NCBI RefSeq assembly: GCF_017406825.1
Contig: NZ_JAFQXT010000003.1
Coordinates: 1 to 64,000 of the forward strand
Direction: 5' to 3'
Source: Methanobrevibacter sp.
Lineage (GTDB): Archaea > Methanobacteriota > Methanobacteria > Methanobacteriales > Methanobacteriaceae
Length of the DNA: 64,000 nucleotides
Shown here: in pieces, positions 1 through 64,000 of the stretch
Layout: each line of letters begins with the position of its first letter
How positions within the stretch are numbered: the first letter of the stretch is position 1
Notes under the pieces: model-generated
Told to the model about the DNA's origin: nothing
The model's input: the letters and a program-made list of their open reading frames with translations, nothing else
The model's database searches: none
Made by a program: the position numbers and the translations under genes

Positions 1-278
1 ATTAATAATTAATAAAATTAACTATTTATAATACTTAAAATTAGATATAATTAAATTAAAATTAATTAACAAGTAATTAAAATAAATAACGAAAGAATTA
101 GAATAAACAAAGCAAAATACCAATAGAAATACGAAAAAAATCATGTGAGAAAAAAATAAAATTAAAAAATCTCAGAAAATAATCTTAGCTTGACAGCAGT
201 GCATTTTTTCATTAATTATTTATATTTGTATTTATATAATTATTACTATTATATTAATTTAATTATTATAGGGATAAC
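1..278. other. AT-rich upstream region of prf1
   Basis: No convincing gene on either strand. The stretch is extremely AT-rich and contains TATA-like sequence near 225-245 that probably serves prf1. Nothing else recognisable. Confidence 0.5.
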
Positions 279-1523
279 ATGGCTAGCGTATCATCAAAAG
301 AATTATATGAATTTAAAAAGACATTAAAAGAATTATCAAATAAAAGAGGCAGAGGTACAGAGCTTGTTTCCGTTTACATTCCACCAACCAAACAATTGAG
401 TGATGTTGGTAAGCACATGAGAGATGAAATGGGTCAGAGCGCTAACATCAAGAGTAAACAGACAAGGAAAAACGTACAGTCTGCAATCGCAGTAATCTTG
501 GAAAGCATTAAATTATACAGACAACCTCCTGAAACCGGTTTGGTTTTATTTGTGGGTATGATTCCTAAAGGAGGTCCTGGAACCGAAAAAATGGAAAAAT
601 ATGTCATTGAACCACCTGAACCTGTTCAGACCTACTGGTATAAATGTAACAATGAATTTTTCCTGGAGCCTTTGGAATACATGATTGAGGAGCACGACGT
701 TTACGGAGTGGCTGTTATTGACAGAAACGAGGCTACTTATGCTACCTTAAAGGGTAAAAAGGAAAATATTCTAGGTCATTTGACCAGCGGTGTTCCGGGC
801 AAGCACAAAGCAGGGGGTCAATCCCAGAGAAGGTTTGACCGTGTAATCGAAGACCTTGCTCACCAGTTCCTGAAACGTATTGGGGAACATATGAACGAAG
901 CTTTCTTGCCATTAAAAGATGATTTGAAAGGAATAATCATTGGAGGGCCTGGTTTCACTAAAAAGGATTTCTTTGAAGGAGATTACCTTCAATATGAACT
1001 GAAAGATAAAGTGATGTCAATTGTTGACACTTCATATACTGGTGAAGAGGGTATCCGTGAGGTCATAGCAAAATCCGCCGATGATCTTGCAAACCTTGAT
1101 GTGATGCAGGAAAAGAAACTTGTTCAAAGATTCATTCACGAATTGAGGAAGGATAAGGGACTTTATTCCTATGGTGAAGATGAGGTTAGGAATAACCTGA
1201 CCATAGGTGCTGTTGATGTGTTGCTTTTGTCTGAAGATTTGACCAGTATGCGTAAGACATTTGCCTGCCCTAGCTGCGGAACACAAAAGGAATTCACTGT
1301 CAAAACACAGGCCGAAGCGGACAATAAAGAGGAAAGATGCCCTAACTGTAATGAGATTTTAAAAGAGGAATCCTCCATTGACTTGGCTGAGGAATTCGTT
1401 GAAAAAGCTGAAGAAATGAATACTGATGTGGAATTCATTTCCACTGAAACTGAGGAAGGCATGCAGCTATTCCGTGCATTCGGAGGAATCGGTGCGATTC
1501 TCAGGTATTATGTTGAACGCTAA
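279..1523 (+). CDS. prf1: Peptide chain release factor aRF1
   Basis: Archaeal class I release factor, 414 residues, the usual family length. It recognises all three stop codons in the ribosomal A site and triggers hydrolysis of the peptidyl-tRNA. The stop-codon recognition motif NIKS is at residues 56-59 and the catalytic GGQ at 179-181. The C-terminal domain has a zinc-ribbon pattern (CPSCG then CPNC, about residues 329-354). The start follows a GGGATAAC stretch. It is monocistronic here, with several AT-rich TATA candidates around 225-245. Identity is very secure. Confidence 0.97.
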
Positions 1524-3229
<1,706 letters not shown>

Positions 3230-3586
3230 ATTTCCTTGTTTATTTTTTCTTTTTTTAAGCTAATAACATGTTATATTATTATTAGATAATTTTTTATTAA
3301 TATTTAGATTGTTGTCCTATTAGTTTAATATTAATATTTTTGAGTGTTTTAAATAGTTTAATTTTTCTTTTTATATTTTGCTATGTAGGGTAGTAACGGT
3401 TGTTCATCGTGTTTTTTCATATCTGTGATTTTTCACAGTGTCGCACTTCAAAAGTTAATATGTACTATTTTCTACTAATGTAATATTGACTATGTTTTAA
3501 TTCAATTAGTCAGTTAAATCTTTTAAACTATTGAATTTAAACTAATTTTCTTAAAATATAAAAATAAATTAAATTATGGTAATATT
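3230..3586. other. Intergenic region after gdhA
   Basis: T-rich tract at 3231-3256 is the likely gdhA terminator. A small hairpin (CTGTGA-TTTT-TCACAG, 3423-3438) lies in the middle. A TATA-like AAATATAAAAATA at about 3553-3565 probably serves the acetyltransferase gene. No coding sequence recognised. Confidence 0.5.
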
Positions 3587-4184
3587 ATGGATATTGAGTA
3601 TATTAAAGAAAATTATAAATTTGAAACATTAACTGAAAAACATGATTTAAGTAATTTTGAATGCGACTCTGATGATTTAAATGATTTTATTAAAAATGAT
3701 GCATTAAACCAACAACAAGATAAAATAAATATCACAAAACTGATTACTTGTGATGAGGAGATAATTGGATTTGTATCATTGCTAACTGATACTATCCCTT
3801 TAAAGAATATTCGGGATGAAAATATTAGGTTTAAGTTAAAACCTCATTTTAATGAAAATATGGAAAAGGTTCCCCAAAAGAAACCATTGCCTGCAATAAA
3901 AATAGGAAGATTTGCAATCGATAAAAAATATACTAATGGAGGATTAGGTTCACATATTCTCAGAAATGTCATTAACTCCATTAGAAAATTATCTGAAAAT
4001 GATGTAGGTTTAAGATTTATCGTTGTTGAAGGTTATGCCAGTGCATATAATTTTTATGCGGTCCATAATCACTTTTCAAACTTAAAAAAAAGATGATGAA
4101 TTAATCAAAGAGAAGTTGGACAAGATTATCAAACAAAATCCTGAACAAACTTTCTATTTGTATCTTGATCTCAAGAAAAGTTAA
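3587..4184 (+). pseudogene. GNAT acetyltransferase (TacT-like), frameshifted
   Basis: The open frame stops at 4096 after 169 residues, but removing one A from the A8 run at 4084-4091 restores a frame running to a TAA at 4182-4184 with a normal GNAT tail (DDELIKEKLDKII...YLYLDLKKS). The N-terminal pattern FECDSDDLNDFIKNDAL resembles the TacT/AtaT toxin branch of GNAT acetyltransferases, which acetylate aminoacyl-tRNA; the acetyl-CoA region is KIGRFAIDKKYTNGGLGSHIL. The homopolymer position makes either a sequencing indel or slippage-prone decay possible. It converges on a small minus-strand gene, overlapping it by three bases. The toxin role is inference. Confidence 0.6.
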
Positions 4185-4321
4185 AATAGAACTATTCTTT
4201 GGGATTCACATTTTTTTCTAAATTCACGGTCTTCTCTGCTAGGAGGTTCCTTCATTTTTCTTAAAAAATCCCTAGCTTCTTTACCGTATAATGTTGGAGT
4301 TTCACCAATAGGTTTTGCCAT
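4181..4321 (-). CDS. Small conserved protein, possible antitoxin partner
   Basis: A 46-residue frame beginning MAKPIGETPTLYGKEARDF and ending RKKCESQRIVLF. The start at 4321 is six bases from GAGGTGA; another ATG lies at 4327 but directly abuts that site. Charged, with no membrane segment. I recall short archaeal proteins of this look (M-[AS]-x-P-I-G-x-T-P-x-L) but cannot name the family. Its tail-to-tail contact with a TacT-like acetyltransferase suggests a toxin-antitoxin pair; this is inference. It is too short for routine gene calling and could be missed. Confidence 0.6.
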   Translation of the reverse strand: MAKPIGETPTLYGKEARDFLRKMKEPPSREDREFRKKCESQRIVLF

Positions 4322-4461
4322 GTGCATTCACCTCAGTAATATTTTAATAATTAATTGTATTTTATCATTTAAATAGTTTACATTTTTCATAAATTCATCA
4401 AATAATTATTTTTTTTAAGATTATGCAAATATTTATATAATATGGTTTTTTCAAAGCAATT

Positions 4462-4591
4462 TTACATAGTGAAAGCAATTTTTAAGGTTTAATGAGGATT
4501 TTTTAAGGAGCTTTATTTTTTTAAATGTAGGGTGGTATCACCTCTTTCCCGCATAAGGGAAAATATGGATTTGTTTTTTTTTATTTTTTTC
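4462..4591 (+). ncRNA. Candidate small structured RNA
   Basis: A strong TATA box (ATTTATATAA, 4431-4440) predicts a transcript start near 4462. Downstream are two adjacent hairpins, GGTG-GTAT-CACC (4531-4542) and TTTCCC-GCATAA-GGGAAA (4545-4562), followed by a T-rich run at 4571-4590 suitable for archaeal termination. No open frame spans it. No known riboswitch or RNA family was recognised. It may be a small RNA or simply a terminated leader. Confidence 0.35.
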
Positions 4592-4745
4592 ATCGATGTA
4601 GGAGTTAATTCAATTCCTTCGATACTTAATTGGTTATTATTTTTTTCTTGGATAATTCTCAGATTAACCATAATGTAAAAAATATGTTATATTTTTTTGT
4701 TTAATTCAAAACATTTATATATAAAATCGTCAATATTTATTAGTA

Positions 4746-4763
4746 GGAAGGAAGCTTCCTTCC
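4746..4763. promoter_or_regulatory. Double NrpR-like operator at the glnA promoter
   Basis: The perfect 18-bp palindrome GGAAGGAAGCTTCCTTCC contains two overlapping copies of GGAA-N6-TTCC (4746-4759 and 4750-4763), the operator form of the methanogen nitrogen repressor NrpR. It lies about 25-45 bp after the glnA TATA box (4715-4722), i.e. at the expected transcription start, a position suited to repression. Confidence 0.75.
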
Positions 4764-4855
4764 GACTATGTGTTATAAAATTCATTTAGTCAAAATGGTT
4801 TTCCAATTCCATTTTCTTCAAAAATGGATAAAATAAACTCAAAAGATGTGAAAAA

Positions 4856-6193
4856 ATGTCAGAAAAAGATAAAAAATTAGACCAAATCATTAAAACAATC
4901 GAAGCGAACGATATAAAATTTTTAAAACTGGAACTCTCAGATATACATGGATTACCGAAAAGTATGGCAGTACCACTTAAAAAAGCCGATGATGTTGAAG
5001 ATATAGTAAATGACGGATTATTATTCGACGGATCCTCAGTAGCAGGATTAGCTTCAATCAATGACAGTGACTTGCTCGCAAAACCTGACATCAACACCTT
5101 CTCAACAATTCCATGGAGACCTGAAGTGAAAGGTACCAGCAGGTTTATATGTGATATTTTCACCACAGAAGGAAAACCATATGATGGAGATCCAAGAGGA
5201 GTACTAAAAAAATCATTGGAACTGGCTGAAAAAAGAGGATACCAGTTCAATATGGGTCCAGAACCGGAATTCTTCATCATAACGGAAGATGAAAATGGAA
5301 ACTACATACCGGCAGACGAAGCTGAATACTTTGATGTGGAACCATTAGACAAAGGTAACGACATCAGAAGAGAAATCGTATTGGCATTGGAAAAATTAGA
5401 TTTCAATGTTGAAGTAAGCCACCACGAAGTGGCAGCAGGACAACATGAAGTCGACTTTAAATATGCAGACGCTTTAAAAACAGCTGATGCTGTTATAACA
5501 TTCAAAGAAGCAGTTAAAGCTGTTGTTAACAAATTAGGATTTAAAGCAACATTCATGCCGAAACCATTCCTCGGAATCAACGGTAGTGGAATGCACTGTA
5601 ATCAAAGTCTGTTTAAAGACGGCAAAAATATCTTCTATGACTCAGACACTGAAAATCAAATTTCACAGGAAGCATTATACTTCATTGGAGGGTTATTAAA
5701 ACACGCTCCTGCATTATCAGCAATATTGTCTCCAACAGTCAACTCATACAAACGTCTAGTGCCGGGTTATGAAGCACCATGTTATATCGCTTACGGCTTC
5801 AAAAACAGATCAACATTATTAAGAATTCCGGCATCCCGCGGATTAGGTACAAGAATCGAATGCAGATCAGCTGACCCATCCTGTAACCCATACTTGGCAT
5901 TTGCAGTATTGCTTGAAGCAGGTTTGGATGGTATGGACAATAAAATCGATCCTGGCGAACCAACTGAGGAAAACCTCTTCGCATACACTGAAGATGAAAT
6001 TGCCGAAAAAGGAATCAGTAATTTACCAACAAGTTTATGGGAAGCATATCATGCATTAGAAGAGGATGAGGTAGTCAAAAACGCTTTAGGAGAAAAAGTG
6101 TTCAATCAGTTCTACAGCATCAAAAGAGCAGAATGGGATGCTTACAGAATACAAGTATTCGACTATGAAAGAGATGAATACCTTAATGTTTAA
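4856..6193 (+). CDS. glnA: Glutamine synthetase type I
   Basis: ATP-dependent glutamine synthetase, 445 residues, matching the GSI-alpha length. It joins ammonium to glutamate in the cytoplasm and feeds the glutamate synthase operon downstream. Active-site signatures include [16 protein letters not shown] near residue 60, MGPEPEFFI, the ATP-site region [12 protein letters not shown] and [13 protein letters not shown]. The ATG at 4856 has only a weak ribosome site (GATGTGA). An NrpR-like double operator upstream indicates nitrogen control. Identity is secure. Confidence 0.96.
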
Positions 6194-6434
6194 TCATGAA
6201 TCCATTGGTTGTCAATCAGGTCTGTTCCCTAATTGACTTCCAATTCATTAATTTTTTGGAGGATGATAATTAAAAGAGAAGGTTGAAATTTTCGAATTAT
6301 TATTATTTTTTAGGAATACTGTAATTTAGATATATTTTAGGCATATTGTAGACTAAATTTTTAAAATAAACTCAATTTAAGTTATTAATCCGACTTAATT
6401 GTGTATTCACCGATTATTTTATGGAGGTAGAAAA

Positions 6435-7352
6435 ATGTGTGGAATAGCAGGTGTAATATACAAAGATAAAAAAACTCACGCTGTTGGGGATGCATTAACC
6501 TCAATGCTTGAATCATTACAACACAGAGGTCCGGATTCAGCAGGTTATGCAATCTACGGCAGTTTAAATTTTCCTGATAATTTTTATCAATTAAACATTG
6601 AAGTAAAAAGAAAAAGAGGTACATTAGACAATTTAAAATCATTATTAACTCAAATAACACCAATTTTCGAAGAGGAATTAATCGAGTCTGTAGGGGACTC
6701 AGACGTATACAAATGCAAAATAGCACTGGATGACTTTTCTCTTTTACAGCCATGCATTAGGGAAATAGATGAATTGGAAAACGTAAGGGTCATCAACGGT
6801 TCACATTCCTTTGAAATGATAAAAGACATAGGAAAAGTAAAAGACATCGCCGAACGTTTTGACGTTCAAAGTAGAATGGGGACCCATGGGATAGGACATA
6901 CCCGTTTTGCAACGGAAAGTGGCGTGGACCGCTATCATGCACACCCATATCAAAGTTACATCATACCGGACATCACTGTGGTGCATAATGGACAAATCAC
7001 CAATTACTGGAAAATAAGGGACCCTCTTGAGAGAAAAGGACATACTTTTGAATCATTCAACGATACTGAATGCATTGTTCATTATATGGCGGATAAACTA
7101 AACCAGGGATATAAATTGGAAGAAGCGCTGGACCAGGCAGTAATGGATCTGGACGGACCATTCTCAATATTGGTGGGAACACCTAATGGTATTGGCATTG
7201 CAAAGGACAAACTCGGCCTTAGGCCTGGAGTGATGGTGGAAACTGATGAGATCTTTGCAGTGGCTTCAGAGGAAATGGCATTGCATGACGTAACAGATTC
7301 CGATCAAATAGAACAAATTGCTCCTGGTGAAACAAGGGCTTATACAATTTAA
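6435..7352 (+). CDS. Archaeal glutamate synthase, glutamine amidotransferase subunit
   Basis: Class II (Ntn) glutamine amidotransferase, 305 residues. The start is set at 6435, with GGAGGT at 6423-6428, because processing must expose Cys2 of MCGIAG, the nucleophile that releases ammonia from glutamine. Other family motifs are LQHRGPDSAGYA, GIGHTRFATES, VVHNGQITNYW and NDTECIVHYM. In archaea the single large bacterial GltB chain is split into separate genes, and this is the N-terminal piece. The next gene, 15 bases on, supplies the GXGXG domain. First gene of a four-gene operon. Confidence 0.9.
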   Translation: MCGIAGVIYKDKKTHAVGDALTSMLESLQHRGPDSAGYAIYGSLNFPDNFYQLNIEVKRKRGTLDNLKSLLTQITPIFEEELIESVGDSDVYKCKIALDDFSLLQPCIREIDELENVRVINGSHSFEMIKDIGKVKDIAERFDVQSRMGTHGIGHTRFATESGVDRYHAHPYQSYIIPDITVVHNGQITNYWKIRDPLERKGHTFESFNDTECIVHYMADKLNQGYKLEEALDQAVMDLDGPFSILVGTPNGIGIAKDKLGLRPGVMVETDEIFAVASEEMALHDVTDSDQIEQIAPGETRAYTI

Positions 7353-7367
7353 TGGGGAGTTTTATCT

Positions 7368-8021
7368 ATGAAAGAATATGTTATTGATGCAAAAAATATG
7401 GATGAAAAAGAATTAAACCGCACAATAAAAGAACAGGCAGTATATCATGATAAACTCATCATCAACAATCCGGAATCCAGACACAATATATGTGCAGGTT
7501 TAACTGAAGAGGTTGACATCCAAATCAACGGTTCTGCAGGTTATTTTGTTGGAACAATGGTCAACGGGCCAAAAATACAAATTAATGGAAATGCAGGCTG
7601 GTTTGCCGGTGATAATATGACCAAGGGCGAATTGATCATCGAGGGAACAGCAGGTGACGGTGCAGGACAGGGAATCTATGGCGGAGTTGTAATAGTCAAA
7701 GGAAGTGTAGGTTCAAGAACCGGCGAAATCATGAAAGGAGGAACCGTAATCATCGGAGGAAATAGCGGATACATGACAGGACTGCTCATGATGGGTGGAA
7801 GACTCATAATCCTGGGCGATGTTACCGATGATGTTGGCGAATCCATCATGAGAGGAAGCATATATGTTCTTGGAGATGTGAAAAGCTTAGGAAAAAATGC
7901 CATAATGGAAAAAACAACTCTTGAAGATCAAAATGAATTAAAAGAAATATTAACCAAATACGGTTTTGAACTGACCGATATTGATTATACAAATTTCAAA
8001 AAAATCGTTAATATACAATAG
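7368..8021 (+). CDS. Archaeal glutamate synthase, GXGXG domain subunit
   Basis: A 217-residue beta-helix protein with repeated glycine motifs (GSAGYFVG, GNAGWFAG, GTAGDGAG, GSVGSRTG, GNSGYMTG), matching the C-terminal structural domain of bacterial GltB and the FwdC-type GXGXG family. In glutamate synthase this domain scaffolds the ammonia channel and catalytic domains. Start follows GGGGAG. It lies between the amidotransferase and the F420-type subunit, so a glutamate synthase role is much likelier than formylmethanofuran dehydrogenase. Confidence 0.88.
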   Translation: MKEYVIDAKNMDEKELNRTIKEQAVYHDKLIINNPESRHNICAGLTEEVDIQINGSAGYFVGTMVNGPKIQINGNAGWFAGDNMTKGELIIEGTAGDGAGQGIYGGVVIVKGSVGSRTGEIMKGGTVIIGGNSGYMTGLLMMGGRLIILGDVTDDVGESIMRGSIYVLGDVKSLGKNAIMEKTTLEDQNELKEILTKYGFELTDIDYTNFKKIVNIQ

Positions 8022-8032
8022 GAGCTAGGAAA

Positions 8033-9106
8033 ATGAGTGAACATAAAATAGCAATGGTTGGAACACCATGTGAAATCATGGCAGCATCCAAACTGCAATA
8101 TTATACTGATAGCCCTATTGATGTTAAACTGGGCTTATTCTGTATGGAGAATTTCTCATATAAATACTTTGGAAATCTCTTAAAAGAGTATGATTTGAAA
8201 ATGGATGACATTGAGAAATTTCAAATCGATAAAGGATTCGTATTCCTATTGCTGAAAACTAAAGAAACAGTAAAGATTCCTTTATCAGTTGCTAAAAGGA
8301 TAATTAGAAAAAACTGCAACATATGCGTCGAACTAACCTCCGAAACATCCGATATTTCAATAGGATCAATCGGTTCAGATGAAGGATGGTCAACATTGAT
8401 TGTCAGAACCAAAAAAGGTGAGGAAATAGTTGACGGGGCCTTAAAACAAAATTTCATTGAAGCTAAAGACCTTACAGAATCACAATTCAAATTGCTGAAT
8501 AGGCTTGCGGCAAATAAAACAAACAGAAATCTGGAAACAATCGAAGAAAGGGAATTCTTCGCAAGGCCGGTATTATATCAAAGGGATAAATCCGATGATT
8601 CCATAAATAAGGAAATTTCAGAATCCGATTTCCTGGATTTGAAATCTAACGTTATTGATGTTGGAGCTTGCGTGCTGTGCGGAGCATGCGAATACGTGTG
8701 CCCTGATAATCTGATAGCAATTGATGATACAAAACCAAGAATGAAAGGCAAATGCCCTGAGGATTGCCATGCATGCTTCACAGTTTGTCCAAGAACATTT
8801 ATACCTGAAGACTTGCGAAATGACAATTCCAAGGCTATCGGAGAATATATAAAAATATTGTCCGTCAAATCTGTAAGGCACACCCAAGGTCAGGACGGTT
8901 CAATAGTCACAACATTGCTGGATTATTTGCTGACCAATAATATTGTAACAGAGGCACTTATTGTTGATAAGGAAGATCATCTGGCCTGGAAACCTTACGC
9001 TAAAATAACAAAAGACATTGATGAGGTTGTCAAATCAGGAGGAACAAAATATTCCGTCTGTCCGGTTTTCAAACCGTTAAGAAATCTTGAAGAGGGGGTG
9101 GAATAG
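8033..9106 (+). CDS. FrhB-like F420 oxidoreductase subunit of glutamate synthase, permuted
   Basis: A 357-residue protein of the F420-reducing hydrogenase beta (FrhB/FdhB) family, expected to pass electrons from reduced F420 through FAD and Fe-S clusters to glutamate synthase. The order is unusual. Residues 1-185 match the C-terminal FrhB part (VGTPCEIM, LGLFCMENFSY, CNICVE, SIGSDEGWSTLIVRT). A ferredoxin domain follows (CVLCGACEYVC near 212; CPEDCHACFTVC near 243). The last 75 residues match the FrhB N-terminal part (GQDGSIVTTLLDYL, WKP, GGTKYSVCP). Hence a circularly permuted homologue. The F420 role is inferred from family and operon. Confidence 0.82.
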   Translation: MSEHKIAMVGTPCEIMAASKLQYYTDSPIDVKLGLFCMENFSYKYFGNLLKEYDLKMDDIEKFQIDKGFVFLLLKTKETVKIPLSVAKRIIRKNCNICVELTSETSDISIGSIGSDEGWSTLIVRTKKGEEIVDGALKQNFIEAKDLTESQFKLLNRLAANKTNRNLETIEEREFFARPVLYQRDKSDDSINKEISESDFLDLKSNVIDVGACVLCGACEYVCPDNLIAIDDTKPRMKGKCPEDCHACFTVCPRTFIPEDLRNDNSKAIGEYIKILSVKSVRHTQGQDGSIVTTLLDYLLTNNIVTEALIVDKEDHLAWKPYAKITKDIDEVVKSGGTKYSVCPVFKPLRNLEEGVE

Positions 9107-10588
9107 ATGCCATTCACTGTTGAGAGAAAATCAGAAATATGCAAACAGAACAATGACCGGCCTGGCTGCTGCTGGTATTTATGCGATAATCCCAACAGAT
9201 CAGCCTGTAAAAACTGTTACAGCTGTTATTCAAATTGCCCTCATGGCGTTTATGATGTAATCAATGATGAACCATATCCTATTTATCAGGAAAACTGTGT
9301 TGGATGCAAAATATGTGAAGAGATGTGCCCTACACACGCGATATACGTTAGGCCTCTTGCTGATGAAGGAAGGGGAATATGGTCAAATTCAACAATGGTG
9401 GAAATAAAACGCAAAACCAAAACAGGCTCATATAAAGTGCGAGGTTGCGGATTAACCAGAAGAATTCCGACATTCGACGATTTAAGCCTATTGCCGGCAC
9501 AGGTTTCCAGACCTCCAATCGATTCATACAGGGAACCGTGCAAAACTTCAGTAGTGCTTGGAGACAGATTCGCGGAAAATCCGATCGAGATAGATACTCC
9601 TATCATGATTGGGGCAATGTCTTTCGGTGCGGTAAGCAAAGAGGCAAAAATCGCATTGGCTATTGGAAGCAGTAAAGCGGGCACAATAGCAAACACAGGT
9701 GAAGGTGGAATGCTTCCGGAAGAGAGATATTATGCCGATAAGCTGATTGCCCAGTATGCTTCAGGCCGTTTTGGAGTTTCAGCAAGCTATCTCAACAATG
9801 CTGAGGCGGTTGAAATAAAAATAGGCCAAGGCGCTAAATCAGGTATGGGAGGACATCTGCTTTCCCATAAGGTCACTGCCGAAGTGGCAAGGGTCCGCAA
9901 TATTCCTGAAGGGACCTCAGCATTAAGCCCTGCCAGACATATGGATATTGTCGGTCCTGAGGACTTGGGTATGAAAATCGATCAGTTAAGGGAAATAACT
10001 GATTGGAAAGTGCCTATTATCGTTAAATTCGCATCAGGTAGAGTTGAACAGGATGTAAAAATTGCAGCAAAAGCCGGCGCCGATATAATCGTTGTTGACG
10101 GTATGCAGGGAGGAACAGGGGCAGGTCCTGAAGTTGTAACAGAACATGCAGGAATCCCTACAATCGAGGCAATTGTCAAAGCTGATGATGCACTCAAGGA
10201 CATAAACTTAAGAAGTGAAGTGAGTCTTGTGGCCGCAGGAGGAATTCGTTCAGGCGCTGATGTGGCAAAAGCAATAGCATTGGGTGCGGATGCAGTATAT
10301 ATCGCTACTTCTGCACTGATATCCATTGGATGTAAAGTCTGCCAGACCTGTTCTGAAGGCACATGTCCGAAAGGAATCGCAACACAGGAAAGAGTGCTTA
10401 GAAGAAGACTTGACCCTATAAGAAAAGGCCAGCAAGTTGCTAACTACATTGAGGCAATGACTCAGGAAGTGATGGCTTTAACTCAGCAGGCAGGTAATAC
10501 GGATGTGGAAAAACTTGAACGTCAGGATTTAGTTGCATTGACTATGGAGGCTTCACAATTAACTGGAGTGCCAATGGTGAGAGATTAA
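9107..10588 (+). CDS. Archaeal glutamate synthase, FMN-binding synthase subunit
   Basis: The 493-residue catalytic subunit that aminates 2-oxoglutarate to glutamate on FMN. Residues 1-85 are cysteine-rich with two ferredoxin-like motifs (CKNCYSCYSNCP and CVGCKICEEMCP). The rest is the FMN-binding barrel of glutamate synthase (IMIGAMSFGAVS, NTGEGGMLPEER, GQGAKSGMGGHLL, VVDGMQGGTGAGP, AAGGIRSGADVAKA) with the cysteine cluster CKVCQTCSEGTCPKG near residue 407. Its ATG immediately follows the stop of the preceding gene. It lacks the amidotransferase and GXGXG domains, which the upstream genes provide. Confidence 0.93.
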   Translation: MPFTVERKSEICKQNNDRPGCCWYLCDNPNRSACKNCYSCYSNCPHGVYDVINDEPYPIYQENCVGCKICEEMCPTHAIYVRPLADEGRGIWSNSTMVEIKRKTKTGSYKVRGCGLTRRIPTFDDLSLLPAQVSRPPIDSYREPCKTSVVLGDRFAENPIEIDTPIMIGAMSFGAVSKEAKIALAIGSSKAGTIANTGEGGMLPEERYYADKLIAQYASGRFGVSASYLNNAEAVEIKIGQGAKSGMGGHLLSHKVTAEVARVRNIPEGTSALSPARHMDIVGPEDLGMKIDQLREITDWKVPIIVKFASGRVEQDVKIAAKAGADIIVVDGMQGGTGAGPEVVTEHAGIPTIEAIVKADDALKDINLRSEVSLVAAGGIRSGADVAKAIALGADAVYIATSALISIGCKVCQTCSEGTCPKGIATQERVLRRRLDPIRKGQQVANYIEAMTQEVMALTQQAGNTDVEKLERQDLVALTMEASQLTGVPMVRD

Positions 10589-10626
10589 TGTTATGGTGAT
10601 TATTTTAAGGATTAGGAGTTGTTATT

Positions 10627-13269
10627 ATGGCGGCATTCGAAAGAATCAAATCAGGAATTCCGGGGCTTGACGTGGCTTTAGACAATATTCGTTTGGGAGA
10701 TAATGTGGTGTGGAACGTTACAAACCTGAATGAATTCTCTTACTTTGTCGACCCTTATGTAAAGCAAGCAAAAGAAGATAACAGGAACTTAATATACATG
10801 CGTTTTGCTAATCATCCTCCGCTGATAGAGATGACTGATGAAGATTTTAGACTGCTTGAAATCGAGAAGAACAATCCCGACACCGAGTTTTGCATGATCG
10901 AACGTGACGGGATTAAGATTTATCAGGTGGATCCTTATAAACAGTTTGAAACATTCACTTTGGAAGTTCGAAGAATCATAGAAAAGGAGGGCATCGATGC
11001 GTTTTATGTTTTCGACTGCCTGAGCGACCTTCAGGCGGTATGGTCAACAGATTTCATGATGGGCAATTTCTTCAGGGTCACTTGTCCATTTTTATTTAAA
11101 CTGGATACAGTAGCGTTCTTCCCAATTATTCGGGGTAGGCATTCGTATGATGCCATCGCTAAAATTCGTGAAACCACACAGCTGTTCCTGAACGTTTACT
11201 CAAACAATGAAGAGGAAATCTATGTTTCTCCATTGAAGGTATGGAACAGATATTCTCCGACAATGTTTTTAGGACATAAATTCAACCTCAGGACAAATTC
11301 GGTCAAAGTCCTTCAGGACGGTCAGGAAGTAAGCAAGTACTATAAGACAGTCAACGATTCTGATAAGCATCAGGGCGGACAGATCTTAGACAGCTGGGAA
11401 AGGTACATGCTTCAGGTCAGAATGAAGTATGAACATGGTGAAAATGTCGATGAAGAGTGTGACAAGATCTGTGAGCTGATGATGACAAAAGATGAAAGGA
11501 TGCTTTCCAAAATCAAGGAATATTTCACTTTCGAGGATTATATCACAATCTATGACCGCCGTGTAGGTACAGGATTGGTGGGCGGAAAAACCTGCGGAAT
11601 GCTGCTTGCAAGAAAGATTATTGAAAGGAATTGTCCCGAAATATACAATAACTTCGAGCCTGACGATTCATTCTATATCGGTTCGGATTTATTCTACACA
11701 TACATAGTTTCAAATGACTTATGGGATTTAAGGGTAAAGCAAAGGACCCAAGAGGGGTATTATGAATATGGTAAGAAGTTAGAGGAAGGCCTTAAAAACG
11801 GTGTGTTTTCCGATGAAATCAAAAAGGAATTCATACACATATTGGACTATTTCGGGCAGAACCCTATCATTGTCAGGTCAAGTAGTTTTCTTGAAGATGG
11901 TTATGGAAATGCATTTGCGGGCAAATACGAATCAGTGTTCTGTGTAAACAGGGGCAGTCTTGAAGAGCGTCTCGCCGCTTTTGAGGAGGCAGTGAAAATA
12001 GTATATTCAAGTACCATGAACATTTCCGCTCTGGAATATAGGAAATTAAACGATTTGGATGATACTGATGAGCAGATGGCTCTTCTGGTTCAGAGGGTGT
12101 CAGGTTCCTATCATGGCGACTATCTGTTCCCGACCGCTGCGGGTGTGGGATTCTCATACAGTCCGTATTCCCCTCTTCCGGACATGGATAACAGCAAAGG
12201 CATGTTGAGGCTTGTAATGGGTCTCGGTACAAAAGCTGTTGACAGGACAAAAACAGACTATCCAAGAATCATCAATCTTGATAAGCCTGAAGTAACTCTG
12301 ATGAATGACATTAAGGAAAAACACAGGTATTCTCAACATTATCTTGACGTCATCGATTTTAAAAATGTCAGTCTTCACGACATTCCTGTCGATGACGGTT
12401 TGAGCGTGATTCCCAGATACGCTAAAAAGGTCCTGGTCGAACATGACCGTGAAGCGGAAAGGATGTTTCGCGACCGTGGACAACGCCGTGAAATAGTGTT
12501 TGTTAACTGTGAGGGCATTGTTAAAAACCATGAGTTCATTGAAGAGATGAAGAAGATTTTAAGCACTTTGCAAACTGCATATGACTATCCGGTCGACATT
12601 GAATATACTGTCAATGTTGGTGAGGACAATTCATTTAATATTAACTTGTTGCAGTGCCGTCCTCTTCAGGTTTCTACAAACAATGAAGCTATTGAAATGC
12701 CTGTGGATAAAAACGTCTTCTTCCACATCAAGGAATCATCCATGGGAATGTCAAGAAAGAATAAAATCGACACGATTTGTTATGTCGATCCGCATAAGTA
12801 TTATGAATACCCATATGCTCAAAAAAGTTCAATTCCTCGCATAATCAGTGATATTAATGCTTATTGTAAGAATAATGATAAAACTGCCATTTTAATAGTT
12901 CCCGGAAGGATAGGTACATCTTCTCCTGAATTGGGCATTCCGGTTGTATTTGCAGACATCAGTCATTTTTCAGCAATTCTGGAGGAATCCTATAGTGAAG
13001 TGGGATATATGCCGGAATTGTCTTTCGGAAGCCATATGTTCCAGGATCTGGTAGAGGCGGAAATATATTACGGTGCGTTATTTGAAAATGAGAAAAAAAT
13101 AGAATTCAATCGGGATATGGTCTATGATTATCAAAATATCCTTAAGGAAATAAGTCCTGATTTAAGTGAAGAGCTGTATGGGATGATACAGGTCATTGAC
13201 TTTGATGAGGATAAAGCGGAGCTATACCATGATATGAATAAGGATGAAACAATGTGCATTTTCAAATAG
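10627..13269 (+). CDS. PEP/pyruvate-binding domain protein with degenerate KaiC-like N-terminus
   Basis: An 880-residue two-part protein. Residues 1-250 resemble a RecA/KaiC ATPase fold (IKSGIPGLDVALDNI, later YVFDCLSD as a Walker B-like strand) but the Walker A loop is missing. From about residue 313 it matches the ATP-grasp domain of PEP synthase/pyruvate phosphate dikinase (GTGLVGGKTCGMLLAR; IIVRSSSFLEDGYGNAFAGK near 413; LLQCRPLQVS near 677). I see no clear swivelling phosphohistidine motif or PEP barrel, so it is unlikely to be a PEP synthase. Substrate unknown. Start chosen at the ATG after AGGAGTTGTT. Confidence 0.8.
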   Translation: MAAFERIKSGIPGLDVALDNIRLGDNVVWNVTNLNEFSYFVDPYVKQAKEDNRNLIYMRFANHPPLIEMTDEDFRLLEIEKNNPDTEFCMIERDGIKIYQVDPYKQFETFTLEVRRIIEKEGIDAFYVFDCLSDLQAVWSTDFMMGNFFRVTCPFLFKLDTVAFFPIIRGRHSYDAIAKIRETTQLFLNVYSNNEEEIYVSPLKVWNRYSPTMFLGHKFNLRTNSVKVLQDGQEVSKYYKTVNDSDKHQGGQILDSWERYMLQVRMKYEHGENVDEECDKICELMMTKDERMLSKIKEYFTFEDYITIYDRRVGTGLVGGKTCGMLLARKIIERNCPEIYNNFEPDDSFYIGSDLFYTYIVSNDLWDLRVKQRTQEGYYEYGKKLEEGLKNGVFSDEIKKEFIHILDYFGQNPIIVRSSSFLEDGYGNAFAGKYESVFCVNRGSLEERLAAFEEAVKIVYSSTMNISALEYRKLNDLDDTDEQMALLVQRVSGSYHGDYLFPTAAGVGFSYSPYSPLPDMDNSKGMLRLVMGLGTKAVDRTKTDYPRIINLDKPEVTLMNDIKEKHRYSQHYLDVIDFKNVSLHDIPVDDGLSVIPRYAKKVLVEHDREAERMFRDRGQRREIVFVNCEGIVKNHEFIEEMKKILSTLQTAYDYPVDIEYTVNVGEDNSFNINLLQCRPLQVSTNNEAIEMPVDKNVFFHIKESSMGMSRKNKIDTICYVDPHKYYEYPYAQKSSIPRIISDINAYCKNNDKTAILIVPGRIGTSSPELGIPVVFADISHFSAILEESYSEVGYMPELSFGSHMFQDLVEAEIYYGALFENEKKIEFNRDMVYDYQNILKEISPDLSEELYGMIQVIDFDEDKAELYHDMNKDETMCIFK

Positions 13270-13283
13270 GTTGAAACAGAGTT

Positions 13284-13308
13284 AAAAATGGAAGATATTC
13301 CATTTTTT
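13284..13308 (+). terminator. Hairpin terminator after the PEP-domain gene
   Basis: AAAAATGGAA (13284-13293), loop GATA, TTCCATTTTT (13298-13307) form a ten-pair stem ending in a T tract, 15 bases after the stop codon. Confidence 0.7.
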
Positions 13309-13553
13309 AGGGCAGGCGGGTGGGACATATGCCTTTTTATTTGTAATATTCTTTTTCACAAAAGAGTTTTTTCAAATAAAAGCGAAGAGTATGACGAAAT
13401 TCAATGTGATTAATGGCTCTGTTGAATTTTTGAGTTTATTTTTTCAACGGAGTTATTTTTCACATTTTTTTTTAAATCAACAAAGAATTTTTCTTCGATA
13501 GTTCTTTTTAAGATTTTTTTCCGGTGAATTGAATTTTTATAATCATTTTTTTT

Positions 13554-13582
13554 GTTTCATTTTAAACGGTTTCATTAGAAAC
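13554..13582. promoter_or_regulatory. Tandem palindromes, probable MarR operator
   Basis: GTTTC-ATTA-GAAAC (13569-13582) is a palindrome and is preceded one base away by the related GTTTC-ATTT-TAAAC (13554-13567). The pair sits 40-70 bp before the MarR start, overlapping the promoter region. Autoregulation by the MarR protein is the simplest reading; no binding data are available. Confidence 0.5.
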
Positions 13583-13624
13583 AGTTATATGCTGTCAAGT
13601 TAATATTATATATTAGGTGAAAAA

Positions 13625-14074
13625 ATGGATAATGAAAGTTTTCAGGCAATAACTAGATATTCTCCATTCATCGCATGGATTCACAATATTTCGTTAAATC
13701 AACAGAAATACATTAAATCAAAATTCAAAAACCTGAATCTCGGTCATGATGTAAGATATATCATGTTCATATATGATAATCCGAACTGCTCACAGGATGA
13801 CCTTGCAAATATGTTCAGTCAAAGCAAAGGCAATATTGCTAAAGTGCTGAAAAAATTGGAGGATTTGGGTTATGTTAAAAGAGAAACTAATCCACAAAAT
13901 CGCAGAAAATACATGTTAAATACAACTGAAAAAGGAAAAAAGTTAGTTCCTGAGTTCAGAAAGATTTCAAAGGAATGGGAAAAAGAGGTAGGAATAACAG
14001 ATTCTGATGAAGAATTAAAGGAAAGAATAATTGAAATAGCTATCAGAGGTATGAAACTTATTGAAGATAATTAA
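13625..14074 (+). CDS. MarR family transcriptional regulator
   Basis: A 149-residue winged-helix regulator. The core reads NPNCSQDDLANMFSQSKGNIAKVLKKLEDLGYVKRE followed by the wing (NPQNRRKYMLNTTEKG), typical of MarR. Helices at both ends should form the dimer. It lies 12 bases upstream of an MFS exporter in the same direction, the classic MarR-efflux pairing. Start follows AGGTGAAAAA. The ligand is unknown. Confidence 0.9.
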   Translation: MDNESFQAITRYSPFIAWIHNISLNQQKYIKSKFKNLNLGHDVRYIMFIYDNPNCSQDDLANMFSQSKGNIAKVLKKLEDLGYVKRETNPQNRRKYMLNTTEKGKKLVPEFRKISKEWEKEVGITDSDEELKERIIEIAIRGMKLIEDN

Positions 14075-14086
14075 GGGGAGAGAAAA

Positions 14087-15478
14087 ATGAAATTAGATTT
14101 TGAAGCAATTGTAGTATTTGTATCATTCATTACATCGTTTTTTGCAGTATTTTTATCAAATGGGATAATTATCGGTGTTCCTGCTATTGCACAAGACTTT
14201 GCAATGAATAACGTAATCCAAAATTGGATTCCAACAATATTTTTCCTGGTCGTAGCGGTATTCACCGTTCCGGCAGGCCAAATTTCAGGTAAATTCGGAG
14301 TTAAAAAATCACTTCTTGCAGGAATCCTGGTATTTTTAGCAGGATCCATTGGTGCGGTTCTGTCATTTTCAACCGAATCATTTTTGGTTTTTAGAATTAT
14401 TCAGGGGGCAGGCGTAGCATTTTTAAATGTATCAGCAATGGCGATGGTGGTTCAGGCAGTAAAACCGCAAAACCGTGGGAAGGCTCTTGGTTTTACAGTA
14501 ACAGGAGTTTATCTTGCAACATCACTGTCTCCGGTTATTTGCGGATTTTTAGTACATAATCTCGGTTGGAGATCAATGTTTTACTTCATAATTCCATTTT
14601 TATTATTATGCATTGCATTAATGGCAGCAAAAATCCCGCAAGAATGGAAAACATATGAAGGTCAGCCAATCGATAAGATAGGTTCAATTTTATGGGGAAT
14701 CGGTATTTTAACATTCATTTACGGTTTTACCTCATTAGTGAATACGCAGGGGGTTATTTTAACAATAGTCGGTATTATAATATTATGCATCTTTGGTGCA
14801 TATGAGTTAAGACAATCCTCGCCGGTATTCAACATGAAATTATTCAAGAATGCAAAATTCACATCATCCAATGTTGCGGCATTGTGCAGTTATCTGGCAA
14901 TAATGGTAGTTACCACAATTCTAAATTATCATTTCCAATATGTGCGTGGCTGGGATGCTCAAATGTCAGGTTCAATATTGATTATTACACCGATCATCAT
15001 GGCCATAATGGCGCCTAATGCAGGTAAGTTGTCAGATAGGATACATCCTCAAAAACTTGCGGCAGTGGGTATAGGAATAGCAGCAGTTGCATTGGCAATA
15101 TTAACATTCCTGAATGGAGATACTCCACTTTATATTGTTATATTGGCTATGATTTTACAGGGTATTGGTATGGGTTTATTCTCAAGTCCGAATATGAACG
15201 CGATTATGAGTTCAGTCCCGCCGAAGTATGCTCCAACCGCATCCGCTTCACAGGCAACAATGAGGACAATAGGCCAAACCATGAGTTTGGGACTTTTAAC
15301 ATTGATATTCGCTTGGGTGATGGGCAGTCTAAAACTGGATCCACAATATGCAGGCATGATTGTTCAGGCATCACAGACAATCTGTTTAATCTGTACCGTA
15401 GCTTGTGTTCTTGCAATATTTGCCTCACTTGTGGGAATACGTTCAAAAGATGAGTTTAATACAAAAAGGGATCAGTAA
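14087..15478 (+). CDS. MFS multidrug exporter (EmrB/QacA type)
   Basis: Membrane protein of 463 residues with many hydrophobic helices, probably 14 as in the DHA2 drug:proton antiporter branch. Family marks include GIIIGVPAIAQDF in helix 1, the loop motif GQISGKFGVKKSLLAG, and the motif-C-like region TGVYLATSLSPVICGFLV. Expected to export small toxic compounds in exchange for protons. Co-transcribed with the upstream MarR gene (GGGGAG site). Substrate unknown. Confidence 0.88.
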   Translation: MKLDFEAIVVFVSFITSFFAVFLSNGIIIGVPAIAQDFAMNNVIQNWIPTIFFLVVAVFTVPAGQISGKFGVKKSLLAGILVFLAGSIGAVLSFSTESFLVFRIIQGAGVAFLNVSAMAMVVQAVKPQNRGKALGFTVTGVYLATSLSPVICGFLVHNLGWRSMFYFIIPFLLLCIALMAAKIPQEWKTYEGQPIDKIGSILWGIGILTFIYGFTSLVNTQGVILTIVGIIILCIFGAYELRQSSPVFNMKLFKNAKFTSSNVAALCSYLAIMVVTTILNYHFQYVRGWDAQMSGSILIITPIIMAIMAPNAGKLSDRIHPQKLAAVGIGIAAVALAILTFLNGDTPLYIVILAMILQGIGMGLFSSPNMNAIMSSVPPKYAPTASASQATMRTIGQTMSLGLLTLIFAWVMGSLKLDPQYAGMIVQASQTICLICTVACVLAIFASLVGIRSKDEFNTKRDQ

Positions 15479-15487
15479 TCTGATTCC

Positions 15488-16024
15488 TTAAAACTCTAAT
15501 TGTTCAGCGATGCAGATTTTGCAAACGGCGTTTGGTGACTCAAGATTCGCATCCTTAACTGGACAATAGTAAACCCCATCCTTTTCCTCAACATATAACG
15601 ACCCTGGAAAAGGAGTGCCTACCGGATGAATAGGTTCTTCCAGAATATAGGTGGTGTAAAGTGAAATGATGGTATATATTAGGGGGAATTTGCTTTTAAA
15701 AGTCTTTGATTCTTCCAACTGATATGATTTTAGTCTTGAAATGGAGTCAATGAAATCCTCCTTATCTATAATTCCATTATATTCCTCATCATCTGATTTT
15801 ACGTCATTGATGCGCATGAGGAAATGCTTAACATAGACCTCATGGCTTTTTTTGCGATAGTTCTTTTGAACATACTTTGCATCTTCCATCATTTCGCCGG
15901 TAATCTGCATCAAGTCAAAGACGGATATTGATTCTGAATACTTCTTCAAGATATCCAAAAGCCCTGTTTTTGAAATGCCGTCTTCAGATATGGAAATGTC
16001 ATTAAAATCATCGTAGATAGTCAT
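15488..16024 (-). CDS. UPF0305/DUF2115 family protein
   Basis: A 178-residue soluble protein with the C-terminal signature I associate with the archaeal DUF2115 (UPF0305) family: HPVGTPFPGSLYVEEKDG, YYCPVKDANLESP and CKICIAEQ. The conserved cysteines could bind a metal. Function is unknown in the family. Its ATG overlaps the stop of the upstream acetyltransferase gene by four bases, so the two are one transcript. Confidence 0.75.
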   Translation of the reverse strand: MTIYDDFNDISISEDGISKTGLLDILKKYSESISVFDLMQITGEMMEDAKYVQKNYRKKSHEVYVKHFLMRINDVKSDDEEYNGIIDKEDFIDSISRLKSYQLEESKTFKSKFPLIYTIISLYTTYILEEPIHPVGTPFPGSLYVEEKDGVYYCPVKDANLESPNAVCKICIAEQLEF

Positions 16025-16503
16025 TTTTGTTCCTTCACAAATTTCTCTAAAGATTTCCCTTTAAAATGGAACAGTTCCCAGTCCTTCATTTCAGCGCCAA
16101 TATTTAGATAAAAATCAATGCTTGGCTTGTTCCAACTGAGACATGTCCATTCAAGACGCCCATAACCTCTGTCAAGAACGATTTTTCCAAGTTCTTTCAG
16201 CATTGATTTCCCATATCCGTTTCCACGATATTCTGGTTCAATGAAAAGGTCTTCCAGATGCATATTCACATTTCCGATGTATGTCGAAAAACTTAAGAAA
16301 TACAATGCAAAGCCGATTACTTCATCATTCAATAATGCAAATATTACTTCCGCCTGTTTTTCATCAAAAACCCATTTTTCGATATCTTTTTCAGTTGCAA
16401 TAACCTCATCCAATCTTTTTTCATAGTCTGCGAGTTTTTTGATATATTCTAAAATCAGTGGAGCGTCTTGCCTTTGTGCAATCTTAAAGGTTAAATCTCT
16501 CAT
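16021..16503 (-). CDS. GNAT N-acetyltransferase, diamine acetyltransferase-like
   Basis: A 160-residue GNAT enzyme. The acetyl-CoA loop is FIEPEYRGNGYGKSMLKELGKIV and the C-terminal part (GRLEWTCLSWNKPSIDFYLN, then IGAEMKDWELF) resembles spermidine/spermine N1-acetyltransferases. A polyamine or similar amine substrate is therefore plausible but not proven. The gene is divergent from the thioesterase gene and leads a two-gene operon with a DUF2115 protein. Confidence 0.8.
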   Translation of the reverse strand: MRDLTFKIAQRQDAPLILEYIKKLADYEKRLDEVIATEKDIEKWVFDEKQAEVIFALLNDEVIGFALYFLSFSTYIGNVNMHLEDLFIEPEYRGNGYGKSMLKELGKIVLDRGYGRLEWTCLSWNKPSIDFYLNIGAEMKDWELFHFKGKSLEKFVKEQK

Positions 16504-16550
16504 ATAATAATTTATTATATTGAATGAATAAATAATTATTTGGTGTAATT

Positions 16551-16949
16551 ATGGTTAATTATGAAACAATTGAAAGTGCACGAGAATTTTTCTACAAAGA
16601 CAAGTTTGCAGTAAATGCAGGAGCAACATTAGACGAATTGACAGAAGATAAGGCAGTTTGTTCATTAAAAATAACAGATGACCATAAGAATGCTTACGGA
16701 GGAGTGATGGGAGGTGTAATATTCACCTTAGCGGATTTTGCTTTCGCTGTTCTTTCAAATCAAATCCATCAGTTAACAGTAGCTCAGCAAGTAAGCATAA
16801 ACTATTTATCTGCTCCCAAAGGAGAAAAAATTATTGCTGAGGCCACATGCCGTAAAAGCGGCCGCACATCATCAATTGTAATTGTCAATGTGTCTGATGA
16901 TACTGGCCGAGATGTTGCACAGTTTGTAGGCACAGGTTTTAAATTATGA
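16551..16949 (+). CDS. PaaI/hotdog-fold thioesterase
   Basis: A 132-residue hotdog-fold protein of the PaaI family, which hydrolyses acyl- or aryl-CoA thioesters. The central helix region NAYGGVMGGVIFTLADFAFA carries the family layout (usual HGG replaced by YGG, so the histidine is absent), followed by VAQQVSINYLSAPKGEKIIAEA. Start follows TGGTGTAATT. Substrate unknown. A bidirectional hairpin follows the stop. Confidence 0.82.
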   Translation: MVNYETIESAREFFYKDKFAVNAGATLDELTEDKAVCSLKITDDHKNAYGGVMGGVIFTLADFAFAVLSNQIHQLTVAQQVSINYLSAPKGEKIIAEATCRKSGRTSSIVIVNVSDDTGRDVAQFVGTGFKL

Positions 16950-16955
16950 ACTGTT

Positions 16956-16980
16956 GGAGGTATCAACACCTCTATTTTTC
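16956..16980. terminator. Terminator between convergent genes
   Basis: GAGGT (16957-16961), loop ATCAAC, ACCTC (16968-16972) followed by a T-rich stretch on the plus strand. It separates the thioesterase gene from the convergent TPR gene, whose stop codon overlaps it. Confidence 0.5.
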
Positions 16981-17865
16981 ATATCCGAGAACTTTATTAA
17001 TCCATCTCATTTTATTGAGTAGCTTAAAGAATTCTTCATGTTTTTCAATGCCTCCGCTATTCGGATTGAGTTTGAAGGCTTCCTTAAATGAATTGATTGC
17101 GTCGTTTATTCTGCCCATGCGGATGAACAATTCTCCCTGGGCAAACCAGATTTCATCATAATCGGGGTTGAGGTCAATAGCTTTTTTGAAAAGTTCAGCT
17201 GATGAATCAAAATCATCCGTTTCCCAAAAATCGAGGGCTTTTTGCATAAAATCATGTGGAGTAATATCTGTATTCAATTTCCTCTTGAGTAGTTTTGATT
17301 TTAGATTGACTGCGGCAACGTTTTTCGTTTCGATTTTTAAAACAAGGTTATAGTATTCTTCCGCTTTTTCAAATTCGCCCAGCTCTACAAGATTTCTGCC
17401 TTTTGAAAGCAGTCCCGGAATGTTGTAGGGGGATTCATTTAGGATTCTGTCAAGATATTCGATGGCTTTCATATTTTGATTAGTTTTTTCAAGGAGATGT
17501 GCCTTTTGAAATAGTCCGATCATGTTTTTCGGGTTCTGTTTCAATAATTCATCCAGTGTTTCATTTAATTCATCGAATCGCTTCAATGAGATTAAAGCGT
17601 TGGCTTTATACATCAGAACAGTTTCGTTTGCCTCGCATTCTAGCTGCTTGTCACATTCCTTTAGAAGTATCTCACTGTATCCCTTCTCTTTTATATCTTC
17701 ACAAAGAATGCTGTATATCTGGGCCAGATTATTCAGGGCATTTAAATTGTCGGGTTCGAGTGCAAGACATTTCAGATAAATTTTCTTTGCTTCTTCATAT
17801 TCGTTGTTTCTTAGGAATTCTTCCGCGGTTTTGAACATTTTTTCTGTTGAATTTCTGTTTAACAT
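16972..17865 (-). CDS. TPR repeat protein
   Basis: A 297-residue protein made of tetratricopeptide repeats, e.g. AEEFLRNNEYEEAKKIYLKCLALEPDNLNAL at 17-47 and a final unit near 244-277. No signal peptide or enzyme domain. TPRs mediate protein-protein contact. Its ATG follows directly, in the same frame, on the TAG stop of the upstream 96-residue TPR gene; GAGGT eight bases before the ATG supports separate initiation. The pair may be one gene split by a nonsense codon. Confidence 0.75.
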   Translation of the reverse strand: MLNRNSTEKMFKTAEEFLRNNEYEEAKKIYLKCLALEPDNLNALNNLAQIYSILCEDIKEKGYSEILLKECDKQLECEANETVLMYKANALISLKRFDELNETLDELLKQNPKNMIGLFQKAHLLEKTNQNMKAIEYLDRILNESPYNIPGLLSKGRNLVELGEFEKAEEYYNLVLKIETKNVAAVNLKSKLLKRKLNTDITPHDFMQKALDFWETDDFDSSAELFKKAIDLNPDYDEIWFAQGELFIRMGRINDAINSFKEAFKLNPNSGGIEKHEEFFKLLNKMRWINKVLGYEK

Positions 17866-18156
17866 CTAATGACCTCTCAGGTAGGCTGCAATATTGATTA
17901 ATGCTGAAAAGTTATATGGATTTAAGTTTAGTAGTTCGTTTGTTGTTTCTAAGGATTTGTATGGTTTGTTCAATAAGTTTAGGGAGTGGATTTTAAATTG
18001 CAGCATTTCCTCATTTTTTGGGAATTTTTCGCAGATTTTTACTGCAATTTCAAGATATTCTTTGGATTTTTCCTTTTGGTTTGTAATACTATAAATTTCA
18101 GCTATTTCTATCAAACGTGAAATATCTTCAATCTGAATATTGCTTTTAATTCGCAT
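17866..18156 (-). CDS. Short TPR protein, upstream half of a split TPR pair
   Basis: A 96-residue frame with helical TPR-like repeats (IEIAEIYSITNQKEKSKEYL; SLNLLNKPYKSLETTNELL). The ATG at 18156 is six bases after AGGTG; a GTG at 18165 is an alternative start. It ends ...AAYLRGH-TAG and the next TPR frame starts at the very next codon without frame change. A single ancestral protein of about 395 residues interrupted by TAG is a reasonable alternative. Confidence 0.6.
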   Translation of the reverse strand: MRIKSNIQIEDISRLIEIAEIYSITNQKEKSKEYLEIAVKICEKFPKNEEMLQFKIHSLNLLNKPYKSLETTNELLNLNPYNFSALINIAAYLRGH

Positions 18157-18488
18157 ATTTTTCACCTATTCTTTTTCTGTTAACTTAATATTATTTTAAT
18201 ACTTTTTAAATCTATCTATTATGTAAATAAAGCAATATTTCATTGTTTTTATTAATTTTAAGCTTTTTTAAATATTGTTTTTATTTCCGAAAATTCAGGA
18301 TTTTTCCGGAATTTTGTTGTGAATTTCAAAAAAACCATCTAATTTATAAACTATAAAAGTAATAATTATTAAGTGACTGATTAACAAGTCGTGAAAAATA
18401 ACATTTCGAAGTTGCTCTGCCGCAGCTTCGATTTTTTTTAAAACTATCAATTGTTGCAATAGTAAACAATTATTGTTTTGGTGATATC
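18157..18488. other. Intergenic region upstream of the cupin gene
   Basis: Promoter for the TPR operon on the minus side. On the plus side a TATA-like TTTATAAACTATAAAA lies near 18340-18355 and a strong hairpin with T-run follows at 18406-18439. No protein gene recognised. Confidence 0.5.
18406..18439 (+). terminator. Strong hairpin plus T-run before the cupin gene
   Basis: TCGAAGTTGC (18406-18415), loop TCTGCC, GCAGCTTCGA (18422-18431), then eight T. The stem pairs fully with one G-T wobble. It sits about 40 bases after the predicted start from the TATA near 18345, so it could end a short RNA or act as an attenuator for the cupin gene 50 bases further on. Confidence 0.5.
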
Positions 18489-18908
18489 ATGTCTGATTTT
18501 GATGCAAAGAACATATTTGGAAAGGGCAGTCCCAACGATGCATTTGCGGAATTTTTCATTGGAAAATCCTATTTGAATCCTTTGGTCGATTTTGAGGATA
18601 ATCTGCTGTTTGTTGCAAATGTGACTTTTGAACCGGGATGCAGAAACAATTGGCATATCCATCATGCGGAATCCGGAGGCGGACAGATATTGATCTGTGT
18701 TGCAGGTAAAGGATGGTACCAGGAAGAGGGAAGTGATCCTATTGAATTAAATCCGGGAATGCTTGTCGAAATTAAACCTAATGTCAAACATTGGCATGGG
18801 GCTCAAAAGGACTCCTGGTTTAGCCATATTGCCGTTGAAGTTGAAGGAACCAACATCTCTGCTGAATGGCTGGAACCTGTAAGCGATGAATATTACAATA
18901 CTTTGTAA
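18489..18908 (+). CDS. Cupin domain protein
   Basis: A 139-residue single-domain cupin. Metal-binding cupin motifs are visible: NNWHIHHAESGGGQILICVAG (motif 1 with two His) and PGMLVEIKPNVKHWHGA (motif 2). The layout FEPGCRNNWHIHH resembles carboxymuconolactone decarboxylase-associated cupins. Start follows TTTTGGTGATATC, a GGTGAT site. It may act as a small dioxygenase, isomerase or redox helper; substrate unknown. Monocistronic. Confidence 0.85.
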   Translation: MSDFDAKNIFGKGSPNDAFAEFFIGKSYLNPLVDFEDNLLFVANVTFEPGCRNNWHIHHAESGGGQILICVAGKGWYQEEGSDPIELNPGMLVEIKPNVKHWHGAQKDSWFSHIAVEVEGTNISAEWLEPVSDEYYNTL

Positions 18909-19114
18909 ATCATAATTCCCACTATTTTTTTCTTCTTTTATTTTTATAATCCGATTGCTTAAATCATTATTTATCATATGATTGTTTATTTTAATTAGAG
19001 CCACCTTCAAATATCCTTGGGGGAATTTATTTTCACACATCTTTTTTTCAGCAAGGCCATATCAACAATTAATTTTTTAAACATTTCTTTAGAAATATAT
19101 TCACAGTGATAAAA

Positions 19115-19633
19115 ATGGAACTTATTGATGTAATGCTTAAAAGAAGAAGTACAAGAAAATTCACAGATGAACCTGTTGCAAAAGATGAACTTGACAAAAT
19201 ATTGCAGGCCGCGCTTCTCGCACCCACAAGCATGAACCGCAAACCATGCAATTTCATGGTTGTGGAAAGAAAAGAGACATTGGATGCATTGTCAAAATCT
19301 AAGAATCATGGAGCTGACTTAATCAAGGGTGCAGATAAAGCCATAGTGGTTGTTGGTGATGCTATGGTTGCGGACACTTGGATTGAAGATTCATCAATTG
19401 CCTTAACATATATGCATTTGATGGCAACTGAGCTGGGACTTGGAAGCTGCTGGGTTCAAATCCATTTAAGGGATAAGGATGGTGAGGATTCAGAGCAAAT
19501 CGTTCGTGATATATTAAAAATAGATGAGCATTACAGGATAGTGGGAATTATGGCATTGGGCCATTCTAATGATATTCCTAAGGCTCATACTTTGGATGAT
19601 ATTGATAAAAACAAGATACACTTTTTAGTTTAG
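19115..19633 (+). CDS. Nitroreductase family protein
   Basis: A 172-residue FMN-dependent oxidoreductase of the nitroreductase fold. Key parts are MLKRRSTRKFTDEPV near the N-terminus (phosphate-binding RRSxRxF), AALLAPTSMNRKPCNFMVV, and GLGSCWVQIH. The start at ATG 19115 puts the FMN motif at the usual place; a GTG at 19106 would add three residues. It reduces nitro compounds, quinones or flavins with NAD(P)H or F420H2. Physiological substrate not evident. Confidence 0.88.
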   Translation: MELIDVMLKRRSTRKFTDEPVAKDELDKILQAALLAPTSMNRKPCNFMVVERKETLDALSKSKNHGADLIKGADKAIVVVGDAMVADTWIEDSSIALTYMHLMATELGLGSCWVQIHLRDKDGEDSEQIVRDILKIDEHYRIVGIMALGHSNDIPKAHTLDDIDKNKIHFLV

Positions 19634-19716
19634 TTACTTTACACCCTTGAAAAGTTACAAAATGTTTATTAATGCTGTAAATAAAGTTTTATATATAAAT
19701 AGGGAGGCAATTGAAA

Positions 19717-20007
19717 ATGCATGTTAAGGATTTATTGGATGATTTGGACATAAGGGTCAAATTGCCGCAACATTGGTATTCAACTGATATCAGCAATGAC
19801 TTTGAAGACGCCAATCTTCTTCAAAATGACAATATAATAAAAATAGAAGCTGCTGGTGAGAATAACACCAAATTGATCCTCATTGATGTTAATGACGGGA
19901 TGAGTGTTGTTACAAAATTTTCTGATGGAAAAGTTATCGGCGTTAAATATTTGAAAAACAAGGATGACTTTGAATACATAGGCAAACCTTCAGAATTGTA
20001 CTACTGA
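19717..20007 (+). CDS. Conserved hypothetical protein, 96 residues
   Basis: Small acidic soluble protein starting MHVKDLLDDLDIRVKLP. The ATG at 19717 is nine bases after GGGAGG; a TTG at 19711 is only three bases away and less likely. A TATA box (TTATATATAA, about 19690) precedes it. No motif recognised and no signal peptide. Strong expression signals argue that it is real. Function unknown. Confidence 0.7.
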   Translation: MHVKDLLDDLDIRVKLPQHWYSTDISNDFEDANLLQNDNIIKIEAAGENNTKLILIDVNDGMSVVTKFSDGKVIGVKYLKNKDDFEYIGKPSELYY

Positions 20008-20073
20008 TTTGAAATTCAAAATATTTAAATACGCATTTATATATATTCAATTATACAATAGGAGGAATCAAAC

Positions 20074-20637
20074 ATGGCTGATAAAAAAGCGCCTGCAGAT
20101 GGTTGGCCCGTAATTAGTGGTGACTATATTGTAGGAGATTCAGAAAGTCCAGTTGCAGTAACTACTCTTGCTTCTCACATTGAAGCTGAATTGTCTGGAG
20201 CAGCTATTGCAGGACCATGTAAAACAGAAAACTTAGGTATTGAAAAAGTTGTAGCGAACATCATATCTAATCCGAATATTAGATTTTTGATTTTGGCTGG
20301 TGCTGAAGTGCAAGGCCACATCACTGGTCAAAGTATCCAAGCGTTATACGACAACGGAGCAGATCCGGATAAAAAGAAAATCATCGGTGCCACTGGAGCT
20401 ATTCCTTTCGTTGAAAATGTTCCTCTCGACGGTATTGAAAGATTCCAGCAACAATTGGAAATTATTGACTTAATCGATACGGAAGATATTGGAGCAATTC
20501 AATCTAAAATCAATGAATGTGTTGAAAAGGATCCTGGTGCACTTGAAGCGGACCCTATTGTCATGGAAGTCGATGAAGAAGAACAAAAATTAGTCATCGT
20601 TGACAAGAAAGATAAGAAGAAAAAAGATGAGGCTTAA
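20074..20637 (+). CDS. mtrA: Stand-alone soluble MtrA paralogue
   Basis: A 187-residue homologue of MtrA, the corrinoid-carrying subunit of tetrahydromethanopterin:coenzyme M methyltransferase. [22 protein letters not shown] and [18 protein letters not shown] are diagnostic, and the cobalamin lower-ligand histidine is in GHITGQ (His82). Unlike the membrane complex subunit it ends in a charged tail ([11 protein letters not shown]) with no membrane anchor, and no other mtr genes are nearby. It may carry methylcobamide in the cytoplasm for another methyltransferase. Start follows GGAGG; strong TATA (ATTTATATATA) upstream. Confidence 0.88.
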
Positions 20638-20977
20638 ATGCCTCCCATTCTATTTTTTAATATTTCATTTACTTTTTTTTTTAATTTTAAGAATTACAGT
20701 TATATTTTTTTTAGTTTGTGTGCATTGGCACACCTTCACTTTTTTGCATTTTTTTAAAAAATACAAAAACTTTATATATAAGTTAGGATACATATTATTT
20801 TACAGTTTGTAAACTGTAATTTTTTAAAAAATATAATTAAACTAGTTAAGTTTATATACTATGAAAGTCAACGTATTATTATAAAGAGCATAACTTTTAA
20901 AAAAATGCATTGACTACAAAAAAATCCACACCATTGTTTTTTAAGGTGAAACATAAAAAAATAAGAGAGGTAATTAT
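20638..20977. other. Intergenic region after mtrA paralogue
   Basis: T-rich tracts near 20655-20690 probably terminate mtrA. A TATA-like TTATATATAA (20772-20781) is followed by the palindrome TTACAGTTT-GT-AAACTGTAA (20800-20819) with T6 behind it. A second promoter for the following gene probably lies near 20850-20885. No protein gene recognised. Confidence 0.5.
20800..20819. promoter_or_regulatory. Palindrome near a predicted transcription start
   Basis: TTACAGTTT and AAACTGTAA flank GT, giving a nine-pair inverted repeat just where transcription from the TATA at 20772-20781 should begin, followed by a T run. It could be an operator or a 5' hairpin/terminator. Confidence 0.4.
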
Positions 20978-21322
20978 ATGAACGCAAAAATTAACTGGAG
21001 CGAAAAAGTCAAAGACTTAGACGAAACAATCAGAAAAGAAATTGGTATTGAAGGGGAAAACGAAGCCAAACATATCCTAATCAAAGTCCAAACAAAAGCA
21101 TCCGAGGCAATCGAACCTGCATTCATTGTTGGCGAAGATGAAACCTTCCTGGATTTGTTTGTATTATCGCCACAAGGACCAGGAATCACATCAACTGCCG
21201 TTTTAAAAGATAATATTCAAAGCGTAGGAGTAATCGGCGGAGTTTCAGCCGAAAAAATCGATCCATCAGAAATTTCTGATGAAACACCACTGCTCGATGA
21301 TGTAGCTGGATTATACCAATAG
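20978..21322 (+). CDS. Hypothetical protein, 114 residues
   Basis: Soluble protein beginning MNAKINWSEKVKDLDETIRKEIG, with a middle region FIVGEDETFLDLFVLSPQGPG and a glycine-rich segment QSVGVIGGVSAEKI. No family recognised. Start follows GAGAGGTAATTAT. It precedes the HsdS/HsdM-like pair by 77 bases in the same orientation, so co-transcription is possible; whether it takes part in that system is unknown. Confidence 0.65.
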   Translation: MNAKINWSEKVKDLDETIRKEIGIEGENEAKHILIKVQTKASEAIEPAFIVGEDETFLDLFVLSPQGPGITSTAVLKDNIQSVGVIGGVSAEKIDPSEISDETPLLDDVAGLYQ

Positions 21323-21398
21323 CTTAGTTTTGGCTCACCACCAAAACTAATGCTCATTCAACCACCATTCCCATTGTAAATTTCTTGAAGGGATAAAA

Positions 21399-21962
21399 AT
21401 GCAAAAAATAATACTGAATGATATAGCGGAAGTTATATCCGGACTCTCGTATAGGCGTTATTTAGATGACGATGGAGAAAAATTCAAAGTAATTGTACAA
21501 AGATCCATAAAAAGAGATGGAATACTTTCTGATTTTGAAGATGTAAAGTTAAACGATAACTTTAAAGACAGGTATTTCACTAAGAAAAACGACGTGCTGA
21601 TGAAAATGACATATCCTTATGACGTTGTTTGCGTCAAACAGGAAAACCTGATAATTAGCGATAGAATCGCAATAATAAGACTTGAAAAAGGTTATGACCC
21701 GGAATTCATTGCACATCTGCTGACAAATACGCACATTGAAAAACAACTCCATGAACTTGGAGGTAGCGGCAAGCTGCCTCACACATCCCTTAAGGAAATT
21801 AAACAACTGCAACTCACCATTCCGGATTTAGAAACACAGACCAAATACGGGGAACTTTTAAACACCATCAACGAAAAGATATTTGAAGACCAGCGCCAAG
21901 TTGAATATGATAGACACCTCAAGGAGGCAATACTGAACGATTTATGGGGTGACAGTCCATGA
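21399..21962 (+). CDS. HsdS-like half specificity protein
   Basis: A 187-residue protein resembling one target-recognition half of a type I restriction specificity subunit: N-terminal ILNDIAEVISGLSYRR, middle KKNDVLMKMTYPYDVVCV, then SGKLPHTSLKEIKQLQLTIPDLETQTK and a helical spacer (LLNTINEKIFEDQRQ). Full HsdS proteins have two such halves; half-size ones dimerise. It overlaps the following HsdM-like gene by four bases (ATGA), so the two products are made together. No HsdR gene is present in the window. Presumed DNA-sequence reader. Confidence 0.75.
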   Translation: MQKIILNDIAEVISGLSYRRYLDDDGEKFKVIVQRSIKRDGILSDFEDVKLNDNFKDRYFTKKNDVLMKMTYPYDVVCVKQENLIISDRIAIIRLEKGYDPEFIAHLLTNTHIEKQLHELGGSGKLPHTSLKEIKQLQLTIPDLETQTKYGELLNTINEKIFEDQRQVEYDRHLKEAILNDLWGDSP

Positions 21963-23632
21963 AAGATAAAAAACCGACAAACTACGCCATCCTAAAACAG
22001 TTGATGTCTAAATCAAGGAGATTGAAACTCCCTAGGGAAATCGACTACATTATCCTTTACACATTCCTGTACAAATACTGTTCAGATAACATAAAAGACT
22101 TTTTATCCCTGGAGCTGAAAGATAAGGAGCTGACCATTGATGAATCCTATAAAAACCCTGCTTATCAGGAGATAATAACTTTTGACGCATTAAAATTATA
22201 TGGATTCTATATTAAAAAGTCCGATGCGTTCATTGATGAAGTTGTCACCAACAATTACATGAAACCTGGATTTCTTCCGGATTTTCTAAAGATATTTCCG
22301 GAAAACGTATTATTCAGCAAGGAATACCACAATCTTAAATATTTCGATGACCTGTTCATGACTATCGACAATGAGATAGACACCTATGAATATGACGGTG
22401 AAGTTACACGGAATATCTGTGAAATCATATATCTGATCTCCCAATTCGATATCTTCGACTTGGATTTGGAGTTCAGCGACATATTTGATATAATTTCAGC
22501 ATCCAGACTAAGTCATGTCAATTCAAATCCTGATTATATCACACAGATACTGGCCAAATTAGTTTTAAGCGAAAAGGAAACAATTGAAAGTGCATATGAC
22601 CCGTTCATAAAAGATGGAAGCACAATTATGAAATTGAGGGATGAACTGGAATACAGTTTAACCTATTGCTATGGTAAGGATGTCAGCAAATTGAACTATC
22701 TTCATGCAATTGTCAGATTCTTCATCAACAACCTGTCATTCAATAATGTATTTTTAAGACAGGAAGATGCATTGGATTCAGTAGATATTAACGGAGCTTC
22801 TTTCGATGTGGTGCTGTCAAGAATTCCAATCGCCATTAAAAATTATTATTCATCAAATATTAACCAGAGCATGGAAATTTCAAAAAGAAGTAAACGCAGC
22901 GAACTTGAGGACATTTTGCTGAAAAACTTCGGCATTGATGAGGATTCATTCAAAATAGATGACGAGCTCAATAATGCTCTTGAAAATCTCGTTGACAAAA
23001 TCAGCATCGAAACTGATTTAAACATTGATTTTAAAGGTCAGTATGAGCCGCTTCGAGACAGCGAGTTTTTATTCCTTCTCAATTTAATAGATTCCCTTAA
23101 GGATGATGGAATAATGGCAATAAGCATCTCTGAAAATTTCTTGTTTAAAAATTCCCTTGAGATTCTCAGGAAATACCTGACCTACAAGAAAAATTTCATC
23201 GACACCATTATCCGAATCCCAAATGATATTAATCGCTCAAGACCGGAAGTCGTAATAGTATTCAGAAAAAATAAGGCCGATAAAGATATTCTGTTCATGG
23301 ACATGTCCGCAAGCTATGAAACACAAAAGAGCAGCGTGGCCTATCCCGGGTTATTCAGAAGAAACCTTATTCTGGATGATAAAACTATAGAAAAAATGCA
23401 GAGGGTATTCATTAACAGGGTATCATTGCCCAAATTCTCTAATTTAGTTTCAGTGGATGAAATCGAAGACAATAATTTCAATCTGTCTGTTTCCCGCTAT
23501 GTTGATACATTTGAAGGGGAATTTATTTCTCTTGATGAATTGGTAATTGAAAAACAGGATATAGATTCGAATATCAGAGATTTAAATAAGAAAATTGAAA
23601 AGATGATGGATGAATTAAATATTAGATTTTAA
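21959..23632 (+). CDS. HsdM-like protein with degenerate methyltransferase motifs
   Basis: A 557-residue relative of type I N6-adenine methyltransferases. Residues 1-190 are a helical domain like the HsdM N-terminus. The SAM-binding motif I (normally DPACGSGG) reads DPFIKDGS at 214-221, and the catalytic NPPF/Y motif reads SRIPI after FDVVL (282-291). Later HsdM blocks are kept (DGIMAISISENFLF; LRKYLTYKKNFIDTIIRIPND; PEVVIVFRK), and the C-terminus is a coiled coil (526-557). Methylation activity is therefore improbable. It probably forms a DNA-binding complex with the HsdS half upstream. Confidence 0.75.
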   Translation: MKDKKPTNYAILKQLMSKSRRLKLPREIDYIILYTFLYKYCSDNIKDFLSLELKDKELTIDESYKNPAYQEIITFDALKLYGFYIKKSDAFIDEVVTNNYMKPGFLPDFLKIFPENVLFSKEYHNLKYFDDLFMTIDNEIDTYEYDGEVTRNICEIIYLISQFDIFDLDLEFSDIFDIISASRLSHVNSNPDYITQILAKLVLSEKETIESAYDPFIKDGSTIMKLRDELEYSLTYCYGKDVSKLNYLHAIVRFFINNLSFNNVFLRQEDALDSVDINGASFDVVLSRIPIAIKNYYSSNINQSMEISKRSKRSELEDILLKNFGIDEDSFKIDDELNNALENLVDKISIETDLNIDFKGQYEPLRDSEFLFLLNLIDSLKDDGIMAISISENFLFKNSLEILRKYLTYKKNFIDTIIRIPNDINRSRPEVVIVFRKNKADKDILFMDMSASYETQKSSVAYPGLFRRNLILDDKTIEKMQRVFINRVSLPKFSNLVSVDEIEDNNFNLSVSRYVDTFEGEFISLDELVIEKQDIDSNIRDLNKKIEKMMDELNIRF

Positions 23633-24544
23633 TGAGACGTCTTCATTAGGCTCATCCATTGTTGCATCTTCTAATTTCTTGAAGTAAGATAAGTGCAGAA
23701 TCTTATTCTGATATGTGCAGAGAGTTCCAAGGCCGTCTGAATTTTCAAATTCAAAAGCCTCTTCAAGCCCATTGTTCTGCTTTTTTTCAAATGTCGAACC
23801 AAGGGCATTGTTGATAACTTCCCTTGCGGAATCGATATTTATTGCAAATGTTTTATTTTCCATTTTGGAGTCGATCAGATAGCTTTTCAGTATTTTTTCA
23901 TGAAATTCCCTATAGATTTCAGGGTTCAGGAACAATTCAAAACCTTTGATCTCTCCATCTACAATAATTAAAACACCATTCTGCTCAGGAATTATTTTAA
24001 ATTCTTTTACAATCTTGTTGTGGTCAACTTTTAGGTTTTCATAGCTTTCTTCCATTGCACTTGTATGTGAGGCAAAGGAATTCTCAAATTCTAATTTCTT
24101 GATTGATGTCCAGATAACATCCTGATAGGAAGCACTGCTTCTTGAGGCATATTCCTTAGCTCTTCTAGTATTATAATTTGCAATATAGTCAGATTGTTTA
24201 AATTCATCTATGTAACCCCATCTGCCTTGCTCGGTACAGCTTACGGGAATTTTCATCTCACTGCTGGCATCAATTAAAATGGTTGCATTGACGATACGGT
24301 TCTGGTCTCCTCCCACCACTTCTTCACCATCGATTAGAATCAGTGGGGTAACCGCATGGTTTTTAACAATTAAAGTGTTGACCTGTGAGTGCTCACATTC
24401 CTTAACTTCAGCCAATCCCAATTCCAGACCTTTCTTAAGGGTTAATACATCAATATATAATCTTTCAGTTTTTAGGGGAATTATTGCAAGGTTCTCATGT
24501 ACCTGAGGTTCTAAAAGTTCAATATCATTGCCAAGGGCTATCAT
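23615..24544 (-). CDS. ARPP-1 domain protein
   Basis: A 309-residue protein that I assign to the ARPP-1 family on the pattern of the N-terminal half: LAIIPLKTE, GLELGLAEVKE, NTLIVKNHAVTPLILIDGEEVVGGDQNR, then ILIDASSEMKIPVSCTEQGRWGY. The family is of unknown function and has been linked by gene context to ADP-ribosylation and phosphatase-like proteins. No signal peptide. It converges on the HsdM-like gene, overlapping it by 18 bases, and follows the HIRAN gene on the same strand. Confidence 0.7.
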   Translation of the reverse strand: MIALGNDIELLEPQVHENLAIIPLKTERLYIDVLTLKKGLELGLAEVKECEHSQVNTLIVKNHAVTPLILIDGEEVVGGDQNRIVNATILIDASSEMKIPVSCTEQGRWGYIDEFKQSDYIANYNTRRAKEYASRSSASYQDVIWTSIKKLEFENSFASHTSAMEESYENLKVDHNKIVKEFKIIPEQNGVLIIVDGEIKGFELFLNPEIYREFHEKILKSYLIDSKMENKTFAINIDSAREVINNALGSTFEKKQNNGLEEAFEFENSDGLGTLCTYQNKILHLSYFKKLEDATMDEPNEDVSLKSNI

Positions 24545-24577
24545 ATTATCATTCCTATGCGGTGCTTTTAATGCAAT

Positions 24578-24925
24578 TCAGCCGTGAGTCAAATAATGCA
24601 CATCGCTTTCGGGGTTTTCAATCTCAGCTATGTATTCGTCTGAAGATAATACTTCAGCTATTGCAGTATTGCCTGTTATGAATTTGATTTTGGCGAAGTA
24701 TTCGTCTTCAATCTTGTCAAAAACACGGCCTGAGCTCATACAACCTTTTATGACTGTATTTGTGCTGTTTGCTACATAACCTATTTTCCCAAAGTATCTC
24801 ATTTCACAGGCTATTGCTTCTGTATCGTATTTGTTGTCAGGTTCTTTGACTAATTTGATTATTCCATTTAATTTAAAGGGATTTTCGCCGTGTAAATTTT
24901 TAAATGCGATTATGGTAATGAACAT
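24578..24925 (-). CDS. HIRAN domain protein
   Basis: A 115-residue protein consisting of a HIRAN domain: KLVKEPDNKYDTEAIACEM followed by FGKIGYVANS, the family core. HIRAN domains bind DNA ends or damaged DNA and are usually fused to SWI2/SNF2 helicases; stand-alone versions occur in bacteria and archaea. The start is at ATG after GGTGAGAAC. It sits 33 bases upstream of the ARPP-1 gene in the same direction, so they probably form an operon. Confidence 0.8.
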   Translation of the reverse strand: MFITIIAFKNLHGENPFKLNGIIKLVKEPDNKYDTEAIACEMRYFGKIGYVANSTNTVIKGCMSSGRVFDKIEDEYFAKIKFITGNTAIAEVLSSDEYIAEIENPESDVHYLTHG

Positions 24926-25002
24926 GTTCTCACCTTATATCTATTTTATATTCATTTTGTATTAATACTGTGGTGTTTTAAAAAAATAGAAAGTGTAGTA
25001 GA

Positions 25003-25614
25003 TTATAATCTACTTACTTTAATTAGGGATTCGACAGGAACGCCTTCAACTTCAGAAAGTCCTGCTTTATCGATCAATACTGTAACACAGGTAGGTTCTC
25101 CACCAAGGTCTTTAACAGTGTGGATAACTTCTTTTACAGTTTTTCCACTTGTAATTACATCATCAACAATAACAACTCTTTTTCCATCGACACTGCCGAA
25201 ATTAGTACTTATTGTCCCTTCGTCATCACTTTCATCACTGTCTTTTCTGTGTTTATGAGGGTGGAAAATAGCTAATGAAGTGTCTTCTCCGCTCATGTCT
25301 TCAATTAAATCAGCCATTACGGTTGCAAATGGAATTCCGCTGACTGCAACACCGACAACTGTATCGACTTCACCATGTGACAATGCCATATCACTTAAAG
25401 CGCCTGAAACATAACTTAAACGAGTTGAGTTTCCACCAATGCTTTTCCAGTTTATAGCAAAGTCAACTGGGGCTTCTGTTTTCTCTTCGGTTGCTTTTTG
25501 GAGAGTCAGCCATCTTGCAGTATCCATGCTGACATTTAATTCGTCAGCAATTTCACCAGTGGTAAATCCGTGTTGTCTGAGTTCTTGAGCCTTTGCGATT
25601 AATTTTTCTTTCAC
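25003..25614 (-). CDS. Orotate phosphoribosyltransferase-like regulator (GfcR type)
   Basis: A 203-residue fusion of an N-terminal helix-turn-helix ([20 protein letters not shown], residues about 12-31) with a phosphoribosyltransferase domain carrying the PRPP motif [14 protein letters not shown]. Archaeal proteins of this build are annotated PyrE-like, and haloarchaeal members (GfcR) are transcription factors of sugar metabolism. DNA binding is therefore more likely than orotate metabolism. Translation starts at GTG after GGTGATAAT. Last gene of a run that includes the oxidoreductase and hemC. Confidence 0.82.
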
Positions 25615-25623
25615 ATTATCACC

Positions 25624-26580
25624 TTATTTAAGTTCTTCAAAACTAATTGGTTTATGTTCTTTAGAGGATCTGTTCGCAGCAATAACCATTTTAAGAGCCT
25701 TTAATCCATCTTCACCAGTTATTTCCGGTTCTTCTCCATTCATCACTGCATTTAAGAATGATTTTAATTCACTTTTAAGAGGTTCTTCGTGTTTGATTTG
25801 GATGTCTTGAGCAAATTTACCAAACACTTCAATGCTCTGTTTGATGTAATCTACAGATATGATTCCTGCAGTTCCTGTAAGTTCCAATTCTCTACGTTTG
25901 TATGGGGTTAACCAGTTCACTTCAACAATTCCTGTGGATTCATTGTCAAAGTTAACCATAATTTCGGCATGGTCTTCGAATTCGCTGTCATCAAAACTGC
26001 AGTTCATTGAACCATAAACCTGGGTAACTTCCTCTTCAAACAGGTAATTCATAATATCCAAATCGTGAATGGCCAAATCTATTGAAACACCAACGTCCTT
26101 AATTCTTGGTGGGAGTGGTCCTACTCTTTTTGCAAAGGCGGATACTACATCTCCAATAACTCCGTCATCAATAAGTTCTTTGGCTTTTTGAACAGCAGGA
26201 TTGAATCGTTCGACGTGTCCGGTTGCAAGCAAAACGCCGGCTTCCTTAGCAGCGGCAATCATTTCTTCAGCTTCCTGAACAGTGAATGCAATTGGCTTTT
26301 CAACCAAAACATGTTTTCCGTGTTTTATGGCTTCCATTACGACCGCATGGTGAAATGTTGTCGGTACACATACACTCACTGCTTCAATTTCCGGATTTTC
26401 CAATAGTTCACTGTATTCAGTGAAACCTTTAGCACCATATTTCTTTTCGATTTTTTTAAGTGCCCTTTCACTTACATCACTTACAGCAACTAAATTCGCT
26501 TCTTCCATTTTGTGGTAAACACGAACATGGTTTTCACCCATCGCTCCCACGCCGACTACTCCTACGTTTATAGTTTTCAA
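25624..26580 (-). CDS. Gfo/Idh/MocA oxidoreductase, possibly UDP-GlcNAc 3-dehydrogenase
   Basis: NAD(P)-dependent sugar dehydrogenase, 318 residues. The Rossmann motif is VGVVGVGAMGENHVRVY near the N-terminus, and VEKPIAFTVQEAEEM is the catalytic-lysine EKP block. ATGHVERFNPAV and SIDLAIHDLDI complete the family pattern. The GAMGxNHVRVY signature and overall look resemble methanogen UDP-N-acetylglucosamine 3-dehydrogenases, which make diamino sugars for surface glycans. Start is TTG, supported by GGAGG seven bases upstream. Ten bases separate it from the GfcR-like gene. Confidence 0.85.
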   Translation of the reverse strand: MKTINVGVVGVGAMGENHVRVYHKMEEANLVAVSDVSERALKKIEKKYGAKGFTEYSELLENPEIEAVSVCVPTTFHHAVVMEAIKHGKHVLVEKPIAFTVQEAEEMIAAAKEAGVLLATGHVERFNPAVQKAKELIDDGVIGDVVSAFAKRVGPLPPRIKDVGVSIDLAIHDLDIMNYLFEEEVTQVYGSMNCSFDDSEFEDHAEIMVNFDNESTGIVEVNWLTPYKRRELELTGTAGIISVDYIKQSIEVFGKFAQDIQIKHEEPLKSELKSFLNAVMNGEEPEITGEDGLKALKMVIAANRSSKEHKPISFEELK

Positions 26581-26594
26581 TCTAATTCCTCCGT

Positions 26595-27464
26595 TTAAAC
26601 ATAATCCTCAAAAATCCTTCCGATGCGACCGCCAAGTTCAACCGCATCTTTTACAGATCCTTTTTCTCTGTGTTCTTTAAGGATTTCTCCTTCTTTAGTT
26701 AGTAATATTGAATAAATATTAAATTCATCATTTTTCATGCGTGCTATTGCACCTATTGGCCATTGACAGCCAACGCCAAGTTCCTCTAACACTTTTTTTT
26801 CTGCAAAAACTTCCTGCATTGAAATGAAATCATTCAGTTTTGAAATCAAATCCTTCTTGTCGGAGTCTCGTCTTGTGATTATTGCCAATGCCCCCTGGCC
26901 TGCAGGTGGGGTGATATAATCCAGCGGAAATACGTTCTTAATGTATTTTGTCAGATTTAATCTTTTAAGGCCTGCCTGGGCCATGATGGTTGCATCCAAA
27001 TCACTGTCCAGCGCTTTTTGAATTCTGGTTTCGATGTTTCCTCTGATAGGTTTGAGTTCAAACTCTTTATTGTAATGATTGCAGAATGCTTCTCTTCTAA
27101 GACTGCTTGTTCCAAGTCTGGAACCCGGACCCAAATCGTCCCAGTCTTTTTTAGAAATCAGAACTTCATTTGGAGATTCACGTTTTGGAACAGCAACAAC
27201 TTCCAAATCTTCATCCAGTTCGGTAGGCAAATCTTTAAAGCTGTGCACGGTAAAGTCAACTTCCTCTTCCAAAAGGGCAATATCTAATTCCTTGGTAAAA
27301 AGGCCTTTTGAATCCATATTATATAATTGGGATGTGGTTATTTTATCTCCTTTTGTCTTGATAATTTCCACATCGATAGGTTCGCCAGTTATTTTAGATA
27401 AATCAGCGCAAACCTGTTTTGTTTGGGCTAGAGCTAATTGGCTTCCACGAGTTCCAACAATCAT
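26595..27464 (-). CDS. hemC: Porphobilinogen deaminase
   Basis: Hydroxymethylbilane synthase, 289 residues. It polymerises four porphobilinogen units, the step leading to sirohydrochlorin and on to F430, cobamides and siroheme. N-terminal VGTRGSQLALAQT, the catalytic-aspartate region FTVHSFKDLPTE, LGTSSLRREA and RGNIETRIQK are visible, and the dipyrromethane cofactor attaches at Cys233 (GVGCQWPIGA). GGAG lies before the ATG. The promoter has a 20-bp palindrome over its TATA element (27493-27512). The GATase-like downstream genes are co-oriented. Confidence 0.95.
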   Translation of the reverse strand: MIVGTRGSQLALAQTKQVCADLSKITGEPIDVEIIKTKGDKITTSQLYNMDSKGLFTKELDIALLEEEVDFTVHSFKDLPTELDEDLEVVAVPKRESPNEVLISKKDWDDLGPGSRLGTSSLRREAFCNHYNKEFELKPIRGNIETRIQKALDSDLDATIMAQAGLKRLNLTKYIKNVFPLDYITPPAGQGALAIITRRDSDKKDLISKLNDFISMQEVFAEKKVLEELGVGCQWPIGAIARMKNDEFNIYSILLTKEGEILKEHREKGSVKDAVELGGRIGRIFEDYV

Positions 27465-27492
27465 TAATTATCTCCATTTTTTAAAATTTTTT

Positions 27493-27512
27493 TTATAGGC
27501 CATGGCCTATAA
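27493..27512. promoter_or_regulatory. 20-bp perfect palindrome in the hemC promoter
   Basis: TTATAGGCCATGGCCTATAA is fully self-complementary. Read on the minus strand its right end forms GGCCTATAAAAAAA, a BRE/TATA-like element about 30 bp before the hemC start. A repressor bound here would block promoter recognition; a hairpin is the alternative. No known regulator pattern recognised. Confidence 0.6.
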
Positions 27513-27672
27513 TTTTGTTACAATATTAGATATTAGAATTAATATATATTAAATGTTTCAATTTTTTGGAATCTTTCAAAACTTTGTTGATTTGAAATTT
27601 TTTGATGAAAATTTTTAATTTTGTTTAAAAATAGCTAAATTTAATTTCAAATGTCTTGTAGGTTAAAATAAG

Positions 27673-27754
27673 TAGGTGTGATGGGATTCGAACCCACGAA
27701 GCACTAAGCAATAGGCCCTGAACCTATCTCATTTGACCACTCTGACACACACCT
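27673..27754 (-). tRNA. tRNA-Leu (anticodon CAG)
   Basis: On the minus strand the acceptor AGGTGTG pairs with CACACCT, with discriminator A. The anticodon stem ATAGG/CCTAT encloses the seven-base loop TTCAGGG, giving anticodon CAG (Leu). A long variable arm (class II tRNA) and the T arm GTGGG-TTCGAAT-CCCAT are present. The class II shape and A discriminator fit leucine. CCA is not encoded and no intron is visible. Confidence 0.92.
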
Positions 27755-27825
27755 ATGCTAAAAATCAGATATTTCTAATTTATAATTACAGATTAAAATA
27801 CTTTATTGATATCCTTATTGGAAAA

Positions 27826-29244
27826 TCATCTTTGTGAAAGTTTCCTGTAATCTGACCTATAGATAAAGAGAAGGTTTTTATTATTTTTTATGGCCAAATC
27901 ATAAACATCTGTGTAATCTTTATGGAATTCATGAGGTACGGTTATTTTTTTTGAAATTGACAAACCCACATCCCCGGTTAAAATGAGATTGCAGTCAAGG
28001 GTATTTAGATAGTCCGCCAACTTTTCCTCATCAATTTCTTCGCAGGTAATCCCATAGTCTCCACCGACGGATACGTAATAGTCATTTAAATCATTAATCA
28101 TGTTAATTGATTCTTTTATTGACTGCGTATTTAATCCGGGATTGATTTCTTCAATGATTATTGAGTTTTCAACCGTTTTCTTATCGGTTCTGCCAGGTAT
28201 TCCCTTATAATTTTCAAGTCCTGAAATTATTTTTTCAGTATCAATTTCTAGACTAAGGCAGGTTAGGACGACTCCCAAAACATTACTCATATGGTGCGGG
28301 CCCGGTGCAAAGCATTTCAGTCGAATTTCACCTGAAATCATATTGTCGTTAACGGTTTTAACGTCCCTGTATTCCAGTTCTGCGGATGTCTGGTTCAAGT
28401 CATATTCCACTTTCCTGATAAATAGATTTGATGAAGAGTCGTTCAATGAGAATGTATTTGTTTTTTCATGTTTGATGTCGCTGTAATATTCATCAAATGC
28501 CTCTTTTTGAATGCAGACGCATTTGCATCTGAACACTTGTTTTTTGGCTTCAGAAGCACTGCTTCTGCCTTTGGAAATAGGATAATCCTCTGCAATATTC
28601 AACAGAAGGCCGACGTCCCCTATGCCGCTCACTCCTAATGATGACTCGAAGATGGCGCAGTTATATTTCCTATGGTTTGTTCTTTCAACAACACCGTCAG
28701 CTATTTTGCAGATGGGGTTTGCGACTTTATAGGCTAAATCGACGGTTTCCTTAATGTTTGCCGGAGCAATTGAGATGTTCTTTTTTAAAATGAGTTCATT
28801 TTTGTCTTCATAGAGGTAAGCGCCAAGGCTTGATAAAATCAGCGGGTTTTCATCTAGAAGTATTTCTTTAAGCATAAAGACTGAAGTTGTTTTTCCCTTG
28901 ACTCCGGTCACTTCAATTTTTACAATATCATCTGCCCAATCGTTTAGAAGATCCTTGATGGCCTCGTGATGACTTTTGAATGCATAATTCAAATCGGGAT
29001 TGTATGATTTTATCTCATCGAAGCTTAAAGGCATGTGTATTGGATATATTACGCACATACCCCCTTTATAATTGGCTAAATCCTCAAGCTGAATTAATTC
29101 AACGTCGTATATCTCAAGCATCCTTTTATCTATGTCGTTTAAAGTATTGTAAAGGTCGAAAGCAAGTACATTTTTGCCTTTTTTTGCCAGGCTGTTGGCT
29201 ATTTTAACGCCGCCATGTGTCAAATCAATTACAAGATTATTCAT
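27826..29244 (-). CDS. cfbE: Mur ligase-like coenzyme F430 synthase
   Basis: A 472-residue MurD/MurF-type ATP ligase. The P-loop VTGVKGKTTSVFML is at residues 112-125; later blocks include FESSLGVSGIGDVGLL and GPHHMSNVLGV, the Mur-ligase ATP/central pattern, and PGRTDKK. Methanogens have one such ligase, CfbE, that closes the carbocyclic ring in F430 biosynthesis, the prosthetic group of methyl-CoM reductase. Nearness of hemC supports tetrapyrrole work. It overlaps the preceding NAD kinase gene by eight bases. Another Mur ligase (pseudomurein) is the main alternative. Confidence 0.75.
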   Translation of the reverse strand: MNNLVIDLTHGGVKIANSLAKKGKNVLAFDLYNTLNDIDKRMLEIYDVELIQLEDLANYKGGMCVIYPIHMPLSFDEIKSYNPDLNYAFKSHHEAIKDLLNDWADDIVKIEVTGVKGKTTSVFMLKEILLDENPLILSSLGAYLYEDKNELILKKNISIAPANIKETVDLAYKVANPICKIADGVVERTNHRKYNCAIFESSLGVSGIGDVGLLLNIAEDYPISKGRSSASEAKKQVFRCKCVCIQKEAFDEYYSDIKHEKTNTFSLNDSSSNLFIRKVEYDLNQTSAELEYRDVKTVNDNMISGEIRLKCFAPGPHHMSNVLGVVLTCLSLEIDTEKIISGLENYKGIPGRTDKKTVENSIIIEEINPGLNTQSIKESINMINDLNDYYVSVGGDYGITCEEIDEEKLADYLNTLDCNLILTGDVGLSISKKITVPHEFHKDYTDVYDLAIKNNKNLLFIYRSDYRKLSQR

Positions 29245-31096
29245 TATTGCACCGATTGTTGGTTTCGATTCCGCCTTCTTTCAATTTGTCCTTGACTTTT
29301 TCATAGAAATATTTGCTGGAAGTTCTGATGAAGTATGCGTCCTTATTGGATTTTTTAAATTTGATTTCTTCCTCGTAATCTGCTTCTTCGGTAATCTGGC
29401 CGTCCATAACAAATACTGCACTTTTACCTTTTTTAAGTAGTTTGACAGTAATCTCACTGTCGTCAGATACAACAAAAGGCCTTACGCCCAGTTTATATGG
29501 ACAGATTGGTATTATGACGAATCCCGCAACTTTCGGATCGACAATAGGTCCTCCTGCAGACATGGAGTAAGCTGTTGAACCGCTAGGTGTGGAGACAATC
29601 AGTCCGTCTGCACGGACCTCTTCAATGATTCCTCCGTCAACTCTGATTTCAAAGTGAAGCATTTTTGCAGGTTTGTTTGTCATCACAACAACCTCATTCA
29701 TTGCTGTGAAATCGTGATTGTCGTGGGATACTACAAGCCTTGTCCTTTTTTCTTTGTAATAGTTTCCTTTTAAAATCTCATGCAGGGCATTGAATGTGTC
29801 TTTAACTTCAATTTCTGTTAAAAATCCAACGGTTCCCATGTTGATTCCAAAGATTGGTATTTCAGGTTTTAGCCTTGATTGGGCTCTTAGGAGCGTGCCG
29901 TCTCCACCCAAAATGGTGGCCATGTCGCATTCAAAATCAAATAGGTCCTGGGACAATTTAGCGTAATCTATGTTAAAATCAATATCGTCAAGCATATCTG
30001 CAATTTCAGGGTAAATTTCTTTTGTCTCTTCAATTATCTCATTCAATTTTGGATTTTGCCTAAGTTCAATGAGTTTATCAGATAATTGCTTCTCGATAAC
30101 TACTTCACAGCCATTGGTCAGAATGTAATCAATCAGTTTGGCGGAAAAGAGAATTGGTTTGTCCTGGTCTATTCTTGAGATAATTCCGATTTTGCCGATG
30201 ACGTCCACCTGATTGTCATTCAGGATATCAATGATCTGCTGGTGCATTTCCCTGTTATTTGCAGCCACAACAATGCTTTTTTCATAGATGCTTAGGACAT
30301 TGTCCAGTTCATGGCCGTATTTGTCGGTAATTATGCATCCCACTTCATCGAGGATTAATTTTCCTGCGGCTATGTCTATTATTCTGCTTCCCCTCAAATC
30401 GAGAAACGCATCATATCTTCCACTTGCAACATAGGAAAGTTCCAGAACAACACTTCCAAGCACTCTCATGCGCCTTGCACGGTCAACAAGTTTGGATGCT
30501 TCTGATGTTCCGCTTTTAGTGAATCCTCCAAGGGTCATCTTATTTATTTTCACATTATCGCTCGGAATCAACTTTTCATTGTTTAAATGACATCCTTTAC
30601 CTTTCTCCGCTTCGATAAAGTTACCGTTGGCCAGGTTGTATACAAAACCCAGTTCCACGTCATTCAATGTTGCGAGCCTTCCCTGATTCACTTCCGCAAT
30701 CGCAATTGATATGGCATATGCGGGGATTTCCTTAATCGCATTGCTTGTTCCGTCAATCGGGTCAATTAGAAAAATGAATTTTGGAGTTTCTTCTTCGGTC
30801 AAGTCGGTACGTTTCAGTTCATGGGATAATTTGATGATTCTTTTTGTACCCTTGCCCAGTTTCAACTCTCCGATTTCTTCACTGATCAGATAGGATAATA
30901 CGTCTGCATTCTTTAGAATGTTAACAATCTTTTCTTCAGCAATCTGGTCGATATAGGAGGTGGGGGTGCCGTCTGCACCGATTTTTATTTCAGTTCCTCC
31001 AAGCTGTGTTCCTGCATATTCCCTTACGGCAGGACCGACTTCCTTAATAATTTTATTTGCCAATCTTTTAGCAATTTTTTTTGTTTCACGATCCAT
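29237..31096 (-). CDS. Bifunctional NADP phosphatase/NAD kinase
   Basis: A 619-residue fusion known from methanogens (MJ0917 type). Residues 1-290 are an inositol-monophosphatase-fold domain with the metal motif DPIDGTSNA at 112-120 and an ISEEIGE block near 71. Residues 300-619 are an NAD kinase with GGDGT at 397-401 and the later STPSGSTAYSMSAGGPIV block. The kinase makes NADP and the phosphatase removes the same phosphate, so one chain sets the NAD/NADP balance. It begins one base after pdaD and overlaps cfbE. Confidence 0.92.
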   Translation of the reverse strand: MDRETKKIAKRLANKIIKEVGPAVREYAGTQLGGTEIKIGADGTPTSYIDQIAEEKIVNILKNADVLSYLISEEIGELKLGKGTKRIIKLSHELKRTDLTEEETPKFIFLIDPIDGTSNAIKEIPAYAISIAIAEVNQGRLATLNDVELGFVYNLANGNFIEAEKGKGCHLNNEKLIPSDNVKINKMTLGGFTKSGTSEASKLVDRARRMRVLGSVVLELSYVASGRYDAFLDLRGSRIIDIAAGKLILDEVGCIITDKYGHELDNVLSIYEKSIVVAANNREMHQQIIDILNDNQVDVIGKIGIISRIDQDKPILFSAKLIDYILTNGCEVVIEKQLSDKLIELRQNPKLNEIIEETKEIYPEIADMLDDIDFNIDYAKLSQDLFDFECDMATILGGDGTLLRAQSRLKPEIPIFGINMGTVGFLTEIEVKDTFNALHEILKGNYYKEKRTRLVVSHDNHDFTAMNEVVVMTNKPAKMLHFEIRVDGGIIEEVRADGLIVSTPSGSTAYSMSAGGPIVDPKVAGFVIIPICPYKLGVRPFVVSDDSEITVKLLKKGKSAVFVMDGQITEEADYEEEIKFKKSNKDAYFIRTSSKYFYEKVKDKLKEGGIETNNRCNNE

Positions 31097-31097
31097 A

Positions 31098-31559
31098 TTA
31101 TCCCTCTATGATTTTGTCGTCTAGATAAACCACTGATGATACGGCGGATGAGATGTTTTTGACAGTTGCAGAGGAATATTCCACTATCAGTTCTTTAATT
31201 TCAACGTTCCGTTTATCCATCATGTATCTGACCATATCTTCAGCTTCATTAATTACTTCATCATGATTCCTGTTAATTCCTGTTGTTTCAACAACACAGC
31301 CTAATTCTTCTCCAATAGCCACTGCAATAACAGCGATTATTTCATCACCGGGATTATCTGAAGTCACTTCGGACAAAACGCAATTCACCATAGCGCCCGC
31401 TTTGAGTTTCGGCAATTCGGTTACTTGCGTATTTGATGCAAGCATGCTGGATACTTTTATCAGATTGACATCACCTATTCCAGCACTGCTCAGCGCATTG
31501 TCAAATGCGTTCAATTTTGTTGGTCCTTCATCATGTCCGGATACGATAGCTATTTTCAT
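31098..31559 (-). CDS. pdaD: Pyruvoyl-dependent arginine decarboxylase
   Basis: A 153-residue proenzyme, the length of the archaeal PvlArgDC. It self-cleaves between Ser37 and Ser38 of LIKVSSML to form the pyruvoyl group, then converts arginine to agmatine. Family blocks include GIGDVNLIKVSSMLAS, GAMVNCVLSE and GEELGCVVETTG. It leads an operon with NAD kinase and cfbE. Divergently placed eIF-5A and agmatinase use agmatine-derived polyamine, giving a functional neighbourhood. Confidence 0.93.
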   Translation of the reverse strand: MKIAIVSGHDEGPTKLNAFDNALSSAGIGDVNLIKVSSMLASNTQVTELPKLKAGAMVNCVLSEVTSDNPGDEIIAVIAVAIGEELGCVVETTGINRNHDEVINEAEDMVRYMMDKRNVEIKELIVEYSSATVKNISSAVSSVVYLDDKIIEG

Positions 31560-31679
31560 TTTATCACTTATTTATTTAATATGTATGTTAATGTATTTAA
31601 TTATTTAATAAACGAATACTTTAAATAAAATGGAAAAGATAGTTTATAATAATCTAATAATATTCCTTATTATAAGATT

Positions 31680-31693
31680 AAAAACCGGTTTTT
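31680..31693. promoter_or_regulatory. Palindrome upstream of eIF-5A
   Basis: AAAAACCGGTTTTT is a perfect 14-bp palindrome 21 bp before the eIF-5A start, next to a TATATAAA stretch. Being so close to the start it may be in the leader. Possible operator; weak evidence. Confidence 0.3.
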
Positions 31694-31714
31694 ATATAAA
31701 ATGGAGGAAAATTA

Positions 31715-32110
31715 ATGTCAACAAAAGTTGTAGAAATTAAAACATTGAAAGTTGGAAAATACATCGTTTTAGGAGGAGAAGCTTGTAAAATTATCAGTTA
31801 CACCACTTCATCTCCAGGTAAACACGGTGCAGCTAAAGCAAGAATTGAAGCTGTAGGTGTTTTCGATAATCAAAAAAGAAGTTTAGTTAAACCTGTAGAT
31901 AACAAAGTAGATATCCCTATCATCGATAAAAGATTAGGACAAGTTATTTCCATTCAAGGAGACACTGTTCAAATTATGGATATGGAAAATTACGATACTA
32001 TTGAATTACCAATGCCTGAAGACTTGAAAGATGCTATTGTCGAAGGTATTGAAGTTGAATATATTGTTGCTATGGGAAATATGAAAATAATGAGAACTAG
32101 AGGATCATAA
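31715..32110 (+). CDS. eif5A: Translation factor aIF-5A
   Basis: Archaeal homologue of eIF-5A/EF-P, 131 residues, an N-terminal SH3-like domain and a C-terminal OB domain. The hypusine site is Lys36 in [10 protein letters not shown]. It relieves ribosome stalling at difficult peptides. Start follows GGAGG. It lies divergent from pdaD, which makes agmatine, the likely hypusine precursor in archaea, and upstream of agmatinase in the same direction. Confidence 0.96.
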
Positions 32111-32143
32111 GTTCTCTTATTTATTTTCCTTTTTAGATTCATT

Positions 32144-33010
32144 ATGCTTTTAAATACTTACGAACCATGGAAATTTGCATTTTCAGCAGAAACTGATGAT
32201 TTAAAAGAAAATTCATTTGGGATAATCGGAGTTCCATTTGACAGCACTACTTCTTATCATTCCGGTGCACGTTCAGGACCAATTGTTGTGCGCGAAGCAT
32301 CATTTGGTTTTGAAAAATACAATACTGTTTTTAATAAAGATTTGACAACCGTTTTCTATGATTTCGGGGATGTCAATGTTGTTCCAGGAAACTGCCAGGC
32401 AACTTGTGAAATAGTTGAAAACACGGTCAGTGAACTTTTAAACCTGAATCTCAAACCTATAATAATAGGAGGAGAGCATTCCGCTTCAATCGGCGCCATC
32501 AAAGCATTAAGTGAAAAATATGATAAGTTAACCGTGATACATTTGGATGCGCATCGTGATTTAGCTTTCGAGTTCATAGGCGAGAAATATTCACACGCCA
32601 CAGTCATGAGACGGGCTCATGAAAACGGAGTCGATATAGTTCAAATCGGAATCAGGTCCTCATCTGCGGATGAAGAGGAATATGTAAAATCAACATACAA
32701 CATTCAGACATTTAAAAACAAGGCCGTCCACAAGCATATGGATGAAATAGAGTATTTCTTAATCAATATTGATACTCCTATCTACATTTCAATAGATATG
32801 GATGTAGTGGACCCGGCATTTGCGCCGAATGTGGGCAATCCAACACCCGGAGGACTATTCATTTCTGAAATCGAGACAATCATAGAGGCATTGTCCCATA
32901 AGGATGTTGTCGGTTTGGATGTTGTCGAAACGGCCAGTGACAGACTCGGTGACAACACTGCAGTTGTTGCGGCTAAAATAATCTATGACTTTTTAACCCT
33001 AATCGAATAA
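32144..33010 (+). CDS. speB: Agmatinase
   Basis: Ureohydrolase of 288 residues converting agmatine to putrescine and urea. The binuclear manganese ligands are in GGEHSASIGAI, HLDAHRDL and SIDMDVVDPAFAP, all family-typical. It follows eIF-5A by 33 bases and is probably co-transcribed. With pdaD across the divergent promoter it completes a short arginine-to-putrescine path supporting polyamine and hypusine formation. No clear ribosome site before the ATG. Confidence 0.93.
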   Translation: MLLNTYEPWKFAFSAETDDLKENSFGIIGVPFDSTTSYHSGARSGPIVVREASFGFEKYNTVFNKDLTTVFYDFGDVNVVPGNCQATCEIVENTVSELLNLNLKPIIIGGEHSASIGAIKALSEKYDKLTVIHLDAHRDLAFEFIGEKYSHATVMRRAHENGVDIVQIGIRSSSADEEEYVKSTYNIQTFKNKAVHKHMDEIEYFLINIDTPIYISIDMDVVDPAFAPNVGNPTPGGLFISEIETIIEALSHKDVVGLDVVETASDRLGDNTAVVAAKIIYDFLTLIE

Positions 33011-33090
33011 TACTTCATTTTCAATTCTGATTACTGTTAAAAAAATTATAGTTAAATTTAATACTACTTTTTTTCAAAAATAATACTATC

Positions 33091-33114
33091 TCAGAAAAAA
33101 CATATTTTTTCTGA
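33091..33114 (+). promoter_or_regulatory. A/T hairpin in the leader of the purine permease gene
   Basis: TCAGAAAAAA (33091-33100), loop CATA, TTTTTTCTGA (33105-33114), only two bases before the GAGGTG ribosome site of the permease. Could terminate speB or influence translation. No purine riboswitch core seen. Confidence 0.4.
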
Positions 33115-33125
33115 AGAGGTGTTAT

Positions 33126-34463
33126 ATGTTGGACAATTTTTTTAAATTAAAGGAAAATGGAACTGATTTTAAAACTGAAATTCTAGCAGGTATCACCACA
33201 TTTCTTGCAATGGCTTACATTTTAGGTGTAAACCCAGTAATCTTGGCTGATGGTGGAATGCCTGCAACCGGAGTATTCTTTGCTACCGCAGTTGCTTCCG
33301 GTATAGCATGTATAATTATGGGGCTAGTTGCTAAATATCCAGTCGGATTAGCTCCAGGTATGGGACTAAATGCATTGTTTACATACACAATCATTTTAAC
33401 TATGGGTAACACTTGGGAAACTGCGCTTGCAGCAGTATTCATTTCAAGCATAATCTTCTTAATCATTACTGTTTCAGGATTAAGGGAAGCTATTTTGAAC
33501 ATCATTCCTCTTGATTTGAAACTTGGTATTGGTGCGGCTATCGGATTCTTCCTGGCATTCCTTGGTCTTAAAGGTGCAGGAATTATTGTGTCCGACCCAT
33601 CAACTTATGTTGCAATGGGCAGCCTCGTTGCTGCTCCAGCGCTTCTTGCATTGATTGGTGTTATAATAACTCTAATCTTATATGTAAGGAAATTCCCTGC
33701 TGCAGTATTTGTCGGTTTGGTCATAACTGCAATCATTGGTGTAATATTCACAGCACTCGGATATGGTACAGGAGACATTTTAATGCCTGCTGTTCCGGCA
33801 CAGTTCATTACAACCAGTTTTGACTTGTCATTATTTGCAGGATTCACCAGAGGATTCGGACAACTCTTTACAAACATTCCAAACTTGATAATGATGCTGT
33901 TCTCCTTAGTATTCGTAACATTCTTCGATACAACAGGAACATTGATGGCATTAGGTAGACAATGTGGATTTATTGATGAAGAAGGTCAGGCTGTGGGTAT
34001 TGAAAATGCATTCTTAGCAGATGCAGTTGGCGGTATTGTCGGTGCAATCTTCGGTACAAGTACTGTTACAGCATATGTTGAAAGTGCAACTGGTATCGGT
34101 CTCGGCGGTAAAACAGGTTTAACCGCAATCGTAACCGGTATATTATTCATATTATCAATATTCTTCGCACCATTGGTATTAGGATTATTCACATCTCCGG
34201 TTACCTGTGCGGCGCTTGTTATTGTGGGTATATTGATGATTGTACAATTAAAAGAAGTCGAATGGGACAATTTAGTTGTTGCGGCATCAGTATTCATAAC
34301 CATTATCATGATGATCTTAACCTACTCAATTTCATTAGGTATCGCTTGGGGATTCGTTATTTACGCAATCGGAAGCCTTGCCAGCGGAAAAATAAAAGAG
34401 TTAGGTTGGGGTATGTGGATACTGGTTATTGTATTTATAATATACCTGTTCTTCGGACTTTAG
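33126..34463 (+). CDS. NCS2 family purine permease (AzgA-like)
   Basis: Membrane transporter of 445 residues with about 12-14 helices. The N-terminal LKENGTDFKTEILAGITTFL and AYILGVNP are the AzgA signature, and APGMGLNALFTY, FVTFFDTTGTLMALG and GTSTVTAYVESATGI are conserved substrate-site blocks. The branch imports adenine, guanine or hypoxanthine with protons. An adenine deaminase gene lies 5.6 kb downstream. GAGGTG precedes the ATG. A hairpin terminator begins at its own stop codon. Confidence 0.9.
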   Translation: MLDNFFKLKENGTDFKTEILAGITTFLAMAYILGVNPVILADGGMPATGVFFATAVASGIACIIMGLVAKYPVGLAPGMGLNALFTYTIILTMGNTWETALAAVFISSIIFLIITVSGLREAILNIIPLDLKLGIGAAIGFFLAFLGLKGAGIIVSDPSTYVAMGSLVAAPALLALIGVIITLILYVRKFPAAVFVGLVITAIIGVIFTALGYGTGDILMPAVPAQFITTSFDLSLFAGFTRGFGQLFTNIPNLIMMLFSLVFVTFFDTTGTLMALGRQCGFIDEEGQAVGIENAFLADAVGGIVGAIFGTSTVTAYVESATGIGLGGKTGLTAIVTGILFILSIFFAPLVLGLFTSPVTCAALVIVGILMIVQLKEVEWDNLVVAASVFITIIMMILTYSISLGIAWGFVIYAIGSLASGKIKELGWGMWILVIVFIIYLFFGL

Positions 34464-34500
34464 ACTCATAAACCATGAGTCTAACTTTTTTTTATTTTTT
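34461..34500. terminator. Terminator between purine permease and HTH gene
   Basis: TAGACTCAT (34461-34469, including the stop codon), loop AAACC, ATGAGTCTA (34475-34483), then a long T-rich tract. The nine-pair stem serves the permease and possibly the convergent HTH gene. Confidence 0.7.
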
Positions 34501-34507
34501 TTTAAAA

Positions 34508-34786
34508 TTAGTCTTTATAATCTTTTTCTACTTTATCCAGATAATATTTGCCTTTATCTGTGATACTATAGAATCTGTATCTTTTGTCTTCCTCATTAAG
34601 ACATTCTACTAACTCTGCATCCTTTAAAGTCTTTAGGTATTTTGAGACATGATTGCTGTTATCTCCAATATCCTTGCTGATCTTTGAAGGTATCTTATCT
34701 TCCTTTTCTAAAGATTTAAGCACGTTTATTCTTTTTTTAGAACGAGCTAGCAAAGATACGATGCTCATATCGTCTTTTTGACTCAT
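34508..34786 (-). CDS. Winged-helix (ArsR-like) transcriptional regulator
   Basis: A 92-residue single-domain regulator: SIVSLLARSKKRINVLKSLE, KIPSKISKDIGDNSNHVSKYLKTL as the recognition helices, then ELVECLNEEDKRYRFYSITDKG as wing. Typical of small archaeal ArsR/DUF-type helix-turn-helix proteins. It is divergent from the secreted-protein gene and zinc-ribbon cluster, and a 16-bp palindrome lies between them, so local control is likely. Confidence 0.85.
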   Translation of the reverse strand: MSQKDDMSIVSLLARSKKRINVLKSLEKEDKIPSKISKDIGDNSNHVSKYLKTLKDAELVECLNEEDKRYRFYSITDKGKYYLDKVEKDYKD

Positions 34787-34830
34787 GATTTTGAATATAT
34801 ATTTTGGCTATTTAATAGATATGTATATGA

Positions 34831-34846
34831 TATTAGCATGCTAATA
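34831..34846. promoter_or_regulatory. 16-bp palindrome between divergent genes
   Basis: TATTAGCATGCTAATA is perfectly self-complementary and is located 45 bp upstream of the HTH regulator and about 60 bp upstream of the secreted-protein gene. Most probably the operator of the HTH protein. Confidence 0.55.
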
Positions 34847-34906
34847 GCAATGTTTATATTATGTGTGTAACAAAAGTTATATTACCAAATAAATGAGGGG
34901 ATATTC

Positions 34907-35404
34907 ATCAAGAAGGGATGGTTACTATTAATCGTTATTTTGGCAGTAATAGCAATTACTGCAGTTAGTTCATTTGCAGCAGAAACTCAGGATTTTGATG
35001 GCCTATTCACAATGGATGTTCCGAAAGGCGAGCATTACAGTGATGCGGCTTGGTGTTTTGATAATAAGCCATTAGGCTGTGCAAAGGAATACCTAAAAGA
35101 TGATGATTCTAATGGAGTCATTGATGAGGATGAGTTTGGTGTTTACTATTATGACGACTCTCAAGTTAGTGGAGGCTACTCAAATGCTGCGGATTATTCT
35201 ATTCATGTGCTGACGACTTCATTTCTCTATAATTTTTATGAAAGTGATGGGGATATGCTGGTGTTTTATAATGACATTGGCATGACAAATCTGCCGAAAT
35301 ATGTTGTTGGCGTTAGAAATGATGATAATAGTAAAGCCGTTTTTGTCGGTGGATATGACCTTGATATGCTAAAATCATATGCAAAGACTGTTAAATTTAA
35401 ATGA
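34907..35404 (+). CDS. Secreted protein with EF-hand-like loop, unusual start
   Basis: About 165 residues. The frame upstream of the TTG at 34940 encodes KKGWLLLIVILAVIAITAVS, a typical signal peptide core ending SSFAA-ET, so translation should begin near 34907. The codon there is ATC, six bases after GAGGGG, and no in-frame ATG, GTG or TTG precedes it. Mature part has DDDSNGVIDEDEF, matching a 12-residue EF-hand calcium loop. Two cysteines (CFDNKPLGC) could pair. Function unknown. The missing start may be a sequence error or a rare non-canonical start. Confidence 0.65.
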   Translation: MKKGWLLLIVILAVIAITAVSSFAAETQDFDGLFTMDVPKGEHYSDAAWCFDNKPLGCAKEYLKDDDSNGVIDEDEFGVYYYDDSQVSGGYSNAADYSIHVLTTSFLYNFYESDGDMLVFYNDIGMTNLPKYVVGVRNDDNSKAVFVGGYDLDMLKSYAKTVKFK

Positions 35405-35412
35405 GGTAAATT

Positions 35413-35628
35413 ATGGATTTTATAGACTTTTTTGAAAATATGGGATTTGGTTTAGGTATTATCATAATCATTTTTCTTATTATAGTTGTGATAACCGTTA
35501 TTGGCACGTTTATTCCAGTTATATTTGTGGGTCTAGGAAGTTTATTGTTCATTTTGATTAAACTGATTCTAATCGGGGCCATAATTTATTTCATAGGTAA
35601 ATTTGCTAAGGATTTTATTAAAAAATGA
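35413..35628 (+). CDS. Small membrane protein, two transmembrane helices
   Basis: A 71-residue hydrophobic protein. After MDFIDFFENMGFG there are two long isoleucine/leucine-rich helices (about 14-36 and 38-62), then the basic tail KFAKDFIKK, so both ends are probably cytoplasmic. GAGGTAAATT precedes the ATG. It lies nine bases after the secreted-protein gene and ten before the next gene, implying one transcript. No family recognised. Confidence 0.7.
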   Translation: MDFIDFFENMGFGLGIIIIIFLIIVVITVIGTFIPVIFVGLGSLLFILIKLILIGAIIYFIGKFAKDFIKK

Positions 35629-35637
35629 GGTGTTAAA

Positions 35638-36189
35638 ATGTTAGTACGTAATCTAGATTTTCTATCAATTCCAAAAGAATTTTCAAAAGTGGAAATTGAT
35701 ATCTATGAAAAACAATCAATTGCATTAGTCTACATTGAAAACAAAGGATACTCTTTAGTGTTAAAAAATGATAATGACATTCAATCTGTATTCTTACTTA
35801 AAACTGATATCCTGCCACACAATGTCAATGATCACTCTGACAGGGAAGATTTCATTAATGTGCTTAAAATGTTGTTGGATAGGATTTACAGTGTTGCAGA
35901 TATTAAGGAATATGAAAAACAACACCAGGAACATGTATTTTTAAGATTAATGGACATGCTGAACGAAGGAAGCGATGTTGAAATGATTTCAGAAGAGAAC
36001 TCTAAAATCTACACTGATATCGAGAAAGGATTCATGAAACTGGAAATAGATATCATGGACAATAAAATCAATGCTTTAAACTCATCTGTTTCTGATGTTT
36101 CAAGTAACTTAGACTCAACTGTAAAGAATATTGAAGATAATGCATGGGGAAATAAAATCAAAAGAACCCTAGATCAAAATAATTGGTGA
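35638..36189 (+). CDS. Hypothetical protein, 183 residues
   Basis: Soluble protein starting MLVRNLDFLSIPKEFSKVEI. The N-terminal 95 residues look mixed alpha/beta; residues 95-183 are strongly helical with heptad-like patterns (FMKLEIDIMDNKINALNSSV), suggesting a coiled coil. No catalytic motif recognised. Start follows GAGGTGTTAAA. It is tightly packed in the zinc-ribbon cluster. Confidence 0.7.
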   Translation: MLVRNLDFLSIPKEFSKVEIDIYEKQSIALVYIENKGYSLVLKNDNDIQSVFLLKTDILPHNVNDHSDREDFINVLKMLLDRIYSVADIKEYEKQHQEHVFLRLMDMLNEGSDVEMISEENSKIYTDIEKGFMKLEIDIMDNKINALNSSVSDVSSNLDSTVKNIEDNAWGNKIKRTLDQNNW

Positions 36190-36195
36190 TAAATT

Positions 36196-37125
36196 ATGGT
36201 TAAATGTAATAATTGTGGTGCGGAAGTTGTAGGCTCTGATTTTTGCTTTAATTGTGGTGAAAAAGTCGATAAATTCGAATCTTCATCTGATATTTGCCCT
36301 AAATGCGGAACAAAAAATAATAAAAATACCAATTTCTGTGTAGAATGCGGTCATAAATTAGATAATGGCGCTTCTGTTTCATTTAAACAACAGGAATGGA
36401 ATGCTAGACGTGATGCCGTTCTTGCAAGATACGATAAACTTGCAGAAGAATTTGGAATCAAGGATGAAGATTATTTCCTAACCAGTGTAAAACGTTTTAA
36501 CATGTTAGAAGAGTCAACTTCTAAACACAAAACTATTAATAAATTGGTTTCAGGATATAATCCTAATTTATACATTGGTAATGAAACAATGATTGATGGA
36601 TTTTTCCTGATTAAAGAAAATAAATTTGTTTTCATGGAAATTGATAATAGGGATTTCGAAAAAGTAAATGCAGGAATAAACAATTTCTATTTTGATAAAA
36701 TTGTTTCAATGAGAGTAACAAAAAGACTTGGTGATGACAGCAGATATGAAGATATTACTAAAAGGGCTTGGACTTCTCCTCATGATATTCGAAGAGATCT
36801 TGAAAATAAAATTCAATCTCTTAAGGCAACTAGATTTAAGGACATGGTTGCAAACAATGATAGTGCGGACATGTTCGATAGGCTATTAATAAAATTAGTC
36901 GACAATACCTCTTATGAAATTAGATTGCCAAGCTATGAATTTGGTCAGGATTTAGTAGATTTATATGAATCTTTAAAAGATAAACCTCAAACAGTAATTG
37001 TTGAAAATCAATCTGCTGAACCTACTAAAGCACAACAATTAAAAGAATTCCAAGAATTGCTTGAAAGTGGCGCAATAACTCAAGAGGAATTTGATCAACT
37101 TAAACAGGATTTATTATTCGGATAA
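36196..37125 (+). CDS. Double zinc-ribbon protein with SHOCT-like C-terminus
   Basis: A 309-residue protein with three parts. Residues 1-53 hold two zinc ribbons (CNNCGAEVVGSDFCFNCG; CPKCGTKNNKNTNFCVECG). The middle, about 100-270, is mixed alpha/beta and may be a PH-like domain (GFFLIKENKFVFMEIDNRDF). The last 30 residues (LKEFQELLESGAITQEEFDQ) match the SHOCT oligomerisation motif. No membrane segment. It is followed at 12 bases by another zinc-ribbon gene. Probably a scaffold or regulator; function unknown. Confidence 0.78.
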   Translation: MVKCNNCGAEVVGSDFCFNCGEKVDKFESSSDICPKCGTKNNKNTNFCVECGHKLDNGASVSFKQQEWNARRDAVLARYDKLAEEFGIKDEDYFLTSVKRFNMLEESTSKHKTINKLVSGYNPNLYIGNETMIDGFFLIKENKFVFMEIDNRDFEKVNAGINNFYFDKIVSMRVTKRLGDDSRYEDITKRAWTSPHDIRRDLENKIQSLKATRFKDMVANNDSADMFDRLLIKLVDNTSYEIRLPSYEFGQDLVDLYESLKDKPQTVIVENQSAEPTKAQQLKEFQELLESGAITQEEFDQLKQDLLFG

Positions 37126-37137
37126 TCTGGTGATTAG

Positions 37138-37953
37138 ATGGTTAAATGCAGTAATTGTGGAATAAACATTTCTGAAGATTTGGAAAATTGTCCTAATTGC
37201 GGGAGCAATCTTGTTAAATCTGAAGAAATAAAACCTGTTTCAGATTCTACAAAAAAATGCAGTAATTGCGGTGCTGAATTAAGTGAAAGTAATTCTTTCT
37301 GTCCGAGTTGTGGTGCTAAAGTTAAAGCAGAGGAAGATTCATCCTTGAAATGTGAAAATTGTGGCGCTACATTGCCTGAAAATACTTTATTTTGTTCAAT
37401 ATGTGGGACAAAGGTTAATAATGTACAGAAAATCAATAAAAAATTTTGTCCTAATTGCGGTATTGAAATTGAAGATAATGTAACTTTCTGTGAAGAATGT
37501 GGTACAAATTTAGTTACAGGTGAAAAAACTAAACACGAAGTAGTTTCTACAAGTTCTTTTGCAGAAAAAATCAATTTGAACACTTTAATAAAACCTTCAT
37601 TAATTGCTTTAGTTGTAGCATTAATATTATCATTCATAGGATTATTAATTGGTTTTTCATGGTTATCGTTCATCATTGCAATCATTTTGTCTGCAGGATT
37701 TTTTGGTGCGGCTATTGATAATGAAGCAAATGCAATTGTATTTGGTTTAATTGTCGGATTATTATTAGGTCTTTTAGAAACTCCTTTAGTTCAATTTACC
37801 TACGGTGCTTTTGTTGCAGGGTTTTACGAAGGATTTTTCGGAGGACATTTGATTTTAATAGTTGTTTTAGGAATAGTCATGGCATATATTTCAAACATAT
37901 ACCTTAAAGAAACAATTCTCGGAATAACTGATAATTTTAAAGGAATGTTATGA
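37138..37953 (+). CDS. Four-zinc-ribbon membrane protein
   Basis: A 271-residue protein with four double-CxxC zinc ribbons in the first 125 residues (CSNCGINISEDLENCPNCG, CSNCGAELSESNSFCPSCG, CENCGATLPENTLFCSICG, CPNCGIEIEDNVTFCEECG). The rest is about four hydrophobic helices starting at LNTLIKPSLIALVVAL. The zinc ribbons should face the cytoplasm. Such proteins are common in Methanobrevibacter but uncharacterised. Likely co-transcribed with the neighbouring zinc-ribbon genes. Confidence 0.8.
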   Translation: MVKCSNCGINISEDLENCPNCGSNLVKSEEIKPVSDSTKKCSNCGAELSESNSFCPSCGAKVKAEEDSSLKCENCGATLPENTLFCSICGTKVNNVQKINKKFCPNCGIEIEDNVTFCEECGTNLVTGEKTKHEVVSTSSFAEKINLNTLIKPSLIALVVALILSFIGLLIGFSWLSFIIAIILSAGFFGAAIDNEANAIVFGLIVGLLLGLLETPLVQFTYGAFVAGFYEGFFGGHLILIVVLGIVMAYISNIYLKETILGITDNFKGML

Positions 37954-38048
37954 TTTTAAACTTGAAGAAGTTTATGAGAATCAAAATTTTAGTTTTCTAA
38001 ACTAAAAAACGGATTTGTAGAAAACAAAATTAGTGGAAGTGGAAAATA

Positions 38049-38761
38049 ATGGTAAATTGTCCCAATTGTGGTTTTGATAGGATTGGAGATAATGCTTTTT
38101 GTCTAATTGTGGTGCAAAATTAGAACATGAAATTCCTAAATCAGTTTGTCCTACTTGTGGATATGATGTTGGGGATAGTGCTTTTTGCCCTAATTGCGGT
38201 ACAAAAATTGGCAATGGAAAGGAAGAAAATCTATCTTTGAGTTATGATAATGGTCAATCCGGTGATAGCTCTGATTCTACTTTAGATAAGCTAATTGATG
38301 TTGATGATAAAATCTCCGGAAAATTTGGTAAAATATTGGGTAAAAGTAAATCTATGGATATTGTTTATGAAAAAACCGCTAATATTAAGCGTAAAAATAC
38401 TAATCAGTCCATAGAGTTTTATGCACGAAATGAACCTGAATTTTTAGAGGTTTATAACTTAATCGATGATGAATTTGTAAAATCGATTTTAGCATTAGAA
38501 CGCGAAAAACTGGGTTCAATCGGAGGAGGGGCAATTGGAGCGACAATGGCTGCAGTTTATGTTCCTACAAAAGACATGGGGCATGATGAATCGGTAGAAT
38601 TTTATATTAATATTGTTAATAAAATAGTGGATGAAATAAATGCTGAAAAACAAAAGGGTACTTTTAATGAAGATGAGTTCTATAAACGAAAGTATAAAGA
38701 AATTAATTTAGAAAATATTTCATTCACTGGTTTAAAAGCATTTAAAGCATTAAGAAAATAA
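38049..38761 (+). pseudogene. Zinc-ribbon protein, frameshifted near its start
   Basis: Reading from ATG 38049 gives MVNCPNCGFDRIGDNAFC and then loses frame. One base is missing after the Cys codon at 38100-38102; adding it (TGT-CCT-AAT-TGT) restores CPNCGAKLEHEIPKS and a second ribbon CPTCGYDVGDSAFCPNCG, then runs to 38761. The restored protein of about 237 residues ends in an alpha/beta domain resembling the bacterial PH-like part of its neighbour (YEKTANIKRKN, YVPTKDMGHDESVEFYINI). Either a sequencing indel or recent decay. The uninterrupted frame begins at 38099. Confidence 0.65.
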
Positions 38762-38863
38762 TCTTCATTATTTTCATTCTTTTCTTTTTTTTAACCATAA
38801 CAATACCATTAAATATCACCAAGAACATAATTATTATATTAACTAAAAATGGAGCATATTGTT

Positions 38864-40084
38864 ATGAATAAAAGAACTATTGAGCTTTCAGGCCATATTA
38901 TTGATTCATTGACTTTAACCAAGACAATGGGAATTATTATGGACAAAGGCGGAGAATTTGATATATTGGAAATTGATGTTGGACGCAAGAAATCAGATGT
39001 AAGTCATGCAAAGATTGAAGTTTCAGCAGATTCTCCCGAACTTTTAGAATCTATCTTGGATGAACTGTCTGTACTAGGTGCAGCCATCGATGAGATTAAG
39101 CAAGTAAATCTTGTTGCATCAACCAAGGATAAGGTTGCTCCTGAAGGATTTTATTCATCATCCAATCATACCACTCACATATTTTATGACGGTAATTGGA
39201 TACCAGTTGAAGAAATTGAAATGGATTGTCTTGTTGTTGTTGATGAAGAGGCTAAAAGAGCATTTGTTAAACCAATTGCTGATGTAAAAGCTGGAGATAA
39301 AATCGTTGTAGGTCTTGACGGTGTCAGGGTTACACCGCCTCACAGGTCACGTGAAGAGCAGCAGGTGTTCGAATTCATGAACAGTGAAGTGTCATCTGAA
39401 AAGCCTTTGATGAATCTTATTAATGGTATTGCCCGTGAAATGAAAGAAATCAAAGCCAAAGGCGGTAAAATAGGTATCGTTGGCGGGCCTGCAATCATCC
39501 ACACCGGCTCGGGCAAGTTCTTGGCTTCACTTATCAGGGAAGGTTATATTGATGTCATCATGGCAGGCAATGCTTTGGCCACTCACGATATTGAATCCGA
39601 CTTATTCGGCACTTCCTTGGGTATTGAAGTTGAAACAGGCAAGATTGTCGCTCATGGCCATACTCACCATATGAGGGCAATCAACAGAATCAACAATTCA
39701 GGATCCATTAGAAACGCGGTTGAAGACGGTACCTTGACAGGCGGGGTAATGTATGAATGTATTAAAAATGATGTTCCATATGTCCTGGCCGGTTCAATCC
39801 GTGATGACGGACCTTTGCCTGATGTCATAACCGACACTGTAGAGGCACAAAAGCTCATGAGGCATTATGCCCAGGAAGTCGACATGGTTATCATGATTGC
39901 CACCATGCTCCATTCAATCGCAACAGGTAACCTGCTTCCTTCAAGCGTCAAAAGTATTTGTGTTGACATCAATCCTTCCACTGTTACCAAATTGTCAGAC
40001 AGGGGAAGCGCACAGGTGGTTGGAATTGTTACAGACATAGGCACATTTCTGCCATTGCTTTATAATGCATTACAGGAGGACTGA
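38864..40084 (+). CDS. Archaeal ornithine cyclodeaminase (LOR/SDH domain family)
   Basis: A 406-residue protein of the TIGR00300 LOR/SDH family, whose methanococcal member converts ornithine to proline and ammonia using NAD. Its C-terminal domain is the ornithine cyclodeaminase of cyanobacterial AgrE/ArgZ. Visible blocks are [14 protein letters not shown], the segment around [35 protein letters not shown] and [12 protein letters not shown] 38864 is chosen because GGAG (38851-38854) precedes it; ATG 38849 is too close to the TATA box. The adenine deaminase gene starts three bases after the stop. Confidence 0.8.
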
Positions 40085-40086
40085 CC

Positions 40087-41802
40087 ATGTCATTTACAGC
40101 TTTTATTCTGGATGTGATAACTGACACTATTCATCCTGCAAGAATCACAATTGAAGACGGCATATTCAAGGAGGTCACTCCAATTTCAATTGACGAGAAC
40201 ACCCTTGTTGATGTTCGAGGATTAATGATTCCGGGATTCATAGATTCCCATATACACATTGAAAGCAGTATGATTACTCCTGCACAGTTTGCTAAAATTG
40301 CAGTGCGTCACGGAACTACTGGTGTTGTTTGCGATCCTCATGAAATAGCTAATGTTTTAGGAATTGAAGGTATTGAAGCAATGATTGAAAATGCAAAGCA
40401 AGTTCCTTTCAATTTTTATTTCACAGCACCTTCATGTGTGCCTGCCACTTCATTTGAAACTTCAGGTGCCGTTTTAGACTCATCAGACATTGAATATCTG
40501 CTTAAAAAAGATGAAATTGTTGCATTGGGTGAGATGATGAATTTCCCTGGTGTAATAAACGGTGATGAGGAAGTAATCAGAAAACTGGATTTGGCGAAAA
40601 AATATGGAAAGCCGATTGATGGTCATGCGCCGCTGCTTTCCCGTGGAGATTTGGACAAATACCTTGCACAGGGTATAAGTACAGACCATGAATGCAGCAA
40701 TGTTTTCGAAGCTCTTGAGAAAAAGATTAAAGGTATGAAAATCATGGTTCGTGACGGTTCATCTGCCATGGATATGGAAGGACTTTTCAATATAAAGGAA
40801 GGCAATTCACTGCTTGAAAATCCAAGTCCTATGAGTCTTCTATTCAGGGACATTTTCGAGAAAAAAATATACTCCCCGCTATTTGATTTTATAGTTAGTG
40901 ATGACAAGCACCCAAGTGATCTGATTAAGGGCCATCTTAATTTATCCATCAAAAAGGCAGTCAGTTTAGGGATTGACATCTTAAAAGCCATTCACATGGT
41001 AACAATCAATCCTGCTTATCACTACAATTTAAACTCCGGAGCTATTATAACCGGTGCAAAAGCGGATTATATAATAGTAGACAGCATATGGGACTGTAAT
41101 GTTTTAGCGACATACATTGGAGGAGAATGCGTTTTCGACGGAGAAAACGTTTTGTTCGATGTTCCGGAAATCGAACCTAAAAACACAATGGATGTATCTA
41201 AAAAAACCGCCGGAGATTTCGATATACCTTATGACGGGGATGAATGTGAAGTCAATGTGATTGAATGCTCTGACGGTGATTTGCTAACCAAAAAAACAAC
41301 CGCAAAATTGCAAGTTCTGGATGGTGTTGTCCAGCCGGACATCTTACAGGATGTTTTGAAGATAGCAGTTGTCGAGCGTTATGGTGGAAACACTGTTGCC
41401 AATGCATTTGTGAAAGGATTCGGACTTAAAAAAGGAGCTATTGCTTCATCAGTTGCTCACGACTCTCACAATATTATCGTTGTGGGATATAACTCAGAAA
41501 TGATGGCTCAGGCGGCCAATCAGGTAATTGAGGATAAGGGAGGAATTTCTGTTGTAAGCGAAGACTTCTGTGATTCATTGCCTCTTCCTATTGCAGGATT
41601 AATGTCCAACAATGATGCAGGTGAAGTTGCTGAAAAATTAAGCGTTCTCCATGACATGACAAAAGCGTTAGGCTGTCAGTTGGAAGCTCCGTTCATGACA
41701 ATGGCATTCATGGCATTGCTTGTTATTCCGTCAATTAAGATTTCCGACAAAGGATTATTCGATGGAGAGAATTTCGAATTTATGGACGTGATTATTAATT
41801 AG
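40087..41802 (+). CDS. ade: Adenine deaminase
   Basis: Amidohydrolase of 571 residues, the standard length for Ade. It converts adenine to hypoxanthine plus ammonia. Metal motif [19 protein letters not shown], then [41 protein letters not shown] and the C-terminal [12 protein letters not shown] are diagnostic. Operonic with ornithine cyclodeaminase, both releasing ammonia. Its stop overlaps the convergent DUF447 gene by four bases. An AzgA-like permease upstream can supply the base. Confidence 0.95.
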
Positions 41803-42434
41803 AGGTCATAACCTCTTTTTATTAATTCTTTTTTTATTTCATGCATTGCTTTAATATCTTCTTTTCTTCCGACTTTCAGAACAACGCGGTTTGCTTCTTT
41901 AAAGCGGGTTATATATATTTCCTTTTGAGCATCGCCAACCAAATCAAAACGTGTTAAGTTGGCTAGGGATTCAATGACATATCCGAAACCCCGGTTCATT
42001 GCTTTAATTTCTTTTCTAATGACCATGTCCCTGACTTCAGATTTGATAACGATTGCTTCTTCTTTCTTTTTGATGGGGTCGCTTTGTTTTACGGCTTCTG
42101 TAAAATTAATAGTTTCGCATTTAAAATAGGCGTCAACGCATTTCAGTGAATAATCGTCGTTGAAATATTCTTGAGGCAAATTTCCAAGCAGTGAAACGGT
42201 ATATAATTCAGGGTCATGTGTGATGTTCACGATAAACTCCTTTTCGCGGACCATATTGTCTAGGGTATGGCTTCCCTTGAAAATTCGGGTGATTACCTTA
42301 TCCTCACCGGCACATATTACACCGATAGGTGCGGCATTTTTACTGCCGTCAGCATTTTTTGTAGTGATGATTGTTTCGTATTGCCTGCCCCTTTCCATTC
42401 CCATTAAATTTAAATCCGCTTTCATTTTAATCAT
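41799..42434 (-). CDS. DUF447 family flavin-binding protein
   Basis: A 211-residue archaeal protein of the DUF447 family, a split-barrel fold like FMN flavoreductases. Typical parts are [58 protein letters not shown] and [17 protein letters not shown] binding is likely; the reaction is unknown. The start could be ATG 42434 or 42425; a TATA box (GATATAAAAAGG) about 30 bp upstream suggests a nearly leaderless transcript. Divergent from the SIS gene. Confidence 0.82.
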
Positions 42435-42516
42435 TATCTGATTTGTTTAAGAACCTTTTTATATCTTAATTAACAATATATTAATTATAATATTTAATTT
42501 TAAGGAGTTTAAGCTT

Positions 42517-43527
42517 ATGAAATATAAAATGTATGATGAGATGATGGAACAACCCGACTCCCTTAGAAAGACTTTTGAAAGTGAAATGCCTAAATTGGAG
42601 GAAGTTTCAAAATTGATTTCAGAAGTGGACAAGGTCTATCTGATCGGCTGCGGAAGTTCCATTTCAACATGTTATAGTGTAAGGGACGCTATAAGGATGT
42701 CAAGCACCAATATCGATATAGAAGTTTATACAGGTTATGAATTCTATTATAACAAAAAACTGGTCGATAATGAAAATTCCTTAGCGATATTCACATCCCA
42801 ATCAGGCGAAACAGCAGACACCCTTGCTTCACTGAGAAGGGCTAATGAATTCAACGTACATACTGTTTCCATTTCTAATGAACCTGAAAGTTCAATGATT
42901 AAAGAAGCTAAAACTCCAATTGTAACAAGATGCGAAACAGAAACGGCGATTTTAGGAACAAAAACCTATATAACTCAACTCGCTTGCCTATATCAGATAT
43001 TGTTTGCGGCCAGTGATTATGAAGGAAAGGACACTTTGTTAAAACAGTTGGGTGAAATGCCTGATATCCTTGAGGAGTTATTGAAAACCACGGAATATGA
43101 CAACAGGTTGCTGGCACAGGACTTTAAAAAAGAGGATATCTTTTATTGCTTGGGCAGCGGACCTAACTTCGGTCTTGCTTATAAGCTTGCAATGACCATG
43201 CTTATGGAAGGTGCAATAAAACATGCCTGTCCTGAATATTCCGCTGAATTCAGGCACGGTCTTATTGAACGCGCTGAAAAGGATGTTCCAATTATATTTT
43301 TAAAATCAGATTTCGAATCCGATGAAATCACTCAGAAGGCCATTGACTTTTCAGAAAACCTCAAACTGAAAATACTTCTTTATGAATTAAAGGATTATGC
43401 TGATGTGGATAAATTGCTGTCTCCATTCATATTGGTTATTCCATTAGAATGGTTTGTATATTACTTGGCGCATTATAACGGTGAAGATCCTGGTGCTACA
43501 AGGCACATAGGTAAAGTCAGATATTAA
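42517..43527 (+). CDS. SIS domain sugar isomerase
   Basis: A 336-residue protein with two SIS domains, matching the isomerase half of GlmS ([60 protein letters not shown]). It lacks an amidotransferase domain, so it is a stand-alone aldose-ketose isomerase or deaminase of an amino-sugar phosphate, acting in glycan or hexosamine metabolism. Start follows AAGGAGTTTAAGCTT. Exact substrate uncertain. Confidence 0.85.
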
Positions 43528-43559
43528 TTTTTTTAAAAAAAGAGATAAAATGTAGAAAT

Positions 43560-44144
43560 CTATTCTACATTTACTTTATGTTTTGGGATTATTAACTTTG
43601 GAATGGTTATGATAACTGTTCCGTTAGTGAATTTTGCAGTGATATTTTCTAAATCAATGCTGGTTTCGAATCTGATGGTTTTAACACATCTTCCGGATTT
43701 GATGGATGATGCGATTACTTCAGCGGTTTCATCGTCTTTAAATTCTTCGATGTATGGTTTGAAGGTTGTTTCAATGCTGATGTCATTGTCTCCAGCTTCA
43801 ATAGACACATCTTCTTTTGTAACGCCTGGAACTGCAGCTTTGATGTAGTAGATATCTTTGGTTTCTATGAGATCAACATCTAAAGTTTGAACAGTTGATT
43901 TTTTGTAGTCAGCATATTTTTTGTCTGCATTTTTTTGCACATTTTTAATGTAATCTTTGAATTCATCTATACTTGTGTATAAATCATTGAGTACATTGTC
44001 CGCTATATTTTTACTTTTTTCTTTTGTTTCTTCATATTTGTCTTTCAAATCGTCTGCATCGTCGAAGGTTTCATCTTCGATGTCTTCTTCGAATTCTTCT
44101 TTTTTATCAGAAATTTTGGTTTCAATAGTTTCGGAATCTACCAT
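43560..44144 (-). CDS. hsp20: Hsp20/alpha-crystallin small heat shock protein
   Basis: A 194-residue small heat shock protein. The alpha-crystallin domain spans about 95-190 (YYIKAAVPGVTKEDVSIEAGDN, ETSIDLENITAKFTNGTVIITIPK). The N-terminal 90 residues are highly acidic and helical (DKKEEFEEDIEDETFDDADD), longer than usual and probably a coiled coil. The ATG at 44144 is ten bases after GGAG; a GTG at 44153 abuts it. Holds unfolding proteins as an oligomer. Monocistronic. Confidence 0.88.
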   Translation of the reverse strand: MVDSETIETKISDKKEEFEEDIEDETFDDADDLKDKYEETKEKSKNIADNVLNDLYTSIDEFKDYIKNVQKNADKKYADYKKSTVQTLDVDLIETKDIYYIKAAVPGVTKEDVSIEAGDNDISIETTFKPYIEEFKDDETAEVIASSIKSGRCVKTIRFETSIDLENITAKFTNGTVIITIPKLIIPKHKVNVE

Positions 44145-44251
44145 ATTTTTCACACTCCTATAGGTGAATTTTAAATTTCATATTTTAATTACAATTTGTT
44201 AGTATATAAACTTTTCGATTAAATTTACTAAAAGTTACTAAAATTTAGGCA

Positions 44252-45280
44252 TCAGTAATAATCATCATCTTCGTCTAAAACACGTTCTATTTTTTTAATT
44301 GAATCGATTTTCTTGTTGATTTCTTCAATGCCTTCTCCTTCTATGGCAGAAATGAAAATTGAATTGTCTTCATCATCAATGTACTGATCAAGGTATCCTG
44401 TATCTTCAATCAAATCCATCTTGTTAAATAAATAGATTATAGGTATCTCGGAAAATATCTTCTCGATCTGTTTTAAAAGGTTGTACTGATTATCCAAATG
44501 GAATCCGCAGGTCTCGGAAGCGTCAAAGATAAACAGTATTGTGTCGGCCAAATGTTCAAGCGCAACAATAGCATTCATCTCAATGTCGTTCATTTCCAGA
44601 ACCGGTCTGTCTAGAAGTCCTGGTGTGTCAATAATCTGGATATGCTTCCAGTGGCGTTCGGTATGGCCTATCTGAATACCTTTTGTTGTAAAAGGGTAGT
44701 TGGCAACTTGAGGCTCGGCTTCGGTAATCTGTCTTAAAAGCGTTGATTTGCCAACATTCGGAAAACCTGCAATGACGATGGTTGTTGCATCAAAGTCAAT
44801 TGTAGGCATATTTCTCAGGTTCTGCTTTGCAAAATCCAAGAAATCCAAATTAGGCTTTATCTTATTTACAACAGATGCAATTCTTCCGTAGGCCTGTTTT
44901 TGAATGGCAGTTGCTTTTTCGGAAGGATTTTTCCTGATTTTTGCACCGTATTCCTTTTCGAGTTGAGTAATGATTCCATAAGCCCAGTTAAGCCCTCCAA
45001 GAGCCTGTTTCATATCGTCCACGCCAACGGTGATGTCAATATAGTCCTGGTAAAACGGATGCAGGCTTTCAATTTCAGGAACCGCATCTATGATTGATTT
45101 CAATTTATCTTTAATAACCTGACAGGAGGTAACGACTCTTCTTTCCTCAATTCTTTTGCCTTTCAGATGTTTAGGCATTTTTTGACTTCTAATTAAATCA
45201 GCTTGTTTTTTTCCTCGACTGAATCCCTTGTCCAATAATTCATCAGGCGTAGGTATTGTTGGTATCATCATTGTTATCAC
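44252..45280 (-). CDS. Nog1-type GTPase
   Basis: OBG-class GTPase, 342 residues, with the Nog1 N-terminal helical domain (ELLDKGFSRGKKQADLIR) and G motifs AGFPNVGKST (171-180), FTTKGIQIG, DTPGLLDRP and NKMD. Nog1 acts in large ribosomal subunit assembly. Archaeal versions lack the long eukaryotic C-terminus, and this matches. It is the last gene of the TldD-AMMECR1-Nog1 operon and its start overlaps the stop of AMMECR1 by one base. Confidence 0.9.
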   Translation of the reverse strand: MITMMIPTIPTPDELLDKGFSRGKKQADLIRSQKMPKHLKGKRIEERRVVTSCQVIKDKLKSIIDAVPEIESLHPFYQDYIDITVGVDDMKQALGGLNWAYGIITQLEKEYGAKIRKNPSEKATAIQKQAYGRIASVVNKIKPNLDFLDFAKQNLRNMPTIDFDATTIVIAGFPNVGKSTLLRQITEAEPQVANYPFTTKGIQIGHTERHWKHIQIIDTPGLLDRPVLEMNDIEMNAIVALEHLADTILFIFDASETCGFHLDNQYNLLKQIEKIFSEIPIIYLFNKMDLIEDTGYLDQYIDDEDNSIFISAIEGEGIEEINKKIDSIKKIERVLDEDDDYY

Positions 45281-45837
45281 TATTTAAAAATTTGTCCCTG
45301 GAATTTATATACATCACAACTTGCATCCATCCAGCTGTCTGCACTGATTCCCGCTTTCATGCAGGTGTGCTCTAAGAATTCTTCAGTTGTGAACGCATTT
45401 TCAACGGCAACCTGGGGGAGCAATAACCCCCTTGCATATCCTTTCTGAATTATTAGTCCGTCACGGCCAATTTCTATTTCATCAAGGTATTGTTGATAGT
45501 GTGCCACTTCGATTATTTCGGGTTTTGTCAAAACTGTAACTTCAAAATCAAGGTTTTCAAATTCCTCTTCGGTCACTTGTGGGAATCTTGGATCGTTAAA
45601 TGCAGCCGCTAATGCCACTTCCATAGTTGCGTCAATGGCAGGTTTTATAGGTTCTGCATATCCGATGCATCCTCTCAGATTACTTTTCTTATTCAAAGTC
45701 ACGAAAACGCCCAAGTCCTCATCCAGTTCAAGGGGATACATTTCAGGTTTTACTTTATGTTTTCCTGTTTCTAGAAAATACCTTATGCATTCCCTTGCCA
45801 AGTCAAGCAAATAATATCCTGCTCTGTCACTTATCAT
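45280..45837 (-). CDS. AMMECR1 domain protein
   Basis: A 185-residue AMMECR1/TIGR00296 protein with the invariant NLRGCIGYAEP segment, plus AAFNDPRFPQVTEEE and LLLPQVAVENAFTTEEFLEHTC. The start is placed at 45837 because its ATG overlaps the TldD stop (TAATG); the longer open frame reads through TldD in another frame. Function is unknown across all domains, though fusion to radical SAM and MEMO domains suggests redox or nucleotide chemistry. Middle gene of a three-gene operon. Confidence 0.9.
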   Translation of the reverse strand: MISDRAGYYLLDLARECIRYFLETGKHKVKPEMYPLELDEDLGVFVTLNKKSNLRGCIGYAEPIKPAIDATMEVALAAAFNDPRFPQVTEEEFENLDFEVTVLTKPEIIEVAHYQQYLDEIEIGRDGLIIQKGYARGLLLPQVAVENAFTTEEFLEHTCMKAGISADSWMDASCDVYKFQGQIFK

Positions 45838-47207
45838 TATCCCATTCCTCCGACTAGTGCATTTAAGATTCTTGTATGTGGTCCGCCGTCTCCTACTGGA
45901 GCTGTCTGACCATCTTTTCCGCAAAATCCAACGCTCAGTTTAAAATCGTTAGCTATAGCATCAATGTTTTTCAGTGTTTCCAATATGTTTCCTGAAAGTG
46001 ATACGTCTCTTATAGGTGTTGTGATTTCACCGTTTTCAATTATATAGCCTTCAGCGGCATTAAATTGGAAAATTCCTTTGCCTGTGTCAACCTGACCTCC
46101 TCGTGAGCCTTTAAGATAAATTCCATTGTCAATGTCTTCAAATAATTCTTCAACTTCATTGTCTCCAGGTTGTAAAAATGTATTGCTCATTCTGACAATG
46201 GGCTGGTCTGAAATAACGGACCTGGCATTTCCGGATGAGGTCATTCCAAGTTTTGATGAAGTTTCTCTTGAATTTAAAAGAGAGATTAATTTTCCATCTT
46301 TCACCAGTTGATTAGGTTTTGTTTTAACTCCTTCAACATCATAAGGATAATATCCAAAGCCTTCTCTCAAACTTGCATCATCAAAGATATTCACAATATC
46401 TGAGGCTATTTGTGTGCCCATCTTATCTTTTAGGATTGAATCGTTCTGCAGGATTAAATCTCCTTCAACTGCATGTCCCAATGCTTCATGTATCAATACT
46501 CCGGTAAGTTCAGGGTCGGCAATTACAGGGAACTGGCCTGAAGGTGCCGGTTTGGCATCAAGCAGTCTTACAGCTTTTTCGCCGATTTTTCTTCCGAATT
46601 CTTCAATGTCCCTATCGGCAATGACTTCAAATCCTTTAACTCCGCCAAGACTACCATGTCCGAATTGTATTATTTCTCCATCTGTTGCTGATGCATTCAA
46701 TGCCATTCTGACTCTGCTGGTATCAATCTGAATTTCACTGCCTTCGCTGTTCATGAACAGTTCGTTAACTTTGCTGTCCACATATCCTACGGTGGTACTG
46801 TTGACCTTATCGATTGATGCGGCATCATTAGCTTCCTTCATGATGTCCTTTTTTTCTTCAATTGACACGTCAGTGAACGGTATTTTGACATCCACTTCAA
46901 TTTTATCTTTGATTACTTCAGTTTCACTTAATTTGACGTCTCCTTTAAGTGAGTTTGATAACTTTAAGGCGGTTTCGGTTATTTCATCTATTTTTGATAA
47001 GTCTGTTGTGTATGCAAAACCCCATGCTCCATTATTCAACACCCTTATTCTTGCTCCCAGGCTCATTCCGGTGTTGATTTCATCCACATTCCCATCTTTC
47101 ATCAATATGGATGTATTATCGCCCATTCCAAATCTTATGTCGATATAATCCACTTTTGGGCTGGTTTTTGCAATAACATTTTCGAATAAATTTATGTATT
47201 CTTCCAT
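45837..47207 (-). CDS. TldD/PmbA family metalloprotease
   Basis: A 456-residue TldD-type protein. The zinc motif HEALGH is at 240-245 (HExxxH), followed by [11 protein letters not shown]. Other family parts are [12 protein letters not shown] near the N-terminus, [12 protein letters not shown] and [22 protein letters not shown]. TldD forms a complex with TldE that processes peptides, but no TldE gene is adjacent. First gene of the operon with AMMECR1 and Nog1. Confidence 0.9.
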
Positions 47208-47317
47208 TTTATCACTTCGAAAAGATTAATTTAATATTAGTTTTAGATTACATATTAAATAAAAGTTTATTAATTGGTAATGACAATATAACAATCGTTA
47301 ATAATTTTGGTGATTCA

Positions 47318-48523
47318 ATGTTTATAATTGTAGGTACCGGTGCGGGCGGCGCAATCCTTGCAAGAGAACTTGCACAAAACGATTTGCCTGTCACCATTAT
47401 TGAAAAAGGACCATATATAGATTCAAAAGATGCATTTAACTATTATGATAAGTATAACAGCTCAGTAGACCTTTTGACCACCACATGTATCGGCGGTGCA
47501 ACAATAGTTTCCATGTCAAACATGGTAAGGGCACTGGACAGTGAACTGCATGAATACGGCATAGATTTGGCAGAAGCCTATGAATATGTGGAGGATTTGG
47601 TCGGGGTCCATCAGTTGGATGACTCCCACATTGGAAAGGGAACACAGGCATTTCTCGATGCGGGCAGACAGTTAGGTCTTGAAACTTTAAAGATGCCGAA
47701 GGCTATCAGAGAGGAAGATTGTATTCAATGCGGCAGATGTGCATTCGGATGTCCTGCAGATGCAAAATGGTCCGGAAAGGACTTTGTGGATGATGCCGTG
47801 GAAGCGGGCGCAACATTAATTACAGAAGCTGAAGTAACTGATTTAATCATTGAAGATAATGAAATAAAAGGTGTAGAATACATTAAAGATGATAAGAAAG
47901 AAGAGGTCTATGGCGATTATGTTATATTGTCTGCGGGAGCTATATCTTCAGCATTAATTTTAAGACGGGCTGGAATTGATGCGGGCCGCGAGATATTCTT
48001 CGATCCATTTGTAAGTGTGGGAGGATACATTAAAGATATAAACTTCAACACGGAAGTGCAGATGGCAGGTTTGGTAATAGGAAAAAACTTCGTATTGTCA
48101 CCTCACTTCTCATCATTTATACGTGATAATATACCTGATGATTCAGTGACTGATAAGGATATATTGAGCATAATGGTAAAGACTCCTGATGAATGTAAAG
48201 GTTATATCGATGATGATGGTGAGGTATATAAAATCAATACCATTCAGGATATAAGGTACCTGGCTGAAGGAGCCGCTACAGCAGGTTTGATTTTAGAAAA
48301 AGCAGGTGTCGATCCAAAAACAATTGGTTCAACAGTATATAGGGGAGCACATCCCGGTGGAACAGCACCTATCGGAAAAATAGTCGACAGCAATCTGGAA
48401 ACCGAAATTTCCAATCTCTTTGTTTGCGATGCAAGCGTATTGCCGATATCTCCCGGAAAACCTCCAATACTGACAATACTTGCATTGTCTAAAAGATTAT
48501 CAGATTATCTAAAAAAATATTAA
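47318..48523 (+). CDS. GMC-like FAD oxidoreductase with Fe-S motif
   Basis: A 401-residue flavoprotein. N-terminal FIIVGTGAGGAILARELA binds FAD, and the C-terminal HPGGTAPIG and LFVCDASVLPISPGKPPILT match the GMC oxidoreductase family. Residues near 136-147 form CIQCGRCAFGCP, a ferredoxin-like cluster not typical of classical GMC enzymes but seen in archaeal and anaerobic members. Substrate unknown; the Fe-S site suggests electron transfer to ferredoxin. Start follows TGGTGATTCA. Converges on pyrI with a five-base gap. Confidence 0.8.
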   Translation: MFIIVGTGAGGAILARELAQNDLPVTIIEKGPYIDSKDAFNYYDKYNSSVDLLTTTCIGGATIVSMSNMVRALDSELHEYGIDLAEAYEYVEDLVGVHQLDDSHIGKGTQAFLDAGRQLGLETLKMPKAIREEDCIQCGRCAFGCPADAKWSGKDFVDDAVEAGATLITEAEVTDLIIEDNEIKGVEYIKDDKKEEVYGDYVILSAGAISSALILRRAGIDAGREIFFDPFVSVGGYIKDINFNTEVQMAGLVIGKNFVLSPHFSSFIRDNIPDDSVTDKDILSIMVKTPDECKGYIDDDGEVYKINTIQDIRYLAEGAATAGLILEKAGVDPKTIGSTVYRGAHPGGTAPIGKIVDSNLETEISNLFVCDASVLPISPGKPPILTILALSKRLSDYLKKY

Positions 48524-48528
48524 GAAGA

Positions 48529-48999
48529 TTATTCGAATTGTTCATCGATATCTTCTGTTTTTATTAATTTTTCACAGTAATGGCACCTTACAACTGGAGG
48601 ATATTCATTAACAACATGAAAAACAGGTGTTATAGGTTCATTTTCATAGTTTGTAATGCATTTAGGATTAGTGCATTTAATGATTGACTTGATTTTTTCG
48701 GGAAGAACGATCTTGTCTTTCTTGACAGGTTGGAAATCTCGGATAATATTTATTGTAGCTTTGGGAGCAATTAAAGCAACTTGATTGAGTTCCTCATGGT
48801 CCAATTCCCTGTTTTCAATTTTCACAATGTCTTTTCTTCCAATTTGGCTAGATGAAACGTTCATTGCCACTGTAACATTAGTGGTTTCAGAATCTGGAAG
48901 GCCTAAAATCTTAAGAATATGCAATGCCTTGTTTGCGGTAATGTGGTCAATTACTGTACCGTTTTCAATAGCTTTAATTTTCAGTTCGGTTTTTGTCAT
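48529..48999 (-). CDS. pyrI: Aspartate carbamoyltransferase regulatory subunit
   Basis: PyrI, 156 residues. The N-terminal allosteric domain begins [21 protein letters not shown], and the zinc domain has [11 protein letters not shown] plus CHYCEKL, the four cysteines that bind zinc and contact PyrB. It regulates pyrimidine synthesis in response to nucleotides. Unusually, pyrB is not adjacent here. Last gene of the hisA-ribL-argC-flavodoxin-pyrI run. Confidence 0.95.
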
Positions 49000-49009
49000 G
49001 CTAACACCA

Positions 49010-49498
49010 TTAATACATTTTCAAATCTTTGATTTTGATTATCGCTTCTGTATCATTAACTAATTTTTCATCACTCTTATTTTTGGTGGTTATAGTAAAA
49101 CTTTGAATTACTCTTGCTCCACGCAATCTAACTTTCTCTTCTAGTCTTTCGATATTTGAATCGCCACGGTTCGCATCCATTGTAGCAAATAGAATCACGT
49201 CTTTTGCCCTGAGGTCGCACCGGTCAATAATGGTCAATATTGCGGGAGTGGGATTTCCATTCCAAGTTGGAGTTCCGAAATAGATTGTATCGTAACCGGT
49301 CAAGTCCACTTTTGCAGGAATTATGTCAGTTTTTGTTTCCCTGAAAGCGTTGATTGATGCGAAGAGTCTGTTTTTTAAACCGTCACGATTTTTCAAATCA
49401 TAAATCCTAATCAAATCTGCATTTACATGTTTGGCTAGAGTTTTTGCAACTAATTCTGTTGTTCCGCTGTTGGAATAGTATATTATTGCTCTTCTCAT
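49010..49498 (-). CDS. Flavodoxin family protein
   Basis: A 162-residue flavodoxin-fold protein. The N-terminal FMN phosphate loop is [16 protein letters not shown] and the second FMN loop is [16 protein letters not shown]. Probably a soluble one- or two-electron carrier, possibly substituting for ferredoxin. It sits between argC and pyrI with short gaps (21 and 10 bases). Partner unknown. Confidence 0.87.
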
Positions 49499-49519
49499 TT
49501 TTTACTCCCCCTTTTTGCA

Positions 49520-50542
49520 TTATGGATGAAGACCGAAATGTGTTAAACCGGTGGTTTCGTCAATTCCAAGGAGAATGTTCATGTTTTGTATTGCCTGGCC
49601 GGATGCGCCTTTTACAAGGTTATCAATTGCAGATAACATTACAACTCTTCCGGTGTCGTCGATTTCAAATCCGCCAATATGGACGAAATTGGATCCGCGA
49701 ACTGAACTTAAATGTGGGATTTCCCCTTCATCCATAAGTTTTATGAAGAATTCTTCACCGTATTCTTTAATGTATAGTTTTCTAATTTCTTCAGGAGTAA
49801 TGTCTGTGTTTTCTTCAGTCAAAAAGCTGTGGCTTGTTGTTTGGATTCCACGGTTGACCGGCACCAAATGAGGAGTAAATGAAACTTTCACGTCATCAAA
49901 TCCATGCAGCTCCTGCTTGATTTCAGAGGAGTGCCTGTGTGAGGAAATCTTATATGGATTTACATTATCGGCAATATTTGGATAATGGGTGGTTGCTGAC
50001 GGATTGACTCCCGCTCCGCTAACGCCGGTTTTGGAATCAATAATTATACTGTCCACTAAATCGTTTTTGACTAATGGGTATGATGATAATATTGCGCCTG
50101 TCGGGAAACATCCAGGGTTTGCAACAAGATTTGTTTTTTTGATTTCATCTCTGTATAACTCAGGAAGTCCAAATACGCCTTTGTTTTCCTTATCTGTATG
50201 TTCCATGCCGTACCATTTTTCATAAACGGCTGTGTCACGGTATCTGTAGTCTCCACTAAGATCAACCACTTTAGCGCCGGTTTCAAGTATCTCCGGCACG
50301 ATTTTCATTGATGCGCCGTGAGGTGTTGCAGTAAAGACTACATCTGCATCAAGTTCTGAAGGACTTTTGTTTTTAAATTCAAGTCCTGAATCTCTAATGT
50401 GCGGATGAATCTTATGTGCTGGAGTGCCGTCGTATTGCCTTGAAGTGATGTCTGTAATTTCCACTTCAGGGTGGTTTAAAAGCATTCTTAAAAGTTCTCC
50501 ACCTGTGTATCCGCTTGCTCCTATTATTGCTACTTTAAACAT
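49520..50542 (-). CDS. argC: N-acetyl-gamma-glutamyl-phosphate reductase
   Basis: ArgC, 340 residues, the third step of arginine biosynthesis: NADPH reduction of acetylglutamyl phosphate to the semialdehyde. Signatures are [21 protein letters not shown], the catalytic [12 protein letters not shown] and the C-terminal [13 protein letters not shown]. The ATG at 50542 is nine bases after AGGAG; 50548 is an alternative at three bases. It follows ribL in the operon. Confidence 0.94.
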
Positions 50543-50554
50543 TTTCATTATCTC

Positions 50555-51016
50555 CTAATCTTCACAATGGTCTAAAATTTTTCCTTCGAAATCAGTATTT
50601 TCGATTTTTCTGATAATTTTACAGCTGCTGTCGAGCTCACAATCACGATATTTCTCAATACGCACTGCTTTTGCCTTCAAGCCTCTTTTATCAAGGGCTT
50701 CCTGCAGTTTTCCAACATCGTGGTTTTGGTCCGCTCCAATAGTAATGATATCCGGGTCTATTTCGCGAACGATTTTAAACACATCGCCGTTCGCATCACC
50801 TAAATAAGCATCAGTAACTGGTTTTAACATTTTGATTAATTCCAAACGTTGGTCCTCTCCAACAATCGGGACTCTTTTTCTTCTCTCGACTGTTGCATCA
50901 CGCGCTACAACAACATAAAGCTCAGCATCTTCTCCACCTAGCTTTTTGGACTCTTCCAGATAAACTCCGTGTCCAGGGTGGAGTATGTCAAATGTTCCGG
51001 TCGCCATTATCTTCAT
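50555..51016 (-). CDS. ribL: Archaeal FAD synthetase
   Basis: RibL, 153 residues, a cytidylyltransferase-fold enzyme that adenylates FMN to FAD. Nucleotide motif GTFDILHPGHGVYLEESK and the second motif KRVPIVGEDQRLELIK are plain. A cysteine pair in the C-terminal part (DCELDSSCK) matches the archaeal enzyme, which depends on reduced cysteines. Start four bases after hisA. Flavin supply fits with the flavodoxin in the operon. Confidence 0.9.
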   Translation of the reverse strand: MKIMATGTFDILHPGHGVYLEESKKLGGEDAELYVVVARDATVERRKRVPIVGEDQRLELIKMLKPVTDAYLGDANGDVFKIVREIDPDIITIGADQNHDVGKLQEALDKRGLKAKAVRIEKYRDCELDSSCKIIRKIENTDFEGKILDHCED

Positions 51017-51020
51017 TCAA

Positions 51021-51758
51021 TTACCTCTTTTGATATTTTAAAGCTTCAGTTAAATCAATTTTATCAGTATAAAGTGCAGAACCAATCACAACTCCTTCCA
51101 CACCGCTTTCATTTAATTTTTTAAGGTCATCCATTGTGGTTACTCCGCCGGAATAAACAATAGGCAAATCAACGGATTTTTTAAGGTTCTCTACAGGTTC
51201 AGTGTAAAATCCACCCAAAAGCCCCTCAACGTCAACGTTTGTAAACAGGATGCTTCCCGCACCATGTTCCTTAAAGTCGTTTGCTATCTCAGAAGGGCTC
51301 TTGTCAATCTTTTCCTGCCATCCCTTTATAACTACTTTGTTGTCTTTGCTGTCAAGTGAAATCATAATTCTGTCTGAGCCGTATTCATCTGATAGTTCAG
51401 TAATGGTTTTTGGGTTTTGTATTCCCATTGTTCCAATGATTAATCTTTCAATATCAAGATTCAGCAATTGGTGGGCATAATCCATATCTCTTATTCCGCC
51501 GCCCAATTGTATTGGAACTGTAACTTCTTTTAGGATTTTTTTAATCACTTCAAAGCTGGTTACTCCATCAATTGTTCCGGACAGGTCAATCACATGGATG
51601 TTTTTTGCTCCTAACTCTTCCCAGTGTCTTGCAACTTTTTCGGGATTGTCTATTTTAACCATTTCGCTTCCAGGCTCGCCTTGAACAAGTTGAACACATT
51701 TTCCATCTTTAATGTCAACTGCAGGTATTATTAACATTTCATCTTTATTGAATGACAT
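51021..51758 (-). CDS. hisA: Histidine biosynthesis ProFAR isomerase
   Basis: HisA, 245 residues, a TIM barrel isomerising phosphoribosyl-formimino-AICAR-phosphate. The N-terminal IIPAVDIKDGKCVQLVQGE, IQLGGGIRDMDYA and the C-terminal IVYSGGVTTMDDL are diagnostic. It is the first gene of the operon and not near other his genes. The start has a modest GGAAATCC site and a TATA element about 35 bp upstream. Confidence 0.95.
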   Translation of the reverse strand: MSFNKDEMLIIPAVDIKDGKCVQLVQGEPGSEMVKIDNPEKVARHWEELGAKNIHVIDLSGTIDGVTSFEVIKKILKEVTVPIQLGGGIRDMDYAHQLLNLDIERLIIGTMGIQNPKTITELSDEYGSDRIMISLDSKDNKVVIKGWQEKIDKSPSEIANDFKEHGAGSILFTNVDVEGLLGGFYTEPVENLKKSVDLPIVYSGGVTTMDDLKKLNESGVEGVVIGSALYTDKIDLTEALKYQKR

Positions 51759-51838
51759 TTGGATTTCCTTAATGTTTTATTATAATTTAATTATATGTTT
51801 TGAAATGATTTATATGTATTGATTTTATAACTACTAAT

Positions 51839-52780
51839 ATGAATGAAAATCTCTACAAACTATTTGATGAAGTGTTCATTCCAGATTTTTCCATAACTGG
51901 TGATGATTCTCGAAAGATTATTGATTTGGGCGAATATGGTAAGCTTGAAACATATTCGTTATATCAGGGCATTGTGCTTGCATTCATTGATATTGACCTA
52001 AAAAACTATGGGGAAGTTTTTATTGAGGATGAATTGCCTTCCAGATTGCTTGAAATCAATCATTGCTTGGATGGCAGGTATGCTTATACTGTGGGTGATG
52101 ATGAGGTACTCTATTTCGGCAAAGGTGATTTGTGCATTAGTATCCATTATTTAACTAAGACATTTCCTGATTTTCCTTTAGGTTACTATAAAGGTTTGGA
52201 GATTTTCATTGATGTTGATGTGGCAAACGATTTTGTAAAAGAGCATATTCCTCATTTTGATTTGGTCGAGTTTTATGAGGAATTGGAGAAAACAAACGCT
52301 TATCGTCTGGTTCGTTCCAATGATAGGATAGATCATGTCATCGGCGAGTTGTATAGTGTTGATGAGAGGATTAATATTCCTTATTATAAGTTGAAATGCC
52401 TTGAATTGTTGTTGTTTTTCTCAATTACAAATTTTGTTGGTAGTGATGGTATTTCCCTTTCTAAAAAGCAAGTGAGGATTGTTGAAAATGTTAAGAGGGA
52501 TTTAATTTCCAATTTGGATAGTAAAATCACTATTGATGAGTTGGCCAATAGGTATGGAATCAGTAAAACTGCACTTAAGAATTGTTTTAGGGAAGTCTAT
52601 GGTAAGCCCATATTTAGATGGAGAAAGGAATATAAACTTGATTATGCCTGTAAATTAATTGAAAAGGGTGATTTGTCCATTTCAGAGATTTCCAAAAAAG
52701 TGGGATACTCTTCCCCTTCAAAATTCAGTCAGGCTTTTAAGGATTATATCGGATGCACCCCTTCAGAGTACAATAAATAA
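51839..52780 (+). CDS. AraC family transcriptional regulator
   Basis: A 313-residue regulator with a long N-terminal ligand or dimerisation domain and the C-terminal AraC double helix-turn-helix (TIDELANRYGISKTALKNCF; SISEISKKVGYSSPSKFSQA; DYIGCTPSEYNK). AraC proteins are bacterial in origin and rare in archaea. A TATA box (GATTTATATGT) about 30 bp upstream predicts a leaderless mRNA. It precedes the ABC/ECF operon in the same direction; this arrangement is known from Firmicutes. Likely activator of that operon. Confidence 0.88.
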   Translation: MNENLYKLFDEVFIPDFSITGDDSRKIIDLGEYGKLETYSLYQGIVLAFIDIDLKNYGEVFIEDELPSRLLEINHCLDGRYAYTVGDDEVLYFGKGDLCISIHYLTKTFPDFPLGYYKGLEIFIDVDVANDFVKEHIPHFDLVEFYEELEKTNAYRLVRSNDRIDHVIGELYSVDERINIPYYKLKCLELLLFFSITNFVGSDGISLSKKQVRIVENVKRDLISNLDSKITIDELANRYGISKTALKNCFREVYGKPIFRWRKEYKLDYACKLIEKGDLSISEISKKVGYSSPSKFSQAFKDYIGCTPSEYNK

Positions 52781-52782
52781 TT

Positions 52783-52951
52783 TTTTGTCTTTTTGGTATA
52801 TTTTTTGTCTTTTTAGTTCAAATACCTTTATATACTTATTTTTATTATATTTATATTGAAAATTGGTTTATTTAATCATTTTTTTTTAAAAATACTTTAA
52901 ATTAGTCTATTATTTGTTTTTTTGGATATTTTAAGTGTTTTGTCTTTTTAG
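52783..52951 (+). repeat. Three TTTTGTCTTTTT direct repeats
   Basis: TTTTGTCTTTTTGG at 52783-52796, TTTTGTCTTTTTAG at 52803-52816 and again at 52938-52951. The first two are exactly 20 bp apart, two helical turns. They lie between the AraC gene and the transporter operon, so AraC binding is possible. AT-rich background and transcript termination after araC are alternative explanations. Confidence 0.45.
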
Positions 52952-52966
52952 ATTACTTAAAAATTT

Positions 52967-52980
52967 TTAGGTAAACCTAA
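52967..52980. promoter_or_regulatory. DtxR/IdeR-like box before the ABC transporter operon
   Basis: TTAGGT-AA-ACCTAA is a palindrome close to the core of DtxR/IdeR operators. It lies 22 bp before the start of the first ABC gene, overlapping the probable transcription start. A similar box precedes the MacB-type operon at 59397. Metal-dependent repression is the natural reading. Confidence 0.6.
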
Positions 52981-53002
52981 ATTAATTTATTAGGAGATTT
53001 AA

Positions 53003-54796
53003 ATGTCAAAGACTCAAAGTAAGAATAAATTTATAAGATTACTTAATTTTTCGGGTAATTACAAGTATCTATCCATCATTGGTATGGTATTATCCGCTTT
53101 AAGTGCCATAAGTCTATTGATTCCATTTATCTATATTTGGGATGTCGTCAATGCATTGTTGACAGTGGCTCCAGATTTCACTAAATCCCAGAATTTGGGA
53201 ACATATGCATTCAATGCATTCTTTTTTGCAGTTTTGGGAATTGCACTAAACTTTTGCGGATTGATGGGAACACACTTGTCAGCATTTAAAAATGAAAAGA
53301 ACATGAAGGATGCTGCACTAAAGCATTTGTTAAAACTTCCTTTGGGATATTTCTCAAACCACACAAGCGGGGGACTTAGAAAAGTAATTGACTATTCAAC
53401 AGCAAAAACTGAAACATTTTTGGCTCATCAATTATTTGACCTAACAGGGGCAATTGTCACTCCAATAGCATTTCTAATATTGCTTTTCAGTTTTGATTGG
53501 ATTTTAGGACTGATATGCTTAATTCCTATCATACTGTGTTTCTTATTCATGTATCCAATGTTTTCAAAGGACTCACAGGATATCATGGCTGAATATCAAA
53601 AGTACCTGGAGGAAATGAATGGTGAAGCGGTGGAATATGTAAGGGGAATTCCAGTTACAAAAGCATTTCAACAAAGCGTATATTCATTTAAAAATTTCAT
53701 CAAATCTATTAGAAACTATGGAAAGTTCTCAGCGGAATATTCCTTATCAACACAACTTCCAATGACCGCGTTCACAGTTTCAATCAATGGATTTTTCGCA
53801 TTGTTGATTCCTGCAGGAATATTGCTTGCAGGATCACTGGTGGACGTAAAATTCTTTGCAAATTTCATGTTCTATATTATATTCACACCAATATGTGCAG
53901 TCATGATGAACAGGATAATGACAGTATCACAGGACTGGATGATGGCCAGCTATGCATTGGAAAGTATTGAAGAGATATTAAATGAGAAGCCCCTTCCGGA
54001 AGCGTCCAACCCTCAAAAACCTAAAAATCATTCAATCGCTTTTGAGGGGGTTTACTTTGATTATGATGATGCAAACTCAGATGAGCACATCCTGAACGAT
54101 GTGAATCTTAAAATCAATGAAAACGATTCAGTGGCATTAGTCGGACCGTCAGGAGGTGGAAAAACCACAATTGCATCATTGATTCCAAGATTTTGGGATG
54201 TGGGACAAGGTTCCATTAAAGTTGGGGATGTTGACGTAAGGGATATCTCAACTAAAGAACTGATGGAAAACATATCATTCGTTTTCCAAAATACAACCCT
54301 GTTTAAAGATTCAATCTACAATAATGTAGCAATCGGCCGAAAAGGCGCATCAAGAAGTGAAGTTGAAAATGCGTTAAGCTTGGCACAATGTGATGATATT
54401 ATTGATGAGCTTCCAGATGGAATTGATACAGTGATTGGAAGTGAAGGAACATATCTCTCAGGAGGCCAGCAACAGAGAATTGCGCTTGCACGTGCAATAC
54501 TTAAGGATGCTCCAATCATCATCTTAGATGAGGCTACCGCATTGGCCGATCCTGACAATGAATACATGATTCAAAAGGCAATCTCAGAGATTACAAAAGA
54601 TAAAACTGTAATCATGATTGCACATAGACTGTCCACAGTCAAAAATGTGGATAAGATATATGTTGTTGATAACGGCAGGATTGTCGAGGAGGGCAATCAT
54701 GATTCATTAGTTGAAAAAGACGGACTTTATTCAAGGATGTGGGATGAATTCAACAAATCCATACAATGGAAAGTTAAAAGCGAGGAGATAGTATGA
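53003..54796 (+). CDS. ABC half transporter (permease-ATPase fusion), first of pair
   Basis: A 597-residue exporter-type ABC half transporter. About six membrane helices fill residues 30-310, followed by the ATPase with Walker A GPSGGGKTTIASLIP, signature LSGGQQQRIALARA and Walker B IIILDEATALADPD. The next gene encodes a second half, so they form a heterodimer. The context (AraC, ECF system, DtxR-like box) recalls YbtPQ-type import of metal-siderophore, but export is possible. GGAG precedes the ATG. The genes overlap by four bases. Confidence 0.88.
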   Translation: MSKTQSKNKFIRLLNFSGNYKYLSIIGMVLSALSAISLLIPFIYIWDVVNALLTVAPDFTKSQNLGTYAFNAFFFAVLGIALNFCGLMGTHLSAFKNEKNMKDAALKHLLKLPLGYFSNHTSGGLRKVIDYSTAKTETFLAHQLFDLTGAIVTPIAFLILLFSFDWILGLICLIPIILCFLFMYPMFSKDSQDIMAEYQKYLEEMNGEAVEYVRGIPVTKAFQQSVYSFKNFIKSIRNYGKFSAEYSLSTQLPMTAFTVSINGFFALLIPAGILLAGSLVDVKFFANFMFYIIFTPICAVMMNRIMTVSQDWMMASYALESIEEILNEKPLPEASNPQKPKNHSIAFEGVYFDYDDANSDEHILNDVNLKINENDSVALVGPSGGGKTTIASLIPRFWDVGQGSIKVGDVDVRDISTKELMENISFVFQNTTLFKDSIYNNVAIGRKGASRSEVENALSLAQCDDIIDELPDGIDTVIGSEGTYLSGGQQQRIALARAILKDAPIIILDEATALADPDNEYMIQKAISEITKDKTVIMIAHRLSTVKNVDKIYVVDNGRIVEEGNHDSLVEKDGLYSRMWDEFNKSIQWKVKSEEIV

Positions 54797-56538
54797 TATC
54801 TGAGTTTTTCCAAACAAGATTCGGACTTACTAAAGAGGGGGCTGATAATTTAATCAAGGGCATTCTTTACACTGCTCTTTTAGACATTTCATTAATGTTT
54901 CCGGTGGGTTTGTATTCACTTCTAATCTATATGTGGATAGAACCATTGACAGGAGGCGAAATCGTCGACCCGAATCTTGGAATGTTTATCGTGTTAATAT
55001 TAATTGTTCTGGGAATCATATTCGCATTCGCATGGAAACAATATCACTTTGTGTTCAATACCACTTACACTGAAAGTGAAAACAGGAGAATCAATTTAGG
55101 CGAGAACCTAAGAAAGCTCCCATTGTCATTTTTTGAAAATAGGGATTTGGCTGACCTAACCTCCACAATCATGAATGACTGCACTGATTTGGAGCATGTT
55201 TTCTCTCATGCGGTTCCGCAATTGCTTGGTTCAATCCTATCGTTATGCCTTGTGTCAATTGGATTGCTGATATTTGATTGGAGATTGGCTATTGCCCTTT
55301 TATGGGTGGTTCCAGTTGCATTCATAATTTTATATGCTTCAAAAAAACTCATCTACAAAGGAGGAAATCTGGTGATGGCCGATTTGCTCAAGTGTGGAGA
55401 TGCAATGCAGGAGTGCATTGAGTCAATTAGGGATTTGAAATCATATAATCATGAAGAGGAGTATTACGATAGGATTACTGGTTTGACATCAACTATTGAA
55501 AAGTCCAGACTTAAAGCGGAATTAATGTCTGCGGCAGGTGTAGTGACCGGCAAGGTCTTTTTAAATTTAGGAATAGTCTCTGTGATTCTTTTAGGTTCCT
55601 ATTTGATACTGAATTCACAGATTACAATTTTCACATTGCTGATATTCCTTATCGCTTCGGCTACAATCTATGCTCCTGTTGAAAATGGATTGATGTTCCT
55701 GTCTGAAATTTTCATGATGGACAATAAGATTTTAAGGTCAAAAGAAATAGAAGCGCAGGTTATCGAAGGTGGCTTGACTGATTATTCTCTTGACGGATAT
55801 GATGTTGAATTTAAGGATGTCAATTTCAACTATGATGATTTGAAGGATGTTCTAAATGACATAACATTTACTGCAAAACAGGGTGAAGTGACCGCCCTTG
55901 TAGGGCCTTCCGGTGGGGGAAAATCAACAGTTTCAAAACTCGCCGCAAGATTTTGGGATCCTGTTTCCGGTAAAGTTTCACTTGGAGGCCAGGACCTGTC
56001 AAAACTGGACTCTGAAAAGCTTCTTGAAAACTTCTCAATAGTTTTCCAGGATGTGATACTCTTTAACAATTCCATTTTGGAAAACATTCGGGTCGGTCGA
56101 AAGGATGCAACCGATGATGAAGTGATTCAGGCAGCGAAACTTGCTGAATGTGACGAGTTTGTATCCAAACTCACCGACGGTTATGACACAGTCATAGGGG
56201 AGAACGGTGAGCTATTGTCAGGCGGTCAAAGGCAAAGGATTTCAATTGCAAGGGCAATGCTCAAGGACGCCAATGTAATCCTTTTGGATGAGGCCACTTC
56301 ATTTTTGGATGTTGAGAATGAATCCAAAATCCAAAGGGCGCTGTCAGAACTAATCAAAAACAAGACCGTGATCATCATTGCCCACAGGATGCGTACAATT
56401 GCAAATGCCGATAAGATTGTTGTTTTGGACGACGGCAGAATTGCCGAACAGGGAACCCCTGAGGAACTGCTTGCAAAAGACGGACTGTTCAAGAGGATGG
56501 TTGAATTGCAAAACTTAAGTGGAGAATGGCAAATCTGA
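54793..56538 (+). CDS. ABC half transporter (permease-ATPase fusion), second of pair
   Basis: A 581-residue partner of the preceding gene. Membrane helices occupy about 25-300. The ATPase has GPSGGGKSTVSKLAARFW, LSGGQRQRISIARAM and Walker B VILLDEATSFLDVE. The ATG overlaps the upstream stop (ATGA), implying coupled translation and a one-to-one heterodimer. Substrate not readable from sequence. Confidence 0.88.
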   Translation: MISEFFQTRFGLTKEGADNLIKGILYTALLDISLMFPVGLYSLLIYMWIEPLTGGEIVDPNLGMFIVLILIVLGIIFAFAWKQYHFVFNTTYTESENRRINLGENLRKLPLSFFENRDLADLTSTIMNDCTDLEHVFSHAVPQLLGSILSLCLVSIGLLIFDWRLAIALLWVVPVAFIILYASKKLIYKGGNLVMADLLKCGDAMQECIESIRDLKSYNHEEEYYDRITGLTSTIEKSRLKAELMSAAGVVTGKVFLNLGIVSVILLGSYLILNSQITIFTLLIFLIASATIYAPVENGLMFLSEIFMMDNKILRSKEIEAQVIEGGLTDYSLDGYDVEFKDVNFNYDDLKDVLNDITFTAKQGEVTALVGPSGGGKSTVSKLAARFWDPVSGKVSLGGQDLSKLDSEKLLENFSIVFQDVILFNNSILENIRVGRKDATDDEVIQAAKLAECDEFVSKLTDGYDTVIGENGELLSGGQRQRISIARAMLKDANVILLDEATSFLDVENESKIQRALSELIKNKTVIIIAHRMRTIANADKIVVLDDGRIAEQGTPEELLAKDGLFKRMVELQNLSGEWQI

Positions 56539-56586
56539 TTCTCCAGTTTATTCTCATTGTTTTAAAAAAATTAGGAGGAAAATAAA

Positions 56587-57168
56587 ATGAGCGAAAGATT
56601 AAACGTAAAAGACCTAATCACTGTGGGAATATTCTCAGTGATTATAATAGTGTTGATATTCATTTTCGGAATGTTGGGATACATCCCGATATTGATGATA
56701 GCGCTGCCGATACTGGCGGCATTGATTTGTGGAATTCCATTCATGCTGTTCCTGACAAGAGTGAACAAGTTCGGAATGGTTACATTGATGGGTTTGATTT
56801 TAGGAATAGTGATGTTTTTAAGCGGTCATACTTGGGTTCCAATATTGGTGTTCACATTATGTGCATTCATTGCAGATTGCATCCTGAAGATGGGAGATTA
56901 CTCTTCTGTTAAAAATTCCATCGTTGCACATGGTGTTTTCATATTGGGAGTAATGGGAAACATGTTGCCGTTTTTCATCATGAGAGATTTCTATTTAAAT
57001 GGATTACGTTCCTCAATGGGTGCAGATTATGTTAATGTTATTTCTCCATTCATAAACACTCCCGTTTTGATAGTTTTAATCATATTGACATTCATTGTGG
57101 GAATGGCAAGCGCATATGTTGGAAAAATAGTTTTGAAAAAACACTTTGAAAAAGCAGGCATTGCTTAA
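56587..57168 (+). CDS. ECF transporter S component (MptD-like)
   Basis: A 193-residue membrane protein with about six hydrophobic helices, resembling the MptD/Trep_Strep family of putative ECF substrate-binding components (MSERLNVKDLITVGIFSVI; a conserved FLTRVNKFGMVTLMG). Binds the substrate within the ECF importer. AGGAGG precedes the ATG. Substrate of this family is not settled; iron-box control here suggests a metal or metal chelate, an inference. Confidence 0.8.
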   Translation: MSERLNVKDLITVGIFSVIIIVLIFIFGMLGYIPILMIALPILAALICGIPFMLFLTRVNKFGMVTLMGLILGIVMFLSGHTWVPILVFTLCAFIADCILKMGDYSSVKNSIVAHGVFILGVMGNMLPFFIMRDFYLNGLRSSMGADYVNVISPFINTPVLIVLIILTFIVGMASAYVGKIVLKKHFEKAGIA

Positions 57169-57180
57169 AAGGTGATATTT

Positions 57181-57900
57181 ATGGGATTAGGACTAAATTT
57201 CACTCTGGATCCGAAAACTAAAATTATAATTCTGGCAATTTTGAGTTTCATGGTTTTTAATGATGTTTCATTGTACATTAGTGGAATTTTGGTTTTAATT
57301 CCATTCATCTGTTTGTTTTTTTCCAATCATAAGAAATCAGCTATAATATACATTATAGCATATATTGCTGCAAAATATGTTCAAATTTATATTCTCCCAA
57401 CGGCAACAGGACTATTGGCAATAATACTGATTACATTTAGCTACACTGCTTCTAGAATGTTGCCGATTATAATGATGGGATATTATACGATAACGACAAC
57501 AAAGGTAAGTGAATTCATAGCGTCCATGGAAAAAAGTAATATTCCAAAAGACATTATCATACCTGTCTCAGTTGTTTTCAGGTATATCCCATCAGTTTTT
57601 GAAGAAATCAAATTAATCACAAATGCAATGAAAATGAGAGGATTCGGATTAAATATCAAATCATTGAAAAACCCTTTAAAACTGATCGAATTTTACATGA
57701 TTCCTATTTTAATCAGTGCCGTTAAAACAGCTGATGAGCTATCTGCAGCTTCCCTAACAAGGGGACTTAGCAATCCAGAAAAAAGAACCCATCTTCTTGA
57801 GGTCAAGTTCACCCGGATGGACTATGTTCTTTTGGCATTGACAATAATAGGATTTGGAATTTATGCATTTAACTTTTTAAGAGGTGTCGCAATTGCTTAA
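57181..57900 (+). CDS. ECF transporter transmembrane protein EcfT
   Basis: EcfT-type membrane subunit, 239 residues, about five helices. The coupling helices carry the charged segments typical of EcfT (MKMRGFGLNIKSL; AASLTRGLSNPEKRTHL, the Ala-Arg-Gly motif). It links the S component and the ATPase. The ATG at 57181 follows AGGTGATATTT. It overlaps the following ATPase gene by eight bases. Confidence 0.85.
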   Translation: MGLGLNFTLDPKTKIIILAILSFMVFNDVSLYISGILVLIPFICLFFSNHKKSAIIYIIAYIAAKYVQIYILPTATGLLAIILITFSYTASRMLPIIMMGYYTITTTKVSEFIASMEKSNIPKDIIIPVSVVFRYIPSVFEEIKLITNAMKMRGFGLNIKSLKNPLKLIEFYMIPILISAVKTADELSAASLTRGLSNPEKRTHLLEVKFTRMDYVLLALTIIGFGIYAFNFLRGVAIA

Positions 57901-59332
57901 AATGAGAGATGTCTCATTCTCATATGATAAGGACAAAAACCTGGATAACATTAATGTGGACATTAGGGAAGGTGAAGTCATTCTGCTATGCGGGGAATCC
58001 GGTTGCGGAAAAACAACTATTACACGTTTCTTAAATGGACTCATACCAAATTTTTTTGACGGAAAACGCCAAGGTAATGTATATCTAAACGATGAATTGA
58101 TTAGTGAAATGCCGATATATGAGATATCCAAGAATGTCGGATCGGTTTTTCAAAATCCTAAAACCCAATTCTTCAATGTGGATACCACCAGTGAAGTTGT
58201 ATTCGGATGTGAAAATCTATCAATGCCTATTGATGATATTCAAAATCGTTTAGATAATGTTGTTGATGATTTTCAAATATCACATCTATTGGATAAAAGC
58301 ATTTTCAAGTTATCCGGTGGTGAAAAGCAAAAGATTGCCTGCGCATCAGTTTCAGCGGTCCATCCGGACATTTTAATTTTAGATGAGCCCTCTTCCAACC
58401 TTGATTCAAGATCAAGTTGGGATTTTGAGAATATAATCCGGAAATGGAAAAGCCAGGGCAAAACAGTTGTCATTGCAGAGCATAAGCTATTCTTTTTAAG
58501 TGATGTTGTTGATAGGGTTCTCTTTTTGAATAACGGTAGAATAACAGATGAATGGTCAATTGAAGAGTTCAGACAGATTAATCATAGGGAATTCGGCTTG
58601 AGGCAACTGAATCTTGAAAATTTGACATGCAAGCGAAAGGAATATTATTCAGATTCTCCAGAATTCATGGAACTTAAAAACTTCAGGTTCCACTATGGCA
58701 AAAGACAGGTTCTGGATATTGATGATGTCAAGATTCCAAAAAATGAGGTCATAGCCATAATTGGAAAGAACGGTGCCGGCAAATCAACTTTTGCAAATTG
58801 TTTATGTGGCCTTAAAAGGTCATGCAAAGGCCAATTGATTTGGGACAATGACGCATTAAAAAGAAATGACAGGCTTAAAAAGACATATATGGTAATGCAG
58901 GATGTCAATCATCAGCTCTTCACTGAAAGCGTGTTGGATGAGGTATTGCTAAGTATGGATGATGAGAATTTCGAACTGGCCGAAGAAATACTGACAAACC
59001 TAAACCTGATTCATCTAAAGGATGCGCATCCAATGGCATTGTCTGGTGGTGAAAAGCAAAGGGTTGCTATAGCATCCGCAATAGCGTCTGAAAAAGAAAT
59101 ATTGATTTTTGATGAGCCGACAAGTGGTCTTGATTTGAAAAACATGATGAAAGTAAGTGAAAACTTAATCTACTTGCAGAAACTTGGAATCACATCATTT
59201 ATCATAACTCATGATTATGAGTTGATTATGGAGGCTTGTTCTCATGTGTTGCATATGGATGATGGAAGAATAGTTGACAGCTATAAAATCAATGAGGAAA
59301 AATTGAAAAAATTCTTTTTGAATTCAAATTAA
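57893..59332 (+). CDS. ECF transporter ATPase with two ATP-binding domains
   Basis: A 479-residue fusion of two EcfA domains. The first has GESGCGKTTITRF and LSGGEKQKIACASVS with Walker B ILILDEPSSNLDSR; the second has GKNGAGKSTFANCL, LSGGEKQRVAIASA and ILIFDEPTSGLDLK. The start is placed at TTG 57893, six bases after GAGGTG; GTG 57884 overlaps that site and ATG 57902 is also possible. It overlaps ecfT. Completes the ECF importer. Confidence 0.88.
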   Translation: MLKMRDVSFSYDKDKNLDNINVDIREGEVILLCGESGCGKTTITRFLNGLIPNFFDGKRQGNVYLNDELISEMPIYEISKNVGSVFQNPKTQFFNVDTTSEVVFGCENLSMPIDDIQNRLDNVVDDFQISHLLDKSIFKLSGGEKQKIACASVSAVHPDILILDEPSSNLDSRSSWDFENIIRKWKSQGKTVVIAEHKLFFLSDVVDRVLFLNNGRITDEWSIEEFRQINHREFGLRQLNLENLTCKRKEYYSDSPEFMELKNFRFHYGKRQVLDIDDVKIPKNEVIAIIGKNGAGKSTFANCLCGLKRSCKGQLIWDNDALKRNDRLKKTYMVMQDVNHQLFTESVLDEVLLSMDDENFELAEEILTNLNLIHLKDAHPMALSGGEKQRVAIASAIASEKEILIFDEPTSGLDLKNMMKVSENLIYLQKLGITSFIITHDYELIMEACSHVLHMDDGRIVDSYKINEEKLKKFFLNSN

Positions 59333-59396
59333 CCATTTTTCATCATCTTTTCTTTTTATCTCTCTATTTTTTGATTGCTTCTATAATCTATAAAAG

Positions 59397-59410
59397 TTAG
59401 GTATGCCTAA
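59397..59410. promoter_or_regulatory. DtxR/IdeR-like box before the MacB-type operon
   Basis: TTAGG-TATG-CCTAA, directly adjacent to a TATA box (ATTTATATATT, 59411-59420) and about 60 bp upstream of the ATPase gene. Matches the box at 52967 in both arms, so both operons probably answer to the same metal regulator. Confidence 0.6.
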
Positions 59411-59471
59411 ATTTATATATTGTGTAAGATATATTATATAATGATTATTTACTTTTAAAGAAGGTGTAAAA

Positions 59472-60176
59472 TTGAGTACAATTATAGAATTTAAAAATGT
59501 GAATAAGGAGTACAAATCCGGAGACCACATTTTAAAAGCTATGGATAATGTTAACTTCACAATTGACAGTGGAGAATTTGTTGTAATACTTGGACCGTCA
59601 GGTGCAGGCAAATCAACTTTATTAAACTTACTGGGGGGATTGGATTTTGTAACTTCCGGCCAAATCATTGTAAACAATAATCATGTCGAATCATTCAGCG
59701 ACAATCAGCTAACAGAGTACCGCGCCAGAAATGTCGGTTTCATATTCCAGTTCTATAACCTGATTCCAAATCTTACAGCACAGGAAAACATTGAACTTAT
59801 GAAGGACATTGTTGATGTGGATATAGACGGATTAAGCGTTCTTGATTCAGTCGGCCTTAAAGACCATGCAAACCAGTTTCCCGCACAGCTTTCCGGTGGG
59901 GAGCAGCAAAGGGTATCCATCGCAAGGGCAGTGGCTAAAAGACCAACAATGCTTTTGTGCGATGAGCCCACAGGGGCATTGGACTCAAAAACAGGTGTTT
60001 TGATACTGAACCTGCTTCAGAGCATGAGCAATAATCAGAACACAACTGTTGTTATCGTAACCCACAATGCAATACTTGCTGAAGCTGCAGATAAGGTTAT
60101 CCGGATTAAGAATGGCCAGGTTGAAAGCATTGTCGTTAATGAAAACCCAAAAAATGTCACTGATTTGGAATGGTGA
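59472..60176 (+). CDS. MacB/LolD-type ABC ATPase
   Basis: A 234-residue ATPase. Walker [19 protein letters not shown], signature [14 protein letters not shown] and Walker [16 protein letters not shown] are typical of the family that pairs with FtsX-like permeases. TTG start, five bases after AGGTG. The permease gene follows four bases after the stop. Such systems export peptides or lipids or power mechanotransmission rather than import. Confidence 0.9.
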
Positions 60177-60180
60177 GTTA

Positions 60181-62451
60181 ATGCTTGCAAAAAAGATGAT
60201 AAGGGACATTTCCAGGCACAAGGCTCAGTTCATATCAATTTTCCTAATGGCATTTCTGGGGGTATTCGTGTTTGCCGGGGTCGGAGGCGAATCAGTAGGC
60301 CTTGAAGTCAATGTCAATGACTACTATGAGGAAACCAATCTTGCCGATGGTTGGATATATTCAAACTACATCAATGACTTGTTCATGTATCAGGTGGATG
60401 CTTTAGGTGCAACAACCGATATGGAACGGCAACTGGTCGTCGATTCGGTTGCGGACTTTAAAAATGATCCCGAAATTACCTTGCATTTCGTTGAAAACAA
60501 CACAATCTCCAAATTTTATCTGCTTGAAGGTGAAAAGTTAGACATTGAAGACAAGGAGGGTGTCTGGCTGGACAAGAGCTTTGCCGATGAAAAAGGCCTT
60601 AAGGTTGGAGACAACATTACCTTTGAGTTTGAAGGATACAAAATCGAAAAGGAAATCAGGGGGCTGGGATATTCTCCGGAATATGTCTACCACGCTTCAA
60701 CTTCATCAGTGATACCTGACTTCAATAAGATAGGCTTTGCATACATGTCATATAAGGCATTTCCGGAGGATACTGTTCCATATAACGTTTTGAATGTTAA
60801 GTTTGAGGGCACTCCCGAAACGTATGCCGAGCTCCTGTCGTATCATATGGACGGATACTACAATTCATTTGTGGAACGGTCAGAGCACGTTAGTGTCAGC
60901 CAGTTTTCAGAGGAAATGGACCAGCACAGTATGATGAGCGACATTTTTCCAGTTGTGTTCATACTGATTGCAATGCTGATTCTTTTAACAACAATGACAA
61001 GGATCATCACACATCAAAGAACACAAATAGGCATTCTTAAGGCTAACGGTTTCAAAAATCATTCAATAATATTGCATTATGTATCATATGGATTCTTGCT
61101 GGTTTTAATCGGTTCAATTTTAGGGCTAATCTTGGGTCCGATTACTTTGCCCCAACTGTTCTATCCGTCAATGAGTGCAACATATAAGCTTCCTTCATGG
61201 AATCCCGCATGGAGCATGAATTTTGTCTATGTTGCGGCATTGATGGTTATAATGTCAATAGCGGTGTCATTTTATTCGGTCAAAAGCATTTCATCTGAAA
61301 ACCCTGCCGATACGTTAAGGCCAAAAGCGCCTAAGGTGTCCACTTCGGGGATTGTTGAAAAATTGGCTATTTGGAAACATCTCTCGTTCAATGTCCGATG
61401 GAACTGGAGGGATGCCAAAAGAAATAAGTTCAGGGGTCTTATGACAATAATCGGTGTTATCGGATGCACTGCACTTCTTGTGTGTGCATTTGGGATGTAT
61501 GATGGGATGAATGATTTGAAAGAATGGGAATTTAACCAGATCAACCACTATGATTCAAAACTGATTGCGGATGAGGAAGCCACAATTTCCCAAATCGATG
61601 AGGTTGCAGACAAGGTCAACGGCGATAAGCTGATGGAGGGGGCCATTGAAATCGAATCGGACACAGCCAAAAAGTCCGCTTCGCTTCTGGTATTGAACGG
61701 CACAGACCTGATAACTCCAACAGATTATGATAGAAATAATGTAGAAATTGAAGATGATGAGGTTTCCATTTCGCAGAAGATGGCTGACATGCTTGGTGTT
61801 GATGTGGGCGACACCGTAAAATGGCACATTATGGGTTCGGATAAATGGGTGAAGACAAAAATCGATAAGATACATGCCGACCCGACCTCACAGGGATTCA
61901 TAATGTCCGCTGACAAGCTGGAGGATCTGGACTTGAACTACACCGCTACAAGCATCATAACCTCCGAACATGTGGACAGGAAGTATGATGGAATAAAATC
62001 CACCAACTCCCTGAATGACATGACCTCAAGTTGGGACGAGCTGACTGAAGCGATGTGGCTGCTGATCTACATTCTGATATTCTTCGCTTCTCTTTTAGCG
62101 GTCATCGTCCTATATAACTTGGGATTGCTGTCATTTACAGAAATCGAACGTGAAATTGCGACCTTGAAGGTGTTGGGATTTAAAACAGGCGCTCTTCGAA
62201 GACTGTTATTGACTCAAAACTTATGGTTTACCGCTGTCGGATTTATATTGGGCTTGCCGGTAGGATATTTTGTTTTGGATATTATGTGGAAGTCATCTGG
62301 CGATTCGTTTTACATCTTGCCTTCAATAACCCTTACAAACTTCCTGTTGACTGCTGCAATAACATTTGCATTGTCAATAATGGTAAATCTGTTGTTCTCA
62401 CGTAAAATCAAAAGGTTGAATATGGTCGAATCACTTAAAAGTGGGGAATAG
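60181..62451 (+). CDS. FtsX-like ABC permease, first paralogue
   Basis: A 756-residue permease with two FtsX repeats. An N-terminal helix (FISIFLMAFLGVFVFAG) is followed by an extracellular domain of about 230 residues, then three helices; a second FtsX unit occupies the C-terminal half. The start is set at ATG 60181, just after the ATPase stop; the longer frame would run through the ATPase gene. It is related to the truncated protein at 62979 (shared SRHKAQFISIFLMAFLG-like start and FSEEMDQHSM region). Substrate unknown. Confidence 0.85.
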   Translation: MLAKKMIRDISRHKAQFISIFLMAFLGVFVFAGVGGESVGLEVNVNDYYEETNLADGWIYSNYINDLFMYQVDALGATTDMERQLVVDSVADFKNDPEITLHFVENNTISKFYLLEGEKLDIEDKEGVWLDKSFADEKGLKVGDNITFEFEGYKIEKEIRGLGYSPEYVYHASTSSVIPDFNKIGFAYMSYKAFPEDTVPYNVLNVKFEGTPETYAELLSYHMDGYYNSFVERSEHVSVSQFSEEMDQHSMMSDIFPVVFILIAMLILLTTMTRIITHQRTQIGILKANGFKNHSIILHYVSYGFLLVLIGSILGLILGPITLPQLFYPSMSATYKLPSWNPAWSMNFVYVAALMVIMSIAVSFYSVKSISSENPADTLRPKAPKVSTSGIVEKLAIWKHLSFNVRWNWRDAKRNKFRGLMTIIGVIGCTALLVCAFGMYDGMNDLKEWEFNQINHYDSKLIADEEATISQIDEVADKVNGDKLMEGAIEIESDTAKKSASLLVLNGTDLITPTDYDRNNVEIEDDEVSISQKMADMLGVDVGDTVKWHIMGSDKWVKTKIDKIHADPTSQGFIMSADKLEDLDLNYTATSIITSEHVDRKYDGIKSTNSLNDMTSSWDELTEAMWLLIYILIFFASLLAVIVLYNLGLLSFTEIEREIATLKVLGFKTGALRRLLLTQNLWFTAVGFILGLPVGYFVLDIMWKSSGDSFYILPSITLTNFLLTAAITFALSIMVNLLFSRKIKRLNMVESLKSGE

Positions 62452-62527
62452 TTATTCCCCTATTCTCCCATATCAAGTGACAAAATATTTAAAAGGGTCA
62501 AGTTTCAATTCTTATTCAGGTGATAAT

Positions 62528-62749
62528 ATGGCTGAAGTTACAGGAGAATCAAAATATATGGATTTGTTGAATGAGTATCCACTGCTTAAAACGGATTTGG
62601 TCCGTAAAAACCCCAAATTTGAATTTTTGGTAACTCAAATGGGAAAGATTTCGCTTTGGGAAGCAAATCTCGCCGAAGTCAGTGAAAGGGCTGAAATGAC
62701 AGTCGATGAAACGGTTTCACTTTTTAAAGAATTGATTGATTCATATTGA
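62528..62749 (+). CDS. Small DUF1858-like protein
   Basis: A 73-residue protein (AEVTGESKYMDLLNEYPLLK, then MGKISLWEANLAEVSERAEM) resembling the short DUF1858 helical domain, often fused to hydroxylamine or redox proteins. ATG 62528 has AGGTGATAAT upstream, a good ribosome site, and a TATA-like AATATTTAAAAGG lies near 62483. Probably soluble. Function unknown. Confidence 0.7.
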   Translation: MAEVTGESKYMDLLNEYPLLKTDLVRKNPKFEFLVTQMGKISLWEANLAEVSERAEMTVDETVSLFKELIDSY

Positions 62750-62978
62750 CCTTTCCTTTTTTCCACCATTTCATGCATATTCCTATTTCGCATTAGGTTA
62801 ATCTTAATCAAACAATAATGTTAATGCAATTCCCAATCAATAATTTTACAATATAGATGATTATCTACATGAATTATAGGCTCTTTTCTTAATTTAAAGG
62901 CATGGTTTTAGTTTTGGATATTCTCCCTCATCAATTGAAAATAGGTTTTTTATATTTAATATTCCATATATTATTATC

Positions 62979-64000
62979 ATGTCATTGTCCAGAAAAATGC
63001 TGAGGGATATAAAGATAAATAAGACACAGTTTATTGCAATATTTCTAATGGCATTTATAGGTATCTTTGCTTACAGCGGAATTTATGGCGAGTATTACGG
63101 CCTGGTACAAACTTCCAATCAGTATTATGCAGATACCAATATGGCAGATGGCTGGATTGACAATGATAATTTCGATGAGTTGTCGGTTCACAAAGTAAAT
63201 GAATTTTCAACCCAAACCGACAGGCAGGAAGTTGTTCTCTCCTCAGCGGACCTGGAGGGAAAACCTGACATGACGCTTCATTTCATAGAAAAGGGAACGA
63301 TTTCCAAATTCTACACGACTGAAGGTGAAGATTTTGATTCCTCTGACGATTCAGGAGTATGGCTTGACCAGCGCTTTGCAGATGCAAGAGATCTGCACAT
63401 CGGAGATACGATAACTTTCGAGTTTGACAATCTGACAATTAAAAAGGAAATAAAAGGCACAGGCTATTCTCCGGAGTATATCTATGAGACTTCACCCAGC
63501 TCCCTGACACCTGATTTTTCAGAGTTGGGATTTGCCTATCTTTCATATAAGGCATATCCTGAAGATTTGGAATATAATAAATTGCTCGTCAAGTATAACT
63601 GTTCGGATAGTGACTTCAAGGAAAAATTGGACGATTCGATTGATTATCTGTCATTCACTAAAAAAGAGAATCATCTCAGTGTGTCTAAGTTTGCAAATGA
63701 AATGGACCAGCACAAGATGATCGGGGATGTCTTCCCAATCGTATTTATTTTGGTAACCTTTTTGACACTTCTGACTACAATGACAAGGATTGTCACTCAC
63801 CAGAGAACTCAAATCGGAATCCTGAAGGCGGTCGGCTTTAAGGATTCGACAATAATACTGCATTATTTATCATATGCATTTTTCCCGGTTTTATTGGGAG
63901 CGATTTTAGGTTTAGTGACAGGGCCAATGATTATCCCACAGATGTTCTACCCGACAATGGCTACAATGTACAGCATGCCGATGTGGCATCCCGGTTTTGA
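62979..64000 (+). CDS. FtsX-like ABC permease, second paralogue, cut by window end
   Basis: Open from ATG 62979 to the window end, at least 340 residues, so only the first half is seen. Starts SLSRKMLRDIKINKTQFIAIF, then an extracellular domain and the first FtsX helices (VFPIVFILVTFLTLLTTMT; ILKAVGFKDSTIILHYL). Closely similar along its length to the permease at 60181, for example GYSPEYIYETS against GYSPEYVYHAS. A duplicated gene. Its ATPase may be the one at 59472 or one beyond the window. Confidence 0.85.
   Translation, partial: MSLSRKMLRDIKINKTQFIAIFLMAFIGIFAYSGIYGEYYGLVQTSNQYYADTNMADGWIDNDNFDELSVHKVNEFSTQTDRQEVVLSSADLEGKPDMTLHFIEKGTISKFYTTEGEDFDSSDDSGVWLDQRFADARDLHIGDTITFEFDNLTIKKEIKGTGYSPEYIYETSPSSLTPDFSELGFAYLSYKAYPEDLEYNKLLVKYNCSDSDFKEKLDDSIDYLSFTKKENHLSVSKFANEMDQHKMIGDVFPIVFILVTFLTLLTTMTRIVTHQRTQIGILKAVGFKDSTIILHYLSYAFFPVLLGAILGLVTGPMIIPQMFYPTMATMYSMPMWHPGF

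Follow-up and report, generated by a model that had tools for sequence, protein, structure and literature searches.

Introduction

Among the described systems closest to the locus reported here are methyltransferases that combine an HsdM (M) with a half-size HsdS (S). In the 'Type 1 1/2' methyltransferases (M.AhdI, M.BsaBI and M.PshAI), there are likewise a separate M and an S with a single target recognition domain (TRD), with an expected composition of 2M+2S, and M.AhdI is such a 2M+2S enzyme (PMC3874165). Half-HsdS is also found, naturally or by engineering, in NgoAV, in EcoDXXI deletions and in the M+half-S enzyme of CC398-1, where it leads to a symmetric specificity (PMC3874165, PMC6158711), as would be expected for our locus. 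Half-S chains dimerise and so give palindromic specificity, and DNA is bound by the complex but by neither S nor M alone (PMC3874165, PMC6158711).

Here we analyse a gene pair of similar build in the window, by which we mean the whole stretch of 64,000 nucleotides studied from Methanobrevibacter sp. A sequence-only reading had proposed that a half-size S, bound to a dead methyltransferase and lacking a restriction subunit, would form a sequence-specific DNA-binding complex.

Results

Anatomy of the gene pair

The pair consists of a half-size HsdS (S, 187 aa; 21399..21962, + strand) followed by a catalytically degenerate HsdM homologue (M, 557 aa; 21959..23632, + strand). The two ORFs share the four bases ATGA, so the overlap and the S-before-M order are as they had been read. 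S shows a single Pfam Methylase_S match (E 2.7e-9, residues 4-159), that is, one TRD in 187 aa, which bears out its half size, and its orthologue is 60-90% identical in all of the 40 loci described below. In the AF2 model of S (pLDDT 75), which matches half-size Esub1 and HsdS structures in Foldseek, helices are found at residues 144-161 and 165-183. This C-terminal two-helix part (residues 144-183; 21828..21947, + strand) is the expected dimerisation zipper, a role deduced from homologous half-S subunits (PMC3874165, PMC6158711).

M matches Pfam N6_Mtase (E 1.1e-27), with the strongest stretch at residues 361-519 only. The hsdM models also match it, mainly in the C-terminal half, and so do the PDB HsdM structures 3lkd and 7bst, again most strongly in the C-terminal region. 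The profile search against HsdM families thus agrees with the claim that M has kept the late HsdM blocks. The conserved C-terminal region (GEYESL..SRYVDTFEGE..; 23039..23629, + strand), which holds the strongest Pfam/PDB match and the most invariant columns, is expected to be the part that binds S. The AF2 model of M, made from seven input sequences, has a pLDDT of 36.

Loss of the catalytic motifs

We have aligned the profile of 15 family members of M with that of 11 intact archaeal HsdMs by hhalign. The alignment spans 483 columns and nearly the whole chains (probability 100, E 2e-54). SAYDPFIKDGS of M is placed on SVYDPTCGSGS of the intact HsdMs (SAM motif I, YDPFIKDGST versus YDPTCGSGSL; 22595..22624, + strand), and FDVVLSRIPI on FEAIVANPPF (catalytic motif IV, SRIPI for (A/S)NPPF; 22817..22831, + strand), which confirms the earlier assignment of DPFIKDGS to motif I and of SRIPI to NPPF/Y. 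A third element, AGEFYTP, is also gone according to the alignment and the column tallies, and VNSNPDY now stands in its place (22517..22537, + strand). After motif IV follows a family-specific insertion (M residues about 299-356; 22853..23026, + strand), mostly unaligned in hhalign.

The same loss is seen throughout the orthologues. The GSG of motif I is absent in 40/40, and the position of the catalytic Asn is taken by K in 19 species, R in 18, E in two and H in one, residue 288 of the window's M being R. Intact SAM and NPPY motifs in close homologues, which would have made M a normal enzyme, were thus found in none of the 40.

Distribution and chromosomal place

Full-length M orthologues exist in 40 genomes of the genus including the window's own, whose M shares 38-83% identity with the others. 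None of these ORFs has an internal stop, and a half-S lies directly 5' of M in every case. Both genes are unbroken at the same chromosomal place in 40 of the 67 same-genus genomes. The two genes are co-inherited, and their fixed place is not close to R-M genes. The pair is absent from the other 27, most of which lie outside the carrier clade. In a tree of three markers and 62 genomes, all carriers included fall in one clade. Four genomes inside this clade (G036, G043, G052 and G073) lack the pair, with the flanking genes being neighbours on one contig in all four. Since four lineages within the clade do without it, the pair is not essential; and since there are 40 intact orthologous pairs, it is not due to chance. 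This survey of relatives upholds the half-S/degenerate M pair as real, though not as a local oddity, since it is a core gene pair of the whole clade. Beyond the genus, matches to M within the taxonomic family are HsdM-like proteins at E about 1e-30 or weaker, and a search of genome contigs with a single protein returned six close relatives and no others.

Where longer flanks were available, the pair is bordered by a gene for a 114-aa protein and by a 3' block, which comprises ARPP-1 and HIRAN (in most), a phosphoribosyltransferase, a Gfo/Idh oxidoreductase and the next gene (26595-27464). In addition, ORFs of about 625-655 aa recur beside the pair in many species (L045, L046, L047, L100, L101 and others), on the opposite strand between the conserved neighbours, and are possibly mobile elements.

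The 114-aa orphan gene (20978..21322, + strand) is directly 5' of S and matches nothing in Pfam or NCBIfam. It occurs in all 40 species with the pair and in 4 of the 27 other species of the genus, adjoins the pair in the examined loci, and may be a partner. Weaker relatives of it exist in genus g9. Part of the clade has another orphan of about 130 aa between this gene and S (L035:4918-5313; equivalents in L019-L021, L026, L030-L034 and L037-L040), which is absent in the window and likewise matches neither Pfam nor NCBIfam.

The spacer between the 114-aa gene and S contains an inverted repeat, TTAGTTTTGG-CTCACC-ACCAAAACTAA (21324..21350, not assigned to a strand). This repeat and the following TGCTCATTCAACCACCAT (together 21324-21370) are nearly invariant in one sub-clade, and the copy in the window is the sole exact one in the genome. 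Reading the S leader as an RNA structure was rejected for lack of covariation support, and an Rfam search of the leader gave nothing above the gathering score. No palindrome was found to mark the operon's own promoter across sub-clades. A comparison of bipartite palindromes between carrier and non-carrier loci yielded no usable target, the scan being confounded by orthologous loci.

Restriction genes and related pairs

The window's own genome (94% complete) contains neither an HSDR_N match nor a second HsdM, in line with the claim that no restriction subunit accompanies the pair. HSDR_N matches are missing from 16 of the 40 carrier genomes, some of these 16 being incomplete. By comparing match positions with pair positions, we have found no HSDR_N near the pair in the carrier genomes, so the relatives do not have the adjacent hsdR that would point to an ordinary type I system.

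Half-S genes together with an M of substituted motif IV also exist elsewhere, namely in G041 (L061, SVPPF), G078 and G091 (SIPPF), G125 (L161, ADLPL), G027 (L169, SQPPF), genus g8 (AKPPF) and genus g9 (SQIPF or SEIPF). In g12, L166 (SHPPF) has a half-S too, and its relative L167 has none among the matched ORFs. A 1181-aa protein is encoded near the g12 M-like gene (L166:7996-11541, L167:1355-4900), the L166 copy being a SNF2/DUF3670 helicase by Pfam. L070, L161 and L169 adjoin other type I genes, among which HSDR_N was confirmed for L161 and L169. The pair of L069, on a short contig, is that of L070. The absence of adjacent type I genes therefore holds for the carriers but not for these related pairs, whose place beside intact type I genes shows the likely origin of our pair. 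In genus g9, solitary pairs occupy a second fixed housekeeping place, with a polyprenyl synthetase and a DHH protein encoded nearby. In the FastTree tree of M, displayed without supports, the g8 pair groups within the intact HsdMs, and g9 and L169 together branch next to these, in both cases away from the window's clade. This suggests that catalytic loss in M occurred more than once, with long branches making the number of independent losses uncertain.

Half-S genes adjoin intact HsdM in many loci as well, and for this reason the half-S is probably older than the catalytic loss. Half-S is found near HsdM, intact where fully read, in L062-L067, L124, L129-L131, L133, L139, L145, L147 and L149, often with a full-length S besides; in this family, it is an additional gene of type I loci.

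The related pairs beside type I R-M genes (L069/L070, L161, L169), as well as the half-S genes 5' of intact HsdM, would also fit an accessory part in type I restriction, in which the pair protects sites or is a competitor for HsdR or DNA. We consider this unlikely, as 16 of the 40 carriers have no detected HsdR and the fixed locus of the pair is away from R-M genes. Less probable again is a role in defence or silencing through the binding of invading DNA. The family does descend from restriction, and Esub1, the half-size S with the best structural match, was co-crystallised with a protein called Prx, which we take to be the streptococcal phage protein paratox. However, defence genes differ from the pair, with its fixed target specificity, its one stable locus and its vertical inheritance, and a single pattern-based scan detected no relatives of the pair in viral contigs. 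Phage and plasmid searches returned distant HsdM matches.

Purifying selection and inverted conservation of S and M

Among the comparisons that allowed an estimate of dS, pairwise dN/dS is 0.03-0.11 in S and 0.04-0.12 in M; in many of them dS is close to saturation. The former catalytic core (M residues 196-300) shows few nonsynonymous changes too. In intact type I loci of the same family, M is 73.8% and S 32.2% identical, and S is the more conserved in 0/153 pairs. In the window's family the order is inverted, with 48.4% for M and 68.5% for S, and S exceeds M in 190/190 pairs (from a sample of 20 species). With a constant DNA target, one would expect such a reader that stays fixed while its inactive scaffold changes, and the unusual conservation of the reader subunit S strengthens the DNA-binding reading. 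Both the catalytic loss in M and the selection on the pair are well supported.

These results leave very little probability that M, with its unusual motifs, has remained an active methyltransferase. The fold family and the C-terminal half are well conserved, and motif IV is variable among amino-methyltransferases, but K, R, E or H holds the Asn position in 40/40, the GSG of motif I is missing and AGEF is gone. Nor is M an SPPY form, as the Ser before the Asn position corresponds to the -1 residue of the intact VSNPPY/VSNPPF enzymes (L163, L171). The m4C enzyme reading was rejected. As for a decaying remnant without function, the lost motifs and the four lineages missing the pair could be cited in its favour, yet 40 intact ORF pairs, a dN/dS far below 1 and an S more conserved than M made us reject it as scarcely credible.

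Discussion

Overall, the pair is in our view probably a relative of the 'Type 1 1/2' methyltransferases that has been domesticated and is catalytically dead. It would have M2S2 composition, recognise one interrupted palindrome of fixed sequence and act by occupying it. A dead M2S2 reader is expected by analogy with dimerising half-S subunits and with the 2M+2S of M.AhdI. Two half-S and two M chains would assemble as in M.AhdI or the engineered M+half-S enzymes, and the two identical TRDs would read one interrupted palindrome, of a sequence unchanged across the clade. M would bind no SAM productively and methylate nothing, serving as a clamp that enables S to hold DNA. The complex would then work through occupancy of its sites, most likely as a transcriptional regulator or a chromosome-binding protein. 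M may conceivably have some other function, such as contact with a partner protein or a ligand. The sequence-only reading was thus right on anatomy and is plausible on function.

More tentatively, methanogens of this family may repeatedly have turned pairs of type I methyltransferase and half-S into dead, DNA-binding complexes of fixed target that serve the chromosome as regulators, possibly an undescribed class among archaeal DNA-binding proteins. No published description of such a pair was found in a literature search that covered a minority of subscription journals and preprints. If our reading is true, the pair is a restriction-modification enzyme without its chemistry, whose DNA reader is under stronger constraint than in working systems. 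It provides, in gut methanogens, a candidate for a new type of complex with sequence-specific DNA binding, and one that can be tested directly.

Among known systems, the best structural match to S is Esub1 (PDB 8vsr, 8vsq), which has the half-size S fold (TM 0.71, 17% identity), is presumably streptococcal, and for which no paper was found in the literature search. MADS mad2/mad5 show weaker profile similarity to M and S in a PADLOC scan of these two proteins alone; MADS itself is a multi-gene defence system, and the neighbours of the pair were scanned with Pfam. With type I HsdM (EcoR124I M; PDB 3lkd, 7bst), M shares HsdM homology that is strongest C-terminally. Type I R-M differs from the pair in its two-TRD HsdS (S here is half-size, with one Methylase_S stretch), in an HsdM with SAM motif I and NPP(Y/F/W) (M is dead, with 0/40 orthologues intact), in its HsdR (none in the own genome nor in 16/40 carriers), in gene order (S-M here) and in a TRD that is variable, not fixed. 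NgoAV, the EcoDXXI deletions and the CC398-1 M+half-S are methylating enzymes, unlike the pair. The 'Type 1 1/2' enzymes share its separate M and single-TRD S genes, yet they are active modification enzymes of R-M systems, whereas no partner nuclease was found for the pair and its M, judged from sequence alone, would have no methyltransferase activity, as the catalytic motifs are absent. Because the defining features tested are not found in it, we place the pair in neither type I R-M nor the 'Type 1 1/2' methyltransferases, and it plausibly works like one of the latter without the chemistry.
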